64,000 nucleotides of DNA from an uncultured Sulfitobacter sp. (GTDB lineage: Bacteria > Pseudomonadota > Alphaproteobacteria > Rhodobacterales > Rhodobacteraceae), in contig CANMZB010000011.1 in NCBI GenBank assembly GCA_947502265.1, forward strand, positions 62,001-126,000, given 5' to 3'. Position 1 is the stretch's first letter, and each line of letters begins with the position of its first letter. The notes beneath the pieces were generated by a model, which saw only the letters and a list, made by a program, of their open reading frames with translations, had not been told where the DNA came from and did no database searches. Positions 1 through 64,000 of this stretch are shown piece after piece. The position numbers were made by a program, and so were the translations under genes.

Positions 1-170
1 CCGCATCCGAGCATATGTCTGCTTTCGCTGAAGTTGCCAAAAAAGTTCAGACTGACACAGTCGAGCTGATGATGGCTGCGGGCAAGGACATGTCCGAAGA
101 AGCACAGACGGCTATGACCAAAGCGACAAACGACGTGCAGTCGGCTGCGAAAAAAGCGACCACAAAGTAA
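1..170 (+). CDS. Phasin family protein, C-terminal end (5' truncated by window)
   Basis: An open frame enters from the left edge and ends at TAA 168-170, giving a 55-residue tail. It reads as an amphipathic, Ala/Lys-rich helix (for example KKVQTDTVELMMAAGKDM) with no cysteine or proline and ends in AAKKATTK. This composition is typical of the C-terminus of phasins, which coat polyhydroxyalkanoate granules. The inference is strengthened by the PHA regulator gene directly downstream and by a strong terminator between them. The N-terminus is outside the window, so the family call rests on composition and context. Confidence 0.75.
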   Translation, partial: ASEHMSAFAEVAKKVQTDTVELMMAAGKDMSEEAQTAMTKATNDVQSAAKKATTK

Positions 171-219
171 GTCTTACGACTTTTGCGCGCTGTCCGGTTT
201 GAGCGGGCGGGGGCGCAGG

Positions 220-252
220 GGGCGAGCTGGAAACAGCTCGCCCTTTCTTTTT
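220..252 (+). terminator. Rho-independent terminator after the phasin gene
   Basis: A perfect 10-bp stem (GGGCGAGCTG pairing with CAGCTCGCCC) closes a GAAA tetraloop and is followed by TTTCTTTTT. It lies 50 bp after the phasin stop and before the phaR ribosome binding site, so the two genes can be transcribed separately. Confidence 0.9.
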
Positions 253-307
253 GCCAAAGCGGGGCTTACTCTCTACAAAAGCAATCCTGCTACCGGGAGG
301 ACGATAT

Positions 308-874
308 ATGACAGACACCGGCAAACCTCTTCTGATCAAGAGATATGCAAGCCGACGGCTCTATAACACCGAGACGAGCGATTATGTGACGCTTGACGAT
401 ATTGCGGGCTTTATCCGGGATGGTCGAGAGGTGCAGATCGTTGATCTGAAATCTGGTGACGATCTAACGCGACAATATCTTTTGCAGATCATCGCGGAGC
501 ACGAAAGCCGCGGTGAAAGCGTCCTGCCGGTGGATGTGCTTAACGATCTGGTGCGCAGCTATATGACCGGAAATGTGAGCGTCGTACCCGAGTTTCTCAA
601 GCAATCCTTTGACATGCTGCGTGACGGGCAATCCAAAGTGATGGAGAACATGAGTTCGATGAATCCTCTGGCGAAGATGCCGGGGTTTGACGCGATGAAA
701 AGCCAGCAAGAAGTGTTTCTCAAGGCGATGACGGGCGGCTGGACCGGCGGCGCGGGTGGAACGGCCTCGAATGCGAACGCGACGCAGCAAAAGCCGACGG
801 AAACAGCCGAAGATCTGGACGCGATCAAGCGGCAGTTGTCAGAGCTGCAAGAGAAGCTTTCCAAGTTGAAGTAA
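308..874 (+). CDS. phaR: Polyhydroxyalkanoate synthesis repressor PhaR
   Basis: This 188-residue protein begins MTDTGKPLLIKRYASRRLYN. The KRYASRRLYNTETSDYVTL signature is the N-terminal DNA/PHA-binding domain of PhaR (about residues 9-70). The accumulation-regulator domain follows, then a Gly/Ala/Asn linker and a short C-terminal coiled coil (LDAIKRQLSELQEKLSKLK). PhaR represses phasin genes and is titrated off DNA by nascent PHA granules, which fits its position behind a phasin. The ATG at 308 was chosen over an upstream in-frame start because a GGAGGA box (296-301) precedes it by six bases and homology begins there. Confidence 0.95.
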   Translation: MTDTGKPLLIKRYASRRLYNTETSDYVTLDDIAGFIRDGREVQIVDLKSGDDLTRQYLLQIIAEHESRGESVLPVDVLNDLVRSYMTGNVSVVPEFLKQSFDMLRDGQSKVMENMSSMNPLAKMPGFDAMKSQQEVFLKAMTGGWTGGAGGTASNANATQQKPTETAEDLDAIKRQLSELQEKLSKLK

Positions 875-903
875 TCGACCGGACTATTGCGTAAAACGGA
901 TGG

Positions 904-930
904 AAGGCGGGCATTGGTCCGCCTTTATCG
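904..930 (+). terminator. Weak stem-loop between convergent phaR and oxidase genes
   Basis: AAGGCGG (904-910) pairs with CCGCCTT (919-925) around an 8-nt loop. It lies 30 bp after the phaR stop, in the gap between convergent genes. The T-tract is poor (TATCG), so efficiency is uncertain. Confidence 0.4.
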
Positions 931-951
931 TGTCGCGGCCGTGATGAAACC

Positions 952-2256
952 CTAAAATCCCAGCCGGTCGCGTAGTGCATACCAGCTCATTGCGAGGACC
1001 AGAAGAGGCGAGCGCATGGCAGGTCCGCCGGGAAACGGCAGGCAGGGAAGGGCGGCCATCGTGTCGAAACCGTCACCATCACCCTGCACCGCGCGCGCCA
1101 TCAACTGCCCCGCATGGGTCGCCGTGCCAAGGCCGTGGCCCGAGTACCCCGAGGCCGACAACACGTTGGGCGCGAGACGTGCCAGATAGGGTAGACGCTT
1201 CATCGTGATCCCCAATGTGCCGCCCCACGCATAGTCGATTTTCACATCTTTCAGATGCGGAAACACCACCGACATCGGCTTGCGCACCAAACCCGCAATG
1301 TCGGAGGGAAAGCGGTAACCATAGCTTTCGCCGCCGCCGAACAGCAGCCGCCCGTCATGGCTGAGCCTGAAATAATTCACCACAAAGCGGCTGTCAGCCA
1401 CCGCCACATCGCGCGGCAGCACGTCTTTGATGCGATCGCCCAAAGGTTCTGTCGCGGCGATGAAATTGTTGATGGGCATCACCCGCGCGGCGACGCGGCG
1501 GTTCAGCCCGCCCAGATAACCGTTACACGCGAGAATCACGTGATCGGCGGTCACATGGCCCGCATCGGTGCGCACGGTGGCGGGTGTGCCTTCGTCAATG
1601 TCGTGGACTGCGCTACGCTCGTGAATGTGCACGCCCGCAGCGGCGGCGGCCCGTGCCAGCCCCAGCGCAAAGTTCAGCGGATGCAGATGCGCCGCCCCCG
1701 TATCAAGCATCCCGCCGCGATAATCCGGCGACGGGCAGACCGATTGCAATGCAGCATGATCCAACGTTTCAATCTGGTTGTAGCCATAGGTCTTCTCAAG
1801 AAATGCGGCGTATTCGTGCATGTGGCGCACGTCTGCATTTGTGGATGCCGTCCATGCAACGCCGGGTTTGAGGTGGCACCCAATGTCAAAACGCCCGATC
1901 AGATCCTTGACCAGCGCTTTGGCGTCCTCCCCCATCTCCCACAGCTTTGCCGCCTCCGGTGCGCCCATCAACCGTTCCAGCGCGTCCTGCTCCAGCCGCT
2001 GGCCCGAGCCAAGCTGCCCGCCGTTGCGTCCCGATGCGCCAAAACCCACGCGCTGCGCATCCAAAAGCACCACACTACGCCCCGCCTGTGCCAGATGCAG
2101 AGCCGCCGACAGGCCGGTATACCCCGCGCCGATCACGCAAACATCGGCCTTGTGCGCGCCTTTCAGCGGCGCAAAGGGGGGCGTTGGCGTGGCGGTTGCG
2201 GCATACCAGCTTGGCGGGTATTCCCCGCGCCGGTCATTGGCATAAAGCAGGTTCAT
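952..2256 (-). CDS. FAD-dependent amine oxidoreductase (gamma-glutamylputrescine oxidase-like, DAO family)
   Basis: This is a 434-residue protein of the D-amino-acid-oxidase-like superfamily. The dinucleotide-binding motif GAGYTGLSAALHLAQAG starts near residue 43, followed by the conserved GASGRNGGQL segment that contacts the FAD. The C-terminal GYSGHG region is also typical. Length and layout match PuuB/OrdL-type oxidases, which oxidise gamma-glutamylated amines to aldehydes with release of ammonia. It is the last gene of a minus-strand run with two glutamine-synthetase paralogues and an amidotransferase, 26 bp after the preceding gene, which supports a Puu-like role. The substrate is inferred; a glycine- or sarcosine-oxidase-like activity cannot be excluded. 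Confidence 0.85.
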   Translation of the reverse strand: MNLLYANDRRGEYPPSWYAATATPTPPFAPLKGAHKADVCVIGAGYTGLSAALHLAQAGRSVVLLDAQRVGFGASGRNGGQLGSGQRLEQDALERLMGAPEAAKLWEMGEDAKALVKDLIGRFDIGCHLKPGVAWTASTNADVRHMHEYAAFLEKTYGYNQIETLDHAALQSVCPSPDYRGGMLDTGAAHLHPLNFALGLARAAAAAGVHIHERSAVHDIDEGTPATVRTDAGHVTADHVILACNGYLGGLNRRVAARVMPINNFIAATEPLGDRIKDVLPRDVAVADSRFVVNYFRLSHDGRLLFGGGESYGYRFPSDIAGLVRKPMSVVFPHLKDVKIDYAWGGTLGITMKRLPYLARLAPNVLSASGYSGHGLGTATHAGQLMARAVQGDGDGFDTMAALPCLPFPGGPAMRSPLLVLAMSWYALRDRLGF

Positions 2257-2282
2257 TTAAGGGCCTTTCCCGACGTGGCAGA

Positions 2283-3641
2283 TCAGACGTTCATCAACAG
2301 ATGTTCCCGCTCCCACGGGGAGATGACCATCAGGAATTCATCGTATTCCGCGGCCTTGACGATGGCATAGACCCGCGCAAAATCCGGACCCAGAACCTCG
2401 TGCAGGTCTTTCGCCTCTTCGAAAATCCCCAATGCCTCGCCCATGGTGCGGGGGATGTCACCATCGCCGATATACGCGTCGCCTTTGAATTCGGGCTGCG
2501 GCATCTTGCCTGCCTTCAGGCCCAGATAGCCACAGGCAAGCGATGCTGCGATGCCGAGGTAGGGGTTGCAATCCATCCCCGCCAGACGGTTTTCCACCCG
2601 TCGTGCATTCGAACTGGAAAGCGGAACGCGGATACCGGTGGTGCGGTTATCACGGCCCCACTCCAGATTGATTGGCGCTGCGTGGTCTTTTACATAGCGC
2701 CGGTAGCTGTTGACGTAAGGCGCGATCACGGCAAGCGCTTCTGGCATGTGGTTTTGCAGGCCCGCGATGAAATGCATGAACGCATCCGTCTCGCCGCCCT
2801 CTGCGTTCGAAAAAATGTTCTTACCGGTTTTGCTGTCCAGCACAGAATGGTGGATGTGCATCGCCGATCCGGGCTCTTCGGCGATCGGTTTCGCCATAAA
2901 GGTCGCATAGCAATCATGACGCAGCGCCGCTTCGCGGATCAGCCGTTTGAAGTAGAACACCTCGTCGGCCAGCTTTACCGGATCGCCGTGCAGCAGGTTG
3001 ATTTCCAACTGGCCCGCGCCGCCTTCCTGCGTGATGCCGTCAATCTCAAAGCCCTGGGCTTCGGCGAAATCATAGATGTCGTCGATCACGGGGCCAAACT
3101 CGTCCACCGCGGTCATTGAATAGGCTTGCCGCGCCGCCGCCGGACGGCCCGAGCGGCCCATCATCGGCTTGATATCCTGCGCCGGATCAATGTTGCGCGC
3201 CACAAGGAAGAATTCCATTTCGGGGGCCACGACAGGTTCCCAGCCTTCATCGCGATACAATTGCACGACACGTTTGAGCACGTTGCGCGGCGAAAACGGC
3301 ACTGGTACGTCATTGCGGTCATAGGCATCGTGAATGATCTGAAGCGTCCAGTCCGCCGTCCAGGGCGCCGCAGTGGCCGTGGACATATCCGGCTTGAGGA
3401 TCATGTCCCGTTCGATGAACCCGTCATCGCCTGCGGCTTCGCCCCAGGCGCCGGTGATGGTCTGGTAAAAGATGCTATCGGGCAGATGAAAGCTGTCCTG
3501 ACGGGCGAATTTGGTGGCTGGTACCGCCTTGCCGCGCGCAATGCCGGGCAGGTCGGGAATGATGCATTCCACCTCGTCCAACCGGCGATCCTTAAGAAAC
3601 TCTTTCGCTGCCTGCGGCAGGTTGTCTTTCCAGTCGGCCAT
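2283..3641 (-). CDS. Glutamine synthetase family protein (gamma-glutamyl-amine synthetase type, paralogue 1)
   Basis: At 452 residues it has the glutamine-synthetase fold but with the divergent signatures of PuuA-like enzymes: an N-terminal beta-grasp with DLPGIARGKAVP, then EMEFFLVARN, GAGQLEINLLHGDP, the ATP-binding MHIHHSVLD, and the C-terminal NRLAGMDCNPYLG. Such enzymes ligate glutamate to an amine using ATP. It shares a TGATG stop/start junction (1-nt overlap) with the upstream amidotransferase, so translation is probably coupled. A second, diverged copy lies on the other side of the amidotransferase. Primary ammonium assimilation is unlikely to be its role, because that enzyme (GlnA) usually sits with glnB. 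Confidence 0.88.
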   Translation of the reverse strand: MADWKDNLPQAAKEFLKDRRLDEVECIIPDLPGIARGKAVPATKFARQDSFHLPDSIFYQTITGAWGEAAGDDGFIERDMILKPDMSTATAAPWTADWTLQIIHDAYDRNDVPVPFSPRNVLKRVVQLYRDEGWEPVVAPEMEFFLVARNIDPAQDIKPMMGRSGRPAAARQAYSMTAVDEFGPVIDDIYDFAEAQGFEIDGITQEGGAGQLEINLLHGDPVKLADEVFYFKRLIREAALRHDCYATFMAKPIAEEPGSAMHIHHSVLDSKTGKNIFSNAEGGETDAFMHFIAGLQNHMPEALAVIAPYVNSYRRYVKDHAAPINLEWGRDNRTTGIRVPLSSSNARRVENRLAGMDCNPYLGIAASLACGYLGLKAGKMPQPEFKGDAYIGDGDIPRTMGEALGIFEEAKDLHEVLGPDFARVYAIVKAAEYDEFLMVISPWEREHLLMNV

Positions 3642-4324
3642 CAGGGTCTCTCTTTGCTTTTGAAAAATTGCGCCATGTAACCGGCGATCCGGTCACTATC
3701 GGTGGGGCGGCCAAGGCGTTGTGTGGCCTCGTCAAGCTGGTGCTTTGGCACCACCCCTTTGCCGCGCGTCCTGATCAGCCCGTCGATAAAGCTGGCCGGG
3801 AATTCGGGATGCGGCTGAATGGTCCAGATGCTGTCACCATAAGCAAGCATCGCGTGCGCACAGAAATTCGAACGGCCAACAACCCGCGCGCCTTGCGGCA
3901 TTGCGACCACCTGATCCTGATGCCACGCATTCAACGCCAGCGGTTCCCCGTCCAGCATATATTCGGTGTGTCCGACGGACCACCCGCCGCTGAACTTTTC
4001 AACCTTCCCACCCAGCGCCTGCGCGATGATCTGATGCCCGAAGCATACGCCGATCATCGGCTTTGCGCTGCTGTGGATCTCGCGGATCAGCTTTTCGAGC
4101 GGCGCAATCCACGGATGATCCTCGTAAACGCCGTGTTTGGAGCCGGTGATCAGCCAACCGTCCGCCGCAGCGGCATCCGGTGGGAAGGCACCATCAACGA
4201 CAGAGTAGGTAACGAAGTCGAAATCATATCCGTCCAGCAACCGCCAGAACATTGCGTCATAATCGCCCATTGTTTCGATCATGCCATCGGGCGAATGGCC
4301 TGCCTGCAAGATACCGATTTTCAT
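3641..4324 (-). CDS. Class I glutamine amidotransferase-like hydrolase
   Basis: This 227-residue single-domain protein has the class I GATase triad: nucleophile Cys94 in GVCFGHQ, and His172 and Glu174 in QPHPEFP. It resembles stand-alone GMP-synthase-like amidotransferases. Its placement between two gamma-glutamyl ligase paralogues suggests it hydrolyses a gamma-glutamyl amide or acid at the end of the pathway (the PuuD role). Classical PuuD belongs to a related but distinct subfamily, so this is inference. The gene starts 3 nt after the upstream glutamine-synthetase stop and ends in a TGATG overlap with the next. Confidence 0.82.
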   Translation of the reverse strand: MKIGILQAGHSPDGMIETMGDYDAMFWRLLDGYDFDFVTYSVVDGAFPPDAAAADGWLITGSKHGVYEDHPWIAPLEKLIREIHSSAKPMIGVCFGHQIIAQALGGKVEKFSGGWSVGHTEYMLDGEPLALNAWHQDQVVAMPQGARVVGRSNFCAHAMLAYGDSIWTIQPHPEFPASFIDGLIRTRGKGVVPKHQLDEATQRLGRPTDSDRIAGYMAQFFKSKERP

Positions 4325-4327
4325 ATG

Positions 4328-5662
4328 CTATACCGTGTCCAGATAGATTTCGACTTGCTCGGCGGGGGTCAGTTCTTCCATGCAAACCAACTCCTGCCGC
4401 TTGGTCAGAACCAGATTGCGGATCAGTTCGGGCGCGAAAATCCGTGCAATCGCGGGATCGGATTCAAACGCGTCGATGGCTGTGACCCATGTGTGCGGGA
4501 TTTGAGGCAGATCAGCGGCATAGGCGTTGCCGGTGATCGGGGCGACAGGTTCGCGCCCGTCCTCGATGCCGTTGATCGCAGCGCCGAGCACAGCGGCGAG
4601 CATTAGATACGGGTTCACATCGCCGCCCGAAACGCGGTGTTCGATGCGCCGCGCCGCCGTGTCGCCGGACGGGATGCGGATGGCCGATGTGCGGTTCTCG
4701 TAGGCCCAGCTGATTCCGGTGGGGGCGTGACTGCCCGGCACCATCCTGTCGAAACTGTTGGCGTGTGGCGCAAATAACAGCGCCGATCCCGACATTGCCT
4801 CAAGGCAACCGGCCACTGCATGGCGCATGATGTCGGTCCCCTCGGGGCCGCCGTTGTCAAAGACGTTATTGCCGTCTTCGTCCAGCACCGAAAAATGCGT
4901 GTGCAGGCCGGAACCGGGGTAATCCTTGTAAGGTTTCGCCATAAAGCTTGCGGCAAAGCCGTGGCGGCGAGCCAGTCCACGCACCAGCATTTTAAACAGC
5001 CACGCATCATCTGCGGCGCGCAGCGCGTCATCGCAATGCATCATGTTGATCTCGAACTGGCCCATCCCCGCTTCGGAAATCGCGGTGTCGGCAGGAATGT
5101 CCATTTCTTCGCAAGCATCGTAAAGGTCGGTAAAGAACTGGTCGAACTGGTCCAGCGCGCGGATGCTAAGCGTTTCGGCACCCTTGCGCCGCTTGCCGGT
5201 GCGCGGGGAGGGCGGCACTTGCAGTTTGCGACCCGAATCGTCGATCAGGAAAAACTCCATTTCGATCGCGCAAACAGGCGTAAGCCCGCGCGCCTTGAAG
5301 CGGTCCAGCACCGCGCGCAGCGCATGGCGCGGATCGCCGGCATAGGGGCGACCGTCGTCGTGGAACATCCAGATCGGCAACAGCCCGGAGGGCGCGTCGA
5401 GCCACGGCATCGGCATGAAGCCGCGTTCGGTCGGTTTGAGCACGCCGTCACGATCGCCGCTGTCAAAAACCAGCGGGCTGTCTTCGATGTCCTCGCCCCA
5501 GATGTCGAGATTGAGCACCGAGAAGGGAAACCGCGTGCCGTCTTTCACCACTTTATCGGCAAAGCGGGTTGGAATGCGCTTACCGCGCGGGACGCCGTTA
5601 AGATCGGCAGCAGCCACACGGATTGTGCGGACAGAGGGGTGTTTGCGAAGCCAGTTGTGCAT
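4328..5662 (-). CDS. Glutamine synthetase family protein (paralogue 2)
   Basis: This 444-residue paralogue of the downstream synthetase appears to be the first gene of the catabolic run. Recognisable pieces are DLNGVPRGKRIP near the N-terminus, IEMEFFLID, GMGQFEINMMHC, GLHTHFSVLDEDG (ATP/metal loop) and RVSGGDVNPYL. The two copies differ enough to suggest distinct amine substrates or a heteromer. The ATG is preceded by AGGTG at suitable spacing. The 97-bp upstream gap separates it from the ABC permease and holds a 12-bp palindrome that may be an operator. Confidence 0.88.
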   Translation of the reverse strand: MHNWLRKHPSVRTIRVAAADLNGVPRGKRIPTRFADKVVKDGTRFPFSVLNLDIWGEDIEDSPLVFDSGDRDGVLKPTERGFMPMPWLDAPSGLLPIWMFHDDGRPYAGDPRHALRAVLDRFKARGLTPVCAIEMEFFLIDDSGRKLQVPPSPRTGKRRKGAETLSIRALDQFDQFFTDLYDACEEMDIPADTAISEAGMGQFEINMMHCDDALRAADDAWLFKMLVRGLARRHGFAASFMAKPYKDYPGSGLHTHFSVLDEDGNNVFDNGGPEGTDIMRHAVAGCLEAMSGSALLFAPHANSFDRMVPGSHAPTGISWAYENRTSAIRIPSGDTAARRIEHRVSGGDVNPYLMLAAVLGAAINGIEDGREPVAPITGNAYAADLPQIPHTWVTAIDAFESDPAIARIFAPELIRNLVLTKRQELVCMEELTPAEQVEIYLDTV

Positions 5663-5739
5663 AGGTCACCTGAATGGTGGGCTGGCACGGGGAGAAAGCG
5701 CAACGGCGCTCAAGCAACCTGTGGCCAGCGCCACGGGAG

Positions 5740-5751
5740 ATTTGATCAAAT
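5740..5751. promoter_or_regulatory. Palindrome upstream of the glutamine-synthetase operon, possible operator
   Basis: ATTTGATCAAAT is a perfect 12-bp palindrome about 80 bp upstream of the first synthetase gene, in an AT-rich patch that contrasts with the GC-rich surroundings. Its size and position fit a dimeric repressor site controlling the minus-strand operon. No regulator gene is adjacent, so the cognate factor is unknown. Confidence 0.4.
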
Positions 5752-5759
5752 TATTTGTA

Positions 5760-6566
5760 CTACCGGAGGAGATTGGGAAGCAAGCGTATTTTTTGAGGGC
5801 GCTCAGCGGGGAGGTGCCTGTTCAACCGACGGTTGGCCAAACCAAACAGGCTGATCACAATCAGCGTCAGGATGATGAAAAATCCGGCAAGAATGGGGTA
5901 GGGAATGAAGGGGTTGAACGTTTTGTCCGCGAAATATTTCGCATAATAAAGCGCGTCACCGCGTTGTTGCCATGCTGGAAAGCTGGATACGAAAACCAGC
6001 GTTGTCGCGTGAAACAGGAAAATCGCTTCGTTGGTGTACGAAGGCCATGCAAGGCGCAGCATGGTGGGCCAGATCACCCGCCGAAAGCGGCTCCACCCAC
6101 TAAGGCCATAGGCATCCGCCGCTTCGACATCGCCCTTGGGGATGGATTGCAGCGCGCCGTAGAAAATCTCTGCCGAATAGGCGGAGGTATTGCAAAACAG
6201 CACAATAACTGCCCCCAGCCAAGCCGCTGTGAAGGGATCGAAGAAAGCGTAGTTGGACTTGAGGCTGAGAAAAAGGAAATAGCCAAAGAAGAACTGGATA
6301 AACAGCGGCGAGCCGCGGAAGATAAAGATGAACCATTCGGACGGCTTGCGCAGGAACGCGCGTGCGCTCGCTTTGCCCAGTGCCAGTGCGGTGGCAAAGA
6401 AAAAGCCCAGGAGCAGTGCCACGGTACCGAAATAGATGTTCCAGATCATGCCCGACCCGATCAGCGTGAACTGTTCGCACAGGGTAAAATCCTCACGCGG
6501 GAGCAGCCGTTCGCCAATCCCGATGGAGCGCAGGGCGTAATCCTGAATGGTCTGGATACAACTCAC
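5760..6566 (-). CDS. Polar amino acid ABC transporter permease (HisM-like)
   Basis: This 268-residue integral membrane protein has five or six hydrophobic segments. The cytoplasmic EAA loop reads EAADAYGLSGWSRFRRVIWP, the coupling site for the ATPase in PAAT-family importers. It starts with GTG and overlaps the upstream permease gene by 4 nt (GTGA), as expected for a heterodimeric permease pair. With the other permease, binding protein and ATPase it forms a complete importer that probably feeds the downstream catabolic enzymes. Confidence 0.9.
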   Translation of the reverse strand: MSCIQTIQDYALRSIGIGERLLPREDFTLCEQFTLIGSGMIWNIYFGTVALLLGFFFATALALGKASARAFLRKPSEWFIFIFRGSPLFIQFFFGYFLFLSLKSNYAFFDPFTAAWLGAVIVLFCNTSAYSAEIFYGALQSIPKGDVEAADAYGLSGWSRFRRVIWPTMLRLAWPSYTNEAIFLFHATTLVFVSSFPAWQQRGDALYYAKYFADKTFNPFIPYPILAGFFIILTLIVISLFGLANRRLNRHLPAERPQKIRLLPNLLR

Positions 6567-7486
6567 GCCGCTTTCCTTTGCGCTTCACCGGCTGTTGTGG
6601 CTTGCCCAAGCGTCAGACGCCGCATCAGCCGTGCGATCACCAGTTCGGAAATTCGTGTGAAAATCAGGTAGAAAACCAGCAGCGCGAGGAAATACCATAT
6701 CCGCCAGTCGGGATGCGGATAGTCGGTGAACCGTGGTGTTTTCGAGCCGCCAAGTTCACGCGCCCAATAGACGATGTCTTCGACCCCCAACAGGAACAGC
6801 AGCGGTGTCGCCTTGATCAGTACCATCCACAGATTGCCAAGGCCCGGCAGCGCGTAGACCCACATTTGCGGGACCAGCACGCGGCGGAAAATCTGGCGGT
6901 GGTTCATGCCGTAGGCTTCGGCTGTTTCGAGTTGTTCGCGCGGCACGGCGCGCATGGCCCCGTAAAGAACATTGGCGGCAAAAGCACCGAATACGATGGC
7001 AAAAGTCAGCACGGCAAGGGCGAAACCGTAAGTCTCATGGACCCATTGCGGCGAGTTTCCCAGCGGCATTTTGGCCGCCTGACAGACGATGAAATCATTG
7101 CCTTGCCGGATCGGTTGATCCCAATCGGGGCAGAGCGCCTTGTGGCGCAGGTATTCGATGCCCTGATCCAGCGCGATCACGAAGAAAAGGAAAAACGCGA
7201 TGTCCGGCACGCCGCGCACCAGTGCGATGTAGGTCTTGCCGAACCAGCGCAGCGGTGCCACGCGCGAGCGCGCCGCGGACGCGCCCCCAAACCCGAAGGC
7301 AAGGGCGGCAGGGCCGGTGACCGCCAGAAGCGCCAGCACCGTCAGCACCGACCAATAGAGCGCCATATGCTTGCCCGTGCTCAGGTAGCAGCTGAGCCAC
7401 GCGAGGCCCTCGATCTGGGAAGGATCAGTGCAATAACTGAAAATGGCGGCGCCTGTGGAGAGTTGAGGATTGAGTTTAAAGGCCAA
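6563..7486 (-). CDS. Polar amino acid ABC transporter permease (HisQ-like)
   Basis: This 307-residue membrane protein is the partner permease. An EAA loop appears as TAEAYGMNHRQIFRRVLVPQ. Relative to small HisQ proteins it has a longer N-terminus and an insert of about 50 residues between the first transmembrane segments (LDQGIEYLRHKALCPDWDQP region). I believe this is seen in related roseobacter importers. The apparent start is TTG, 39 bp after the binding-protein stop, and no better ATG exists upstream. This TTG and the first codons lie inside a copy of a dispersed repeat, so the true start deserves caution. Confidence 0.88.
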   Translation of the reverse strand: MAFKLNPQLSTGAAIFSYCTDPSQIEGLAWLSCYLSTGKHMALYWSVLTVLALLAVTGPAALAFGFGGASAARSRVAPLRWFGKTYIALVRGVPDIAFFLFFVIALDQGIEYLRHKALCPDWDQPIRQGNDFIVCQAAKMPLGNSPQWVHETYGFALAVLTFAIVFGAFAANVLYGAMRAVPREQLETAEAYGMNHRQIFRRVLVPQMWVYALPGLGNLWMVLIKATPLLFLLGVEDIVYWARELGGSKTPRFTDYPHPDWRIWYFLALLVFYLIFTRISELVIARLMRRLTLGQATTAGEAQRKAA

Positions 7487-7492
7487 ATGAAG
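7467..7492 (+). repeat. Dispersed ~26-bp intergenic repeat, copy 1
   Basis: This copy contains the core GAGTTTAAAGGCCAAATG followed by AAG. It overlaps the 5' end of the downstream permease gene in antisense. Three further copies lie at 11395, 31012 and 34017, all at gene boundaries. Confidence 0.7.
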
Positions 7493-7525
7493 GGGGACGG
7501 GATGCGCCCCCCTTCGGGTGTGGTT

Positions 7526-8257
7526 TTAGAAAGTGGCGGAGCCGGGCAGGTGCTTTTCGATCAACGTATTGAGCGAGCCGTCGTCCTTCATGGACTCGAT
7601 CGCCGCGTTGAATTTCTCGCGCAACTCGCCATCGCTTTCGCGCAGGCCAAGGCCGATGCCGCCGCCAAGCAGGACGTCTTCGCCGACAAAGAAGATATCC
7701 GATTCCGCTTCGACGATCGGCTCGAAAAAGCCCTTGTCGGCCAATGCGGCGTCCGCTTCGCCGTTCTTGACGGCGGCGATGGTTTCTTCGGGTGTGGCAA
7801 ATTCAACCAGCGTCGCACCATCCATCGAGGCGACATGGGAGGCCTGGATCGTGCCGGTTTGGGCCGCAATCACGGATGTGTTGACGTCGACATCCGAAGA
7901 TAGGGCGATGAAGGCGGACGGATCGGGGAGGGTATATGGCGTGGAGAAATCAATGACCTGATCACGCTCGTCGGTGATCGACATACCCGCGATGATCGTG
8001 TCGTAGTTGCCCGACACGAGGTTCGGGATGATGCTGTCCCAATCGTTCGTGACCCATTCACAGGTCAGCTCGGCGCGCAGGCACAACTCGTCGCCCAACT
8101 CGCGCTCGAAACCGGCGACTTCGCCTTTATCATCGAGGTAGTTATAGGGAGGGTAGGCGCCTTCGGTGCCCATACGGATGGTTTTGCCGTGGCTTTCGGC
8201 AAATGCGAGGCCCGCTGACAGTGTCAGGGCCGTTGTTGCCAGAAGAATGTTTCTCAT
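7526..8257 (-). CDS. Periplasmic substrate-binding protein of polar amino acid ABC transporter
   Basis: At 243 residues it starts with a clear Sec signal peptide (MRNILLATTALTLSAGLAFA, cleavage after AFA). The mature protein has the family-3 solute-binding fold: EGAYPPYNYLDDKGEVAGFE, DWDSIIPNLVSGNYDTIIAGMSI and DFSTPYT, the usual amino-acid-binding elements. A GGAGA box precedes the ATG. It sits between the ATPase and permease genes. A basic or polyamine-like amino acid is a reasonable guess for the ligand given the neighbouring gamma-glutamylation enzymes, but the sequence does not decide it. Confidence 0.92.
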   Translation of the reverse strand: MRNILLATTALTLSAGLAFAESHGKTIRMGTEGAYPPYNYLDDKGEVAGFERELGDELCLRAELTCEWVTNDWDSIIPNLVSGNYDTIIAGMSITDERDQVIDFSTPYTLPDPSAFIALSSDVDVNTSVIAAQTGTIQASHVASMDGATLVEFATPEETIAAVKNGEADAALADKGFFEPIVEAESDIFFVGEDVLLGGGIGLGLRESDGELREKFNAAIESMKDDGSLNTLIEKHLPGSATF

Positions 8258-8285
8258 GTTGGTGTCTCCAATTTTTCTTATGGAT

Positions 8286-9062
8286 TTATGCGGCGTGGGT
8301 TGCCGAGAGGAACCCGCGCAAACGCTCTGATTCGGGTGCGCCGAACAATGTGTCGGGCGGCCCTTGTTCTTCGATCAGGCCCTGATGCAGGAACACAACC
8401 GTGTCCGACACATCCGCGGCCAGCTTCATATCATGGGTGACGATCATCATGGTCCGCCCCTCGGCGGCCAGATCCTTGATCACTCTGACGACTTCCTGCT
8501 CCAGTTCGGGATCAAGCGCCGATGTCGGTTCGTCAAACAGCAGCGCCTCGGGTTCCATGCACAGCGCGCGCGCGATGGCGGCGCGTTGTTGCTGGCCACC
8601 GGAAAGCTGTGCCGGATACGCATCGCATTTGTCACCGATACCTACCTTGTCGAGATAGCCGCGCGCGGCGTGTTCCGCCTCGGCGCGGTCGCGGCCCAGC
8701 ACGGTAACGGGCGCTTCCATCACGTTTTGCAGGATGGTCATATGCGCCCAAAGATTGAATTGCTGGAAGACCATGCTCAGATTGGTGCGGATGCGTAGCA
8801 CCTGTTTGGCGTTCGCTGGGTGGCGTTCATGTCCGTTGCCACGCCATGTGACGGGCTCGCCCTTGAACAGAACATCGCCTTGCTGGCTGTCCTCAAGCAG
8901 GTTGCAACAGCGCAAAAGCGTAGATTTGCCCGACCCCGATGATCCGATAAGGGACACAACATGGCCTTTGGGCGCGGCAATGCTCACGCCTTTAAGAACC
9001 TCCAAAGCGCCATAGGCTTTGTGCAGGTTGCGGATTTCGATCACCGGAGGAGAGGTTGTCAC
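8286..9062 (-). CDS. Polar amino acid ABC transporter ATP-binding protein (HisP-like)
   Basis: This 258-residue ATPase has Walker A GSSGSGKST (about 40-48), signature LSGGQ (about 151), Walker B LLFDEP (about 172) and the switch histidine in VTHDMKLA. These are hallmarks of HisP/GlnQ importers. The open frame extends 16 codons further upstream to another GTG, but homology begins at TSPPVIEIRNLHKAYG. The GTG at 9062 gives the normal family length and has an AGGCG box about eight bases upstream, so it is preferred. It is the first gene of the four-gene importer unit. Confidence 0.9.
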   Translation of the reverse strand: MTTSPPVIEIRNLHKAYGALEVLKGVSIAAPKGHVVSLIGSSGSGKSTLLRCCNLLEDSQQGDVLFKGEPVTWRGNGHERHPANAKQVLRIRTNLSMVFQQFNLWAHMTILQNVMEAPVTVLGRDRAEAEHAARGYLDKVGIGDKCDAYPAQLSGGQQQRAAIARALCMEPEALLFDEPTSALDPELEQEVVRVIKDLAAEGRTMMIVTHDMKLAADVSDTVVFLHQGLIEEQGPPDTLFGAPESERLRGFLSATHAA

Positions 9063-9169
9063 AAAAGGCACGCCTAACAGTTTCAATCGCCTATAAAACG
9101 GGAGAATCACGCTGCATGCAACGTGGTTTCACGATTCAGCCGATTAACTCTTCCTAAATCAGGTGGATA

Positions 9170-9604
9170 TCACCCTTCGACCCTCTTGCGGGCCTGTGCG
9201 CTGTCCATGTCGGATACGCCCAGAAGATTGGCCACCAGCCGCAGCAAGGCGTCCTCTTCGTTGGCGCGATTGCCGTCCGCCAGAACAACCTGCCAAAGCG
9301 CCTCAATCACGGCGAGGCGGTCGTCATAAGGCACGGCATCCTTGACGGCACGGGTGAAGCGCACGGTGTCGGGCGCTTCGGTTTCCAGCACTTCGGCATC
9401 GCGCACCAGCGCCGCGCTGCCCTCGCGATCAAGTCCGTAACGCTGCGCGACGATGCCGAGAATGCGCGCGCGCTCGGATTCGCTGTATTCATTGTCCGAA
9501 CGGGCCACGCGCACCAGTAACGCCGTAAGCGCAAGGCGGGCGTCGGTGTCGGGAAGGGGGGCGGGGGCTGATTCTGTCAGCCGTTTAAGAAGTTCACCAA
9601 ACAT
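9170..9604 (-). CDS. TerB family protein (tellurite-resistance-type domain), paralogue 1
   Basis: This 144-residue protein consists almost entirely of a TerB-like all-helical domain: LALTALLVRVARSDNEYSES (a metal-binding-like acidic loop in helix 2) and a second half with ALWQVVLADGNRANEEDALL. There is no signal peptide. Stand-alone TerB proteins are widespread in alphaproteobacteria and their role is poorly defined; the name does not imply tellurite resistance. It lies 29 bp downstream of a paralogue with the same architecture, most likely in one operon. Confidence 0.8.
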   Translation of the reverse strand: MFGELLKRLTESAPAPLPDTDARLALTALLVRVARSDNEYSESERARILGIVAQRYGLDREGSAALVRDAEVLETEAPDTVRFTRAVKDAVPYDDRLAVIEALWQVVLADGNRANEEDALLRLVANLLGVSDMDSAQARKRVEG

Positions 9605-9633
9605 GGCTGTCTATTTAGGCGGCGCGCAGACAA

Positions 9634-10071
9634 TTACAAAGGGCTAATTGCTTTTTCGCGCGCAGCGGCCATGTCTTCTGCCGTCAGACCGAGCGCGGTC
9701 TCGATGGCCATCAGCTGTATTTCCTCGTCGTCGCTGCGGGCTCCGTCGGCCATCGCCACCGCCCACATCGCATGGCCAAGCGCCCGGCGCTCATCATAGG
9801 TGACCTCCTCGCGCAGAATGCGGGTGAAGTCGGGCGTGCCGGGGGCATCGCGTTCCAGCGCCTCGCACTGCGCGCGCAATCTTGCGGCATCAAGAGGTTT
9901 AAGGGCAAAGGTCCTGGCGAGGATCTGATCGATTTTGGCGACTTCGGAGAAGACGTATTGTTTATTCGCCAGTGCGACACGCACCAAAAGCGCGCCAAGC
10001 GCAAGCTGGGCGTTGGGCTGTGGCAGGGGTTTGGGCGCGTGCGCGCGGCGCGGGAAAAGACGTTCAAGCAT
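9634..10071 (-). CDS. TerB family protein, paralogue 2
   Basis: This 145-residue protein aligns along its length with the downstream gene: LALGALLVRVALANKQYVFSE then MWAVAMADGARSDDEEIQLM. The two conserved acidic helix segments of TerB are present in both halves. The ATG at 10071 was chosen; a GTG one codon upstream is possible. The pair probably arose by tandem duplication and may form a heterodimer, though this is inference. A 173-bp gap upstream, before DUF1330, leaves room for its own promoter, but I could not pick a convincing one. Confidence 0.78.
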   Translation of the reverse strand: MLERLFPRRAHAPKPLPQPNAQLALGALLVRVALANKQYVFSEVAKIDQILARTFALKPLDAARLRAQCEALERDAPGTPDFTRILREEVTYDERRALGHAMWAVAMADGARSDDEEIQLMAIETALGLTAEDMAAAREKAISPL

Positions 10072-10244
10072 CACGCATCCCTATCCCACGTTGCGGGCTT
10101 TGCCAAACGTAATTGTGTCGAGAACGCATCCGCTTACCCGATCGCACTCTATATAACCAGACCCCACGTCGTAGATCCGACCCGTGACAGGACGCAGGTT
10201 TCGTAAACACCGTCGGGAAACGCGAGGCGGCATGACCACATGGA

Positions 10245-10541
10245 TCAGCCGCCGTAGCCTTCAACAATGACCAAAGTGCCGTCGGATACGGTCATGCGGA
10301 TGTCTTTTGCCGCCTGATAGCCGGGGCTTTGATAGCAGGCGACCGCTTCGGCGTAGCTTGGAAATTCGATGACAACGGTCCGGCTGTTGGCAGCGCCTTC
10401 GCGGATCTGTTGGGTTCCTCCGCGGACCAGAAACCTTGCGCCATACTCCGCAAACGGTTTTGCATTGGCCGCGCGGTATTTTTCGTAGGCGGCGGCGTCG
10501 CGCACATCCATGTTTCCGATCCAATAGCCTTTTTTCGGCAT
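10245..10541 (-). CDS. DUF1330 family protein
   Basis: This 98-residue protein shows the small ferredoxin-like alpha/beta fold of DUF1330: MPKKGYWIGNMDVRDAAAYEKY at the start, the central RTVVIEFPSYAEAVACYQSP, and a closing TLVIVEGY. Family members are dimeric and their biochemical role is unknown. The start at MPKKGYW is preferred over a longer in-frame version because an AGGAGAG box lies just upstream and family homology begins there. It follows rlmJ on the same strand with a 37-bp gap. Confidence 0.88.
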   Translation of the reverse strand: MPKKGYWIGNMDVRDAAAYEKYRAANAKPFAEYGARFLVRGGTQQIREGAANSRTVVIEFPSYAEAVACYQSPGYQAAKDIRMTVSDGTLVIVEGYGG

Positions 10542-10578
10542 CTCTGTCGCTCTCCTGTTTCTTCTGACGTCTGGGGGG

Positions 10579-11358
10579 TTAGGCCAGCGAGGCAAAATTT
10601 TTGGCGCGTAATGCCGCTTCTTCGGCCAGCCCGTATGGCGGGTTTAGCACGAACAAGCCGGAACCTACCATACCGTGTCCGACCCGCGCAGGCGGGAAGC
10701 GGACTTCGTGGCGCAAGGCGTCCGGATATTGGCCTTTCAACTGCTTGATCATCGGCAGATGCGCGCGGCTGGTCAGGATTGGATACCACAGCATGATGAT
10801 GCCCACGTTCCATGCGCGATGCAGTTTGGTGATGTGGCGGGGAATATCGGCATAGTCGGTCTTGATCTCGTAGCTGGGGTCGATCAGCATCAGACCGCGC
10901 CTTGGCGTGGGCGGGCAGAGGGCGAAGGCCGTTTCGAACCCGTCACGCAAGTGACAGGTGACGGGATAGGGCGACATCGCCAGATCCAGCGCGGCGTGTT
11001 CGGCAGGGTGCAGTTCGGCCAGATGGATGCTGTCGGTTTCGCGCAGCAGATGCGCGGCGATCAGGGGCGAGCCGGGGTAGGCCGGTTTGCCGTGCTCGCG
11101 CGTGGTGCGCTCCAGCGTTTTGGCATAGGGGTGATCGGCCCCGAACCAGTCGCGCGCAATCGCAATGCCCGCCGCCGCCTCACCCGTTTTCAGCGCCTCG
11201 TCGCGGCCCAGATCATACAGGGCGCGACCCGCATGGGTTTCAATGTAGCAAAGCGGTTTGTCCTTGCGGGTGAGGTAGTCCAGCGACCACGCCAGCAGGC
11301 TGTGTTTATGGACATCGGCCATATTGCCAGCGTGGTAGATGTGTTGATAACTCAGCAT
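10579..11358 (-). CDS. rlmJ: 23S rRNA (adenine(2030)-N6)-methyltransferase RlmJ
   Basis: The 259-residue protein begins MLSYQHIYHAGNMADVHKH, the family signature, and carries the catalytic (D/N)PP(Y/F)-type motif as LIDPSYE. RlmJ methylates A2030 of 23S rRNA using S-adenosylmethionine. It lies downstream of pyrG on the same strand with 79 bp between them; that gap holds a copy of the dispersed repeat. Length and ends match the family, so the start is secure. Confidence 0.92.
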   Translation of the reverse strand: MLSYQHIYHAGNMADVHKHSLLAWSLDYLTRKDKPLCYIETHAGRALYDLGRDEALKTGEAAAGIAIARDWFGADHPYAKTLERTTREHGKPAYPGSPLIAAHLLRETDSIHLAELHPAEHAALDLAMSPYPVTCHLRDGFETAFALCPPTPRRGLMLIDPSYEIKTDYADIPRHITKLHRAWNVGIIMLWYPILTSRAHLPMIKQLKGQYPDALRHEVRFPPARVGHGMVGSGLFVLNPPYGLAEEAALRAKNFASLA

Positions 11359-11394
11359 TGCAGCCGCGACCGGTGGCGCGCGGAGCAGGCAGCA

Positions 11395-11421
11395 GGATTG
11401 AGTTTAACCGGCCAAATGAAG
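11395..11421 (+). repeat. Dispersed ~26-bp intergenic repeat, copy 2
   Basis: This copy reads GGATTGAGTTTAACCGGCC then AAATGAAG, one base longer than copy 1 because CCGG replaces AGG. It lies between pyrG and rlmJ, in the reverse orientation to both genes. Confidence 0.7.
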
Positions 11422-11437
11422 CAAAGAGACAGTGCCA

Positions 11438-13084
11438 TCAGACCAGACGGCTCATTTCTTTGGCGGCGCGCACGAAATCCTTGAACAACGGGTGGGGATT
11501 GAACGGTTTGGACTTCAGCTCGGGGTGGAATTGTACGCCGATGAACCACGGGTGATCGCTCCATTCGACGATCTCGGGCAGTTTGCCATCGGGGGACATA
11601 CCCGAGAAGGACAGGCCGACCTCTTCGAGCTTGTCGCGATAGGCCATATCGACCTCGTAGCGGTGGCGGTGGCGCTCGTCGATGGTGGTTTTGCCGTAGA
11701 TCCCGGCCACGCGGGAGCCTTCCTTGAGCGTTGCGTCATAGGCACCCAGACGCATGGTGCCGCCCTTGTTGTCTCCGACCTTGCGCTCGACCTTGTGATT
11801 GCCCTGCACCCACTCCTTGAGGTGGTAGACCACGGGTTCAAACCGTTTCTTGCCGGACTCGTGGTCGAATTCTTCGGAGCCTGCGGTGCTAAGACCTGCG
11901 ACATTGCGCGCGGCCTCGATCACGGCCATTTGCATGCCCAGACAGATGCCGAGGTACGGCACCTTATGCTCGCGCGCGTATTGTGCGGCCTTGATTTTAC
12001 CTTCGGTGCCGCGCTCGCCAAAGCCACCCGGAACGACGATCGCGTGGAAGCCTTCGAGATGCTGTGCAACCTCATCGGAGGTGTCGAATACTTCGGCATC
12101 GACCCACTCAATACGCACCCTCACACGGTTCGCCATGCCGCCATGGGTCAGCGCCTCGGCGATGGATTTATAGGCGTCCTCCAGCTGGGTGTATTTGCCC
12201 ACGATGGCCACGCGGACCTCGCCTTCGGGGTTGTGAATGCGGTCGTATACATCGTGCCAGACCGCCAGATCGGGGCGCGGCGCGGGGGAGATTTCGAACG
12301 CATCCAGCACGGCCTGATCGAGACCCTGCGCGTGATAGGCAAGCGGTGCCTCGTAGATTGATTTCAGATCATAGGCCGCGACGACCGCTTCCTTGCGCAC
12401 GTTACAAAACAGGGCGATTTTTTCGCGCTCTTTCTCGGGGATCGGATGTTCGGACCGGCACACAAGGATATCGGGGGCGATGCCGATGCTTTGCAACTCC
12501 TTGACGGAGTGCTGTGTCGGCTTGGTTTTCAATTCGCCGGAGGCGGCCAGATAGGGCAGCAGCGTCAGGTGCATAAAGATGCATTGCCCGCGCGGTTTGT
12601 CATGCGAAAACTGACGGATCGCTTCAAAGAACGGCAAACCTTCGATGTCGCCCACGGTGCCACCGATTTCGCACAGCATGAAATCCACCTCGTCATCGCC
12701 GATGCGCAGGAAGTCCTTGATCTCGTTCGTTACATGCGGAACCACCTGTATGGTTTTGCCAAGGTAGTCGCCGCGCCGCTCTTTCTCGAGAACATTGGAA
12801 TAGATGCGCCCTGACGAGACGGAATCGGTCTTGCGGGCCGGTACGCCGGTGAACCGCTCGTAATGTCCCAGATCAAGATCGGTTTCAGCGCCGTCGTCGG
12901 TGACAAACACCTCGCCGTGCTCGAACGGGCTCATCGTGCCGGGATCGACGTTGAGATAGGGATCAAGCTTGCGCAACCGGACGCTGTAGCCGCGTGCCTG
13001 TAACAACGCTCCGAGTGCGGCAGAAGCGAGGCCTTTGCCCAGCGAGGAGACCACACCGCCGGTGATAAAGATATAGCGTGCCAT
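11438..13084 (-). CDS. pyrG: CTP synthase
   Basis: This 548-residue enzyme converts UTP to CTP with ATP and glutamine. The N-terminal synthetase domain opens [18 protein letters not shown] (P-loop). The C-terminal class I GATase domain has its nucleophile in GICLGMQ and the His/Glu pair in FHPELKS. The start at MARYIF, with GGGAGA upstream, replaces a longer open frame whose 29 extra residues show no homology. It lies downstream of secG on the same strand, with a 191-bp gap that contains a plausible promoter. Confidence 0.96.
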
Positions 13085-13182
13085 TTTGTATTCTCCCGTG
13101 CGCGGTCGCGCGCCTGCTCTGTTGTTTGGGCCTGTTTTGCAAGGCCCTAAGCGGTGTGAATGCCACACCATTACGGGACTAA

Positions 13183-13212
13183 ATCATAACAGGATTCGGA
13201 CGGCCAAGGCAA
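13183..13212 (-). promoter_or_regulatory. Possible pyrG promoter
   Basis: On the minus strand TTGCCT (13212-13207) and TATGAT (13188-13183) are spaced by 18 bp, about 100 bp upstream of the pyrG start. A GGTGTG/CACACC inverted repeat (13153-13169) would fall at the 5' end of the transcript. Consensus match is moderate only. Confidence 0.3.
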
Positions 13213-13275
13213 GGCTGCGCACGCAACATACTGTTGCGCTACACCCTAGTGCCTCAATCAGTTGATAAAGGTGGA

Positions 13276-13641
13276 TTAGTCGACTGTAGGAACCAGCGGC
13301 GCATCATCGCCCTGAGCGGGCGGCAGCAGATTGTCGCCGTCCGGCAGGGCAGGTGCCTCGTTTTGGTTCAACGCGGGCGGTGTCGCCGACAACCGGTCCA
13401 ACACGGAACTGCCTGTGGATTTTTGCGCCGATACAATGGTCAGAGTGATGGATGTGACAACGAAAGCAGCACCCAAAACCCATGTTACCTTGCTCATTGC
13501 TGTGGCAGCCGGGCGACCGGAATTGGCACCGCCGCCGCCGCCGCCCATGCCCAGACCGCCCCCTTCGGAGCGTTGCAAAAGCACCACGCCAATCAGGCCG
13601 AGCGCAAGGATGAGGTGTACGATGAGGACGACATTTTCCAT
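13276..13641 (-). CDS. secG: Preprotein translocase subunit SecG
   Basis: This 121-residue protein has two transmembrane helices (MENVVLIVHLILALGLIGVV and a second near WVLGAAFVVTSITLTI) around the conserved LLQRSEGGGLGMGGG loop of SecG. A Pro/Asp-rich C-terminal tail follows, as is common in alphaproteobacteria. It is the non-essential third subunit of SecYEG. The start MENVVL is internal to a longer open frame and matches the family start. It is divergent from the nitrile hydratase operon, with 146 bp between. Confidence 0.93.
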   Translation of the reverse strand: MENVVLIVHLILALGLIGVVLLQRSEGGGLGMGGGGGGANSGRPAATAMSKVTWVLGAAFVVTSITLTIVSAQKSTGSSVLDRLSATPPALNQNEAPALPDGDNLLPPAQGDDAPLVPTVD

Positions 13642-13787
13642 GGGGTGCGGACTGCTCTTTTGGGTCTGGTCAAGTTGGCTCTGGGGGTGTCTAGGCAAGT
13701 TTGGCTATGGGGGCAAGGGAGGAAGCACATGTGCGGCGCAGACTTCCACCATAGACAAGCGATTTGTTGCGGGGCATTCTATTGAAC

Positions 13788-14408
13788 ATGCCCCATGACC
13801 ATTCTGATCACGATCACCCGCACGCCCTTCTGCCTTCCGACCCTGCCTTGCGGGTCAAGGCGCTTGAAACCATCCTGACGCAAAAGGGGCTGGTTGATCC
13901 TGCGGCCCTTGATGCGATCATCGACACCTATGAAAACAAGGTTGGTCCGCGCAATGGCGCGCATGTCATCGCGCGCGCCTGGAGCGATCCGGCATTTCAC
14001 GCCGCTCTCAAGGACGATGCGACTGCTACGGTGGCCGATATGGGCTATTACGGGCGGCAGGGAGAGCATCTGGTTGTGGTGGAAAACACGGCGGAGGTGC
14101 ATAATATGGTCGTCTGCACCCTGTGCAGTTGTTATCCATGGCCGCTTTTGGGGATTCCGCCGGGCTGGTACAAATCCGATGCCTATCGCGCCCGTGCGGT
14201 GCGCGAGCCACGCGCGGTGCTGGCGGATTTCGGCGTGACGCTGCCCGAGGGCACCGCCGTGCGGGTCTGGGATTCGACCGCCGAGGTGCGATACCTTGTT
14301 GTGCCAATGAGGCCGGACGGCACTGAAGGCTGGAGTGAAGAGGCGCTGATGGATCTGGTGACGCGCGACAGCATGATTGGCACCGGGCTGGCCATGGTGC
14401 CCGCATGA
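13788..14408 (+). CDS. nthA: Nitrile hydratase alpha subunit, cobalt type
   Basis: The 206-residue alpha subunit carries the metal centre CTLCSC (Cys110, Cys113, Cys115) followed by [14 protein letters not shown]. Threonine in the second position of the motif is characteristic of low-spin Co(III) enzymes rather than Fe-type (CSLCSC). Two of the cysteines are normally oxidised to sulfinic/sulfenic acids. The N-terminus [16 protein letters not shown] is unusually rich in His/Asp. The start ATG lacks a strong Shine-Dalgarno sequence. It is followed by nthB with an ATGA overlap. Nitriles are hydrated to amides; no amidase gene lies in the window. Confidence 0.93.
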
Positions 14409-15079
14409 GCCGCGTACATGATATGGGCGGGCGGTTTGGCGACGGACCTGTGGACGGGCGCCCCGACCTTCACGTCTTCCATGAAGACTGGCATGCGCGT
14501 GCACTGGCGCTGACGCTTGCGGCGGGAAGCCTTGGCAAATGGAATATCGACGTCTCGCGTCATGCGCGCGAATGTTTGTCGCCGCAAGATTACACTGCCT
14601 TTGGGTACTACGAAAAATGGCTGGGCGGGCTGGCCGCCCTGTTGGTTGATCAAGGTGTTCTGAGCCGTGAGGAACTGGCCGGCACCACGCCTGTGCAGAT
14701 CAGCGATCTGGCCGCGAAGAAATTGACGGCAGATCAGGTTGCTGGCGTTTTGGCGCGCGGCGGACCTGCGGACCGGCCCAGTGATATCGCAGCGCTGTAC
14801 GACGTTGGCGCGGCGGTGCGCACGCGGCGGATTGCCGAAAATGTCGCGGTGAACGGGGGTCACACGCGGTTGCCGACCTATGCCGCGGGCGCACAGGGTC
14901 GCATTTTACGCTATCACGGCACGCATGTGCTCCCCGATAGCAGCGCGCACAGGTTGGGCGATGCGCCCGAGCCGTTATACGCGGTTGTGTTTCCTGCAAG
15001 CGCGCTTTGGCAGCATCCGGAGAACCCGCGCGATGAAGTCGTGCTGGACTTGTGGCAAAGTTATCTGGTGCCGGCATGA
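14405..15079 (+). CDS. nthB: Nitrile hydratase beta subunit
   Basis: At 224 residues it starts [16 protein letters not shown], the beta-subunit N-terminal signature (VHDMGG). The central helical region holds [15 protein letters not shown], and the C-terminal SH3-like barrel includes [18 protein letters not shown] and the DLWQSYL ending. It pairs with the alpha subunit to build the active site at the interface. It overlaps nthA by 4 nt and the next gene by 4 nt, so the three genes are translationally coupled. Confidence 0.92.
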
Positions 15080-15405
15080 CCGGCGCACCGGAACCTGTTT
15101 TTCAGGAACCCTGGCATGCGCAGGTTTTTGCGCTGACGGTTCATCTGAACGAAACGGGCCATTTTGTATGGCCTGACTGGGCCGCGCGTTTCGGGGCGAC
15201 GCTCAAGCGTCACGGGGTGGCGAAGGAGCTGAACGGGGGCGATGATTATTTCAACGCCTGGCTGGAAACGCTGGAAAGCTATCTGGCACAGACCGGTGTC
15301 GCGCAGGCAAGCGCGGTTGAAACCATGCGCGCCGCGTGGGAGCGGGCGTACCTGCGCACCGCCCACGGTGACCCGGTGACACTGGACGACGCGCTTGAGC
15401 CTTGA
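15076..15405 (+). CDS. Nitrile hydratase accessory protein (beta-subunit-like activator)
   Basis: This 109-residue protein resembles the N-terminal half of the beta subunit (compare FQEPWHAQVFALTVHLNETG with [20 protein letters not shown] in NthB), as expected for the P14K/NhlE-type activator that swaps with alpha to load cobalt and oxidise cysteines. The ATG overlaps the nthB stop (ATGA); an upstream in-frame start exists but lies inside nthB. No separate cobalt permease follows. Confidence 0.87.
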   Translation: MTGAPEPVFQEPWHAQVFALTVHLNETGHFVWPDWAARFGATLKRHGVAKELNGGDDYFNAWLETLESYLAQTGVAQASAVETMRAAWERAYLRTAHGDPVTLDDALEP

Positions 15406-15437
15406 GGGCTCAAGACGCCCCGCCCACCGTCCCGCTT

Positions 15438-15823
15438 TCAGGCATCGACATCATCCACATCCGTCTGCCCCGAGAGTGTCCTGCGCACGAGGCTCCAGCT
15501 GAGTCTGATCCCGAGAACGAAGCTGAGCGCGACCAGCCCCAGCCAGATGTTCATGCCGGGGTTATCGAGCTTGAGCACGCCGACATCCGCCAGAACCCAC
15601 AGCCCCGCGCCCACAACGGCAAGCACCAGCACCATGCCCACCGCGCCAATACTGCGCGCAGATAGATGATATAGCAGACCATAAAGAGCAGCCCGAATAG
15701 CACCGCAATCGACACATTTATCCCGCCATAACCGCGCACCCGGTGCAGATAATTATATTCGGTCGGATTAAACGTAGCCGCGAGCAGCGCAAACGCGCAC
15801 AGCCAACGCAATAAAAAGCCCAT
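15438..15823 (-). pseudogene. DUF6524-like four-helix membrane protein, split by a frameshift
   Basis: Two overlapping minus-strand frames each hold half of one protein. The upstream frame starts [20 protein letters not shown] and is convincing up to CYIIYLRA (about 15655), then degenerates into Trp/Cys-rich sequence. The second frame becomes coding-like just there (RSIGAVGMVLVLAVVGAG) and runs to LSGQTDVDDVDA. Joined, they give one ~125-residue protein with four hydrophobic segments, matching my recollection of DUF6524. Roughly ten bases seem to be missing near 15650-15660, between GC-repeat-like bases, which suggests deletion rather than base-call error. The family name is from memory. Confidence 0.65.
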
Positions 15824-15985
15824 GATCCGCACGGTTTCGGTCCTTTAATCCGTAATATCCGGCGGCTTTGGGTAAAAGTCTATGGTCCCCTTGCAGTTTG
15901 CGGTTCCCCCAGCGCCCGTGCGCGGCTATACGGGCGCGGGTTTGACACTATCGCGCGGCACTGTGCCGCCCGGGGAAGGAATATC

Positions 15986-17278
15986 ATGGCCAATGTTGTT
16001 GTCGTAGGCGCCCAGTGGGGTGACGAGGGAAAAGGCAAGATTGTCGACTGGCTCTCCGAGCGGGCCGATGTGATCGCGCGCTTCCAGGGCGGGCATAATG
16101 CAGGGCACACGTTGGTCATCGACGGTGAGGTGTTTAAGCTGAGCTTGCTGCCCTCGGGCATTGTGCGCGGCGGGAAGTTGTCGGTGATCGGGAACGGTGT
16201 GGTGCTTGATCCGTGGCATCTGCAAAAAGAGATCGCCCAGCTGCGCAGTCAGGGTGTGACGATCACGCCCGATACCCTGATGATCGCGGAAAACACGCCG
16301 CTGATTCTGCCCATCCACGGTGAACTGGATCGTGCGCGTGAAGAGCAGACAACGATGGCCAAAATCGGCACGACAGGGCGCGGCATCGGCCCCGCCTACG
16401 AGGACAAGGTCGGACGCCGTTCCGTTCGCGTGGCGGATCTGGCTGACGATGCGACGCTCGAACTGCGCGTAGACCGTGCGCTGGTGCATCATGATGCGCT
16501 GCGCCGGGGGCTGGGCCTTGCGCCGGTGGACCGTGCGCGCCTGCTCGCCGATTTGCGCGCGATTGCGCCATCGGTTCTGGAGTACGCCGCACCCGTCTGG
16601 AAAATCCTCAACGAGAAGCGCCGCGCGGGCAAGCGTATCTTGTTTGAGGGGGCGCAGGGCGCGCTTTTGGATATTGATTTTGGCACCTATCCCTTCGTGA
16701 CCTCGTCCAACGTGATTGCAGGGCAGGCGGCGACCGGCACGGGCATTGGCCCCGGATCTATCGATTTTGTGTTGGGCATCGTCAAAGCGTATACCACCCG
16801 CGTGGGGGAAGGGCCGTTTCCGGCCGAGTTGAACGATGCAGATGGTCAGCGCCTGGGCGAGCAGGGTCATGAATTCGGCACCGTGACGGGCCGCAAGCGG
16901 CGCTGTGGCTGGTTTGATGCGGTGCTGGTGCGCCAGACCTGCGTCACTTCCGGCGTCAACGGTATCTCGTTGACCAAGCTCGACGTGTTGGACGGGTTCG
17001 AGACGTTGAAAATTTGCGTCGCCTACGAACTGGACGGCAAGCGGCTGGATTATTTGCCGACGGCTGCCGATCAACAGGCGCGTTGCACACCGGTATACGA
17101 GGAAATGCCGGGCTGGCCGGGCTCAACCGAAGGGGCGCGGTCATGGGCCGATCTGCCGGCGGAAGCGATCAAATACGTCCGCCGCGTGGAAGAATTGATT
17201 GACTGTCCGGTAGCATTGCTTTCCACCTCGCCCGAGCGTGAAGACACCATTTTGGTGACAGATCCTTTCGCGGACTGA
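15986..17278 (+). CDS. purA: Adenylosuccinate synthetase
   Basis: This 430-residue enzyme makes adenylosuccinate from IMP and aspartate using GTP. The N-terminal [11 protein letters not shown] is the GTP P-loop, [10 protein letters not shown] binds IMP, and [15 protein letters not shown] supplies the guanine-binding TKLD. An ideal GGAAGGA box precedes the ATG. The leader has two stem-loops (GCGCCCGT/ACGGGCGC at 15912-15937 and GCGGCA/TGCCGC just before the ribosome binding site) of unknown role. It is probably monocistronic or transcribed with the small gene downstream. Confidence 0.96.
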
Positions 17279-17334
17279 GTGTCGCAATTGACTTGGCGCA
17301 CGCAGGGGCCACGTCAGGTCCAAACGTAAAAGAC

Positions 17335-17583
17335 GTGAAAGGAAACACCATCGCCCTGAGTTACAAAGCCCGCCGCCGCTGGTCGCTGCTGGTCCTGATT
17401 GTCGGGGTACCGGTCTATATCATTGCGGCCGTTGGCGTGATCTCGCTGTTTGACAGGCCCCCGTTTTGGGCCGAGCTTGCGATTTATGTGGCGCTGGGCG
17501 TTGTCTGGGTTTTCCCGATGAAGTCGATTTTCAAAGGGGTTGGTCAGGCCGATCCGGATGCCCCTCGGGATCCTGACGCCTGA
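17335..17583 (+). CDS. DUF2842 domain-containing small membrane protein
   Basis: Core homology begins at ALSYKARRRWSLLVLI. The protein has two transmembrane helices (WSLLVLIVGVPVYIIAAVGV and a second around AELAIYVALGVVWVFPM) and ends KGVGQADPDA, the DUF2842 pattern. There is no ATG. The GTG at 17335 gives 82 residues. An ATC at 17350 sits six bases after AAAGGA, at the position where homologues begin (M/I-ALSYK), so the true start could be a non-canonical ATC; a TTG at 17293 is also open. Function is unknown. Confidence 0.8.
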   Translation: MKGNTIALSYKARRRWSLLVLIVGVPVYIIAAVGVISLFDRPPFWAELAIYVALGVVWVFPMKSIFKGVGQADPDAPRDPDA

Positions 17584-17611
17584 GCCGGTCAAAAACTGCT
17601 GTTTCAATGAA

Positions 17612-17640
17612 AAAAGGCGGACCGTTAAGGTCCGCCTTTT
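17612..17640. terminator. Bidirectional rho-independent terminator
   Basis: AAAAGGCGGACC pairs perfectly with GGTCCGCCTTTT around a GTTAA loop. A-runs on one side and T-runs on the other serve both convergent genes: DUF2842 on plus and the 755-residue protein on minus. Confidence 0.88.
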
Positions 17641-17663
17641 GCATTCGGGAGAGGCGCCACGGC

Positions 17664-19931
17664 TTAACCAACGGCGCGGGCATCGGGCTTGAAACCGATT
17701 TTCTCGGACACCTGAAAGCGTCCCCCTTTGAGCTTTTCGATCTTGCCCTCGCGCAACAGCATTCCGAAGGACCGCAAGCCGTCCTCGCGGGTGAAGTTGT
17801 CTTTTTCCACTTGCCGGACCTTGTTCATCAACTGCGGCCTCGAGAAATTCTGCTGGCCTTCGACAAAGGCAAGATAGGCCGCCGCCGCTTCCAGCAAGTC
17901 GGGCAGCTTGTGGGCGCCGACCTCGTTAACGAAATCTTCGAAGCTGCCCGCATCTTCTGCGGTTTGCGGGGGCGTTACGTCAACCGGTGCGGCGACCCGG
18001 CGCGGACGCACGGGAGTTGCGGTTTGGGCTTTTTGAACATCAATGCGCTGCTCGGCGACCAGGCGCAGCGGCGCAGGACGCTGCTCTGTCGGGCGCTCGG
18101 ATGTGCGTACGCGCTCGGTGGCGACGGGGCGGCGCGGACGCACGACACTTGCCAGATCGTCACGGTAGGCATCGCCGGCGTCTTTTTCACTGCCCGTGCC
18201 GCCCACGGCTTCGTCGGCTTTTTTGGCGACCACTGCTGCACGCAAATGGGTGAACGCATCGCGGCGCGTCGCACTTTCAGGCTCTTCCATCTGGTTGTCT
18301 GTCTCGGCCATCAAGCGAGAGAAATTCTCATCTGCCGCTGCCGACATGTCGGGGCGGGCAGGCTGAGACGGTGCGGTTGCGGATTCGGACGGCTCTTGCG
18401 TGTCTGCATCGTCGAATGCGATATTCTGCTCTGCGGCGTGTGCGCCGATGTCTGCTTCCAATTCGGCCAGTTCGCGCGCAAGCTCGTCCTCTTCGGCGTC
18501 ACTTAGCGATGAGCGCTCGGCGAGAGGCGCCTTGCGGTAGGTTTGCTCTGGCGTTTCGCCGGTTTCGTCTTCGTCGTCGTGGTATTCCTCAAGCTGGCCA
18601 CGCTTGATCGCGGCTTCCAATGTCACACGTTTGACTTTGAGAACGCGGGTGCGCGGTGCAGGGGGCGATTCGGGCACGTCTTTTGAGGCGTCTGCCTCTG
18701 CGTCGGATTTACCCGCTTCGAAAAGATTTACACTGTCGTCGCCCTCCTGCGTCAGCACGTCGTCCTGTGACGCATCAGCGAGATCGTCCATGTGGTCGAA
18801 ATCGAGGTCTTCATCCGGCATCTGCGTGTCGTAGCCGGCGAGGCTGGCCAGGATGTTTTCGTCGGTGTCCTCCTCCGCCTCATAGGTATCTGTGGCCACG
18901 GCCTCCTCGATGATCTCAGATTCGGCCTCGCGGTCCAGACGACTGAGAATGGCGGCAACGTCGTCGTCCTCGCTCTCGTTGGTCGGTGCGTCCGCCGTAT
19001 CGTCGGCGTCAAGCGCGTCTTCAATGTCGCGCAGGGTGGCGGCGACAACCTTGGACTGGCGTACTGCTTTCGCGTCATTTTTCTGTGCGACCGGCGCGAG
19101 TTCCGGATCGGCAGGCTTTTCAACGGATGGGTTTGTGGCGGCTGGTTCGGCATGCTGGTCTTCGGAGTAATCCGGTGAACCGGCGGCCTCGCTCTGTTGG
19201 GACACAACCGCGCGAATACGCTTGAGTTTTTCTGCAATGCTGTCGGATGCTGCACTACGCACTTTTGCCTCATCTTCGAAATTGTCTTCGATGGCAGATT
19301 GCGCATCTGTCACGCTGTCGGCAAAGAATGCTTCAACATCGGTGTCAGGCAGGCTTGGAACAATGTCGTCTTCTACGGGCGCAGCGATCTCTGTCTTATC
19401 AGCGGGGGTATCGGCAGAAACTTCGTCAGCCACCGCTTCGGGCGCTACAGCCTGTGCATCACCATCTGAATCGACGATGATAATTTCATCTTCGGCACTG
19501 GTTTCATCCGCTACCCGGGCTTGCTCAGGTGTGGCATCGTCCGCGGCGGGTGCCTCGGGTGTTTTCTCTGTCTTGGCGGCGGGTGCATCACCGGGGGTGG
19601 CATCATCCATGTGCGCATCTTCGATACCGTCATCGCCGACCGGCACGGAAAGCGTGGTGCCAGCGGTTCCTGATTTTTCCTGCGCGGACAGGACGATCCT
19701 GCCGTCATCCTCGCGGGCTTCGACATGGCGTGAAATTTCTCGCTGTGCGATGCGGGCCAGCATCTGTGCGTCCGGTTGCGCCGGTTCCGCGCCGAAATAC
19801 CGGTCGTCGGCGGCAAGATCGCGGAAATATTCGGCAATGGCCTTCATCGTCCCGAAAGAATCATCGAAGCCTTCAAGGGTGCACGAAAAAGTGCCATAGG
19901 AGACAGTAAGTATTTTGTTGTTATTGATCAT
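17664..19931 (-). CDS. Large acidic low-complexity protein with conserved ends, function unknown
   Basis: This 755-residue protein has three parts. An N-terminal conserved block (about 1-90, YGTFSCTLEGFDDSF and FRDLAADDRYFG) is followed by roughly 500 residues of Asp/Glu/Ala/Thr-rich disordered sequence with acidic repeats. A C-terminal conserved segment (about 665-755, SFEDFVNEVGAHKLPDLLEA and REGKIEKLKGGRFQVSEKIG) looks like a small helical or winged-helix module. There is no signal peptide or membrane helix. I recall homologues being labelled CheA by low-complexity matches, but no kinase or HPt motif is visible. A scaffold role is possible; no function is assigned. Confidence 0.8.
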   Translation of the reverse strand: MINNNKILTVSYGTFSCTLEGFDDSFGTMKAIAEYFRDLAADDRYFGAEPAQPDAQMLARIAQREISRHVEAREDDGRIVLSAQEKSGTAGTTLSVPVGDDGIEDAHMDDATPGDAPAAKTEKTPEAPAADDATPEQARVADETSAEDEIIIVDSDGDAQAVAPEAVADEVSADTPADKTEIAAPVEDDIVPSLPDTDVEAFFADSVTDAQSAIEDNFEDEAKVRSAASDSIAEKLKRIRAVVSQQSEAAGSPDYSEDQHAEPAATNPSVEKPADPELAPVAQKNDAKAVRQSKVVAATLRDIEDALDADDTADAPTNESEDDDVAAILSRLDREAESEIIEEAVATDTYEAEEDTDENILASLAGYDTQMPDEDLDFDHMDDLADASQDDVLTQEGDDSVNLFEAGKSDAEADASKDVPESPPAPRTRVLKVKRVTLEAAIKRGQLEEYHDDEDETGETPEQTYRKAPLAERSSLSDAEEDELARELAELEADIGAHAAEQNIAFDDADTQEPSESATAPSQPARPDMSAAADENFSRLMAETDNQMEEPESATRRDAFTHLRAAVVAKKADEAVGGTGSEKDAGDAYRDDLASVVRPRRPVATERVRTSERPTEQRPAPLRLVAEQRIDVQKAQTATPVRPRRVAAPVDVTPPQTAEDAGSFEDFVNEVGAHKLPDLLEAAAAYLAFVEGQQNFSRPQLMNKVRQVEKDNFTREDGLRSFGMLLREGKIEKLKGGRFQVSEKIGFKPDARAVG

Positions 19932-20068
19932 CGGATGCTCGTCCTCTGCGTCTTTGTGACCAACTGTTTACCATGATAGCCAAGCCCAAAGCGGCCCCGA
20001 ACTGTGCAAGGCTTGGTGTCTTTTTGTGACCATATTGTGGTTTGTTTCCAAACGGGGCAGAAAGCGCC

Positions 20069-20761
20069 ATGTCTTATCCCATTGTCCATAGTTCCGGTCC
20101 AATCACGCTTGTCGGTGGGGGGCAGGCTACGTCACAAGACCTTGCGGAGGCGTTAACCATCGCGCCGAAACTTGTGGCGGTGGATGGCGGCCTGCATCTG
20201 GCGGCCGCGTCGGGCGCTTTTCCCGAGGCAGTGATCGGAGATATGGATAGCGCCCCCCCAGAAGCGCTGCGCCGCATCCCGAAAGCCCGTCAGCACCTTG
20301 TGAGTGAACAACAAACAACTGATTTCGACAAGGCTCTTCGTCATGTGGCCGCGCCTGTTGTTCTGGGCGTCGGTTTTTGTGGCGGGCGTGTGGATCATCA
20401 GCTTGCCGCGTTTCACACGTTGCTGGTGCATGCGCAGCGCCCTTGTATCCTGATCGCCGAGCGCGAAATCATCCTGATCGCGCCGCCTGACATTGCGGTG
20501 GATACGGCCTCGGGCGAAAGGGTATCGCTGTTCCCGTTGGTGCCGGTGCAGGGGCGCAGCACCGGATTGCAGTGGCCGGTTGACGGGCTGCGTTTTGATC
20601 CGGCGTGTTTTATTGGAACGTCCAACCACGCGACCGGTGCGATGCGCCTTTGGATGGATGGGCGCGGGATGCTGTTGATCCTGCCACGCGCGCATCTGGC
20701 ACAGGTCGTCGCGCATTTCACGGATGGCGGGGCGCGTTGGCCTGCCGTGCCACATCCCTAG
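20069..20761 (+). CDS. thiN: Thiamine diphosphokinase
   Basis: This 230-residue enzyme transfers diphosphate from ATP to thiamine. Recognisable motifs are LVGGGQ near the start, AVDGGLHLA, VIGDMDSAPPEAL (metal/ATP-binding Asp) and TDFDKALRH, the catalytic region. The C-terminal beta domain ends with SNHATG. The ATG at 20069 follows nine codons of a longer open frame and fits the family start. It is divergent from the acidic protein gene. The 137-bp gap holds two copies of TTGTGACCA about 70 bp apart, possible operators. Confidence 0.9.
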   Translation: MSYPIVHSSGPITLVGGGQATSQDLAEALTIAPKLVAVDGGLHLAAASGAFPEAVIGDMDSAPPEALRRIPKARQHLVSEQQTTDFDKALRHVAAPVVLGVGFCGGRVDHQLAAFHTLLVHAQRPCILIAEREIILIAPPDIAVDTASGERVSLFPLVPVQGRSTGLQWPVDGLRFDPACFIGTSNHATGAMRLWMDGRGMLLILPRAHLAQVVAHFTDGGARWPAVPHP

Positions 20762-20861
20762 CCCCGAAAAGAAAGCCAGCTTTCCGATACCCGCCGTTTG
20801 GTTCCTGTGGATGGCGCCATATAAAGTAGTGTTTCGCCGCAATGCTCCCTGCGCCGGAATC

Positions 20862-22235
20862 TCAGCAGTTGGGAACGTTCACGGCCAGACCGCCGAGCGA
20901 GGTTTCCTTGTATTTCTCGCTCATGTCCACGCCGGTCTGGCGCATTGTTTCAATGCATGCATCAAGCGGCACCAGATGGGTGCCATCGCCGCGCAGGGCA
21001 AGCGAGGCCGCCGATACCGCCTTGATCGCACCCAGAGCGTTGCGTTCGATGCAGGGCACCTGCACCAGCCCGCGCACGGGATCACACGTCATACCAAGAT
21101 GGTGCTCAAGAGCGATTTCAGCGGCGTTTTCCACCTGTTCGGGCGTGCCACCCATCACCGCACACAGCCCCGCCGCAGACATCGCCGCCGCCGATCCGAC
21201 CTCGGCCTGACACCCCGCTTCGGCCCCCGAAATCGAGGCGTTGAATTTGACCAGACCGCCGATGGCAGCGGCGGTGAGCAGAAAATCCTCGATATGGTTG
21301 TCGGATGCGCCCGCCACATGATCGAGGTAATAGCGCAAGGTGGCGGGCATCACGCCTGCCGCACCGTTGGTGGGCGCGGTAACAACCTGTCCACCGGCTG
21401 CGTTCTCCTCGTTCACCGCCATTGCATAGACGCTCATCCAGTCGTTGATGGTGTGGGGCGCTTGCCGGTTCATGCCGCGCTCGGCCAACAGCGCGGCATG
21501 GATACCCTTGGCGCGGCGTTTCACATTCAATCCACCGGGCAGGATGCCGTCCGTCTCAAGCCCGCGGTCAATGCAATCGTTCATCACCTGCCACAGCCGC
21601 TTTGACCCGGCGCGAAGGTTCTCGGCCCCGCCGCGCGATTCCTCGTTTGCGCGCTTCATCTGGGCGATGTTCTTGCCCGAGACGCGGGCCATCTCCAGCA
21701 TTTCGGCGGCGGATTTGAACGGGAACGGCACCGGTGCGCCTTCGTCGGTGTCCTTGCCTGCGGCAAGCTCGGCCTCGGTCATCACAAAGCCGCCACCGAT
21801 GGAATAATAAACCTCGCGCAGCGTCACATCGCCCTGCGCGTCGGTCGCCATCAGCATCATAGCGTTGGCGTGGCCGGGCAGGGCGGTATCGTAATCAAAA
21901 ACCAGATCGGTCGTGGGATCGAAGCGCAGCGCGCCCAAGCCTTCGGGATGGATCATATGGGTCTGCGCGATTTCTTCCAGCACCGCTTTGGCCCTGTCGG
22001 CATCATAGCTTTCGGGCGTAAACCCCGCGAGGCCAAGGATGGTCGCGCGGTCCGTCGCGTGGCCCACACCGGTAAAGGCAAGCGAGCCGTGCAGTGACGC
22101 GCGCAGGCCGGTAAACCGGAACGGAGAGGCGCGCATCTGGTCAAGAAAGCGCGCCGCCGCCACCATCGGCCCCATCGTATGGGAGGAAGACGGGCCAATC
22201 CCGACTTTGAACATCTCAAACACAGACAAGAACAT
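20862..22235 (-). CDS. sdaA: L-serine ammonia-lyase, single-chain
   Basis: This 457-residue enzyme deaminates serine to pyruvate with a [4Fe-4S] cluster. The N-terminal [20 protein letters not shown] and the MGPMVAA that follows are family signatures. The C-terminal catalytic domain has [25 protein letters not shown] and the cluster-ligating cysteine in [18 protein letters not shown]. The start at MFLSVF overlaps the stop of the upstream GST by one base (TGATG), so the two are coupled. An AGGGAG box is present. Confidence 0.94.
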
Positions 22236-22939
22236 CAGGTTGCACTCCCTTCGGGTGGATCGGCATAGGCCGGTGCGGAAAATGGTGTGGGGCCAAGCCC
22301 CTCGGCGTGTTGCGCACAAATGCTACACGGTTGCGCTTCGACGTTGCGGCACAGCGTTGCCAGATGCGGATAATGCGTCGAATCAAACCAGCCACGGTCC
22401 ATATCCGCAGGATACAGCGCGCACCAGCGTAGACAGACCGCCAGATAGAAATCAAGCGCACCCGGCGTTTGCGGCGCGCCCAGCCACGCATGGCCCGTGC
22501 CCGCCACCGCATCAAGCCGGAGTAGCGTCCGGTGCAGATGCCCCCGAAGCCCGCGCCGCAACGCGTTCTGATCATCTGCGTCTGCACCGATGTATTTAGC
22601 GGGGTAGAACAGCATCCGCAGCGCAGGGTGCAGGGTGTTGGAAGTGAAAAACAACCACTTGAGATAATCGCCACGGTCGCCATCCTGCGGCTGTGGTCCC
22701 AGACCGCCCTGCGTATCGCCCAGATAAAGCAGAATCGCCCCCGTCTCGAACAGCGGCCCTTGCGGCGTTTCCAACACCGGGATCAGCCCGTTAGGGTTGA
22801 GCGCCAGATAGCCCGGATCGGATTGCCCGCCGCGTGCACGATCCACCAGCTGCACACGATAGGGAAGCCCCAGATGCTCCAGCGCAAGCCGGATAATCAG
22901 AGAGGCGTTGTCGGGCGCGTAATGAAGTACATATGTCAT
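22235..22939 (-). CDS. Glutathione S-transferase family protein
   Basis: At 234 residues it has an N-terminal thioredoxin-like domain (MTYVLHYAPDNASLIIRLAL, then NPNGLIPVLET with the cis-proline and ETGAILLYLGD glutathione-binding segment) and an all-helical C-terminal domain. The usual catalytic Tyr/Ser/Cys near residue 10 is replaced by the APDNAS segment, where Ser is the likely candidate. The start MTYVLH is internal to a longer frame without homology. It is coupled to sdaA through TGATG. Substrate is unknown. Confidence 0.85.
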   Translation of the reverse strand: MTYVLHYAPDNASLIIRLALEHLGLPYRVQLVDRARGGQSDPGYLALNPNGLIPVLETPQGPLFETGAILLYLGDTQGGLGPQPQDGDRGDYLKWLFFTSNTLHPALRMLFYPAKYIGADADDQNALRRGLRGHLHRTLLRLDAVAGTGHAWLGAPQTPGALDFYLAVCLRWCALYPADMDRGWFDSTHYPHLATLCRNVEAQPCSICAQHAEGLGPTPFSAPAYADPPEGSAT

Positions 22940-23140
22940 GGCGAGAGGTTTAGCCTGTCTGGGAACGCGCCGGATATCGAAATGCGACGCTAAATCGCGA
23001 AATCGTGACCTTGCTTGTCTGCGCCATGCACGACTCTTTATGGTGACATTGCTTTGTTGCCGTGATCTGCGCGCAATTGCCCCTCGCACCTGCGGCCCAA
23101 CTTTCCTATAAGCGGGCTGATATCAATACGGAGCTGCCCC

Positions 23141-23929
23141 ATGTCCGGAGAATTGTCGCCTATCGACAAAGCGAAATTTGTCGCCGCCAAGCGCGCGGCG
23201 CAGTTTGTGGAGGACGGCATGCGCGTCGGCCTTGGTACCGGATCAACCGCCGCATGGCTGGTGCGCTGCCTTGGCGAGATGGTGCGCGATGACGGGCTCA
23301 AGATCCAGGGCGTGCCGACATCTACACGCACGGCCCAACTGGCGCGCGAAGTCGGCATCGAGGTGATCAGCCTTGACGAGGCGAAGTGGCTTGATCTGAC
23401 GATTGACGGCGCGGATGAATTCGATGGCAATCTGAACCTGATCAAAGGCGGCGGCGGTGCGCTGTTGCAGGAGAAAATCGTGGCGACGGCATCGGACCAG
23501 ATGGTGGTGATCGCGGACATCGGCAAAGAGGTCGAGCATCTGGGCGCTTTTCCGCTGCCCATCGAAGTGATCCCGTTCGGCTGGCAGACCACGCAGGCGC
23601 TGGTTGAAGAGACGCTGATCTCGATGGATGTGCTTGGCCGCAGCTCTACGTTGCGGATGAATGGCGACCGGCCTTTCATCACTGATGAGGGCAATCATAT
23701 TCTCGATCTGCATCTGGGCCGCATCGGCAATCCGAGGCAACTGGCGCTGGTGATTAACCAGATGCCCGGCGTTGTTGAAAACGGGTTGTTCATCGACATC
23801 TGCGATGCAGTTGTGATCGGCTTTGGCGATGGCAAGGTCGAGGTGCGCGACATCAACGAAGGCACCGTCGCCACAGAGCGGCTTGATTTCGTCGAAAGCG
23901 ACAATCTGTTTTCCGACCTGACTGACTAA
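23141..23929 (+). CDS. rpiA: Ribose-5-phosphate isomerase A
   Basis: This 262-residue enzyme interconverts ribose-5-phosphate and ribulose-5-phosphate. Signatures seen are GLGTGSTAAWLV (phosphate loop), TIDGADEFDGNLNLIKGGGGALLQEK (catalytic Asp/Glu/Lys region, in two halves) and the conserved PFGW segment. The gene is 11 bp upstream of gor, so the two are probably an operon that links pentose phosphate flux to NADPH-dependent glutathione reduction. It is divergent from the GST gene, with a 201-bp regulatory gap. Confidence 0.95.
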   Translation: MSGELSPIDKAKFVAAKRAAQFVEDGMRVGLGTGSTAAWLVRCLGEMVRDDGLKIQGVPTSTRTAQLAREVGIEVISLDEAKWLDLTIDGADEFDGNLNLIKGGGGALLQEKIVATASDQMVVIADIGKEVEHLGAFPLPIEVIPFGWQTTQALVEETLISMDVLGRSSTLRMNGDRPFITDEGNHILDLHLGRIGNPRQLALVINQMPGVVENGLFIDICDAVVIGFGDGKVEVRDINEGTVATERLDFVESDNLFSDLTD

Positions 23930-23940
23930 AGGACCACCCC

Positions 23941-25308
23941 ATGAGCGACACTGTGTTTGACTATGATCTTTTTGTAATCGGTGGCGGTTCCGGCGGGGTC
24001 CGTGCCGCGCGCGTTGCCGCCGCAGAGTATGGCGTCAAAGTGGGGCTGGCCGAAGAGGACCGGTATGGCGGCACCTGTGTGATCCGCGGTTGCGTGCCCA
24101 AAAAGCTGATGGTTTTTGCCTCTGGTTATCGCGATGCCTTTGCGGACGCGCGCGCCTACGGTTGGGAGGTCGATGACGGGCCGTTCAACTGGCATACGTT
24201 CTCGGGCAAGTTGCAAGCCGAACTCGACCGGCTTGAAGGGATATACAAATCCCTGCTCGACAAGGCGGGCGTTGAAAGGTTCGAGGCGCGGGCCGCTCTC
24301 AAAGACGCGCATACGGTCACGCTGTCCACGGGCGAGGAAAAGACGGCGAAGCATATTCTGGTTGCAACCGGCGGGCGTCCGTGGCGGCCCGACATCGCGA
24401 ATGCGGAAAAAACGCTGGTGTCCGACGATATCTTCAACCTGAAAGATCTGCCTAAATCCATGTTGATTGTCGGCGGTGGCTACATCGCGTGTGAATTCGC
24501 CTGCATCCTGCACGGGCTGGGCGTGGAGGTGTCGCTTTGGTATCGTGGGGCACAGATCCTCAACGGGTTTGACGACGAGATGCGCGGTTTCGTTGCCGAT
24601 GAAATGCGCGCGCGCGGGATCGACATGCATTCCGGCGAGAACGTGCTGGAGATGGAAGCGAGCGACGGGGGTATGGTGGTCAAATCCTCTCACGGGCAGG
24701 AAAAGACCTTTGAGAAGGTCTTCTATGCCACCGGTCGCTTGCCAAACACCGAAGACATGGGCCTTGAGGGGATCGGCGTAGCGCTGGCGCAGGGGGGGGC
24801 GATCAAGGTCGACAACTACAGCCAGACTGCTGTGCCGTCCGTCTATGCCATCGGCGATGTGACCGACCGGGTGAACCTCACGCCGGTCGCGATTCGCGAA
24901 GGGATGGCTTTTGTCCAGACGGTATTCGGCGGCGAGCCGACACCGGTCGATCACGAGCTGATCGCGTCTGCCATCTTTACCCAACCCGAAATGGGGACGG
25001 TCGGAATGACCGAAGAGGCCGCGATGGCACAAGAGCCTGTCGAAATCTACGCAACGTCCTTCAAGGCGATGCAAACCGCTTTTGCAGAGCGCGAGGGCCG
25101 CGTGATGATGAAGCTGATCGTCTCGAAAGCGAACCGCACTGTGCTGGGCTGTCATATCGTCGCACCGCAGGCGGGCGAAATGATCCAGTTGGCGGGCATT
25201 GCGATCAAGATGGGCGCAACAAAAGAACAATTCGATCAAACCTGCGCTGTGCATCCGACCATGTCGGAAGAGCTGGTGACGATGCGCACACCTGTGCGTA
25301 CGTCTTGA
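23941..25308 (+). CDS. gor: Glutathione-disulfide reductase
   Basis: This 455-residue flavoprotein has the FAD motif GGGSGGVRAARVAA, the redox-active disulfide in GGTCVIRGCVPKK, an NADPH-binding GGGYIACEFA and the C-terminal catalytic HPTMSEE. It reduces oxidised glutathione. The first redox-motif residues (CVIRGC) differ slightly from the usual CVNVGC, as in plant and cyanobacterial-type enzymes. It follows rpiA by 11 bp. Confidence 0.94.
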   Translation: MSDTVFDYDLFVIGGGSGGVRAARVAAAEYGVKVGLAEEDRYGGTCVIRGCVPKKLMVFASGYRDAFADARAYGWEVDDGPFNWHTFSGKLQAELDRLEGIYKSLLDKAGVERFEARAALKDAHTVTLSTGEEKTAKHILVATGGRPWRPDIANAEKTLVSDDIFNLKDLPKSMLIVGGGYIACEFACILHGLGVEVSLWYRGAQILNGFDDEMRGFVADEMRARGIDMHSGENVLEMEASDGGMVVKSSHGQEKTFEKVFYATGRLPNTEDMGLEGIGVALAQGGAIKVDNYSQTAVPSVYAIGDVTDRVNLTPVAIREGMAFVQTVFGGEPTPVDHELIASAIFTQPEMGTVGMTEEAAMAQEPVEIYATSFKAMQTAFAEREGRVMMKLIVSKANRTVLGCHIVAPQAGEMIQLAGIAIKMGATKEQFDQTCAVHPTMSEELVTMRTPVRTS

Positions 25309-25387
25309 AATCAGCGACGAAGTACACAGTTAATGACACAAGGATAAGGTGACCCGGGCCAATGGGCACTGAAAAGGGGAATATTAC

Positions 25388-26626
25388 ATGGCTGGAAACA
25401 CAGGCGGCCCTTGGGGCGGCGGTGGAAAATCGGGCGGCGGCTCTCAGGGCGGCGGCGACAACGAGGGGGGCAACCGCGGCAATAACGGTGGCGGTAACAA
25501 TGGCGGTGGAAACCGTGGCGGCGGCGACAAGCCACCGATCCCCGAAATCGACGAGCTGGTTAAAAAAGGCCAGGAACAGCTTCGCGTTCTGATGGGCGGC
25601 GGTGGCCGTTCGGGCGGCACTGGCGGCGGCGGTGGTCAGGGCGGCGGCGGTGGCGGTCCTGCGCTGACGCGCGGTACCGTGGGCATCGGTGTGCTGGTGG
25701 CTGCGGCGGCGTGGCTTTTCGCCTCGACCTATACAGTGCGCCCCGAACAGCAATCCATCGAGCTTTTCCTCGGTAAATTCTCCGGCATCGGCACCGAGGG
25801 TTTGAATTTTGCCCCTTGGCCTGTCGTAACTGCCGAAGTGTTTGACGTCACCACCAACCGCACCGAATCGCTCGGCGCGGCCCGCGCGAGCGAGGCCAAT
25901 GACGGGCTGATGCTGACGACGGATCAAAACATCGTGGACATCGACTTTCAGGTGGTCTGGAATATCAAGGATGCCGAGCAATTCAAATTCTCGCTGCGCG
26001 ATCCCGAGGCGTCAGTGCGCGCAATTTCTACATCTGCGATGCGCGAAGTTATCGCCCAGTCCGAGCTGGCTCCGATCCTGAACCGTGACCGTGGTCTGGT
26101 TGAGGATAATGTCAAATCGCTCATCCAGGGGATACTTGATAATCGCGAGACAGGTATCAACGTGCTGCGTGTCAACGTTAACAAAGTTGATCCGCCGCAA
26201 GAGACGGTTTCGGTGACAGACGTTCAGGGTAATACCACCAACGTATCGGTTGTGGATGCCTTCCGCGATGTGCAAGCTGCCGAGCAGGAGCGTGACCGGC
26301 TGGAGCGTCAAGCGGACGCTTACGCAAACCAGAAAACCGCCGAAGCACGGGGTGAAAGCGCCAAGTTGCTGGAGGCTGCCGAAGGGTACCGTGCGCGCGA
26401 AATCAATGGTGCTATTGGTGAGGCTTCCCGTTTCGAGGCGGTTTTGACCGAATACAGCGCCGCGCCCGAAGTGACGCGCAAGCGTTTGTACATCGAGACC
26501 ATGGAAACGGTTCTTGGTCAGGTCGACAAGATTATTCTTGAAAACAACCAGGGCGAAGGAGGCGGGCAGGGCGTTGTTCCGTATCTGCCGCTTAACGAGC
26601 TGCGTCGCAGCGGAGGGACCAACTGA
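25388..26626 (+). CDS. hflK: FtsH modulator HflK (SPFH/band 7)
   Basis: This 412-residue membrane protein has a Gly/Asn-rich N-terminal stretch with long GGG runs (about residues 3-90), one transmembrane helix (GIGVLVAAAAWLFASTYTV), a band-7/SPFH domain (VRPEQQSIELFLGKFSG) and a coiled-coil region near AAEQERDRLERQADAYANQK. HflK and HflC form a cage around FtsH hexamers in the inner membrane and modulate proteolysis. Its stop overlaps the hflC start (TGATG). Confidence 0.94.
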   Translation: MAGNTGGPWGGGGKSGGGSQGGGDNEGGNRGNNGGGNNGGGNRGGGDKPPIPEIDELVKKGQEQLRVLMGGGGRSGGTGGGGGQGGGGGGPALTRGTVGIGVLVAAAAWLFASTYTVRPEQQSIELFLGKFSGIGTEGLNFAPWPVVTAEVFDVTTNRTESLGAARASEANDGLMLTTDQNIVDIDFQVVWNIKDAEQFKFSLRDPEASVRAISTSAMREVIAQSELAPILNRDRGLVEDNVKSLIQGILDNRETGINVLRVNVNKVDPPQETVSVTDVQGNTTNVSVVDAFRDVQAAEQERDRLERQADAYANQKTAEARGESAKLLEAAEGYRAREINGAIGEASRFEAVLTEYSAAPEVTRKRLYIETMETVLGQVDKIILENNQGEGGGQGVVPYLPLNELRRSGGTN

Positions 26627-27525
26627 TGAAAAAAACCAGCTTTCTGATCCCGATTGTTGTGATTTTAGGGGCGGCGCTGCTGTCCTCCATTTTTGTGGTG
26701 GACGAGCGTGAAAAGGCGCTAGTGCTGCGCTTTGGCCAGATCAAACAGGTTCGCGTAGAGCCGGGTATCGGCTTTAAGGTGCCGTTGATCGACGAGGTTG
26801 CGCGTTTTGAAGACCGTATTTTGTCACTGCAAACGCCGGTAATCGAAGTCACGCCTGCGGATGATCGTCGCTTGCGGGTCGACGCCTTTGTGCTCTACCG
26901 GATCGACGATGTTGTGCAGTACCGTCAGGCTGTCGGCTCGGGTGGCGAAGCCCGCGCGGCCAATGACCTTAGCGGTATTCTCGAATCCCAGATTCGTGCC
27001 GTTCTGGGTTCGCAGGGTGTGACATCCAACATCATCCTGTCGCCGCAGCGCTCCGCGCTGATGGACCAGATCCGCAAGCAATCCGATACGCGTGCAAATG
27101 CGTTGGGCCTTGCTGTCGTGGATGTGCGTCTGGGCCGGACAAACCTGCCCGAGCAGAACTTTGACGCAACGCTGCGCCGGATGATTGCCGAGCGGGACCG
27201 CGAAGCAACAGACGAGCGCGCCCGTGGCCGCGAGGCTGCGCAGCGTGTGACGGCGCTTGCGGATCGTACCTTCGAGGAAATCATCTCCGAGGCACGCCGT
27301 GATGCGCGCATCATCGAAGGTGAAGCAGACGCCGAGCGCAACCGCATCTTTGCCGAGGCCTATTCCAAAGATCAGGAGTTCTTTGAATTCTACCGGTCTC
27401 TGGCAGCCTATGAAGAATCCCTCAAAGGCAACAACACGTCGATGGTCATGTCGCCCGACAGCGAGTTCTTTAACTATCTACGCTCCGATGAGGGCAGGCG
27501 GTCCGAAGAGGGCGCGCGCAACTAA
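26626..27525 (+). CDS. hflC: FtsH modulator HflC (SPFH/band 7)
   Basis: This 299-residue partner of HflK has an N-terminal anchor (FLIPIVVILGAALLSSIFVV), an SPFH domain (DEREKALVLRFGQIKQV; EPGIGFKVPLID) and a C-terminal helix rich in Ala/Arg/Glu. It ends with a typical short tail after SMVMSPDSEFFNYLRS. It is translationally coupled to hflK and followed by a strong terminator, so the operon ends here; the protease gene downstream has its own leader. Confidence 0.94.
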   Translation: MKKTSFLIPIVVILGAALLSSIFVVDEREKALVLRFGQIKQVRVEPGIGFKVPLIDEVARFEDRILSLQTPVIEVTPADDRRLRVDAFVLYRIDDVVQYRQAVGSGGEARAANDLSGILESQIRAVLGSQGVTSNIILSPQRSALMDQIRKQSDTRANALGLAVVDVRLGRTNLPEQNFDATLRRMIAERDREATDERARGREAAQRVTALADRTFEEIISEARRDARIIEGEADAERNRIFAEAYSKDQEFFEFYRSLAAYEESLKGNNTSMVMSPDSEFFNYLRSDEGRRSEEGARN

Positions 27526-27550
27526 GAGCGCTCGCGCTAAGGGAATTCCA

Positions 27551-27582
27551 AGGGGCCGCACACAAGTGCCGGCCCCTTTTTT
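27551..27582 (+). terminator. Rho-independent terminator of hflKC
   Basis: GGGGCCG (27552-27558) pairs with CGGCCCC (27570-27576). An inner GCAC/GTGC stem extends it, and six T follow directly. Confidence 0.9.
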
Positions 27583-27667
27583 CATCGCATTGCAGGGTGT
27601 AATCAAAGGTCGCGGCATTGTGATGTGTCTGGGTCAACAGCGGCGCAAAAGGCGCGCGGAGGGTTGA

Positions 27668-27814
27668 ATGACCACTCTCCACCAAAGCGCCAAAGGGATT
27701 GCCGGGACGGGAAGGTGTGCTCACGACAATATGAGCGCAGTTGAAATCGCGCAGAGAAGATACATCTTTGATGTTGTGCTGTATGAAGGCACCATGCACT
27801 CTGCCACCAAATGA
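27668..27814 (+). CDS. Candidate small ORF (48 residues) in the hflC-protease gap
   Basis: In the 329-bp gap between hflC and the protease gene an ATG with a GGAGGG box four bases upstream opens a 48-codon frame beginning MTTLHQSAKGIAGTGRC. There is no recognised family, hydrophobic segment or strong codon bias, and part of it may simply be leader. Apart from this and the terminator I see nothing else in the gap. It is kept only because of the ribosome binding site. Confidence 0.2.
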   Translation: MTTLHQSAKGIAGTGRCAHDNMSAVEIAQRRYIFDVVLYEGTMHSATK

Positions 27815-27854
27815 ATATGCCCCGTCGGGCATGATGTCGATCAGGAGACGCCAT

Positions 27855-29339
27855 ATGCAGCCCAGAGCGGTCGCCCAATCCACCCCCCACACCCTGACGC
27901 CCGGTCTACGGGCCGCCCTTGTCGGGCTTTTGGCGCTCGCCATGGTCGCCCTGCAAGCGGTGACGGCGCAGGCCAAACCCGAAAGCCTCGCTCCGCTGGC
28001 CGAGCAGATCAGCCCTTCGGTGGTCAACATTACCACCTCCACAATGGTGGAAGGCCGTACCGGGCCGCGCGGGATCGTTCCCGAAGGCTCTCCGTTCGAA
28101 GATTTCTTCCGCGAGTTTCAGGATCGCAACCGGGGTGGAAACGGCGAAACACCGTCACCGCGCCGCTCGTCCGCGCTTGGCTCAGGTTTTGTGATCTCCG
28201 AGGATGGTTTTGTAGTCACCAACAATCATGTGATCGACGGTGCCGACGAGATCACCATCGAATTCTTTTCGGGCAAGGAACTGAAGGCGACAGTGATCGG
28301 CACGGATAAAAACACAGACATTGCCCTGCTGAAAGTCGAAGCCGATACGCCGCTGGATTTTGTCAGCTTCGGCAATAGCGACGCAGCGCGTGTGGGGGAT
28401 TGGGTGATTGCGATGGGCAATCCGCTGGGGCAGGGGTTTTCCGTCTCTGCGGGCATTGTATCGGCACGCAATCGTGCACTGAGCGGCACTTACGATGATT
28501 ACATTCAAACCGATGCGGCGATCAACCGTGGTAACTCCGGCGGGCCGCTGTTCAATATGGATGGTGATGTCATCGGCGTGAACACCGCGATCCTGTCGCC
28601 CAATGGCGGCTCCATCGGGATCGGTTTTTCGATGGCATCAAATGTGGTGACCCGTGTTGTGGATCAACTGAAGGAATTTGGCGAGGCGCGGCGCGGCTGG
28701 CTGGGTGTGCGTATTCAGGACGTGACACAGGATGTGGCCGATGCAATGGGCCTTGAAAAAGCGACCGGTGCCTTGATCACCGATGTGCCCGATGGTCCGG
28801 CAAAAAAGGCAGGCCTTGAAACCGGCGATGTGATTTTGTCGTTCGACAGTGTTGATGTGGCCGATACGCGTGCTCTGGTGCGTCAGGTGGGCAACAGTGC
28901 GGTGGGGGCAACCGTGCGTGTCACTGTCCTGCGCGAAGGTAAAACCCAGACCGTTAAGGTTGTTCTGGGGCTGCGCGAGGATGCCAGCAGCGAGGGTGCA
29001 GCCGAAGAGCAGACACCAGATGCGGAAACGGGGCCTGAAACCTCGTCCCTGTTGGGGTTGACGGTCAGCCCCCTGACGGCTGCGCTGCGCGAAGAACTGG
29101 GCGCTGATGCCGACATGCAGGGGTTGGCGGTAACGGCGGTCGCGGACGGATCCGAAGCGTTCGAGAAGGGGTTGCGCGCGGGTGACATCATCACCGAGGC
29201 GGGCCAGCAGACGGTCACATCCATTGCGGAGTTGGATGCCCGTGTGGACGCCGCAAAAGAAGCGGGACGCAAATCGCTGCTGCTTCTGGTGCGCCGTGCA
29301 GGTGATCCGCGCTTTGTGGCGCTCACTCTTGATGATTGA
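27855..29339 (+). CDS. degP: Do family periplasmic serine endoprotease (DegP/DegQ type)
   Basis: The 494-residue protein starts with a Sec signal peptide of about 45 residues (extended n-region, LLALAMVALQAVTAQA core). The trypsin-fold domain has the complete triad His125 (TNNHV), Asp155 (TDIALL) and Ser228 (GNSGGP). Two PDZ domains follow (RRGWLGVRIQDVT and GLAVTAVADGSEAFEKGL), separated by an acidic linker. It is a chaperone/protease of the periplasm. The ATG at 27855 has AGGAGA upstream; longer in-frame starts have no signal sequence. Whether it is DegP, DegQ or MucD-like cannot be settled here. Confidence 0.93.
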   Translation: MQPRAVAQSTPHTLTPGLRAALVGLLALAMVALQAVTAQAKPESLAPLAEQISPSVVNITTSTMVEGRTGPRGIVPEGSPFEDFFREFQDRNRGGNGETPSPRRSSALGSGFVISEDGFVVTNNHVIDGADEITIEFFSGKELKATVIGTDKNTDIALLKVEADTPLDFVSFGNSDAARVGDWVIAMGNPLGQGFSVSAGIVSARNRALSGTYDDYIQTDAAINRGNSGGPLFNMDGDVIGVNTAILSPNGGSIGIGFSMASNVVTRVVDQLKEFGEARRGWLGVRIQDVTQDVADAMGLEKATGALITDVPDGPAKKAGLETGDVILSFDSVDVADTRALVRQVGNSAVGATVRVTVLREGKTQTVKVVLGLREDASSEGAAEEQTPDAETGPETSSLLGLTVSPLTAALREELGADADMQGLAVTAVADGSEAFEKGLRAGDIITEAGQQTVTSIAELDARVDAAKEAGRKSLLLLVRRAGDPRFVALTLDD

Positions 29340-29362
29340 TCCGGTTTGGGTCGCATGACTTG

Positions 29363-29392
29363 AAAGGGCGCTCTTACAGGGGCGCCTTTTTT
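29363..29392 (+). terminator. Rho-independent terminator of the Do protease gene
   Basis: AAAGG(G)CGC pairs with GCGCCTTT with one bulged G, followed by a run of six T. It lies between the convergent protease and lipoprotein genes. Confidence 0.72.
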
Positions 29393-29399
29393 GTGCGCC

Positions 29400-29939
29400 T
29401 CACTTGGTGCGCGGCACCGCCACCAGCCCCAGTTCGCGGGCGGTCTCGATCGACAGCACATCGCTGCGCAACCCTTGCGCGGTTTGCACGGCCAAAACGG
29501 CGCGGCGGGTTGTGTCGTCCATGTTGCCGTTAACAGCGCCTTGATAAAGGCCCCGTGCCTGAAGGGCGCGCTGCAACGATGAGACGAGCTCGACGGTAAA
29601 GGCAGGCGGGCAGGGCGTTTCGAACCACCGATCCTTGCGCGGCGTGATGATCCTTTGGCGCTGCTCTGTACGGTACTGCGGCAGTGCGGCTATAGTTCCG
29701 TCCGCATTCATTCTGGCTGGGGTAACGAGGACTTGCTCAGTCACGGTTTCCAAAACCGCGGGCGTGGGGATATTGCCCCAGCAGGTCCCCTTGGGGGCTC
29801 CGGGCGGCGCAAGGCCGTTCCCCTGAACAACCCCGCTTTGGGACACGGACTGGCCGCCGTTACACGCGCCAAGGGTAGCAGCGGCCAGCAAGGCCAACGC
29901 GCCAGCCCTGCGCCGGAAAATTAAAGATGCCTGTCTCAT
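29400..29939 (-). CDS. Peptidoglycan-binding lipoprotein
   Basis: This 179-residue protein begins with a lipoprotein signal (hydrophobic GALALLAAATLGAC, lipobox LGAC, acylated Cys). A central region has a pair of cysteines (APKGTCWGN and ETPCPPAFT), and the C-terminus is a PG_binding_1 domain (LVSSLQRALQARGLYQGAVN; TTRRAVLAVQ). It is probably tethered to a membrane and binds the cell wall. The start MRQASLIF gives a proper signal; an upstream frame extension does not. Confidence 0.82.
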   Translation of the reverse strand: MRQASLIFRRRAGALALLAAATLGACNGGQSVSQSGVVQGNGLAPPGAPKGTCWGNIPTPAVLETVTEQVLVTPARMNADGTIAALPQYRTEQRQRIITPRKDRWFETPCPPAFTVELVSSLQRALQARGLYQGAVNGNMDDTTRRAVLAVQTAQGLRSDVLSIETARELGLVAVPRTK

Positions 29940-30003
29940 GGCCCAATGCCTCTTGGGTCTGTTATTCGGCATGAGAATAGCCTGTTTCGCAAGCGTTGCC
30001 TAG

Positions 30004-30417
<414 letters not shown>

Positions 30418-30454
30418 CTCGGAGGTGTGCGCCGCTATAGCGCGCACGCGATTA

Positions 30455-30488
30455 GGCTAACTGCTTGGGGTACGCAAAGCAGTTAGCC
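30455..30488. other. Perfect 12-bp inverted repeat after the ferredoxin gene
   Basis: GGCTAACTGCTT (30455-30466) is repeated inverted as AAGCAGTTAGCC (30477-30488) around a 10-nt loop. There is no T-tract, so it is not a standard intrinsic terminator. It could be an RNA 3' end, a processing hairpin or a protein-binding site. Confidence 0.5.
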
Positions 30489-30897
30489 CGGATTGATCCG
30501 CGCGGATGCCGTGGAACACTGTATCTATTAGGGGCGCCGCGCCTTAATGGGAACATGCGTTGGAGAATCCACGGGTTTGATCAGGCGCGACGGTTTCCCA
30601 AAGGAACCACGGATCGCCGGCATCAGCCAATGCGGTGTGAACGCCAAAACCACATCCCACCGGGCGAACGTGCACTCAGGCATTGTGACCCCGATGGTCC
30701 GGCCCGTACAGCTTGCATCATCACCTTCAACTCCCGAATGATTTGTCGTGCTTCACCAAAGCTACGACAGCTGCACAATCTATCCAGACCCGCCGGTCAC
30801 TTGCCCGCATAAAGCGTCCCGCCTTTAACCTGAGGCATCTCTTGTCGCCAATGCCGCGAGAGCGCCGAAGGCGTGGCCAAGTTTAAAGCGGGGGGCT
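30489..30897. other. Gene-poor stretch without an identified gene
   Basis: Together with the flanks this forms a ~650-bp interval between ferredoxin and purD with no recognisable protein family, tRNA or insertion sequence. Both strands hold short open frames: a 64-codon frame on plus (30547-30741) and a 51-codon frame on minus (30528-30683). Base composition is like the surroundings. It does not show the core motifs I know of RNase P RNA, tmRNA, 6S or 4.5S RNA. A degraded gene or unknown RNA is possible. Confidence 0.4.
30528..30683 (-). CDS. Candidate small ORF (51 residues), doubtful
   Basis: An ATG-started frame reads MPECTFARWDVVLAF and ends THVPIKARRP, with balanced amino acid composition and no stop for at least another 20 codons upstream. 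I have a vague memory of similar hypothetical proteins in related genomes, but it could be a spurious translation of a conserved non-coding element, since the opposite strand is also open. No ribosome binding site is evident. Confidence 0.2.
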   Translation of the reverse strand: MPECTFARWDVVLAFTPHWLMPAIRGSFGKPSRLIKPVDSPTHVPIKARRP

Positions 30898-31017
30898 CTA
30901 GTGTTTCGGAATGCGGGCTCGCCGCGTGCGACGCTCGTTCGCCAGATAATCCGCGGCCTTTCCACCCGCTAACATAAGCACTCCGAGTGGCAGAAAGGAC
31001 GCAACCTCAGGCTTCAT
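30898..31017 (-). CDS. Candidate small membrane peptide (39 residues)
   Basis: The frame begins MKPEVASFLPLGVLMLAGG, a short hydrophobic segment, and ends with a basic tail (ANERRTRRARIPKH). The ATG is part of a dispersed repeat copy in which AAAGG precedes it by four bases, a reasonable ribosome binding site. It is downstream of purD on the same strand. Hydrophobic-then-basic topology is plausible for a small inner-membrane protein, but there is no family match I can name. Confidence 0.35.
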   Translation of the reverse strand: MKPEVASFLPLGVLMLAGGKAADYLANERRTRRARIPKH

Positions 31018-31035
31018 TTGGCCTTTAAACTCACC
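31012..31035 (-). repeat. Dispersed ~26-bp intergenic repeat, copy 3
   Basis: On the minus strand this reads GAGTTTAAAGGCCAAATG then AAG, identical to copy 1 over the core. Here the ATG opens the candidate 39-residue peptide. It lies just beyond a hairpin downstream of purD. Confidence 0.7.
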
Positions 31036-31036
31036 T

Positions 31037-31060
31037 TGTCTTTCCCTTTAGGGAAAGACA
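31037..31060. other. Perfect stem-loop downstream of purD
   Basis: TGTCTTTCCC pairs with GGGAAAGACA around a TTTA loop, 10 bp after the purD stop. There is no T-tract on either strand, so it may protect the mRNA 3' end rather than terminate transcription. Confidence 0.45.
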
Positions 31061-31069
31061 GCAGCCCGC

Positions 31070-32335
31070 TCAGTCCAAAGCGCGCCAGCCGATATCGCGG
31101 CGGCAAAAACCATCCGGCCAATCCACGCCATCGACCATCGCATAGGCGCGCTGCTGTGCTTCGACAAGGGTGCTGCCGCGTGCTGTGACGTTCAGAACAC
31201 GGCCCCCCGCAGCCACAAATGCGCCGTCGCGTTCGGCAGTGCCTGCGTGAAACACCATGTGGTTGCCGTCTTCGGACAGGGCGTCAAGGCCCCCGATTAC
31301 CGTGCCTTTCTCATACGCTCCCGGATAGCCTTTTGCCGCCAGCACAACAGTCAGCGCGTGATCGTCCGCCCAATTGACCTGTATGCTGCCAAGCCGCCCT
31401 TCGGCGGCGGCGTGCATCAGATCGAATGCTTGCGCGCCCAGACGCATCATTAATACTTGGCATTCCGGATCACCGAATCGCGCGTTGTATTCGACCAGTC
31501 GCGGCGCGCCGTCTTCGATCATCAAACCGACGTACAGCACACCCTGATAGGGCATCCCGCGCTTGGTCATTTCGGCCACCGTGGGGCGGACGATCTCGGC
31601 CAAAGCGCGCTCTGCGATCGCGTCGGTCAGTACGGGCGCGGGGGAATATGCGCCCATGCCGCCTGTGTTCGGGCCGGTATCGCCCTCGCCGACGCGCTTG
31701 TGGTCTTGCGCCGAGCCGATGGGCAGGACGTTTTCGCCGTCACACAACACAAAGAACGAAGCTTCCTCGCCGCGCATGAATTCTTCGATCACCACCTCGG
31801 CACCCGCCGTGCCAAAGCTGCCGCCGAACATGTCGTCCAGCGCGGCTTCAGCCTCGGCTACTGTCTCGGCAATAATCACGCCTTTGCCCGCGGCAAGCCC
31901 GTCCGCTTTCACGACAATCGGTGCGCCTTGGGTGCGGACATAGGCCTTGGCCGCATCTATGTCGGTGAAGTGTCCGTAGGCGGCTGTTGGCGCGCCGCAG
32001 GCATCGCAAATCTCTTTGGTAAAGGCCTTGGAGGCTTCCAATGCTGATGCGGCCTTTGAGGGGCCAAACACCAAGAGCCCGGCTTCGCGCAGGCGGTCGG
32101 CCACACCGTTGGCCAGGGGGGCTTCGGGTCCGATGATCACGAATTCGATGCTGTTTTCTTCCGCAAACTGCACCACCGCGCCGCCGCTATTAATATCGAG
32201 GGTCGCGCAATCGGCGATCTGGGCAATGCCCGCGTTGCCGGGCGCCACGATCAGCTTGTCGCACTTGGGGTTCTGCATGACAGCCCAAGCGAGGCTGTGC
32301 TCGCGTCCGCCGCTGCCGAGGATCAGGATATTCAT
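31070..32335 (-). CDS. purD: Phosphoribosylamine--glycine ligase (GAR synthetase)
   Basis: This 421-residue ATP-grasp enzyme catalyses the second step of purine synthesis. The N-terminal MNILILGSGGREHSLAW is diagnostic. Also seen are IGPEAPLANGVAD, VKADGLAAGKGV (ATP-binding lysine), the metal-binding EYNARFGDPECQ and a C-terminal domain with GYPGAYEKG. The start MNILIL is chosen over a 54-residue upstream extension without homology; GGGAG lies upstream. It is divergent from xseA with 73 bp between the two start codons. Confidence 0.96.
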   Translation of the reverse strand: MNILILGSGGREHSLAWAVMQNPKCDKLIVAPGNAGIAQIADCATLDINSGGAVVQFAEENSIEFVIIGPEAPLANGVADRLREAGLLVFGPSKAASALEASKAFTKEICDACGAPTAAYGHFTDIDAAKAYVRTQGAPIVVKADGLAAGKGVIIAETVAEAEAALDDMFGGSFGTAGAEVVIEEFMRGEEASFFVLCDGENVLPIGSAQDHKRVGEGDTGPNTGGMGAYSPAPVLTDAIAERALAEIVRPTVAEMTKRGMPYQGVLYVGLMIEDGAPRLVEYNARFGDPECQVLMMRLGAQAFDLMHAAAEGRLGSIQVNWADDHALTVVLAAKGYPGAYEKGTVIGGLDALSEDGNHMVFHAGTAERDGAFVAAGGRVLNVTARGSTLVEAQQRAYAMVDGVDWPDGFCRRDIGWRALD

Positions 32336-32408
32336 GCCACGCACTCCCTTGGCTTGAGGTTGCGCGCGTTCTATTCTGCGCGGATACGGATCACAAGGAC
32401 GCACACCA

Positions 32409-33956
32409 ATGGACATGTTCGAAGACGCCTCCGGCGCAGGGGCGGACGGCGACAACAGCCCTGAATTTACCGTTGGCGAGTTGTCGAGCGCGATCAAGCG
32501 GGTGATCGAGGGTGAATTTGGCCACGTCCGCCTGCGCGCCGAGGTGGGCCGCGTGAGCCTGCCGCGCTCGGGTCATGTGTATCTGGACCTCAAAGACGAC
32601 AAGGCGGTGATGGCGGCGATTATCTGGAAGGGCGTCGCGGCCAAGCTCGAGACCATGCCGGAAGAAGGCATGGAGGTGATTGTGACGGGCCGTGTCACCA
32701 CCTTTCCTGGGCAGTCGAAATACCAGATCATCATCGAAGACATTAAACCGGCGGGCATGGGCGCGCTCATGGCTTTGCTGGAAAAGCGCAAGAAGGTGCT
32801 AGCCGCCGAGGGGCTGTTCGCGCCCGAGCGCAAGCAGCCGCTGCCCTATCTACCCGATGTCATCGGGGTGGTTACGTCGCCTTCGGGCGCGGTGATTCGC
32901 GATATTTTGCACCGCTTGCGCGACCGCTTTCCGCGCAAGGTGTTGATCTGGCCTGTGGCCGTGCAGGGCGCGAAATGTGCGCCCGAAGTGGCGCGCGCCA
33001 TCGAAGGGTTTAACGCGATGACGCATGGGGGGGCGATGCCGCGCCCCGATCTGATCATCGTGGCGCGCGGTGGTGGCTCGGTCGAGGATTTGTGGGGCTT
33101 TAACGAGGAAGTGGTGGTGCGTGCGGCGGCGGCATCAAAGATTCCGCTGATTTCTGCCGTTGGGCATGAGACGGACACGACGCTGATTGATTTCGCCTCC
33201 GACAAACGCGCGCCTACGCCGACGGCTGCGGCGGAGCTTGCCGTGCCGGTGCGTCATGAATTGATGGCCTATCTGGACCAACAACACGCGCGGATGAGCC
33301 GCGCGTTGAGCCAGGGATTGATCACGCGCGGCCAGCGGTTGCGCGACATGGCGCGCGCGTTGCCGCGCGCCGACACTCTTTTGGACAGCGCGCGCCAAAG
33401 GTTCGACCGCGCGGGTGAACGGCTTGATCCCGCGTTGATCGCGGGCGTGCAGCGCCGCAAGGTGCATCTGGCTGACATCAGCGGCGCGCTGCGCCCGGCA
33501 GGGTTGCGTGCGCGCCTTGCACAAGAGCGGCGGCGGCTGGATGATCTATCTGCGCGGCTGGCACCTGCGTTGACCCGCGCGGTGGTGGCGAAGCGCCGTG
33601 CATCGGACGCGCAACGCCTGCACCCGGCCATGTTGTTGCGCGAAAAGGAACGTCAGGCAGAGCGTTTGACACGGATTACACGTCAACTGTCGGCGGCGGG
33701 GATGCGCCAGACCGCCGGATGGCGCAAACAGATCGAAACGGCAGAGCGGCTGCGTGTGACACTGGGCTATGAGGCAACGCTGGAGCGCGGATTTGCCGTG
33801 GTGCGCAGCGGCGGCAGTGTAATTACCTCGACCGCCGCAGCCAAAAGCGCAACCGATCTGGAGATCCAGTTTGCCGACGGACGGTTCAAGGTTGGCGGGA
33901 AGGGGGCCGCGCGCAAAAGCGGCGCGAAGCCACCGGAGCAGGGATCGCTGTTCTAA
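32409..33956 (+). CDS. xseA: Exodeoxyribonuclease VII large subunit
   Basis: At 515 residues it has the N-terminal OB-fold (FTVGELSSAIKRVIEGEFGHVR, then GHVYLDLKDDKAVM), the catalytic core with GVVTSPSGAVIRDILHRL and a conserved ARGGGSVEDLWGFNEE / ISAVGHETDTTLIDFASD pair. A long Arg/Ala-rich coiled-coil C-terminal region follows. It degrades single-stranded DNA together with XseB, which is not in this window. The C-terminal coiled coil is somewhat long and Arg-rich, as in other alphaproteobacteria. Confidence 0.95.
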   Translation: MDMFEDASGAGADGDNSPEFTVGELSSAIKRVIEGEFGHVRLRAEVGRVSLPRSGHVYLDLKDDKAVMAAIIWKGVAAKLETMPEEGMEVIVTGRVTTFPGQSKYQIIIEDIKPAGMGALMALLEKRKKVLAAEGLFAPERKQPLPYLPDVIGVVTSPSGAVIRDILHRLRDRFPRKVLIWPVAVQGAKCAPEVARAIEGFNAMTHGGAMPRPDLIIVARGGGSVEDLWGFNEEVVVRAAAASKIPLISAVGHETDTTLIDFASDKRAPTPTAAAELAVPVRHELMAYLDQQHARMSRALSQGLITRGQRLRDMARALPRADTLLDSARQRFDRAGERLDPALIAGVQRRKVHLADISGALRPAGLRARLAQERRRLDDLSARLAPALTRAVVAKRRASDAQRLHPAMLLREKERQAERLTRITRQLSAAGMRQTAGWRKQIETAERLRVTLGYEATLERGFAVVRSGGSVITSTAAAKSATDLEIQFADGRFKVGGKGAARKSGAKPPEQGSLF

Positions 33957-34016
33957 GGGGGCTTTTGGGTCCGGTTTGGTGGGTCAACGCGAAACGCGCG
34001 CATGCGACCTGATGCG

Positions 34017-34042
34017 GGATTGAGTTTTAAGGCCAAATGAAG
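34017..34042 (+). repeat. Dispersed ~26-bp intergenic repeat, copy 4
   Basis: This copy reads GGATTGAGTTTTAAGGCC then AAATGAAG. It lies between xseA and the convergent secreted-protein gene. The ATG would start only an 11-codon frame (MKPGVSRDHAA) whose first codons resemble those after copy 3. Confidence 0.7.
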
Positions 34043-34090
34043 CCGGGGGTGTCGCGCGATCACGCTGCGTAATGCAGGAGGTGAGGGCGG

Positions 34091-34486
34091 TTAAACGCCG
34101 ATTTTGGGGCCGAGGCACAGCATTTCCTGCGTGCTTTCGTTGGCTTCATAGAGCGGGGTGATGGCGGGGTCGTTTTCAAAGCGTGCGATCAGGCCCCGCG
34201 GGCCTTTTTCAAAGCTCCAGCATTGGGGATCGGGGCGGTCGTCATAGGTAAAGCAGATCAGCCCGTCGGCCTCGTACCATTCGCCATTCTTGCATTCTCC
34301 ATCCAGAAAGGACCAGCGCACGCGCCGGTCCGGCAGGTAGATCTCCGCGCCGTAAGGCTCTGGCCCGTTGCCATAAAAGAGCGTCTTGCCTTGGGTATAA
34401 CTATCGAACTCTTCTGCCGTCATTAGTCCTTGGGCGGCGGCGGGAAGGGCGGTGAAGGCGAGCAGGATCAGGCATGCAATTTTCAT
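34091..34486 (-). CDS. Secreted small protein of unknown function
   Basis: This 131-residue protein has a clear signal peptide (MKIACLILLAFTALPAAAQ). The mature part, TAEEFDSYTQGKTLFY then GAEIYLPDRRVRWSFLDGEC and ICFTYDDRPDPQCWSF, has three or four cysteines and aromatic residues suggestive of a small beta-barrel. I recall similar unnamed periplasmic proteins in this bacterial group, but no function. The start at MKIAC is preferred because the 39-residue upstream extension spoils the signal sequence. Confidence 0.75.
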   Translation of the reverse strand: MKIACLILLAFTALPAAAQGLMTAEEFDSYTQGKTLFYGNGPEPYGAEIYLPDRRVRWSFLDGECKNGEWYEADGLICFTYDDRPDPQCWSFEKGPRGLIARFENDPAITPLYEANESTQEMLCLGPKIGV

Positions 34487-34657
34487 GCGACGATAATGAC
34501 AGAAACCGGTGCGGGCTGCCAGTGCGCAGATCGTTTCCGATAGGCGGCGCAGAGCCGGTGTGTACCGCGCAAACCGGGGCTGAGGGGTCGCTTTTCGCTG
34601 CAAGCGGGTGCTGCGGCTTTGGTAGCATGTTCAAAGCAAGCGACGGGGAGCTATAAT

Positions 34658-36346
34658 ATGGCGTTGGGCAAGAGCAAAAAAGGCGTTTGGAAATCGGGTA
34701 AAGGTAAGGGGCGCACCCATACCAAGGGCCGTCAACTGCGCGACGATGCCTGGTCTGAAGTGCGTTCGCTTCTGGGGGCCGAGCCGCGCGACCGCGATCT
34801 GCTGATCGAGCATTTGCATCTGATCCAGGACCGGTTTGGCTATCTGAGTGCTGCGCATTTGCGGGCGCTGGCAGAAGAGATGCGGCTGTCGATGGCCGAA
34901 GTTTACGAAGTCGCAACTTTTTATGCGCATTTTGATGTGGTCAAGGAGGGGGAGACGCCGCCGCCTGCGTTGACCATTCGGGTGTGCGATTCGCTGAGCT
35001 GTGAGATGGCAGGCGCGCAAGCATTGAAAACGGCGTTGGAAGACGGGTTTGACCCTGCGCAGGTCCGCGTGTTGCGCGCGCCGTGCATGGGCGGCTGCGA
35101 CAAGGCGCCTGTGGTGGCATTGGGCCACGCGCAGATTGATTTTGCGACGCCCGAGAAGGTGCAAAAGGCTGTGGCAGCGGGCGAGATCCATGCACCTGTG
35201 CCGGACTATGAAGCGTTAGAAAGTTATGTTTCGGGTGGGGGATACGAGGCGTTGAAGTCCTTGCGCGCGGATGGGGATTGGGAGGCGGTACAGGATAAAA
35301 TACACGTCTCGGGCCTGCGCGGATTGGGGGGGGCGGGGTTCCCGTCGGGTAAGAAATGGGGCTTTGTACGGGCGGCGAAGGGGCCGCGCTATCTGGCGGT
35401 AAACGGTGACGAGGGGGAGCCGGGCACTTTCAAGGATCGCTACCATCTGGAGCGCACGCCGCATCTGTTTCTGGAGGGGATGTTGATCGCCGCATGGGCC
35501 GTCGAGGCCGAGCGCGCCTTTATCTATATGCGCGACGAATATCCGGCGGTGCTGGAAATCCTCGCGCGCGAGATTGCAGCGCTTGAGGATGAGGGGATCG
35601 TCACGCCGGGATACATTGACCTGCGCCGTGGCGCGGGGGCCTATATCTGCGGCGAAGAATCCGCGATGATTGAAAGCATCGAAGGCAAGCGCGGAATTCC
35701 GCGCCATCGCCCCCCTTATGTGGCGCAAGTGGGTGTCTTCAACCGTCCGACGTTGGTACACAACATCGAGACGCTGCATTGGGTGGCCCGTGTGTGCCGT
35801 GAGGGGCCAGAGATATTGTCTTCGGTGGAAAGGAACGGGCGCAAGGGGCTGCGCAGCTATTCCGTCTCGGGGCGGGTGATGCAACCGGGAATGTATCTGC
35901 TGCCCGCAGGTTCGACCATCAGCGATATCATCGAGGCGGCGGGCGGTATGGCGGCGGGCCATGTGTTCAAAGCATATCAGCCGGGCGGGCCGTCTTCGGG
36001 GCTGCTGCCTGCGTCGATGAACGATATTCCGTTGGATTTTGACACGTTGCAACCTCACGACAGCTTCATCGGGTCTGGCGCTGTCGTGGTCTTGTCGCAG
36101 GCGGATAAAGCGCGTGATGCCGCTCTCAATATGCTGCGGTTTTTCGAGGATGAAAGTTGTGGACAGTGTACGCCGTGTCGCGTGGGTTGTGAAAAAGCGG
36201 TTAAGCTGATGCAGGCGGAGCGCTGGGATCAGGGGCTGTTGGAGGAGTTGGCGCAGGCGATGGCCGATGCCTCGATCTGCGGGCTGGGGCAGGCGGCACC
36301 AAATCCGATCCGCCTGACGATGAAGCATTTTGCGGACGAGATCTGA
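34658..36346 (+). CDS. NuoE-NuoF fusion flavoprotein (formate-dehydrogenase-type beta/diaphorase subunit)
   Basis: This 562-residue protein fuses a NuoE-like [2Fe-2S] thioredoxin domain (VCDSLSCEMAG and APCMGGCDKAP cysteine pairs) to a NuoF-like domain. The NuoF part has an NADH/FMN-binding GLRGLGGAGFPSGKKW, NGDEGEPGTFKDR, and the [4Fe-4S] ligands CGQCTPCRVGC plus a distal cysteine in SICGLGQ. The N-terminus is Lys/Gly-rich. Such fusions are the NAD-reducing module of soluble Mo/W formate dehydrogenases, normally followed by the catalytic alpha subunit. Here the next gene is an opposite-strand rhodanese, so it stands alone. Start ATG 34658 has GGGGAG upstream. Confidence 0.9.
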   Translation: MALGKSKKGVWKSGKGKGRTHTKGRQLRDDAWSEVRSLLGAEPRDRDLLIEHLHLIQDRFGYLSAAHLRALAEEMRLSMAEVYEVATFYAHFDVVKEGETPPPALTIRVCDSLSCEMAGAQALKTALEDGFDPAQVRVLRAPCMGGCDKAPVVALGHAQIDFATPEKVQKAVAAGEIHAPVPDYEALESYVSGGGYEALKSLRADGDWEAVQDKIHVSGLRGLGGAGFPSGKKWGFVRAAKGPRYLAVNGDEGEPGTFKDRYHLERTPHLFLEGMLIAAWAVEAERAFIYMRDEYPAVLEILAREIAALEDEGIVTPGYIDLRRGAGAYICGEESAMIESIEGKRGIPRHRPPYVAQVGVFNRPTLVHNIETLHWVARVCREGPEILSSVERNGRKGLRSYSVSGRVMQPGMYLLPAGSTISDIIEAAGGMAAGHVFKAYQPGGPSSGLLPASMNDIPLDFDTLQPHDSFIGSGAVVVLSQADKARDAALNMLRFFEDESCGQCTPCRVGCEKAVKLMQAERWDQGLLEELAQAMADASICGLGQAAPNPIRLTMKHFADEI

Positions 36347-36352
36347 TAAAAG

Positions 36353-36379
36353 GCAGGGTGCATCGATCGCGCACCCTGC
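36353..36379. other. Stem-loop between convergent genes
   Basis: GCAGGGTGC pairs perfectly with GCACCCTGC around a 9-nt loop, 7 bp after the flavoprotein stop. No T-tract follows. Its position suits a shared transcript end for the flavoprotein (plus) and rhodanese (minus) genes. Confidence 0.45.
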
Positions 36380-36397
36380 GCCCCGTCCCGAATTTGG

Positions 36398-36985
36398 TCA
36401 GCCCCCTGCCACGGTCAGGCCCAATTGACGCCAAACCTGCATGCCGCCGCGGTAGTAAAAGATACGATCTGCCGGAAAGCCTGCTTCAACCATGTTGCGG
36501 ATCGCCGTAGGTGACTGGCCGCACCAGATGCCGTTGCAAAAAAGTGCGACCCGCTTTGCGCTCTCGCAATCCCAGCCGTCAAAATCCGGTTCACATCCAA
36601 GTTGAGCCAATTCGTCCAACACATAGGTGTAGGGGATGTTGATCGCACCCGGGATTGTACCGCCTTCGAACCAGTCGGGGGTGCGGCTGTCCACCACAAC
36701 GGAATCCGGGTCTTTCAGGATCTCGATCAATTCAAGCTCGCCGATGGTTGTCACGCCGGCTGCGGGTGTCATTGGCTGGATGCAGAATTCGGGACAGGGA
36801 CGCGAGGTACGCGCCCATTCGCCGGTGACCTCGTGTTGGGTATCCTGAATGCGCCCGATCTCCACCATCCCGGTTGCGGTTGGTACGGTGACCGTTGGCA
36901 TATCCTTGGCAATGGCGACCTTGATATCGGCATTTGCGGTCCCCGCCGCGAGCGTCAAGGCGAGTATGAGCCAAAGTTTTTTCAT
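36398..36985 (-). CDS. Periplasmic rhodanese-like protein
   Basis: At 195 residues it carries a Sec signal peptide ([19 protein letters not shown]) and a rhodanese domain in the C-terminal two thirds: VVVDSRTPDWFEGGTIPGAI and an active-site loop ALFCNGIWCGQS, with two cysteines (CNGIWC) instead of the usual single-Cys six-residue loop. Two further cysteines lie in RPCPEFCIQP. A role in periplasmic sulfur or thiol chemistry is likely, with the substrate unknown. A strong GGGAGGAC box fixes the start. Confidence 0.85.
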   Translation of the reverse strand: MKKLWLILALTLAAGTANADIKVAIAKDMPTVTVPTATGMVEIGRIQDTQHEVTGEWARTSRPCPEFCIQPMTPAAGVTTIGELELIEILKDPDSVVVDSRTPDWFEGGTIPGAINIPYTYVLDELAQLGCEPDFDGWDCESAKRVALFCNGIWCGQSPTAIRNMVEAGFPADRIFYYRGGMQVWRQLGLTVAGG

Positions 36986-37086
36986 TGCGATGTCCTCCCT
37001 GAAACGATCGTTTATGCAAGGATAAGTGTAACGACCATGCCATGATACGTCACGGCGAAATGCCGCCTTCATTTCAGGTTGCCGCG

Positions 37087-37977
37087 CTATTTGTTTTGAA
37101 CCACGAGGCAGTTGCAGCGCTGTGATTTTATCTGTCCGCAAAGTTTTTGCGCGCCTGCGCGGGTGTTGCGACCGATGCGCGCAAAGAAATATCCCTTCTT
37201 GCCCGAAACGCGGTTCTTCACATAGATGAGATCCAGCTTTTCGGCGCTGACAAGCCCGCGGCAGGCGGCTGTTTGGCGGCGGATTTTATCTTGGGCCGAT
37301 TTTTTCGACATGCCAAAGCCCAATTGCACGCCCCACGGTTTGATCAGGGGTGGGGGTGGTTTGGCCAGTTTGATGGGTGTGAGACGGCGGTCACGGGCCA
37401 TTTCCGAACAGGCAGCGTAAAATGTCTTGTCCTTGGACAGGCGGAAATCATGGGTTGTGGGTGGCGCATCGCGCCATTGTTCGGCGCTTAGGCCTGTGAT
37501 GACAGGGACGTAGTTGATCGTTTCGAAGGCCAGCCCCTTGCCCTCCAGAAAACCTTCGGCGCGCCGTTCGCCGCCGTTGTAGCCGATGGCGGCCATGCCC
37601 TCATTGCCATAGCGGCGCACCATCTCGGCCAGATATTGCGCGGAATGATCCAGCGCATCGGCGGGGTTGTAGGGATCTTTGAGGCCACGCAGGTGGGCGG
37701 TAGACGGGATGAATTGTGCAATGCCGCGTGCGTTTGCATGAGATAACGCATTGGGATCAAATCGGCTTTCCTGCCAGATGAGGCGTGCAAAAAATCCGGC
37801 GTCCAAGCCGTAGCGGGTGGCAAATACCTCGATGGCATTGCAGGTATCGTAGACAAAATGCTCTGGGCGGATGCAATGTGCATGGCCCCATTTTCCGCTA
37901 CTGCACTGGCGTTGGGGCGGTTCGGACCACGCGGCACCCGCCCAGATCACACAAAAAAGAACCACCCATATCCGCAT
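37087..37977 (-). CDS. Lytic transglycosylase (SLT domain)
   Basis: This 296-residue protein has a signal peptide (MRIWVVLFCVIWAGAAWS) and an SLT domain with the catalytic Glu in LIWQESRFDPNALS, then ARGIAQFIPSTA and AAIGYNGGERR. The C-terminal third is a SPOR/Sel1-unlike Cys-rich segment (AACRGLVSAEKL; QKLCGQIKSQRCNCLVV). It cleaves peptidoglycan in the periplasm. It is divergent from ftsY with a 110-bp gap, and is separate from the rhodanese downstream (101-bp gap). Confidence 0.9.
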   Translation of the reverse strand: MRIWVVLFCVIWAGAAWSEPPQRQCSSGKWGHAHCIRPEHFVYDTCNAIEVFATRYGLDAGFFARLIWQESRFDPNALSHANARGIAQFIPSTAHLRGLKDPYNPADALDHSAQYLAEMVRRYGNEGMAAIGYNGGERRAEGFLEGKGLAFETINYVPVITGLSAEQWRDAPPTTHDFRLSKDKTFYAACSEMARDRRLTPIKLAKPPPPLIKPWGVQLGFGMSKKSAQDKIRRQTAACRGLVSAEKLDLIYVKNRVSGKKGYFFARIGRNTRAGAQKLCGQIKSQRCNCLVVQNK

Positions 37978-38087
37978 GACGCATTGGTGGCCTGTGGCTT
38001 GTGGGAAGTCAATCTTTGCCGCCTCTCTTCCAATAGATGCTCCAAGGGGTTAGATCGGACGTAGACAGTGACCGGAGACAGTGCCCC

Positions 38088-39344
38088 GTGGCGTTTTTCA
38101 AGAAACTCAAAGATCGTTTATTCAAGTCCTCCGAGCGGATCGACGAAGGACTGGAGGCGATTGTCAGCGACGGCGGCGCGCAAGAGGGCGCTGCTGTTAA
38201 CGAGATGACGGCGACGCCCGCCCAAGCCCCGCAGGAGCAAGCGCTCGCGCGCGAAAGCACCGATCCTGCGCCCGTTGAGCCGCCGGAGCCTGAAGAAAAG
38301 GCGGAACCCGAAGAAAAGACGGTGCCCGCGCCTGAAATCGAAGCGCCTGAGGTGAAGGACGAGAGCGAGACACGCGCGTCTTCCACAGCGGAACCTTTGC
38401 GCACGACGTTGACGCCTGTGTCCCCCCTCGACACGCCTGACCCTGCCGCCGAAGCCCCCAAACGTGGCATCCTTGGCCGTATAATCGGGCGGGGCGGCGA
38501 AGCCCCTGTGGTACGCCGCGTGTTGGATGACGCGATGCTTGAACAGCTCGAAGAGCTGTTGATTTCTACCGATATGGGTGTGGATACCGCCCTGCGGGTG
38601 ACGGCGAACATGGCCGAGGGGCGTCTGGGGCGCAAACTCTCTGTGGCTGAGATCAAGGCGCTGATGTCGCAGGAAATCGCCCGTATTATGGAGCCAGTGG
38701 CCAAGCCGCTACCGCTGTATGCAAAAAAACCACAGGTGGTTTTGGTGGTCGGCGTTAACGGCTCGGGCAAGACAACGACAATCGGCAAGCTGGCAAGCCA
38801 ATTCCGCGCGGCGGGCAAGACAGTGGTGATCGCGGCGGGTGATACGTTTCGTGCGGCTGCTGTCGAACAGCTTCAGGTTTGGGGGGATCGGGCAGGCGTG
38901 CCTGTGCTGACCGCTGCACAGGGCAGCGATCCGGCAAGCCTTGTCTTCGATGCGATCGGCCGTGCGGAGGCCGATGGGGCCGATCTGCTTTTGATCGACA
39001 CGGCGGGGCGGCTGCAAAACCGGGGTGACCTGATGGAGGAACTCGCCAAGATCGTGCGCGTGATCCGCAAGAAAGACCCTGATGCGCCGCACAACACTCT
39101 TTTGGTACTGGATGCCACAACAGGGCAGAACGCCCTGAGCCAGGTGAAGGTTTTTCAGGAAATCTCGGACGTCTCGGGCCTTGTTATGACCAAGCTTGAC
39201 GGCACCGCCAAGGGGGGCGTGTTGGTCGCGCTGGCCGACAAATTCGGCCTGCCTATCCATGCCATCGGGGTGGGTGAACAGATCGACGATCTGCAACCTT
39301 TTGATCCCGAAGAATTCGCAGACGCGCTGACGGGGCGCGAATGA
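38088..39344 (+). CDS. ftsY: Signal recognition particle receptor FtsY
   Basis: This 418-residue GTPase docks SRP-ribosome complexes at the membrane. An N-terminal basic helix (AFFKKLKDRLFKSSER) is followed by an acidic A domain of about 110 residues, then the NG domain: P-loop GVNGSGKTTT (about 222-231), DTFRAAAVEQL, DTAGRLQN and TKLDGTAKGG. The start is a GTG at 38088 that restores the canonical MAFFKKL beginning; GGAGA lies upstream. An earlier in-frame ATG adds 17 unrelated residues. It is followed 66 bp later by an EamA transporter gene. Confidence 0.94.
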   Translation: MAFFKKLKDRLFKSSERIDEGLEAIVSDGGAQEGAAVNEMTATPAQAPQEQALARESTDPAPVEPPEPEEKAEPEEKTVPAPEIEAPEVKDESETRASSTAEPLRTTLTPVSPLDTPDPAAEAPKRGILGRIIGRGGEAPVVRRVLDDAMLEQLEELLISTDMGVDTALRVTANMAEGRLGRKLSVAEIKALMSQEIARIMEPVAKPLPLYAKKPQVVLVVGVNGSGKTTTIGKLASQFRAAGKTVVIAAGDTFRAAAVEQLQVWGDRAGVPVLTAAQGSDPASLVFDAIGRAEADGADLLLIDTAGRLQNRGDLMEELAKIVRVIRKKDPDAPHNTLLVLDATTGQNALSQVKVFQEISDVSGLVMTKLDGTAKGGVLVALADKFGLPIHAIGVGEQIDDLQPFDPEEFADALTGRE

Positions 39345-39410
39345 ACGCTACTGTGTGGGGCGGTTTCGCTAACCTTGTAGGGCGCTCAACGTGACCCGCG
39401 CAGGCGTTTC

Positions 39411-40313
39411 ATGACCGAATGGCTTGCGCAGATCGAAGGAACGGAGGCCGGACATCAGCTGGCGTTGATTCTTGCTTTGTCGGCGGCGTTTTTGCATGCG
39501 GTCTTCGGGGCGCTGCAAAAGGGACGGTATGATCCGTGGCTGACCCGTGGGGCGATTGACGGTTGCTATTGCCTGATGGCCGCACCCTTTGCGCTTTTTG
39601 TGGTGCCGTGGCCGGAGCCGATGATGTGGCCGATCTTTGCGGGTGCCTGGGTGATTCACACGCTTTACAAATTGCTTCAGGCCGCTGCGTACACCAAGGG
39701 CGCGTATACGGTGGTCTATCCGGTCGTGCGCGGCACCGGTCCGCTGTTCACGGTCATCGGTGCCTATCTGATCTTTGGCGAAACCTTCAGCCTTGTTCAA
39801 TGGCTGGGGGTGGGCGTTCTGATGGCCGGTATCTTCGGGTTGGCGATCTATAATCTGATCTATCTGACGTCTGAACGCGATACGTTGAACGCGGCGCTGG
39901 GGTTGGCGGTGCTGACCGGGATATTTGTGGCGCTCTACACCACTTATGATGCTTATGGCATCCGCGCGACGCCCAATCCGTTCACGTTCCTCGCATGGTT
40001 TTTCATGATCGACGGGATGGTGTTTCCGTTTTTGGCCGCACGCCGCTGGGGCAAGATGGCCATACCGCCCGCGCTTGGACCGCTGATGACGCGCGGCGTT
40101 TTTGGCGGTATCGTGGCGTTTATGAGCTTTGGCGCGATTATGATGGCGACACGGCTTGATAAAGTGGGTGAAGCGGCGGTATTGCGCGAGACCTCGACCG
40201 TTTTTGCAGCCCTCATCGGCTGGCTTGTACTGAAAGAAACCGTAGGCCCGCGGCGCATCGCCCTGATGACGTTGATCGCGGTCGGTGCGGTGATTGTGGA
40301 ATTCGGAGGCTAA
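39411..40313 (+). CDS. EamA/DMT family membrane transporter
   Basis: This 300-residue protein has ten predicted transmembrane helices in two EamA repeats. The first half holds AAAYTKGAYTVVYPVVRGTG and the second ends ETSTVFAALIGWLVLKETVG, a typical DMT signature, before a last helix. It is likely an exporter or permease of a small metabolite; specificity cannot be told. It begins in a stretch with only five bases to yciB downstream, so it is likely co-transcribed with yciB and possibly with ftsY. Confidence 0.87.
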   Translation: MTEWLAQIEGTEAGHQLALILALSAAFLHAVFGALQKGRYDPWLTRGAIDGCYCLMAAPFALFVVPWPEPMMWPIFAGAWVIHTLYKLLQAAAYTKGAYTVVYPVVRGTGPLFTVIGAYLIFGETFSLVQWLGVGVLMAGIFGLAIYNLIYLTSERDTLNAALGLAVLTGIFVALYTTYDAYGIRATPNPFTFLAWFFMIDGMVFPFLAARRWGKMAIPPALGPLMTRGVFGGIVAFMSFGAIMMATRLDKVGEAAVLRETSTVFAALIGWLVLKETVGPRRIALMTLIAVGAVIVEFGG

Positions 40314-40318
40314 CGCCC

Positions 40319-40927
40319 ATGGCGCAGACACGCGAAATCAACCCGATCCTGAAACAGGTGCTGGAACTGGGGCCAACGCTGGCTTTTTTCGTTCTCTATC
40401 TGTGGATCAAGGACGACAGCTTTGTCATTGGCGGGACTAAATACACGGGCTTTATCGTGGCGGCTGTTGTGTTCGTGCCGATCCTTCTGGTCGCGATGGC
40501 GATCCTGTGGGCACTTACGGGCAAGCTGAGCCGGATGCAGGTGTTCACCGCCTTTATGGTGATCTTTTTCGGCGGGCTGACCGCTTGGTTCAACGATGAA
40601 CGGTTTTTCAAGATGAAAACCTCCATCGTATATGGGCTCTTCGCGGTGATTCTTGGAATCGGACTGCTGAAAGGCCGGTCTTGGCTGGAGTTCGTGATGA
40701 GTGACGCAATGCCGATGCGCCACGAAGGCTGGATGATCCTGACGCGGCGGCTGACGCTGGCCTTTGGTGTGCTGGCGCTGGTGAACGAGATCGTCTGGCG
40801 GACCATGTCCACCGAGGCTTGGGTGAAGATCGAGACATTCGGCTTTCCGATTGCCTTGATGGCATTCCTTTTCTGGCAGTTTACCCATCTCCAACCCTAT
40901 GTGATCGAAGAAGAAAACGCGGAGTGA
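40319..40927 (+). CDS. yciB: Inner-membrane-spanning protein YciB (septation protein A family)
   Basis: The 202-residue protein has five or six transmembrane helices and the family pattern ELGPTLAFFVLYLWIKD, GGLTAWFNDERFFKMK, and WRTMSTEAWVKIETFGFPI. YciB/IspZ proteins affect envelope integrity and septation; the precise biochemical role is unresolved. It begins five bases after the EamA stop. A perfect 13-bp stem follows the stop. Confidence 0.93.
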   Translation: MAQTREINPILKQVLELGPTLAFFVLYLWIKDDSFVIGGTKYTGFIVAAVVFVPILLVAMAILWALTGKLSRMQVFTAFMVIFFGGLTAWFNDERFFKMKTSIVYGLFAVILGIGLLKGRSWLEFVMSDAMPMRHEGWMILTRRLTLAFGVLALVNEIVWRTMSTEAWVKIETFGFPIALMAFLFWQFTHLQPYVIEEENAE

Positions 40928-40935
40928 TGCGGGTA

Positions 40936-40964
40936 CGCACAAATCCTCAAAGAGGATTTGTGCG
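40936..40964. other. Perfect 13-bp stem-loop between convergent yciB and GST genes
   Basis: CGCACAAATCCTC pairs with GAGGATTTGTGCG around an AAA loop. It is strong but lacks a T-tract on either strand. It probably acts as a shared 3' end or RNA-stability element. Confidence 0.55.
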
Positions 40965-40996
40965 CAAACGTTCCATGAAAGTTTGCGGCTCCGGCA

Positions 40997-41692
40997 TCAG
41001 CGTTTAAACAGGGTTTCCTGTGCCTCTTTTTTGAAATCTGCGCGCTTGTCTGCATGAAGCGCGCGGCCTGCTTGTACGCCTGGGCGCGCGCCCATTGTAT
41101 CGAGCCAGCGTGCCAGATGCGGTTTGTCTTCAAGTGTTTGTTGCTGGCCTTCCCAAAGGGAGGCCCATCCCCAGATCGAAAAATCGGCGATGGAGACAAA
41201 ATCTCCGGCCACAAACGCGTTGTCTGCGAGTTGCCTGTCCAGCACTGCGTAAAGGCGCGCAACCTCTGCGCGGTAGCGGTCTTTGGCATAGGGCAGATCA
41301 TGTGGCGGATCCATTGCGGGGGCATATTTCAGAAAATGATGGGCTTGCCCTGCCATCGGGCCAAGGCCTCCCATCTGCCACATCAGCCACTGGTCCACTG
41401 CGATCCGCTGCCGCTCTGTTGTGCCGCAAAAGAGGCCGGTTTTGCGCGCGAGGTATTGCAAGATTGCGCCGCTCTCGAAAATTGACAGGGGCGCGCCGTC
41501 CGGCCCGTCGGGGTCGACGATGGCGGGCATCCGGTTGTTCGGGGCGATCTTCAGGAATTCGGGATCGAATTGGTCGCCTGCGCCGATGTTGATGAGGTGG
41601 GTATTGTAGGGCAGCCCCATCTCCTCAAGGCAGATCGAGACTTTCCAGCCGTTTGGGGTGGGCCAGAAATAAAGATCAATGGGGGTGCTCAT
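40997..41692 (-). CDS. Glutathione S-transferase family protein (YfcG/Ure2-like)
   Basis: This 231-residue protein has the nu-class GST pattern: MSTPIDLYFWPTPNGWKVSI at the N-terminus, then NNRMPAIVDPDGPDGAPLSI and FESGAILQYLARKTG. YfcG-type enzymes use two glutathione molecules as a disulfide reductase rather than a classical transferase. The C-terminal helical domain is complete and ends near KKEAQETLFKR. The start MSTPID is chosen over a 23-residue upstream extension. Confidence 0.9.
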   Translation of the reverse strand: MSTPIDLYFWPTPNGWKVSICLEEMGLPYNTHLINIGAGDQFDPEFLKIAPNNRMPAIVDPDGPDGAPLSIFESGAILQYLARKTGLFCGTTERQRIAVDQWLMWQMGGLGPMAGQAHHFLKYAPAMDPPHDLPYAKDRYRAEVARLYAVLDRQLADNAFVAGDFVSIADFSIWGWASLWEGQQQTLEDKPHLARWLDTMGARPGVQAGRALHADKRADFKKEAQETLFKR

Positions 41693-41811
41693 GGGGTGCT
41701 CTTTGTATTTGGGTGACGTTGTCGTGATGATGCCGGTTTTGGCCGCGAGGGCAAGAGGCACGTTCGCGCACTGTCTGCTTGACGCACAAAGGCCAATCCC
41801 ATAACTAAATT

Positions 41812-41864
41812 CCGTGGCGATTTGTTACCGGATTGCGGGCCACGTTAAACATCCCGCTAAAAGG
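41812..41864 (+). ncRNA. SAM-II riboswitch aptamer
   Basis: CGTGGC (41813-41818) pairs with GCCACG (41839-41844). The conserved GATTTG, ACCGGATTGC and TTAAACATCCCGCTAAAAGG segments stand at the right places for the H-type pseudoknot of SAM-II (metA motif). It is 95 nt upstream of metZ, the expected target. High S-adenosylmethionine should reduce metZ expression. Confidence 0.93.
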
Positions 41865-41872
41865 TCAGGATG

Positions 41873-41910
41873 AAAGCCCCCTTTCGCTTGACCGCGACTG
41901 GGGTTTTTTT
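41873..41910 (+). terminator. Possible attenuator in the metZ leader
   Basis: AAGCCCC and GGGG flank a loop, followed directly by seven T (41904-41910). An overlapping alternative helix pairs GGTCA (41864-41868) with TGACC (near 41889). The layout suggests a terminator/antiterminator choice after the SAM-II aptamer, although SAM-II is often thought to act on translation. Confidence 0.4.
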
Positions 41911-41958
41911 ATGCCGCGCCCCGCCTTGATTCTTACCGGCACGCAAAGGAACATAGCA

Positions 41959-43143
41959 ATGAGCGATAACTGGAAACCGAGCACCAAAGCCGTCCACGCA
42001 GGCACCCGCCGCAGCCAGTACGGCGAGGTGTCCGAGGCGATTTTTCTGACCCAAGGCTTTGTGTACGAGAGTGCCGAGCATGCCGAGCAGCGGTTTATTG
42101 CCTCGGGCGAGGATGAATTTATCTACGCCCGCTACGGCAATCCAACCGTCGCCATGTTCGAAGACCGCGTCGCAGCGCTTGAGGGCGCCGAGGACGCTTT
42201 TGCCACGGCCTCCGGTATGGCGGCTGTTTCTGGTGCACTGATGTCGATGCTCAAGGCAGGAGATCACGTTGTCTCTGCGCGCGCACTCTTTGGGTCGTGC
42301 CTCTACGTTCTCGAAGAGATCCTGACACGCTACGGGGTCGAGGTGACCTTTGTGGACGGGACCGATCTGGCGGAATGGGAGGCTGCGATCCGCGATGACA
42401 CCAAGGCCGTGTTTTTCGAATCGATTTCGAATCCCACTCTGCAACTTGTCGATATAGAAGCGGTAAGCGCGCTGGCACATGCCAAAGGCGCGCTTGTTCT
42501 GCTGGACAATGTATTTGCTACGCCGGTGTTCTCGGATGCGATCGCGCAGGGGGCGGATGTCGTGATCTATTCCGCCACCAAACATATTGATGGGCAGGGC
42601 CGTGCGCTGGGCGGGGTGATCCTTGGCACCCGCGATTTTATCCGTGGCACAGTGGAACCTTACATGAAACATACCGGTGGTTCGATGTCGCCTTTTACTG
42701 CGTGGATCATGCTCAAAGGGTTGGAGACGATGAATTTGCGTGTGCGCGCGCAGGCCGCATCGGCAGAAGCGGTCGGCAAGGCGCTGGAAGGGCATGCCGC
42801 GTTGAAGCAGATGGTTTATCCGGGTCTGCCAAGCCACCCCCAGCATGATTTGACCGTGCGCCAGATGGGCAAGGGCGGCACGGTGATTGCGTTGGATCTG
42901 GCAGGCGGCAAAGACGCCGCGTTCAAGTTTCTCAACGCCATCAAGGTGGGTGTGATTTCGAACAATCTGGGTGATACGAAAACCATCCTGACCCATCCTG
43001 CCACCACGACCCACCAGCGCTTACCGCAAGCGCAAAAGGAGTTGTTGGGCATCACCCCCGGTCTGGTGCGCATCAGTATTGGTCTGGAGGATAGCGAAGA
43101 CCTGATCGCTGATTTTACTCAAGCCCTTGATGGCGCAAAATAG
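41959..43143 (+). CDS. metZ: O-succinylhomoserine sulfhydrylase
   Basis: This 394-residue PLP enzyme of the Cys/Met-metabolism family makes homocysteine from O-succinylhomoserine and sulfide. Motifs seen are YARYGNPT, the PLP-binding Lys208 in YSATKHIDGQG, GGSMSPFTAW and the C-terminal THPATTTHQRL. The start MSDNWKPS has AAAGGA upstream; a 42-residue N-terminal extension of the frame crosses the riboswitch region and is not used. Leader control is by a SAM-II riboswitch. A hairpin follows the stop. Confidence 0.95.
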   Translation: MSDNWKPSTKAVHAGTRRSQYGEVSEAIFLTQGFVYESAEHAEQRFIASGEDEFIYARYGNPTVAMFEDRVAALEGAEDAFATASGMAAVSGALMSMLKAGDHVVSARALFGSCLYVLEEILTRYGVEVTFVDGTDLAEWEAAIRDDTKAVFFESISNPTLQLVDIEAVSALAHAKGALVLLDNVFATPVFSDAIAQGADVVIYSATKHIDGQGRALGGVILGTRDFIRGTVEPYMKHTGGSMSPFTAWIMLKGLETMNLRVRAQAASAEAVGKALEGHAALKQMVYPGLPSHPQHDLTVRQMGKGGTVIALDLAGGKDAAFKFLNAIKVGVISNNLGDTKTILTHPATTTHQRLPQAQKELLGITPGLVRISIGLEDSEDLIADFTQALDGAK

Positions 43144-43145
43144 GC

Positions 43146-43176
43146 AGCCCATGGCGTTCTTTGCCCCCTATGGGCT
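43146..43176 (+). terminator. Stem-loop after metZ, weak terminator
   Basis: AGCCCAT (43146-43152) pairs with ATGGGCT (43170-43176), with an inner GGC/GCC helix. The tail ATAATCATTT is only moderately T-rich. TATAAT at 43176-43181 looks like a -10 element but has no matching -35. Confidence 0.4.
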
Positions 43177-43243
43177 ATAATCATTTGGTATTCTGCGCAG
43201 GGAGCCCTACATATGGTTCCTGCTCAACGAGGGGGCTCATGCC

Positions 43244-44338
43244 ATGAATATCGCGACATCGATCAAGCAGACACCCGATCGCAATGCGGCCGAAGAGGCG
43301 CTGGAAACGCTGCGCTCTTGGGCTGAAGCGGCAAGTGAAACGGATCTTGCAGCGCTGGATCCGGCTGTTTCGCAGCTATTGCGGGGCGGCAAAGCCTATC
43401 CTTTGTTTGATCGGGAGTATCCCGCCGATTTCGAGATCGAGGCAGACTATAAGGACAGCTTGCCTGACCTGCAAAATGGCCCCTCAAGCCTGATCAAAGG
43501 GTCAAAACAGCAGATACAGCATGTGGGCATCTCCAATTTCCGCTTGCCGATCCGCTTTCAAAGCCGCTCGGGTGGGGATCTGATGCTTGAGACGTCGGTG
43601 ACCGGGACGGTCAGCCTTGAGGCGGACAAGAAGGGCATCAACATGTCCCGCATCATGCGCAGTTTTTACAAACATGCGGAAAGCACCTTCAGCTTTGCGG
43701 TGATCGAGGCGGCGCTGGACGACTATATCACCGATCTGGAAAGCTTTGATGCGCGTATCCAGATGCGCTTTTCCTTCCCGATGAAGATTTCGAGCCTGCG
43801 TTCGGGGCTTGAGGGGTATCAGTACTATGATGTCGCGCTCGAACTTGTTGAACGCAATGGTGTGCGCCAGAAGATTATCCATCTTGATTATGTTTACTCC
43901 AGCACCTGTCCGTGTTCGTTGGAGTTGTCCGAGCACGCCCGCGCCACGCGCAACCAGCTGGCTACCCCGCATTCACAACGCTCTGTTGCGCGGATTTCCG
44001 TGCTGCTGGATGATAGCGGGCAGTGCCTGTGGTTCGAGGATCTGATCGAGGGGTGTCGTCGTGCGGTGCCAACCGAGACGCAAGTCATGGTCAAGCGTGA
44101 GGACGAACAGGCATTTGCCGAATTAAACGCGGCCAATCCGATTTTCGTCGAGGACGCAGCAAGGCTGTTTTGCGAACAGCTTCAGGCGGATGCGCGGATT
44201 TCAGATTTTCGTGTTGTCGCAAGCCATCAGGAAAGCCTGCACAGCCATGACGCTGTCAGTGTGCTGACGGAAGGGCCGACATTCGCGCAGGTGAGCCTTG
44301 ATCCCAAGCTGTTCAATACGTTGTTCCACGTCGGCTGA
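43244..44338 (+). CDS. folE2: GTP cyclohydrolase FolE2 (type IB)
   Basis: At 364 residues it is a COG1469-type enzyme that converts GTP to dihydroneopterin triphosphate without a strict zinc requirement. Seen are KGINMSRIMRSFYKH, MRFSFPMKISSLRSG, the conserved YSSTCPCSLELSEHA with catalytic cysteine region, and the C-terminal VASHQESLHSHDAVS. It is the first enzyme of the folate pathway whose later steps folB-folP lie 12 kb away. A GAGGGG box precedes the ATG. FolE2 is Zur-regulated in some bacteria; I saw no clear Zur box here. Confidence 0.94.
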   Translation: MNIATSIKQTPDRNAAEEALETLRSWAEAASETDLAALDPAVSQLLRGGKAYPLFDREYPADFEIEADYKDSLPDLQNGPSSLIKGSKQQIQHVGISNFRLPIRFQSRSGGDLMLETSVTGTVSLEADKKGINMSRIMRSFYKHAESTFSFAVIEAALDDYITDLESFDARIQMRFSFPMKISSLRSGLEGYQYYDVALELVERNGVRQKIIHLDYVYSSTCPCSLELSEHARATRNQLATPHSQRSVARISVLLDDSGQCLWFEDLIEGCRRAVPTETQVMVKREDEQAFAELNAANPIFVEDAARLFCEQLQADARISDFRVVASHQESLHSHDAVSVLTEGPTFAQVSLDPKLFNTLFHVG

Positions 44339-44519
44339 GGCTGGGCGTTTCAAAGGCCTTGTGTGACGTTTCGGGTTTGTTCCTTGCTAGGCATGTTATT
44401 TCGCAGTTGCAGAAAGAGCGTAGCGGCTATGCAGTTTTGGAGGTACTGCTGCAGTGCAGCATGACCTATCTAGAGGGTACGGGGATGTTCCCGCACAGAC
44501 TTATCCGAAGGCATATCCG

Positions 44520-44801
44520 ATGACCTATCAATCGACCGCAACTGAACTCTTTTCCGCCCGTATGCCCGCACGGGGCCAGGTGAACTCGACCACGCCATTC
44601 CTGACCGCGCGCAATTCCTTTGCGCAGTTGGGCCAGCTTCTTGCGCGCGCAGGTACTGCGATGATGAATGCATCCCGCGGCGCGGCTCGCGTCGAGCGTG
44701 TTCACGCCTTGCAGGCCAAAACCGACGCCGAGCTTAAGACAATGGGCATCCAGCGCGAAGACATTATCCATCATGTTTTCAAAGACTGCTACTACGTCTA
44801 A
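44520..44801 (+). CDS. DUF1127 domain small protein
   Basis: The 93-residue protein ends in the DUF1127 helix pair: LQAKTDAELKTMGIQREDII followed by HHVFKDCYYV. DUF1127 proteins are often Arg-rich and can bind small RNAs or affect phosphate and C/N metabolism; this one has a longer N-terminal tail than most (about 45 residues). ATG 44520 is preceded by GAAGG. The same ATGACCTATC sequence also occurs 59 bp upstream, where it hits a TAG at once. It is transcribed alone and closed by a strong terminator. Confidence 0.85.
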   Translation: MTYQSTATELFSARMPARGQVNSTTPFLTARNSFAQLGQLLARAGTAMMNASRGAARVERVHALQAKTDAELKTMGIQREDIIHHVFKDCYYV

Positions 44802-44838
44802 TTCTTACGCCGCATAACGCGGCATATGACGACCGTCC

Positions 44839-44884
44839 AACGCCCCCCATCGTGTCAGCAGATGTCACGTCGGGGGGCGTTTTG
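44839..44884 (+). terminator. Rho-independent terminator of the DUF1127 gene
   Basis: AACGCCCCCC (44839-44848) pairs perfectly with GGGGGGCGTT (44872-44881). A second internal CGTG/CACG helix extends it, and TTTGCGTTTT follows. Confidence 0.85.
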
Positions 44885-44952
44885 CGTTTTCAGGGGGCTG
44901 GTCGCGCGACTGATGCTTGACACTCCAGCACGCCCGCGCCAACGCTGCGCGG

Positions 44953-46398
44953 ATGGATTTGCGCCCGGTAGGATATGTAATTGGCTTGCTGGTGGCCGTG
45001 CTGGGGCTTGCCATGTTTGTGCCGTTGCTGGTGGACGTTGCCGAAGGGCGCGAACAATGGCCGGTTTTCCTGCAAAGCGCTTTCATTACGATCCTGGGCG
45101 GAACTGCGATTGCGTTGGCCTGTGCCAGCGGGGTGCGCGAAGGCCTCACTATTCAACAGACCTTCTTGCTGACCACCACGGTTTGGGTGGCGCTGCCTGC
45201 CTTTGGCGCGCTCCCTTTTGTGTTGGGGGCCACAGACGCGCGGGCCGTCGATGCGGTGTTCGAGGCAATGTCAGGTATGACCACAACCGGTGCCACCGTC
45301 TTTTCCGGCCTTGATACGCTGCCCAAGGGGTTGTTGATCTGGCGGGCCATTCTGCAATGGCTGGGCGGCATCGGTATCATTGTGGTTGCGATGGTGTTCC
45401 TGCCGGAGCTGCGCGTCGGCGGTATGCAGATTTTCAAATCGGAATCCTTCGATACCCTCGGCAAGATCCTGCCCCGTGCGGGACAGATCGCGACGCAGAT
45501 TTCCGGTATTTATGTGGCTTTCACACTGATCTGTGCGTTGATCTACCTCTATTTCGGGATGAATCTTTTTGATGCGACATCCCACGCGATGACAACGATT
45601 TCCACGGGGGGCTTTGCGAATTACGATGCCTCTTTCAGTACATTCTCCGGCCCGCTGGAATATGCGGCGGCAATTTTCATGATCCTCGCTGCGCTGCCTT
45701 TTGTGCGCTATGTGCAGTTGATCAATGGCAATCCGCTGGCGCTGCATCGCGATCCGCAAGTGCGCGGCTTTGTGATGACCGTCGCGGTTCTGGTGCTGCT
45801 TTTGGTGGTCCTGCTCGAAGAAGATGTCCACTTTGGTCTCGAACAAGCGCTGCGCGAGGCATTGTTCAACGTGACTTCGATCATTTCCGGCACCGGCTAC
45901 GCCTCTGTCGATTACATGCAGTGGGGCAGTTTTGCGGTCGTTCTGTTCTTTTTTATCGGGCTGATCGGAGGCTGCGCGGGGTCAACCGCATGTTCGATCA
46001 AGATTTTTCGATACCAGTTGTTGTTTGCGTCGATCCGGTCGCAATTACAGCGCATCCGCTCCCCGCACGGCATTTTCACTCCGCGCTACGATGGCAAACC
46101 CGTGGCCGAAGACGTTCTGGCCTCGGTGATGTCGTTCTTCATGTTTTTCGTGGTGACGCTGGGCGTTGTAGCGGTGGCGCTGTCGCTTACCGGGCTGGAT
46201 TTCGTCACGTCTGTTTCAGGGGCAGGAGCGGCGCTTGGCAATATCGGGCCGGGCTTGGGTGATATCATCGGCCCTGCGGGTAATTTTGCCACGCTGAACG
46301 ACACCGCAAAATGGATTTTGATCGCTGCAATGCTGATCGGGCGGCTTGAACTGATGGTGGTCTACGTTCTGTTTACCGTCACTTTCTGGAAAGCCTGA
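44953..46398 (+). CDS. TrkH family potassium uptake protein
   Basis: This 481-residue membrane protein has four pore-loop repeats: MSGMTTTGATVF, AMTTISTGGFANYD, TSIISGTGYASV and the last GAALGNIGPGLG, each with the filter glycine. There are ten or so transmembrane helices. It forms the K+-translocating part of a Trk/Ktr-type system; the NAD-binding TrkA partner is not in this window. Start ATG 44953 was chosen over an upstream frame extension lacking homology. No strong Shine-Dalgarno box is seen. Confidence 0.93.
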   Translation: MDLRPVGYVIGLLVAVLGLAMFVPLLVDVAEGREQWPVFLQSAFITILGGTAIALACASGVREGLTIQQTFLLTTTVWVALPAFGALPFVLGATDARAVDAVFEAMSGMTTTGATVFSGLDTLPKGLLIWRAILQWLGGIGIIVVAMVFLPELRVGGMQIFKSESFDTLGKILPRAGQIATQISGIYVAFTLICALIYLYFGMNLFDATSHAMTTISTGGFANYDASFSTFSGPLEYAAAIFMILAALPFVRYVQLINGNPLALHRDPQVRGFVMTVAVLVLLLVVLLEEDVHFGLEQALREALFNVTSIISGTGYASVDYMQWGSFAVVLFFFIGLIGGCAGSTACSIKIFRYQLLFASIRSQLQRIRSPHGIFTPRYDGKPVAEDVLASVMSFFMFFVVTLGVVAVALSLTGLDFVTSVSGAGAALGNIGPGLGDIIGPAGNFATLNDTAKWILIAAMLIGRLELMVVYVLFTVTFWKA

Positions 46399-46413
46399 TG
46401 ATTGACAGGCAAA

Positions 46414-46432
46414 CGCGCCCTTAGAGGGCGCG
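46414..46432 (+). terminator. Stem-loop after trkH, weak terminator
   Basis: CGCGCCC pairs with GGGCGCG around a TTAGA loop, 16 bp after the stop. The tail GATTTCAT is only partly T-rich. Confidence 0.45.
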
Positions 46433-46484
46433 GATTTCATGCTCCGGCGGTGTTGGACGTGCGTGGTGTTGTCGTCGCCAGACG

Positions 46485-48266
46485 CTATTCCCAGCAGCTT
46501 ACCAGCACGGTCATGCCGGTTGCGCGTTCCGATATCTGGAAAGGGGTGAGCGGGCCGGAAGGTGCCGTGTTCTGTGCCAGATCAATCCCTGCCTCTTTGG
46601 TAACGGCCTGCACCGTCTGTGCATCCAGCGAAAAGCTGACATCGGCGGGCAGCTGCGGGCCGTCTTTTGGCAGCGGGGCCAACATCCCGATCACGGTGCC
46701 ATCCCCGGTCAAAACCGGGCCACCCGCGTCCCCTGCGCGGCTTCGTAGCGCCAGCCGGTCAAGCGATTCCTCGCCGTGCAGGCCGCGCACGTCCTCGATG
46801 GTGCCGAATGTCATCGAAGGCGCGCTCAGCACCCCCTCAAAAGAATAACCCGCAAGGGCGACCTCGCTTTGCAGGCGCGGGGTTTGCGCGGCGAAAGAGG
46901 CCACCGCCAGCGGCGACAGCGCCACATCGGGCCTAAGCAGGGCAACACCGCGCGCGGCATCGTCGGTCACAACACGCGCATCAGTATCGCCGTCCAGCGT
47001 GATCCGCGCGCAGCCTTGCACCGCTTCGGATGTGGTGACGACATCTCCGGCCGGCGTGACAAAAAAGCCCGAGCGCGACAGTTTGGGTTTGCGCACCTGC
47101 AAGCCCGACACCAGATCAATCGCCTGTTCGGCTGGTCCGCCAGCAGACGCGCTGAGCACACCGGGCAGGCGGGTAAAGCTGCTGCGCATCTCGCTCAGGA
47201 CACGGCGGCGGCGTTCCTCGTCACCTGCGGGCCAGATCAACGTGAAGCCCTTGATCTCGCCATCTTGCAGAGTCGCTTCGGTATAGCTGATGGTGCGGGC
47301 GTTTTCGCCAACCAGCGTAAAGCTTGAATTGTTGCGCTCGCGCGGGCCGTCCATCGGCACGATTTCTAGGGTTTGCATGATTTCGTACAGGCCGAAAAGC
47401 GTGTTTTGATCGCCCGGCTGGCTGATCAGCAGCACCCGTGCGCCGATATCGCCTGTCGGGCTGTATTGGGCGAACGGCGGCTCGTAGCTGTCAAATGCCA
47501 CAACGCCCATCGGCAGTTGCATTTCAATGCCCGATTTGGTGTCACGCACGGTGCGCAGGCCCAACCCTTCGAGAACCGCGTTGTACTGCCGCGCCAGATC
47601 GACCCGCTGCATCGTTGTCAGGATGCCTGTCTGCTCGAACCCGTTCGCAACCTGCCACTGCGCCATCGAGTTGCGCGTGCCACGGCCAAAGGCACCGTCG
47701 ATGGCGGCCTCATAAAAACCGGCCCATTGCAACATCACCTGAAGCTGCTTGCGTTCGTCGCGGTCCAGCAGGCTTTCGCTGCGCTGTGCTTCACGAGGGG
47801 TCTCGTCGGCGGGTTCGGGTTGGGGGGCTGGGGGGATTTCGGTCACTTGCGGGGCAGGGACGATTTCTTCGGTTATGGTGCTTTCGGGCGCATCCACGGC
47901 GCCGTTGCCCAGCACATTCGCACCGACCGGCCAGAACTGCTGGCGCAGACGGCTGGACAACTGGATAAAGCTGTCGCCCGGCACAAGCCCCTCGCGCCGG
48001 TACTGGCGCAAGACCAGCTCTGCGTCATCGCGACGATAGGGACCGACCACGATGGCATACCAGCCGCCACCGACGGCAAAGCCGTTCACATCCTGCAACA
48101 GGGTTGTATAGGCGCGTGCGCGATCCGTGGCGCGGGCCAATGATTGTTGCGCCTCGATCTGGATCCAGACAACCTCGTCGGGATTGACAGATTGCGCCGC
48201 CGCATAACGAGGGGTGCCAACGAGGGCCGTAAGAGCGACCAGGGAGGCCAGAATATATCGCAACAT
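46485..48266 (-). CDS. SPOR/peptidoglycan-binding protein with an inactive trypsin-like domain
   Basis: This 593-residue secreted protein starts with a signal peptide (MLRYILASLVALTALVG). A SPOR-like repeat follows (about 30-115; GGGWYAIVVGPYRRDDAEL), then a Pro/Glu-rich linker and a PG_binding_1 domain (about 165-230; GFYEAAIDGAFGRGTRNSM). A middle alpha/beta region precedes a chymotrypsin-fold domain (about 400-540). In that domain the triad positions are Glu (VTTSEAV, expected His), Gly (RGVALL, expected Asp) and Ala (GDAGGP, expected Ser), so it looks catalytically dead. Binding peptidoglycan and regulating a partner protease is possible. The start MLRY fits the signal peptide. Confidence 0.78.
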   Translation of the reverse strand: MLRYILASLVALTALVGTPRYAAAQSVNPDEVVWIQIEAQQSLARATDRARAYTTLLQDVNGFAVGGGWYAIVVGPYRRDDAELVLRQYRREGLVPGDSFIQLSSRLRQQFWPVGANVLGNGAVDAPESTITEEIVPAPQVTEIPPAPQPEPADETPREAQRSESLLDRDERKQLQVMLQWAGFYEAAIDGAFGRGTRNSMAQWQVANGFEQTGILTTMQRVDLARQYNAVLEGLGLRTVRDTKSGIEMQLPMGVVAFDSYEPPFAQYSPTGDIGARVLLISQPGDQNTLFGLYEIMQTLEIVPMDGPRERNNSSFTLVGENARTISYTEATLQDGEIKGFTLIWPAGDEERRRRVLSEMRSSFTRLPGVLSASAGGPAEQAIDLVSGLQVRKPKLSRSGFFVTPAGDVVTTSEAVQGCARITLDGDTDARVVTDDAARGVALLRPDVALSPLAVASFAAQTPRLQSEVALAGYSFEGVLSAPSMTFGTIEDVRGLHGEESLDRLALRSRAGDAGGPVLTGDGTVIGMLAPLPKDGPQLPADVSFSLDAQTVQAVTKEAGIDLAQNTAPSGPLTPFQISERATGMTVLVSCWE

Positions 48267-48464
48267 CTTGTTCGGAACTTTCGAAGAATTAATTTGACGC
48301 AGATAAGCAGGAAACTGTGGCGATTCCCATAACGGATGCGTTTGTTTCACAGACATTTCAACACCGTTGCCTCTGTGCAGCCCGCGCTGTCGATTGACGC
48401 TTGCGCCACAGCGCCCTAGTAAGAGCGCAATTGGCGCAGGCCCACGCAGGCAAAGGTATTCGTT

Positions 48465-49394
48465 ATGGTTGACACCCCCCGTTCGTTTCAGGAAATTATT
48501 CTGCGCCTGCAAAGCTATTGGGCACGTCAGGGCTGTGCCATCCTGCAACCTTATGACATGGAGGTCGGGGCAGGCACGTTCCACCCTGCGACCACCCTGC
48601 GCTCGTTAGGCACGCAGCCTTGGGCCGCGGCCTATGTGCAACCCTCGCGGCGCCCGACGGATGGCCGTTACGGCGAGAACCCGAACCGCTTGCAACATTA
48701 TTACCAGTATCAGGTCTTGATCAAACCCAGCCCGCCAGAGTTGCAAGAGCTGTACCTTGGTTCGCTCGAAGCGATTGGTGTGGACATGGATTTGCACGAT
48801 ATCCGGTTTGTCGAGGATGATTGGGAAAGCCCGACATTGGGTGCATGGGGCTTAGGCTGGGAAGTGTGGTGCGATGGCATGGAAGTGAGCCAGTTCACCT
48901 ATTTTCAACAGGTCGGCGGGCATGATTGCCACCCTGTCTCGGGTGAGCTGACCTATGGTCTTGAGCGGCTGGCGATGTATATTCTGGGTGTGGATCATGT
49001 GATGGACATGCCGTTCAACGATCCCGATGCGCCAATCCCGCTTAGCTATGGGGATGTGTTCAAGCAGACCGAAGAAGAATACGCGCGCTGGAATTTCGAT
49101 GTGGCCAACACCGATGTGTTGCTGCGCCACTTCGAGGAGGCAGAGACCGAATGCGGCGCGATCCTTGCCCAAGAACATCTGGACCCGAAAACTGGCAAAC
49201 GCATCGTGATGGTGCATCCTGCCTATGATCAGGCGATCAAGGCGAGCCACATCTTCAACCTGCTGGATGCGCGCGGCGTGATTTCCGTCACCGAGCGGCA
49301 GGCGTATATCGGACGGGTTCGTGCGCTGACGAAAATGTGCGCGGATGCCTTTGTGCAAACCCGCGCAGGTGGCTGGACACAGGATGCGGCCTGA
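48465..49394 (+). CDS. glyQ: Glycine--tRNA ligase alpha subunit
   Basis: The 309-residue catalytic subunit of tetrameric bacterial GlyRS shows [20 protein letters not shown], the ATP-binding motif 2 region [31 protein letters not shown], and motif 3-like [13 protein letters not shown]. It activates glycine. It lies upstream of a small membrane-protein gene and glyS, a conserved order in this group. The ATG is preceded by AAAGG at a suitable distance. Confidence 0.96.
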
Positions 49395-49463
49395 TCCGGC
49401 GCAGGATTTATCGACCGCTGACGTGCGCGCCAACACACGGCACGTTTGAGCCTATATTGAACT

Positions 49464-49550
49464 GAACCCGACGCATGAGCGGCAAAACTTTAGAACCCGA
49501 CGCATGAGCGGCAAAATCGTAGGACCCGGCGCATGAGCGGCAAAATCGTA
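49464..49550 (+). repeat. Three tandem 29-bp copies of a translation start
   Basis: Units begin at 49464, 49493 and 49522 and each contains GCATGAGCGGCAAAA. Only the last ATG (49533) opens the full gene. The ATGs at 49475 and 49504 open 10-codon frames (MSGKTLEPDA and MSGKIVGPGA) whose TGA overlaps the next ATG as ATGA. Confidence 0.9.
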
Positions 49551-50054
49551 GGAATCGTCATCTTGATCTCTTCATTGATTGTGGGGGCGTCTCTTTATTA
49601 TCTTCAGGTCTACGGATTTTACCACAAGGTGTCCGCACCGGTCGAGGGGATCAGCCTGACGACCATCGCGTCCGGCGAATCCGAAGTGATCCCGTTCGAG
49701 AACTTTCAGGCGATCGACGCCGACAGCTCCCCGATCCGCTATCGCGCGTGTTTCGTTACGCCCTACAGTCTTGCCTTGCTGACGGAGACGTTCCAGATGG
49801 TCGAAGGCGTGATGCCGCGCAACGCGCCGGGCTGGTTCGACTGCTTTGATTCCGGTGCCATCGCGGGCGAGCTGGAGGCAGGCACAGCGCTGACGTTCAT
49901 GGGGCAGAAAAACGTGGCGTATGGTGTGGACCGGATTGTGGCCATCACGAACGACGGGCGCGGTTACGCGTGGCACGAGCTGAACGATTGTGGTGCCAAG
50001 GCCTATGACGGCACCGTGACGGGCGAGGAATGCCCGCCGAAGCCTGCCCGCTGA
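49533..50054 (+). CDS. DUF6446-like single-pass membrane protein between glyQ and glyS
   Basis: This 173-residue protein has an N-terminal transmembrane helix (IVGIVILISSLIVGASLYYL) and an exported domain. In that domain SSPIRYRACFVTPYSLALL and NAPGWFDCFDSGAIAG are the recognisable conserved parts, with about four cysteines (two near ACF and DCFD, two near the end). The family name is recalled, and the function is unknown. It consistently sits between glyQ and glyS in related genomes, as far as I remember. The start is the third copy of a tandem repeat; AGGA lies eight bases upstream. Confidence 0.8.
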   Translation: MSGKIVGIVILISSLIVGASLYYLQVYGFYHKVSAPVEGISLTTIASGESEVIPFENFQAIDADSSPIRYRACFVTPYSLALLTETFQMVEGVMPRNAPGWFDCFDSGAIAGELEAGTALTFMGQKNVAYGVDRIVAITNDGRGYAWHELNDCGAKAYDGTVTGEECPPKPAR

Positions 50055-50185
50055 TCGTCGCGCGCACAGGCCGCACATCAAGACGTTGGCAAATCTGAGG
50101 TGTTCGGGGCTGGACCCTGCGCCGCCCGCCCGTTATCCAAGCGTCCAAACCAAGGCCGCAAAACGCGGCAAAAAGAGGACGCGCC

Positions 50186-52501
50186 GTGCCAGACCTGCTG
50201 ATCGAACTTTTCTCCGAAGAAATCCCCGCACGGATGCAAAGCCGCGCGGGCGAAGACCTTAAATCGCTGGTCACCAACGGGCTGGTCGAGGCGGGCCTGA
50301 CCTATGCCAGCGCCGCCGCGTTTAGCACGCCGCGCCGGTTGTGCCTGACGGTCGAGGGGGTGCTCGACGCCAGCCCGCGCACAGTGGACGAGCGTAAAGG
50401 CCCCAAGGCAGACGCCCCCGAGAAAGCCATCGAAGGTTTCCTGCGCGGTGCCGGCCTGACCCGCGCCGATCTCGAAGAGCGCGACACCCCCAAAGGCAAG
50501 ATTCTGTTTGCCAAAATCACCCGCGAAGGCCGCCCTGCCGCGGACATCGTGGCCGAGGTGCTGGACACAACGATCCGCAACTTCCCGTGGCCCAAATCCA
50601 TGCGCTGGGGCAACGGTTCCTTGCGCTGGGTCCGCCCGCTGCATTCGATCCTGTGCATCCTCACGCGTGAGGACGGCGCGCAAATTGTTCCGCTTGACGT
50701 GGACGGCATTGTCGCGGGCAACACGACACGCGGTCACCGGTTCCTTGCGCCCGACGCTTTTTCCGTCAGCGGCTTTGATGATTACACGGCCAAGCTGGCG
50801 CGCGCGCATGTGGTACTCGATCCGGTCGCGCGCCGCGACACGATCTGGCATGACGCGACCAACACCGCATTCGCCAACGGCATGGAAGTGGTCGAAGACG
50901 CGGGCCTTCTGGCCGAGGTGGCGGGGCTGGTGGAGTGGCCTGTGGTGCTGATGGGGCGGATTGGCGATGATTTCCTCGATCTGCCGCCCGAGGTGCTGCA
51001 AACCTCGATGAAAGAGCATCAGAAATTCTTTTCGGTTCGCAACCCCAAGACGGGCCGGATCGAACGTTTTGTGACCGTCGCCAACCGCACAACGGCGGAC
51101 GATGGCGCGACGATCCTCGCAGGCAACGAGAAGGTTTTGAGCGCACGTTTGGCGGATGCAAAATTCTTCTGGGACAACGACTTGCGGGTGGCAAAGTCCG
51201 ATGAGGGTATGGCTGCGTGGGTCGAGAACCTGAAAAACGTGACTTTCCATAACAAGCTGGGCACGCAGGCCGAGTTGATCGAGCGTATGGCCGTTCTGGC
51301 CCGCGAAATCGCCCCAATGGTCGGCGCCGATCCGGACGCCGCCGAAGAAGCCGCGCGCATCGCTAAGGCCGATCTGTCGTCCGAAATGGTCTATGAATTC
51401 CCCGAATTGCAGGGGTTGATGGGCCGTTACTATGCGCAAGCCGCCGGCCACAGCGACGAGGTGGCGGCAGCCGCCCAAGAGCATTACGCGCCGTTGGGAC
51501 CATCAGACGCTGTGCCGACTGCGCCGGTGTCGGTGGCCGTGGCGCTGGCCGAGAAGATCGACAAGCTGACAGGGTTTTGGGCGATTGATGAGAAGCCAAC
51601 GGGGTCAAAAGACCCGTTTGCGCTGCGGCGGGCGGCGTTGGGGGTTATTCGGACGCTGGAAGAAAATAGAGTCTCGCTAAGCTTGAACAGTCTATTGCGA
51701 CTCTCAGCAGAGAATTTGCATAAATCGGCTTCGATAGAGGCAATACAATCAATCTGGGTCAAATGGGATGAACCTGACGGCAATGTACGATTGATTGAAA
51801 CCACAGAGGAAAGTGTAGGCTGGGAAAGCGAGATCGACAATCGAAACGATGTTGTGACGTATCACCATAAAAAAGTTGAGACGTTCCCAATCGGTGCCGA
51901 TATATTTGATAAGTTTGAAAATGTATTTGATGCGCAGTTGCAAATTGGTTTGTGCCGCACTGTTTCCTACATAGTACCTCGGCTCCTCGCCTTCCTCCAC
52001 GACCGCCTCAAAGTCTACCTCAAAGACCAAGGCATCCGTCATGACATCATCGACGCTTGCATCGCTATGCCCGGCAATGACGACCTCACCCTGCTGGTCA
52101 AACGCGCCCGCGCGCTTAGCGATACGTTGAAAACCGACGATGGCGAGAACCTGTTGCAGGCGTTCAAGCGGGCGAACAATATCCTTAGTCAGGCCGAAGA
52201 GGCGGACGGGGTGGAATACTCTTATGGCGCGGATGTGAAATTTGCCGAGTCGGCAGAGGAGAAGGCGCTGTTTGCTGCCCTTGATGCCGCCGAAGCGGTG
52301 ATCACTCCGGCGATGGCTGCACAGGATTTTTCGACTGCGATGTCTGCGATGGCCGCCCTGCGCGGGCCGCTGGATGCGTTTTTCGAGGCGGTGCAAATCA
52401 ACACCGACAACGCGACCGTGCGGCGCAACCGGCTTAATCTGCTCAGCCGTATCCGCCAGCTTTGCACCGGCGTGGCGGACCTGACATCGGTCGAGGGGTA
52501 A
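50186..52501 (+). CDS. glyS: Glycine--tRNA ligase beta subunit, with an internal AT-rich insertion
   Basis: At 771 residues it is longer than the 689 residues of E. coli GlyS. Conserved parts are the start PDLLIELFSEEIPARMQSRA, FPKSMRWG-type PWPKSMRWGNGSLRWVRPLH, MKEHQKFF, FWAIDEKPTGSKDPFALRRA and the C-terminal RLKVYLKDQGIRHDIIDA. Residues about 492-597 are atypical (see the island feature). It begins with GTG and has GAGGA upstream. It provides tRNA binding and editing-type functions of the tetramer with GlyQ. Confidence 0.94.
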   Translation: MPDLLIELFSEEIPARMQSRAGEDLKSLVTNGLVEAGLTYASAAAFSTPRRLCLTVEGVLDASPRTVDERKGPKADAPEKAIEGFLRGAGLTRADLEERDTPKGKILFAKITREGRPAADIVAEVLDTTIRNFPWPKSMRWGNGSLRWVRPLHSILCILTREDGAQIVPLDVDGIVAGNTTRGHRFLAPDAFSVSGFDDYTAKLARAHVVLDPVARRDTIWHDATNTAFANGMEVVEDAGLLAEVAGLVEWPVVLMGRIGDDFLDLPPEVLQTSMKEHQKFFSVRNPKTGRIERFVTVANRTTADDGATILAGNEKVLSARLADAKFFWDNDLRVAKSDEGMAAWVENLKNVTFHNKLGTQAELIERMAVLAREIAPMVGADPDAAEEAARIAKADLSSEMVYEFPELQGLMGRYYAQAAGHSDEVAAAAQEHYAPLGPSDAVPTAPVSVAVALAEKIDKLTGFWAIDEKPTGSKDPFALRRAALGVIRTLEENRVSLSLNSLLRLSAENLHKSASIEAIQSIWVKWDEPDGNVRLIETTEESVGWESEIDNRNDVVTYHHKKVETFPIGADIFDKFENVFDAQLQIGLCRTVSYIVPRLLAFLHDRLKVYLKDQGIRHDIIDACIAMPGNDDLTLLVKRARALSDTLKTDDGENLLQAFKRANNILSQAEEADGVEYSYGADVKFAESAEEKALFAALDAAEAVITPAMAAQDFSTAMSAMAALRGPLDAFFEAVQINTDNATVRRNRLNLLSRIRQLCTGVADLTSVEG
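51659..51980 (+). other. AT-rich insertion within glyS
   Basis: GC content over 51661-51960 is about 43% by my count, against a clearly higher level on both sides. Rare codons cluster here: AGA, CTA (twice), CGA and three ATA. The reading frame stays open, encoding a Glu/Asn/Ser-rich segment that bears no resemblance to conserved GlyS. Flanking conserved blocks are ALRRAALGVIRTLEE on the left and RLLAFLHDRLKVYL on the right. Confidence 0.75.
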
Positions 52502-52617
52502 GGGCGGCTTAGCAGCGTGGCTTGGGGTGAAGTTATCCAAGTTTCACCCCTGACAGGTATCGCTTGGCCCTGCGTAGCAATGGCCCTATGTTGCGGATGA
52601 AGTCAAAGGATGCCGCA

Positions 52618-55155
52618 GTGCAGAATAATCCCGATACCACGCTGATCACCCAAACCGCTCCTATCGAAAACGCCACCCACGGCGGGCGGGCGAAATGCCT
52701 GCAAAGATTGGTGCGGCTTGATCTGCCGGTGCCGCGCACTGTGGCGCTGTCTTTTACCACGGTCCACAAGATCGCGAATGGTGAACTGCCCGACGTGGAT
52801 TCTGTTGTCGATGCGTTTCCAAAGAACGCGCTTTTGTGTGTGCGCCCCTCCAGCGAAGATCCCGATTGGGGCGGGCCGGGGGCCGTGTTGAACATCGGAA
52901 TGAACGACGCCCGCTTCAAGCGGTTCTGCGATACCATGGGCGAGGGGCCTGCGGCGGCTCTTTATACCCGTTTTGTGCAGGCCTATGCGGTCAACGTCGC
53001 GCGCCTTGATCCTGATATGTTCGATGATGTGGATGGCGACGGCCGTGCCGCGCTTGACCAAACTTTACGCGCCTATGAGGCTGAAACAGAAGAGAAATTC
53101 CCCCAGTCGCGGCGTGTGCAACTGGCTGCGGTACTGCGTTCGATGGCGCGGGCGTGGAACGGCACCACCGCGCGGCTGTTGCGGCAGGCCAAGGGGGCGC
53201 CGGCGGATGCGGGCCTTGGCCTTGTGGTGCAAGAGATGATCTTTGGCGTAGGTGTGGGGCAATGCGGATCGGGTGTGTTGCAACTGGTCAACAGCGACAC
53301 AGGCGCGCCGCAGGTCACCGGCCGGTATCTGGGTCAAAGCCAGGGCCGCGATGCCGTCGAGGGCGATGCGGGGGCGCTGTATCTGACACATGATCCGCGT
53401 GGCACCGCGTTGGAGGACGTGCTGCCGGAGGCGTTCGAAGAACTGAAAGCCCACGCAGGCCTTATGCGCAGCCGTCTGCGCGAAGAGATGCACGTTGAGT
53501 TCGCGATTGATAACGGCGCGCTTCATATCCTTGATGGCGTTCGGGTGTCGCGCTCTTCACGCGCGTCAGTCCGCATTGCTGTTACGCTGGCGCAAGAGGG
53601 CATCATCAGCCGCGAAGAAGCGTTGATGCGGGTGCAGCCCCGTTTGCTCACGGAACTTTTGCACCGCCAGATCGACCCGTCGGTAAAGCGCGATGTCATC
53701 GGCCAGGGTATCGCGGCCAGTCCGGGTGCTGCCACCGGTCGGCTGGTGTTTGATGCCGCCGATGCACAGGCAAGCGCTGCGCGCGGCGAGAAGTGCATCC
53801 TTGTGCGTCGCGAAACCTCGTCGGAAGATGTGCGCGGCATGCATGCGGCGCAGGCGGTTCTGACAGAGCGGGGCGGCATCACCAGCCATGCGGCGGTCAT
53901 CGGGCGCGGCATCGGGTTGCCGTGTGTGGTGGGGGCGTCAAATCTTATCTTCAACCTGCGCAACCGGACGGTCACCGCGCGTGACGGGCGGGTGTTTCAT
54001 GCGGGGGATGTGATCACGGTCGATGGCTCTACCGGGCAGGTGCTGGCGGGCGCTGCCGCGATGCAGGAGGCCTCGCTTGATGAATACTTCCGGCTTTTAA
54101 TGGCATGGGCCGAAGAAAGTGCCGACATCGGTATTCGTGCAAACGCCGATACGCCGACCGACGCACAGACCGCCCGCAATTTCGATGCGCATGGTATCGG
54201 GCTGTGCCGGACGGAACATATGTTCTTTGATCCGGGCCGATTAACTGTCATGCGCGAGATGATATTTGCCGAAACTTCGGAAGGGCGGCGCGCCGTTCTG
54301 GAACGGCTGTTGCCCATGCAGCGCGATGATTTCAAACAGCTTTTCCGGATTATGCAGGGGCAGCCCGTGTGCATCCGTCTTTTTGATCCGCCATTACATG
54401 AATTTATGCCACTGGATCCAGGCGGGCAGCGCGAGCTGGCCGAGGCGTTGGGCCTGCCGCGTTCCGATGTGACCCGCCGGATCGAGTCGATGCGCGAATA
54501 TAACCCGATGCTCGGGCTGCGCGGCGTGCGTTTGGGCATCACCGTGCCCGAAATTTACGAGATGCAGGCGCGCGCGATTTTCGAGGCGATCGTCGATACC
54601 GCACAAGACGGTGATCCGGTGGTGCCCGAAATCATGATCCCGCTTGTCTCTGCGCGCCGCGAAGTCGAGCTTGTCAAAGGTGCGATTGATGCCGTCGCTG
54701 CCGCTGTGCGCAACGAGCGCGGCACCAATTTCGACTACCGCCTTGGTGTGATGGTCGAGACGCCGCGCGCTGCACTGCGTGCAGCTGAAATTGCGCCTTA
54801 TTGCGCCTTTCTTAGTTTTGGCACCAACGATCTGACACAAATGACCTACGGGCTGTCGCGCGATGATGCCGGGCGGTTCATGTCGGATTATGTCAAGCAA
54901 GGCGTGTTTGACGAAGACCCGTTTCACACGCTTGATTTTGACGGGGTGGGAGAACTGTTGCAACTGGGTGCGCAACGCGGGCGCGCGGCCAAGCCGGGCA
55001 TTACCCTGTCGGTCTGCGGCGAGCATGGCGGGAACCCCGAATCGATAGCATTTTGTCGCGATGCAGGGTTTAGTTACGTTTCCTGCTCTCCGTTTCGCGT
55101 TCCGGTTGCGCGCCTCGCGGCAGCACAGTTGGCTATTTTGGACAAGATGAGGTAG
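52618..55155 (+). CDS. Pyruvate phosphate dikinase-like PEP-utilising enzyme
   Basis: This 845-residue protein has an N-terminal ATP-grasp-like domain (THGGRAKCLQRLVRLDLPVP; LLCVRPSSEDP), a swivelling phosphohistidine domain with His424 in GGITSHAAVIGRG, and a PEP-binding TIM barrel with LSFGTNDLTQMTYGL and the catalytic Cys800 in LSVCGEHGG. That layout matches PPDK. The N-terminus is divergent, lacking the usual KGANL motif. GTG 52618, seven bases after AAAGGA, was chosen over upstream ATGs. It follows glyS after 116 bp. Canonical PPDK activity is plausible but unproven. Confidence 0.85.
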   Translation: MQNNPDTTLITQTAPIENATHGGRAKCLQRLVRLDLPVPRTVALSFTTVHKIANGELPDVDSVVDAFPKNALLCVRPSSEDPDWGGPGAVLNIGMNDARFKRFCDTMGEGPAAALYTRFVQAYAVNVARLDPDMFDDVDGDGRAALDQTLRAYEAETEEKFPQSRRVQLAAVLRSMARAWNGTTARLLRQAKGAPADAGLGLVVQEMIFGVGVGQCGSGVLQLVNSDTGAPQVTGRYLGQSQGRDAVEGDAGALYLTHDPRGTALEDVLPEAFEELKAHAGLMRSRLREEMHVEFAIDNGALHILDGVRVSRSSRASVRIAVTLAQEGIISREEALMRVQPRLLTELLHRQIDPSVKRDVIGQGIAASPGAATGRLVFDAADAQASAARGEKCILVRRETSSEDVRGMHAAQAVLTERGGITSHAAVIGRGIGLPCVVGASNLIFNLRNRTVTARDGRVFHAGDVITVDGSTGQVLAGAAAMQEASLDEYFRLLMAWAEESADIGIRANADTPTDAQTARNFDAHGIGLCRTEHMFFDPGRLTVMREMIFAETSEGRRAVLERLLPMQRDDFKQLFRIMQGQPVCIRLFDPPLHEFMPLDPGGQRELAEALGLPRSDVTRRIESMREYNPMLGLRGVRLGITVPEIYEMQARAIFEAIVDTAQDGDPVVPEIMIPLVSARREVELVKGAIDAVAAAVRNERGTNFDYRLGVMVETPRAALRAAEIAPYCAFLSFGTNDLTQMTYGLSRDDAGRFMSDYVKQGVFDEDPFHTLDFDGVGELLQLGAQRGRAAKPGITLSVCGEHGGNPESIAFCRDAGFSYVSCSPFRVPVARLAAAQLAILDKMR

Positions 55156-55284
55156 TTTTTCAAAATTACGCCACAACATGTCGTGTTGCTCGGCGGTAGC
55201 CCGCCCATCCACGGTCGCTTGACTTGTTACAAAAGCAATTTTTGCGCTATGCGCCCCAAGGAATGACAAACTTGGGGAAAGACA

Positions 55285-55929
55285 ATGCGGTCTGGATGGA
55301 AACGAACTCTTGCGGCCTCGCTCACGGCATTTGGTATTTGCGTAATGCCTGCGGTATCATTTGCAAATGCGGGCGCGGAGGACCTTGCAAAGGTTGAGCA
55401 ACGCGGATTGGGAAAGGTCGGAGCGAACCGGCTGAACACACTGGTTGCACCCACCCAAACCAGCGCGCAGTTTGCCACACTGACGCGCGCGTGGCTGGAC
55501 AACCAGCCCGCTGCAAAAGGGTCCGAGCAATTCCGCTGCCTCGCCGAAGCGCTGTATTTCGAAGCGCGCGGCGAGACGATCAAGGGACAATTTGCCGTGG
55601 CCGAGGTGATCCGCAACCGTGTGGCCTCCAAGCGCTTTCCCGGATCCTATTGCGGTGTGATCAAACAGGGCACCGGCAAGAAGTACCAATGCCAGTTTAC
55701 CTATACCTGTGACGGCAATGCCGAAGTGATCGCCGAACCTGCCGCCTATGCCCGCGTCGCCAAGGTGGCGCGCGCGGTGATCGACGGCAAAGCGCCGGAC
55801 CTGACGGATGGCGCCACATTCTATCATACCACTGCTGTCCGTCCCAGCTGGGCGCGCAAATTCGTGAATACCACGCGGATCGGTGTGCATCTTTTCTACC
55901 GGCGCGACGTGCAAACGGCGAGCAACTAA
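55285..55929 (+). CDS. Cell wall hydrolase (SleB family)
   Basis: This 214-residue protein has a signal peptide (RTLAASLTAFGICVMPAVSFA) and a SleB/CwlJ hydrolase domain: CLAEALYFEARGETIKGQFA, with its catalytic Glu, then NRVASKRFPGSYCGVIKQG and GATFYHTTAVRPSWARKF. It probably cleaves peptidoglycan glycan strands in the periplasm; the spore name is historical. A 129-bp gap upstream separates it from the PEP-utilising enzyme gene. Confidence 0.92.
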   Translation: MRSGWKRTLAASLTAFGICVMPAVSFANAGAEDLAKVEQRGLGKVGANRLNTLVAPTQTSAQFATLTRAWLDNQPAAKGSEQFRCLAEALYFEARGETIKGQFAVAEVIRNRVASKRFPGSYCGVIKQGTGKKYQCQFTYTCDGNAEVIAEPAAYARVAKVARAVIDGKAPDLTDGATFYHTTAVRPSWARKFVNTTRIGVHLFYRRDVQTASN

Positions 55930-56029
55930 AGACGCAAATGGAATGTCAGGGGGCGCTTGTCGCCCTCGACGGGCGCGCCACTTGGTTATACACGCGACAG
56001 CATTCCCTTACCGGCTGTGAGTTGAACCT

Positions 56030-56953
56030 ATGTCGTCCGAGACGCGCCTTGCCTTTGCCCATCCCTCAGAACGCGCCGCCGCCACCGCGCCGCAGTGTCC
56101 GTTGGACAGAATTTCGGTGCGCGATCACACCGTAGAGGTCGAAATTGGCGCTTTCCAGGCCGAGCGCGGCGTGACCCAGCGTATCTGTTTCAACATCGTG
56201 GTCGAGGTGCAGCCGCTCAGCGGTCCGGTTGACGATGATGTGGACCGCATCCTTTCCTATGACAAGGTGACAGAGGCGATTCAGGCCGAACTGGGCGTCG
56301 AGCGTCTGGCGTTGTTGGAAACGCTGGCCGAACGCGTGGCCGAACGGATACTGCTTGAGCCGCAGGCGATGCGGGTTTTCGTGCGTATTGAAAAGCTTGA
56401 CCGTGGTCCGGGCGCTTTGGGGGTCGAAATCGTGCGGGCCCGAGATGGTGCGCCGCCCGCAGAGATCGCGCCCGAAGCCGCCCCGCATCCCGAACTGGTG
56501 TTTCTGGGTAACGAAGCGATTGCCTCCGTGCATCTGGCCGGGTGGCTTGACCAATTGCTTGCATTGGGTCGCCCGTTGGTTCTGTGTGTGGGCGCGTCCG
56601 ATGTGTCTGCACCGAGGGTCGCGCACCGGATGGCGCAGCGCCGCATCGACCTTTTGGCAATTGAACAGAACGCCTGGGTTCTGGCCGCGCGCGACAGCCG
56701 CTGTGTTGTGGTCGAGACCAGAACCGAGCTGGATTGGGCGATGAAGAACGGCCAGACCTGCGTCTGGGCGCCTTCCAAAATTGTGCTGGACAGCGTCGAT
56801 ACCCCCTCGGCGCAACCGCGCGATGCGGTGGCGCTGGCCGCATGGTTTGCCGCAACATTCGATGCACAGAAAATGCTGGTCATCGGTGCGCCGCTGCCCG
56901 ATGCGGCATCGGTGCCGCTGCGCGCGGTCGGGGTGGACAATGACACGCTCTGA
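56030..56953 (+). CDS. folB: Dihydroneopterin aldolase with C-terminal extension
   Basis: At 307 residues it is more than twice the usual FolB length (about 120). Residues about 25-140 are the FolB domain: ISVRDHTVEVEIGAFQAERG, CFNIVVEVQ, DRILSYDKVTEAI and the catalytic-type LLETLAERVAERIL. The remaining ~165 residues form a second alpha/beta domain (ELVFLGNEAIASVHLAGWL; RPLVLCVGASDVSAPRVAHR) without a named function. The folP ATG lies 1 nt after its stop, so the two are coupled. The extension may replace another pathway activity or serve as a docking module. Confidence 0.9.
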   Translation: MSSETRLAFAHPSERAAATAPQCPLDRISVRDHTVEVEIGAFQAERGVTQRICFNIVVEVQPLSGPVDDDVDRILSYDKVTEAIQAELGVERLALLETLAERVAERILLEPQAMRVFVRIEKLDRGPGALGVEIVRARDGAPPAEIAPEAAPHPELVFLGNEAIASVHLAGWLDQLLALGRPLVLCVGASDVSAPRVAHRMAQRRIDLLAIEQNAWVLAARDSRCVVVETRTELDWAMKNGQTCVWAPSKIVLDSVDTPSAQPRDAVALAAWFAATFDAQKMLVIGAPLPDAASVPLRAVGVDNDTL

Positions 56954-56954
56954 C

Positions 56955-57959
56955 ATGGCACGCAGCTATTATCGCCCTATCGTTCAATACGATATCGCAC
57001 GCCCGGCACATGCGCTGTCGCTTGCGGGGGGCCGGGGCTGGTTCACCCATGTCGAGGTTCTGGCGCGCGGCGCCGTGCCGCGCATTGTTTCTGCCGACGG
57101 GGTGGCGCAGGCCGCGCCGCTTTGTGCGCCGCGGGCCACACTCGCGGGGCTGTCGATGGACCGCCCGTGCATTATGGGGATCGTCAACGCGACACCGGAC
57201 AGTTTCTCTGATGGCGGGCTTCATGCTACAGCAACCGATGCAATTGCCGCAGGGCTGGCGATGGTGCAGGCGGGGGCGGACATGCTTGACATTGGCGGTG
57301 AATCCACGCGTCCGGGGGCGCAGTTGGTTGATCCGACCGAGGAAATACAGCGGGTTGTGCCGGTGATCGCGGGCTTGCGCGCGCAAGGCTACGGCGGCGC
57401 GATCTCGATCGACACGCGTAAAGGCGATGTGGCGCAGGCGGCATTGGATGCGGGCGCGGACCTGATCAATGACGTGTCCGGTTTTACGTTTGATCCGACG
57501 CTTGCGATGGTTGCGGCAACGGCTGGTGCGCCGGTCTGTGTGATGCACGGTCCGATGGACCCGGCAACAATGCACAAAGATCCGCGCTATGACGATGTGT
57601 TGCTGGACGTGTATGATTTTTTGGAAGCGCGGATTGCCACGCTTGTGGCGCAGGGCATACCGCACAGCCGGATCATGGCCGACCCCGGCATCGGATTTGG
57701 CAAAACGCAGGCGCATAACCTTGCGCTTCTGGCGCGGCTAAGCCTGTTTCACGGATTGGGCGTGCCGCTTCTTTTGGGGGTGTCGCGCAAGCGGTTTATC
57801 GGGACCATCGGCGGCGCCGCAAATGCGCAGGACCGCGCGCCCGGTTCTATCGCTGTGGCGTTGGGCGCGATAGCGCAAGGCGTGCAATTGGTGCGGGTGC
57901 ATGATGTGGCCGAGACGCGTCAGGCGCTGGCGCTCTGGCGCGCGATGCATGGCGGTTAG
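56955..57959 (+). CDS. folP: Dihydropteroate synthase
   Basis: This 334-residue enzyme condenses dihydropterin pyrophosphate with p-aminobenzoate. Signatures are IMGIVNATPDSFSDGG, DIGGESTRPGAQLVD, ISIDTRKGDVAQAALD, DVSGF, DPGIGFGKT and LLGVSRKRFIG. An N-terminal ~75-residue lead (SYYRPIVQYDIARPAHALSL) is typical for this bacterial group. A second ATG five codons upstream (56940) overlaps folB and is possible. The TAG stop overlaps the stop of the convergent EamA gene. Confidence 0.95.
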   Translation: MARSYYRPIVQYDIARPAHALSLAGGRGWFTHVEVLARGAVPRIVSADGVAQAAPLCAPRATLAGLSMDRPCIMGIVNATPDSFSDGGLHATATDAIAAGLAMVQAGADMLDIGGESTRPGAQLVDPTEEIQRVVPVIAGLRAQGYGGAISIDTRKGDVAQAALDAGADLINDVSGFTFDPTLAMVAATAGAPVCVMHGPMDPATMHKDPRYDDVLLDVYDFLEARIATLVAQGIPHSRIMADPGIGFGKTQAHNLALLARLSLFHGLGVPLLLGVSRKRFIGTIGGAANAQDRAPGSIAVALGAIAQGVQLVRVHDVAETRQALALWRAMHGG

Positions 57960-58873
57960 CGGCGTAAGACCCGGCGCAGCGCGTCGTATTGGGTCAAACC
58001 GACGCCCAGTAGGATCAGAGCCAACGCCATAAGCAGCGCGCCTGGCAATGGTTCGTCCAGAATCAGCGCGCCCAGTATCACCGACCAGACCGGCACCTGA
58101 TAATTGACCAATGACATGAACACCGGTCCGGCGCTGCGCACGACCAGCACACGCAGGAAATTCGCAGCCGCCGTCGGCACCACGCCAAGAAACACCATCG
58201 CCGCCAGTATTTCTGCCGCGGGCAGGGGCGGGGGCCCCTCAATCGTCCAAGCCAGCGGCACCGTCAAAACCGCGCCAACGAGCAGAAACACTGTTGAAAG
58301 CCCGATGGGATCTGCCGCAGGCAGGCGGCGCAACATGATGGATCCGACAGCATAGCAGGTTGCCGCCCCGATGCAGGCCAGCCGCCCCGGAATTTCCATC
58401 GCGGTGCCGGTCTGTTCAAACGCTTGACCCCCGATCAGCACGGCAACCCCGATAAACCCGATCCCGAAGCCGATGGTTTTGCGCAAGGTCATCTGCTCTC
58501 CGGGGATGGTGAAATGCGCAATCGGCAGCACCACAAGGGCAACCGACGCCATGGTCACACCCGCAAAGCCGGAGCTGACATGTTGCTGGCCCCAGCACAG
58601 CAGCGAGAACGGCAAGGTCGAACTGAGCGCGCCGATGAGGAACACATCACGTTTTTCGGAGCGCGACGGGGGGGATTTAAAAAGCTTGAACCCCAGCGCC
58701 GCCCAGATGCCAGCCATGATAATGGCGGCAAAGCCGACACGCGAAGCGGCAAGCCAGAAAGGCGGCATCCCGCTCAGCGCGACTTCGGTCACCATAAACG
58801 TGCCGCCCCAAGTGATCCCGAGGGTCGCGATCATCAGCCAGCTTGCCGACGTTATGCGGGGGGCGTCTGTCAT
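57956..58873 (-). CDS. EamA/DMT family membrane transporter
   Basis: This 305-residue protein has ten transmembrane helices in two EamA repeats (TLGITWGGTFMVTEVALSG at the start of the first; FLGVVPTAAANFLRVLVVRS in the second). The ending GVGLTQYDALRRVLRR is a basic cytosolic tail. It is likely a metabolite exporter; the substrate is unknown. The stop codon overlaps the folP stop on the other strand (TTAG), so the two genes converge without a gap. Start MTDAPRI was chosen over six extra upstream residues. Confidence 0.87.
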   Translation of the reverse strand: MTDAPRITSASWLMIATLGITWGGTFMVTEVALSGMPPFWLAASRVGFAAIIMAGIWAALGFKLFKSPPSRSEKRDVFLIGALSSTLPFSLLCWGQQHVSSGFAGVTMASVALVVLPIAHFTIPGEQMTLRKTIGFGIGFIGVAVLIGGQAFEQTGTAMEIPGRLACIGAATCYAVGSIMLRRLPAADPIGLSTVFLLVGAVLTVPLAWTIEGPPPLPAAEILAAMVFLGVVPTAAANFLRVLVVRSAGPVFMSLVNYQVPVWSVILGALILDEPLPGALLMALALILLGVGLTQYDALRRVLRR

Positions 58874-58987
58874 AAGCCGAGATAGAAGCAAATCGTCGCG
58901 CGCGGCAAGTGTCTTGCGTGGGGATGGTGTTACTGAGCGTGGGGTGCATCGTCGTGTGGCTCACCTGCCGATGAACCGGAGAGAAGA

Positions 58988-59011
58988 GGCCCGGGCGCAT
59001 TTACCCGGGCC
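58988..59011 (-). terminator. Stem-loop downstream of ilvC
   Basis: GGCCCGGG (58988-58995) pairs with CCCGGGCC (59004-59011). On the minus strand a TCTTCTCTCC tail follows, so it would end ilvC transcripts. On the plus strand a TCGTTTT run follows less tightly. Confidence 0.55.
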
Positions 59012-59018
59012 AATCGTT

Positions 59019-60122
<1,104 letters not shown>

Positions 60123-60176
60123 TTATTGACTGAATGAAGATGGTAATGCGTGATATGTGCCAAATATGGAAAAATC

Positions 60177-60632
60177 ATGCTTGATGATGTGGACAGACGG
60201 CTTTTACGCTATTGGCAGGCCGAACCAAGCCTGAGCCAGGGCGAGTTGGCGATGCGCGCGGGAATGACGGCGGGGCGGGTGACGCGGCGGATTGCGCGGC
60301 TGCAAGAACTGGGTGTGGTCAAGGGCGTTGGTGCCGTCATTGATTGGGCGGCGCTCGGTTATGCCTTCGAAGTGTCGTTGCGGGTGACGCTGGACAAGAC
60401 GCAGGGCAACGCCTTTGACGCCTTTATGGTCGAAGCGCGCAAGGTGCCCGAGGTGGTCGAATTGCAGACATTTCTCGGCCGTGTGGATGTGCGCCTGTCG
60501 ATCATCGCGCGTGACATGGGGCACTACCAACAGATTTACCGCAGCCGGATTCTGCCGCTGCCGCATATCGCTGACATCGAAGCGTTGATGCAGGTGGCGC
60601 GGATCAAGGACGTACAAGAGTTGCCGTTATGA
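60177..60632 (+). CDS. Lrp/AsnC family transcriptional regulator, paralogue 1
   Basis: This 151-residue protein has an N-terminal helix-turn-helix (MLDDVDRRLLRYWQAEPSLS; GRVTRRIARLQELGVVKGVG) and a C-terminal RAM/ligand-binding domain. It is divergent from ilvC, with the 135-bp gap probably its operator region. It overlaps the next regulator gene by 4 nt (ATGA), and together they may form a heteromer. The start MLDDVD is preferred over nine extra upstream residues. Branched-chain amino acids are plausible effectors. Confidence 0.88.
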   Translation: MLDDVDRRLLRYWQAEPSLSQGELAMRAGMTAGRVTRRIARLQELGVVKGVGAVIDWAALGYAFEVSLRVTLDKTQGNAFDAFMVEARKVPEVVELQTFLGRVDVRLSIIARDMGHYQQIYRSRILPLPHIADIEALMQVARIKDVQELPL

Positions 60633-61105
60633 TCGCGCTTGACGACATCGACCGCCAATTGCTGCGCAGTCTCATGCGCGACGGCACCCAAAGCGCGGGG
60701 GCCATGGGCCGTCATCTGGGCCTGAGCCAGCCCGCAACATGGCGGCGCATCCGGCGGTTGGAGGATGCGGGCGTGATCAAGGGGCGGCGTTTGCGGCTGG
60801 ATGCGCAAATGTTGGGGTTTGGCGTTACCGTCTTTCTGGGGGTCAAGCTGGCCACCAAAGGCCGCGTGTCGCTTGAGGATTTCGAGCGCGCGGTGACTGC
60901 GATCCCTGAAGTTCAGACGGTCGAACATGTGTTGGGGCGGTATGATTACCGCTTGCGCGTGGTGGCGCGCGATTTGCCTGATTTCGAAAGGGTGCTGCGG
61001 CGACGGATTATGACGCTGCCGGGGGCGGGGGAGGTGGAGGCCAATGTTTTGCTGAGCGAAGAGCGGCTGGACGGGCCGTTGCAAGAGCCGTTCGCCGGGA
61101 TTTGA
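60629..61105 (+). CDS. Lrp/AsnC family transcriptional regulator, paralogue 2
   Basis: This 158-residue regulator has the same architecture: DDIDRQLLRSLMRDGTQSAG, the recognition helix SQPATWRRIRRLEDAGVIKG, and a RAM domain (RYDYRLRVVARDLPDFERVL). It is translationally coupled to the previous gene. Tandem Lrp-type genes suggest either cooperative regulation of ilvC or specialisation for the downstream aminotransferase and dipeptidase. Siroheme decarboxylases are a related fold, but both copies keep a good HTH. Confidence 0.88.
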   Translation: MIALDDIDRQLLRSLMRDGTQSAGAMGRHLGLSQPATWRRIRRLEDAGVIKGRRLRLDAQMLGFGVTVFLGVKLATKGRVSLEDFERAVTAIPEVQTVEHVLGRYDYRLRVVARDLPDFERVLRRRIMTLPGAGEVEANVLLSEERLDGPLQEPFAGI

Positions 61106-61184
61106 CGCGGGGGCGAAATAGTCTTTGCCAAGGCCGGTCACGCTTTCTATGCACGGGGGGATACTTTGGAAAAGGACACGCGAT

Positions 61185-62309
61185 ATGGCATTGCTCGATA
61201 CAGTTGACCCTACAGGGCTTGAAGAATTCTCGGTCGTGTTCACCGACCGCTCGCTCAACTCCATGAGCAAGACATTCCAGCAGGTGATGCGCGACATCCA
61301 CGTGATGCTCTGCGAGGTGTATCACGCCGATGCGGTGGCGATTGTACCAGGCGGTGGCAGCTATGCGATGGAAGCTGTCGCGCGCCAGTTTGCCCGCGAT
61401 GAGGATGTCGTTGTGGTGCGCAACGGCTGGTTTTCCTATCGCTGGAGCCAGATCATCGAGACCGGCGGGCTGACCGCCAACGCGACGGTGATCAAGGCGC
61501 GCCCGCAGGGCAACACGATGCCCGCCCCCTACGCACCCGCGCCCATCGAAGAAGTTGTCGAGACGATCCGCACGCAAAAGCCCGCAGTTGTCTTTGCGCC
61601 GCACGTCGAAACGGCCGCCGGTGTGATTCTGCCCGATACCTATATCAAGGCGATGGCCGAGGCGGCGCATGAGGTAGGGGCGTTGATGGTTCTCGATTGC
61701 ATTGCCTCCGGTTGTGCATGGGTGAATATGCGCGCGCTAGGCGTCGATGTGTTGATTTCTGCGCCGCAAAAAGGGTGGAGCGCGTCGCCCTGCGCCGGTC
61801 TGGTGATGATGTCGCAACGTGCCGAAGCGCGCCTGGCCGAGACACAGTCAGACAGCTTTTCCCTCGATCTGGGGAAATGGCGCAGCATCATGAAGGCGTA
61901 CCTTGACGGTGGTCACGCCTATCACGCCACGATGCCAACAGACGCGTTGCGCGAATTCCGCAACACGATGAAAGAAACAAAACACTATGGTTTCGACCGC
62001 CTGAAAGAAGCGCAATGGCGCTTGGGCGACGGGGTGCGCATGATGATGGTGGACAAGGGCGTCGTTTCGGTTGCCGCCGAAGGCTACGGCGCGCCGGGCG
62101 TTGTGGTGTCCTATACCGATGATCCGGACGTGAAATCGGGCAAGGCGTTTCTGGAAAAGGGGATGCAGATCGCGGCAGGCGTGCCGTTGCAAGTGGACGA
62201 GCCCGAGGGGTTTTCCACGTTCCGGCTGGGGCTTTTCGGTCTTGACAAACTTTATGATACCGACGCCACTTTGGCGCGACTGAAAGACGTGGTGGATCAG
62301 GTTTTATAA
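61185..62309 (+). CDS. Class V aminotransferase (alanine--glyoxylate-like)
   Basis: This 374-residue PLP enzyme has the class V pattern VPGGGSYAMEAVARQFA, HVETAAGVILPD, MVLDCIASGCAW and the PLP lysine in ISAPQKGWSASPC. It is in the alanine/serine-glyoxylate family or a related transaminase; the donor is unknown. It is 79 bp after the second regulator and has its own strong terminator. The start MALLDTVDP was chosen because AAAGGA lies 12 bases upstream; a 20-residue longer frame has no homology. Confidence 0.86.
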   Translation: MALLDTVDPTGLEEFSVVFTDRSLNSMSKTFQQVMRDIHVMLCEVYHADAVAIVPGGGSYAMEAVARQFARDEDVVVVRNGWFSYRWSQIIETGGLTANATVIKARPQGNTMPAPYAPAPIEEVVETIRTQKPAVVFAPHVETAAGVILPDTYIKAMAEAAHEVGALMVLDCIASGCAWVNMRALGVDVLISAPQKGWSASPCAGLVMMSQRAEARLAETQSDSFSLDLGKWRSIMKAYLDGGHAYHATMPTDALREFRNTMKETKHYGFDRLKEAQWRLGDGVRMMMVDKGVVSVAAEGYGAPGVVVSYTDDPDVKSGKAFLEKGMQIAAGVPLQVDEPEGFSTFRLGLFGLDKLYDTDATLARLKDVVDQVL

Positions 62310-62429
62310 GCCCACATCTGCGTAATTTGTGATGGCTGGTGCTGGCATATTGCACCGTGTGCTTTTGCGCTTTCGGTATCGCGGGCTGTCATGTGATGAA
62401 GCCTGAGTTCTGATACCTGGGTGGATAAG

Positions 62430-62460
62430 GCCCGCACAGAGAAATCTGCGCGGGCTTTTT
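62430..62460 (+). terminator. Rho-independent terminator after the aminotransferase
   Basis: GCCCGC (62430-62435) pairs with GCGGGC (62450-62455), with an imperfect inner ACAGA/TCTGC helix, followed by five T. It also lies just before the stop of the convergent dipeptidase gene and may serve both. Confidence 0.78.
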
Positions 62461-62463
62461 CAT

Positions 62464-63840
62464 TCAGGTGAGCGCGTCGAGGATGCGCGCCCATGACCGG
62501 ATGCCTTTGTGAAAGCTCTCCATGTCGTATTTTTCGTTGGGAGAGTGGATTTGGTCGTCGTCCTTGCCAAAGCCGATCAGCATCGGCGGTGTATCGAGGA
62601 TATTGGCGAAATGTCCCGCAATCGGGATGGAGCCGCCGCAACCGATATAGGCGGCCGGCACCTGCCATTCATCGGTGAGCGCCTTCAGCGCAGCGGCAAA
62701 GGCCGGATCATCGGTCGGGGTGGCGGACGCCTGACTTGCACCGTGGCTTTGCCATTCGATGCTGCAATCTTGGGGCAGCATGTCTTCGACCATCTTGCGA
62801 AAGCTTTCGCGAATCGCCAACGGATCCTGATTGCCCACCAGACGAAAGGAGATCTTGGCGCTGGCCTGCGACGGCAGCACGGTTTTGAAGCCGTCCCCCT
62901 GATAGCCACCCCAGATGCCGTTTACGTCGCAAGTGGGCCGCGACCAGATCATCTCAAGCGGGGTGCGGTCCTGCTCTCCGGCAGGCTTTGACAGGCCGAC
63001 TTCGCCGAGGAACGACGCATGATCAAATGACAGCCCTTGCCATTGTGCCTCCAGTTCATCCGAGAGTTCCGGCACACCGTCATAGAAGCCCGGCACGGTG
63101 ATGCGGCCGTTCTCGTCATGCAAAGACGCTATAACTTGCGAAAGTACGCGCACAGGGTTGATGGAAATCCCCCCGAACATGCCCGAGTGCAGGTCTTTGG
63201 CGGGGCCGGTGATGGTCAGCTCTTCGCCCAGAAGGCCGCGCAGCATGGTCACGATGGAGGGTGTGCGGCTTTCGAACATGCCGGTGTCGCAGATCATCGC
63301 GAAATCGGCGCGCAGCTCGTCAGCATTTTCTTTCATGAACGGCACCAGCGAAGGCGAGCCTGATTCCTCTTCGCCCTCGAAGAAGAAGGTGATGCGGCAG
63401 GGCCAGTCACCTTCCACCTCTTTCCATGCGCGCAGCGCTTCCATGAATGTCATTAACTGGCCCTTGTCGTCTGCTGCCCCGCGCCCGCGAATGACCGCGC
63501 CTTTATCGGTTTCCTCGATTGCCGGATCAAACGGATCGCGCGCCCAAAGATTTAGCGGATCAACCGGTTGTACATCGTAGTGACCGTAAAACAGGATATG
63601 GGGCTTGCCGTCTTTGGGTCCCGCATGGCCCACAACCATCGGATGCCCCGGCGTGGGGCGTTTTTGTGCATCTACGCCAAGGCTTTGTAGGTCGTTTATC
63701 AACCAGTCGGCGGCTTCCTGACAATCCTGTTTGAAGGCGGGATCGGTTGAAATGGATTTGATCCGCAACAGATCAAGCAGCCGCTCTGTGGCGGCGGGCA
63801 GATCATCGTCAATACGGGCAAGTACGGCGTCTAGCGACAT
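62464..63840 (-). CDS. M20/M25/M40 family metallo-dipeptidase
   Basis: This 458-residue zinc peptidase has metal ligands in YGHYDVQP, GRGAADDKGQ, the catalytic FFEGEEESGSP, DTGMF and the last in HSPNEKYD. A lid domain with DLHSGMFGG contains the conserved dimerisation glycine. Carnosinase-like dipeptidases of this type cleave a range of dipeptides in the cytosol. The start MSLDAVLARI is chosen over a 42-residue upstream extension. It is convergent with the aminotransferase. The last 160 bp of the window contain no gene I can support. Confidence 0.93.
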   Translation of the reverse strand: MSLDAVLARIDDDLPAATERLLDLLRIKSISTDPAFKQDCQEAADWLINDLQSLGVDAQKRPTPGHPMVVGHAGPKDGKPHILFYGHYDVQPVDPLNLWARDPFDPAIEETDKGAVIRGRGAADDKGQLMTFMEALRAWKEVEGDWPCRITFFFEGEEESGSPSLVPFMKENADELRADFAMICDTGMFESRTPSIVTMLRGLLGEELTITGPAKDLHSGMFGGISINPVRVLSQVIASLHDENGRITVPGFYDGVPELSDELEAQWQGLSFDHASFLGEVGLSKPAGEQDRTPLEMIWSRPTCDVNGIWGGYQGDGFKTVLPSQASAKISFRLVGNQDPLAIRESFRKMVEDMLPQDCSIEWQSHGASQASATPTDDPAFAAALKALTDEWQVPAAYIGCGGSIPIAGHFANILDTPPMLIGFGKDDDQIHSPNEKYDMESFHKGIRSWARILDALT

Positions 63841-64000
63841 GGGAAAGCTCCTGATTGTTGTATTTGGCGCGACCCTAACAGGCGGCGCTGCCGTGTCCAG
63901 ACAGCCGCGCGGATGTGCATCACCAGAGCGCCCCGACTTAAACTTGAAACACCAACACCCTGCCACGCCTTTGGCGCTCTCGCGGCACTGGCGACAAGAG

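Follow-up and report, generated by a model that had tools for sequence, protein, structure and literature searches.

Three tandem copies of the DUF6446 start region between glyQ and glyS in one Sulfitobacter lineage, and a case for their being a tolerated duplication

The window analysed here, a stretch of 64,000 nucleotides from an uncultured Sulfitobacter sp., carries the genes for both subunits of glycyl-tRNA synthetase and, as the sole gene between glyQ and glyS, a gene for a DUF6446 protein (Table 1). The product of this gene scores 194.6 bits against Pfam family PF20044 (curated cut-off 26.7), and AlphaFold2 predicts an N-terminal helix followed by a mostly beta domain (mean pLDDT 89.6), a fold that returned no PDB match at E <= 0.001. 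We found the family in 60 of 62 genomes of the genus and in 148 of the 149 genomes of the order that were searched. A limited literature search returned no publication naming DUF6446.

Table 1. Genes, frames and repeat units at the glyQ-glyS junction of the window
Feature	Position	Strand	Remarks
glyQ, glycyl-tRNA synthetase alpha subunit	48465..49394	+	NCBIfam NF006827 and TIGR00388 above cut-off; stop TGA 49392-49394
Open CTG-start frame	49391..49465	+	Overlaps the glyQ stop by 4 nt; ends 9 nt short of ATG1
Unit 1	49464..49492	+	29 bp; no Shine-Dalgarno match before its ATG
Mini-ORF 1	49475..49507	+	MSGKTLEPDA, then stop; stop overlaps ATG2 as ATGA
Unit 2	49493..49521	+	29 bp; no Shine-Dalgarno match before its ATG
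Mini-ORF 2	49504..49536	+	MSGKIVGPGA, then stop; stop overlaps ATG3 as ATGA
AGGA, Shine-Dalgarno match for ATG3	49521..49524	+	Straddles units 2 and 3 (1 + 3 bases)
Unit 3	49522..49550	+	29 bp; contains the real start of DUF6446
DUF6446 gene	49533..50054	+	173 aa; Pfam PF20044, E 6.4e-58
glyS, glycyl-tRNA synthetase beta subunit	50186..52501	+	NCBIfam TIGR00211 above cut-off

The start of the DUF6446 gene lies in the last of three tandem 29-bp units at 49464-49550. These units had been described in the original prediction and are borne out both by their alignment and by Tandem Repeats Finder, which places an array of period 29 with 3.0 copies at 49466-49553 (score 141, the top of 30 rows in the window). 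The second-longest period in the window belongs to a tandem repeat of 26 bp x 2 at 13664-13713, with 84% matches. As had also been noticed from the sequence, ATG1 (49475) and ATG2 (49504) open frames of only 10 codons, each closed by a TGA which overlaps the following ATG; the two stop/start overlaps of 4 nt fall at 49504-49507 and 49533-49536, the latter on ATG3 (49533). This arrangement follows from arithmetic, since the start reads ATGA and the period of 29 equals 2 mod 3, so that the reading frame of either additional ATG is closed precisely by the ATGA that follows; the same holds for every copied start whose period is 2 mod 3 and whose frame contains no earlier stop. Among 1666 computed start-spanning duplications of 12-60 bp at the junction of the closest relative, 33% gave the same ATGA relay form, and the regular look of the array thus needs no selection.

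Units 1 and 2 differ at 3 of 29 positions, units 2 and 3 at 2, and units 1 and 3 at 5, in agreement with the earlier view that the duplication is older than the last few generations. Positions 1-24 vary at two sites only, positions 2 and 8, a near-identity that could reflect selection or simply youth. The divergence of the units bears, too, on whether the extra units are an assembly artefact, as the original prediction had allowed: the assembly is a 4.55-Mb draft in 109 contigs, but the units are not identical and the array, at 87 bp, is short and lies inside a contig of 149,067 bp, which makes an artefact so improbable that we hardly entertain it.

Comparison with the closest relative (G083, contig copy L034; 88% protein identity), which is placed as sister with 100/100 support, provided the single-copy state of this junction: its start region holds one unit. 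In that genome two GGA triplets flank the start, the first beginning 11 nt ahead of the A of the ATG and the second 18 nt past it. Their spacing is exactly 29 bp, so that a duplication joining them yields the unit length seen in the window. GAA is common to units 1 and 2, and GGA is found in unit 3 and in the relative; the tail ATCGTA is common to units 2 and 3, and unit 1 has ACTTTA. With the direction of change read from this one outgroup, the simplest history would begin with a duplication and a change of GGA to GAA in the first of the two copies, which was then duplicated in turn; the tail of unit 1 and unit 3 would have changed later. Slippage or microhomology would thus have copied the 29-bp stretch in at least two steps, and the GGA to GAA change would have arisen between them. 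At fourfold sites the window gene and its counterpart in the relative differ at 40 of 80 positions; the repeats are therefore younger than the split between the two, provided that they change at a similar rate.

Start repeats of this kind are rare. When we counted tandem repeats near the DUF6446 start (15-100 bp, identity at least 85%), at one locus per genome, 2 of 60 genomes of the genus had one: the window genome and Sulfitobacter undariae DSM 102234 (G017), which carries a 28-bp repeat in two exact copies. Since G080, the sister of S. undariae, has no such repeat, the S. undariae duplication arose separately from the window array. There the mini-ORFs MSTT, MTGKLK and MSTT are joined serially by ATGA, the last one to DUF6446. 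In other genera no repeat was found in 81 whole genomes (the best-scoring 81 of 139 with a match, G492 skipped, with some starts placed by homology only) or in 22 named contigs (31 loci minus nine genus members), which may share species with the 81. Looser scans (at least 12 bp, 80%) also picked up matches of 12 bp ahead of the start, at 52 nt in L050 and 144 nt in L061, which fall under the 15-bp floor and were left uncounted.

A background scan for arrays of period 18-100 and at least 88% identity, with units of fewer than 8 distinct 3-mers dropped, returned four arrays in 1,189,917 bases around the locus from 60 genomes, the window array included, and five in 800,000 bases of G000 and S. 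undariae. None of the other seven arrays in these roughly 2 Mb spans an ORF start, judged by the ORFs listed for those stretches. Together with the ATGA chain of S. undariae this hints at more than chance and so speaks against a merely tolerated duplication. A doubled ATGANNGGNAA motif occurs in 9 of 394 family genomes and lies at DUF6446 in the window genome only, by a pattern that misses GTG starts and in a set of listed genomes from which S. undariae is absent. A genome of another genus (G237, L158) carries about three copies of a 35-bp unit, each containing ATGAAGGGCAAGATG, in a 3-kb stretch that gave no match to DUF6446, glyQ or glyS.

The original prediction had assumed that each unit brings along a ribosome-binding region, and in this it was mistaken. 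We took the anti-Shine-Dalgarno sequence from the 16S end of this assembly (...CACCTCCTTTCT; 16S rRNA 3' end of the window genome ...GGATCACCTCCTTTCT) and tried ATG spacings of 3-13 nt; the duplex energies at ATG1, ATG2 and ATG3 are 0, 0 and -3.9 kcal/mol, and a match, ending 8 nt ahead of the ATG, stands before ATG3 only. The tail GTAGGA, which in the single-copy relative lies inside the gene (codons 6-7), is found ahead of the real start as well in the window because of the duplication. The DUF6446 start has an energy of -3.0 in this relative and a weak -1.9 in S. undariae. Medians for the genus are -5.8 (34 genomes with direct overlap of glyQ and DUF6446) and -5.5 (the other 26), so that the values of the window and of its relative are weak for the genus. 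An improved Shine-Dalgarno match was rejected as the driver of the duplication, as the gain over the relative is only 0.9 kcal/mol and S. undariae stays weak.

RNA structure was rejected as a benefit of the repeats, the opening energy of the ATG3 region being 10.27 with three units versus 8.65 with one. A promoter in the spacer was considered for TATATT (49453-49458), which resembles a -10 box, but a scan covering the sigma-70-like type found no such promoter on the + strand in 49200-49700; the relative has, by eye, TATACT in this place, and its scan likewise gave no promoter-like site on the + strand. Terminator-like sites were also absent from 49200-49700, and the pairing of a leader ORF with a terminator-like hairpin, as in an attenuator, was not found. 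A glycine-sensing leader for the glyQ/glyS operon was discarded on the same ground and on the ground that the conserved glycines of the mini-ORFs (MSGK, MSGKIVG) copy the gene's own N-terminus.

That ATG1 and ATG2 have no Shine-Dalgarno match argues for weak initiation there and bears directly on the proposal that the extra starts compete with the real one and lower output. Two additional ATGs within 58 nt upstream of the real start could act as decoys that capture ribosomes and so reduce DUF6446 output, but at duplex energies of 0 strong competition is unlikely, the real start keeps its match, and the decoy frames run out on the following start, which leaves room for reinitiation. We consider such decoys improbable. 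The idea of a device for phase or dose variation by copy number fares still worse. Direct repeats of 29 bp can in principle expand or contract, but the sister species has one copy, the array is present in no other of the 60 genomes (one genome per species), and the single start repeat among the other 59 is the unrelated 28-bp x 2 of S. undariae. Moreover, since the real ORF begins inside the final unit, its frame is kept at any copy number, and the array does not switch the gene on or off; as a change of copy number alters neither the frame nor any sigma-70-like + strand promoter in the stretch scanned, we regard this reading as very improbable.

The ATGA joins of the window are not peculiar to it. 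Across the genus the DUF6446 start reads ATGA or GTGA in 59 of 60 genomes, and in 34 of 60 the gene overlaps the glyQ stop by 4 nt (ATGA), the TGA within the start being thus the glyQ stop itself. Of the 26 genomes which lack this direct overlap, 13 have an ATG- or GTG-started ORF that runs from the glyQ stop (-4) to the DUF6446 start (-4). Ten of these bridging ORFs are mini-ORFs of 9 to 55 codons with peptides unalike, and three fill inserts of 355-373 nt. In L131, L142, L151, L121 and L128, for example, the glyQ stop coincides with an ATGA or GTGA and the DUF6446 start with an ATGA, and the frame is kept but the peptide is not. The insert at L039:1124-1504 (the contig equivalent of G085) holds a gene of the glyoxalase superfamily (Pfam) with both joins kept. 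Inserts of 351-373 nt between glyQ and DUF6446 also occur in the G028, G030 and G022 stretches, the 351-nt insert of G022 having an ORF that ends at -4. In total 50 of 60 genomes have a joined DUF6446 start, window and S. undariae included, and 10 of 60 have neither an overlap nor an ATG/GTG bridge, an inserted gene ending at -4 or a mini-ORF chain. An open bridging frame with CTG, CTA or GTA in the place of the start codon was seen in G083, G001, G013, G080 and G084, and G035, G021, G070, G065 and G019 have no open bridging frame. In G083 the CTG frame equivalent to that in Table 1 leads directly into the ATGA of DUF6446; for the frame in the window, use of the CTG as a start codon is doubtful. 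A coupled start therefore seems usual for DUF6446, as far as sequence can tell, and the triplication would fit it.

Could these joins hand ribosomes to DUF6446? In E. coli, coupling by reinitiation needs an overlap or a very short gap and is nearly lost at +38 nt (PMC10666635), so that a gene which loses its overlap with glyQ would lose coupling unless the gap is bridged. No other spacing comes close in frequency to overlaps of 4 or 1 nt, and coupling drops sharply with distance (PMC6728339, PMC10666635). A rival to a merely tolerated duplication is thus that an upstream ORF ending on ATGA, be it glyQ, a bridging mini-ORF or a duplicated start, delivers ribosomes to DUF6446 and raises its output. 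For the hand-over between units suggested in the original prediction, the usual joining of the start to an upstream ORF in this genus offers indirect support.

Evidence for such a relay comes from the phase of short spacers. Of the 20 genus genomes with spacers of 7-160 nt, 15 are in bridging phase, and each of these 15 spacers stays open all the way from the glyQ stop to the DUF6446 ATGA, over 963 nt in total with both ATGA ends counted; in 10 of the 20 an ATG or GTG start lies on the glyQ stop. The 151 control gene pairs, called crudely in 864 kb of sequence from G000, S. undariae and the window, include 46 in phase and 23 open (Fisher p 0.00017 and 9e-8). The crude caller picks the longest start, which leaves the phase unaffected and makes bridges hard to find in these controls (6 of 151). 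Of 252 pairs in a second control from 59 genus neighbourhoods, which contains the DUF6446 pairs as called, 60 were in phase and 28 open, and 3 were ATGA-ATGA bridges. The loosest count admitted every ATG, GTG or TTG ORF that ends at -4, including those whose start lies out of frame within glyQ; it yielded 24 of 26 versus 34 of 151 controls (p 9e-12) and was given no weight in the argument.

Counted by hand as lineages on the tree, 10 of 15 are in phase (p 0.0085). This count takes in G030 and G065, with spacers >160 nt, and omits G019 (734 nt, out of phase) together with the 351-373-nt inserts of the group G008, G018, G024, G032, G014 and G076, which was treated as one lineage despite weak support (89/23). 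Inclusion of G019 gives 10 of 16 (p 0.016), and restriction to spacers of 7-160 nt gives 9 of 13 (p 0.0088). ATG or GTG bridges occur in at least 4 of 15 lineages versus 6 of 151 controls (p 0.0024). Furthermore, in two close pairs the spacers differ in length (55/52 nt with support 100/99, and 94/67 nt with support 94/93) and the peptides are unalike, but the phase is the same. The ATGA-joined chain of three mini-ORFs in S. undariae points in the same direction.

Several observations weigh against a relay. The phase test was post hoc, the pattern having been noticed before it was tested, and in other genera the bridging phase is seen in 5 of 9 short spacers (p 0.14), with bridges nevertheless in 3 of the 9 (p 0.0044). 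The ten genomes of the genus that have no counted join would have to do without it. In the window itself, neither ATG1 nor ATG2 has a Shine-Dalgarno match, and the CTG-start frame from glyQ ends before it reaches ATG1, so that the chain from glyQ is broken there. In both the window and S. undariae the spacer is out of phase whether the repeats are counted or set aside, and in the latter case it measures 80 nt in each.

A precedent for an effect on output exists in laboratory-evolved E. coli, where a 38-bp duplication at argB was one of six re-made mutations that raised ArgB protein 2.6-8.2-fold (PMC6941894), and this raised translation counts in favour of the relay. By arithmetic on the coordinates in the strain table of that paper, the duplication spans -13 to +25 of the start; as in the DUF6446 array, a start codon is duplicated and the length equals 2 mod 3. 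The argB case is a single laboratory mutation explained by less hairpin at the ribosome-binding site, and section 9 of the same paper is silent on a copied start or mini-ORF (PMC6941894), whereas the DUF6446 array consists of three diverged natural units with no gain in predicted openness. It was the only start-spanning duplication found in a limited literature search. Its place among output-raising mutations means that a start-spanning duplication need not be silent. On balance we regard a ribosome relay as possible but doubtful, though the best of the alternatives.

The reading that we prefer, at a probability of slightly more than one half (about 0.53), is that the array is a lineage-specific tandem duplication of the DUF6446 start region which is tolerated, with DUF6446 made mainly from ATG3. 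Counted in its favour are the single unit of the closest relative with its 29-bp spacing of GGA and the rarity of start repeats (2 of 60, 0 of 81 and 0 of 22). Translation would begin mainly at ATG3, whose AGGA borrows the last base of unit 2, and ATG1 and ATG2 would be weak starts at most. The duplication would be tolerated because the copies spare the real start and keep the usual ATGA join ahead of it. We expect any effect of the repeats on DUF6446 output to be modest.

A more far-reaching proposal, which we consider unlikely and put forward only tentatively, is that the DUF6446 start is under selection to stay ATGA-joined, that lineages which lost the glyQ overlap retained or acquired bridging mini-ORFs in which the frame and not the peptide is conserved, and that relay ORFs can be born when the start is tandemly duplicated at a period of 2 mod 3. 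This route may have been caught in the window and, differently arranged with 28 bp and two ATGs per unit, in S. undariae.

Repeats dispersed in the genome are the mark of elements like the mycobacterial interspersed repetitive units (MIRUs). The DUF6446 unit resembles a MIRU in that an ORF within the repeat is joined to the gene at -4 nt, and is unlike one in that it is not dispersed and derives from the gene's own start: its 22-base core motif has, at up to 3 mismatches, three places in the whole assembly, all inside the array. A mobile element was rejected as the source of the spacer, which has no second copy in the genome (best other match E 0.18). Among the stretches compared, matches between the spacers of 20 genus genomes were confined to a pair of near-sisters and, in the case of the window, to the start region itself. 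MIRUs have been described as repetitive and apparently mobile, inserting at start codons with the inner ORF joined at -4 nt spacing; the same review also describes short upstream ORFs thought to deliver ribosomes (PMC12548453).

Other known systems share parts of the layout. Leader genes, very short ORFs directly upstream that have been proposed to feed ribosomes as reinitiation enhancers, have a preferred distance of about 10-13 bp in Proteobacteria (PMC4833913), in contrast to the 4-nt overlap of the DUF6446 mini-ORFs and their birth by duplication. Likewise, mgtQ is an 8-codon ORF between mgtC and mgtB, thus an intergenic operon mini-ORF upstream of a membrane-protein gene, which promotes translation of the next gene; it has a strong Shine-Dalgarno sequence and acts through alternative stem-loops (PMC8092293), whereas ATG1 and ATG2 have no such match. 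Pairs of genes with termination-reinitiation share a stop/start ATGA as the DUF6446 mini-ORFs do. The upstream partners here differ from those of such pairs in being 10-codon copies of the gene's own start with no Shine-Dalgarno match, and the coupling is a candidate one. The array departs from these parallels in that it repeats the start of the very gene it precedes, as three diverged units present at this locus alone.

If the relay proves true, copying an ATGA junction would be a simple birth route for bacterial upstream mini-ORFs, and a single gene in 60 genomes would offer a natural series, from direct overlap through bridging ORFs to tandem mini-ORFs, for measuring translational coupling. 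If it proves false, the array would be a short duplication of the ordinary kind, its regularity explained by a start that reads ATGA and a period equal to 2 mod 3.
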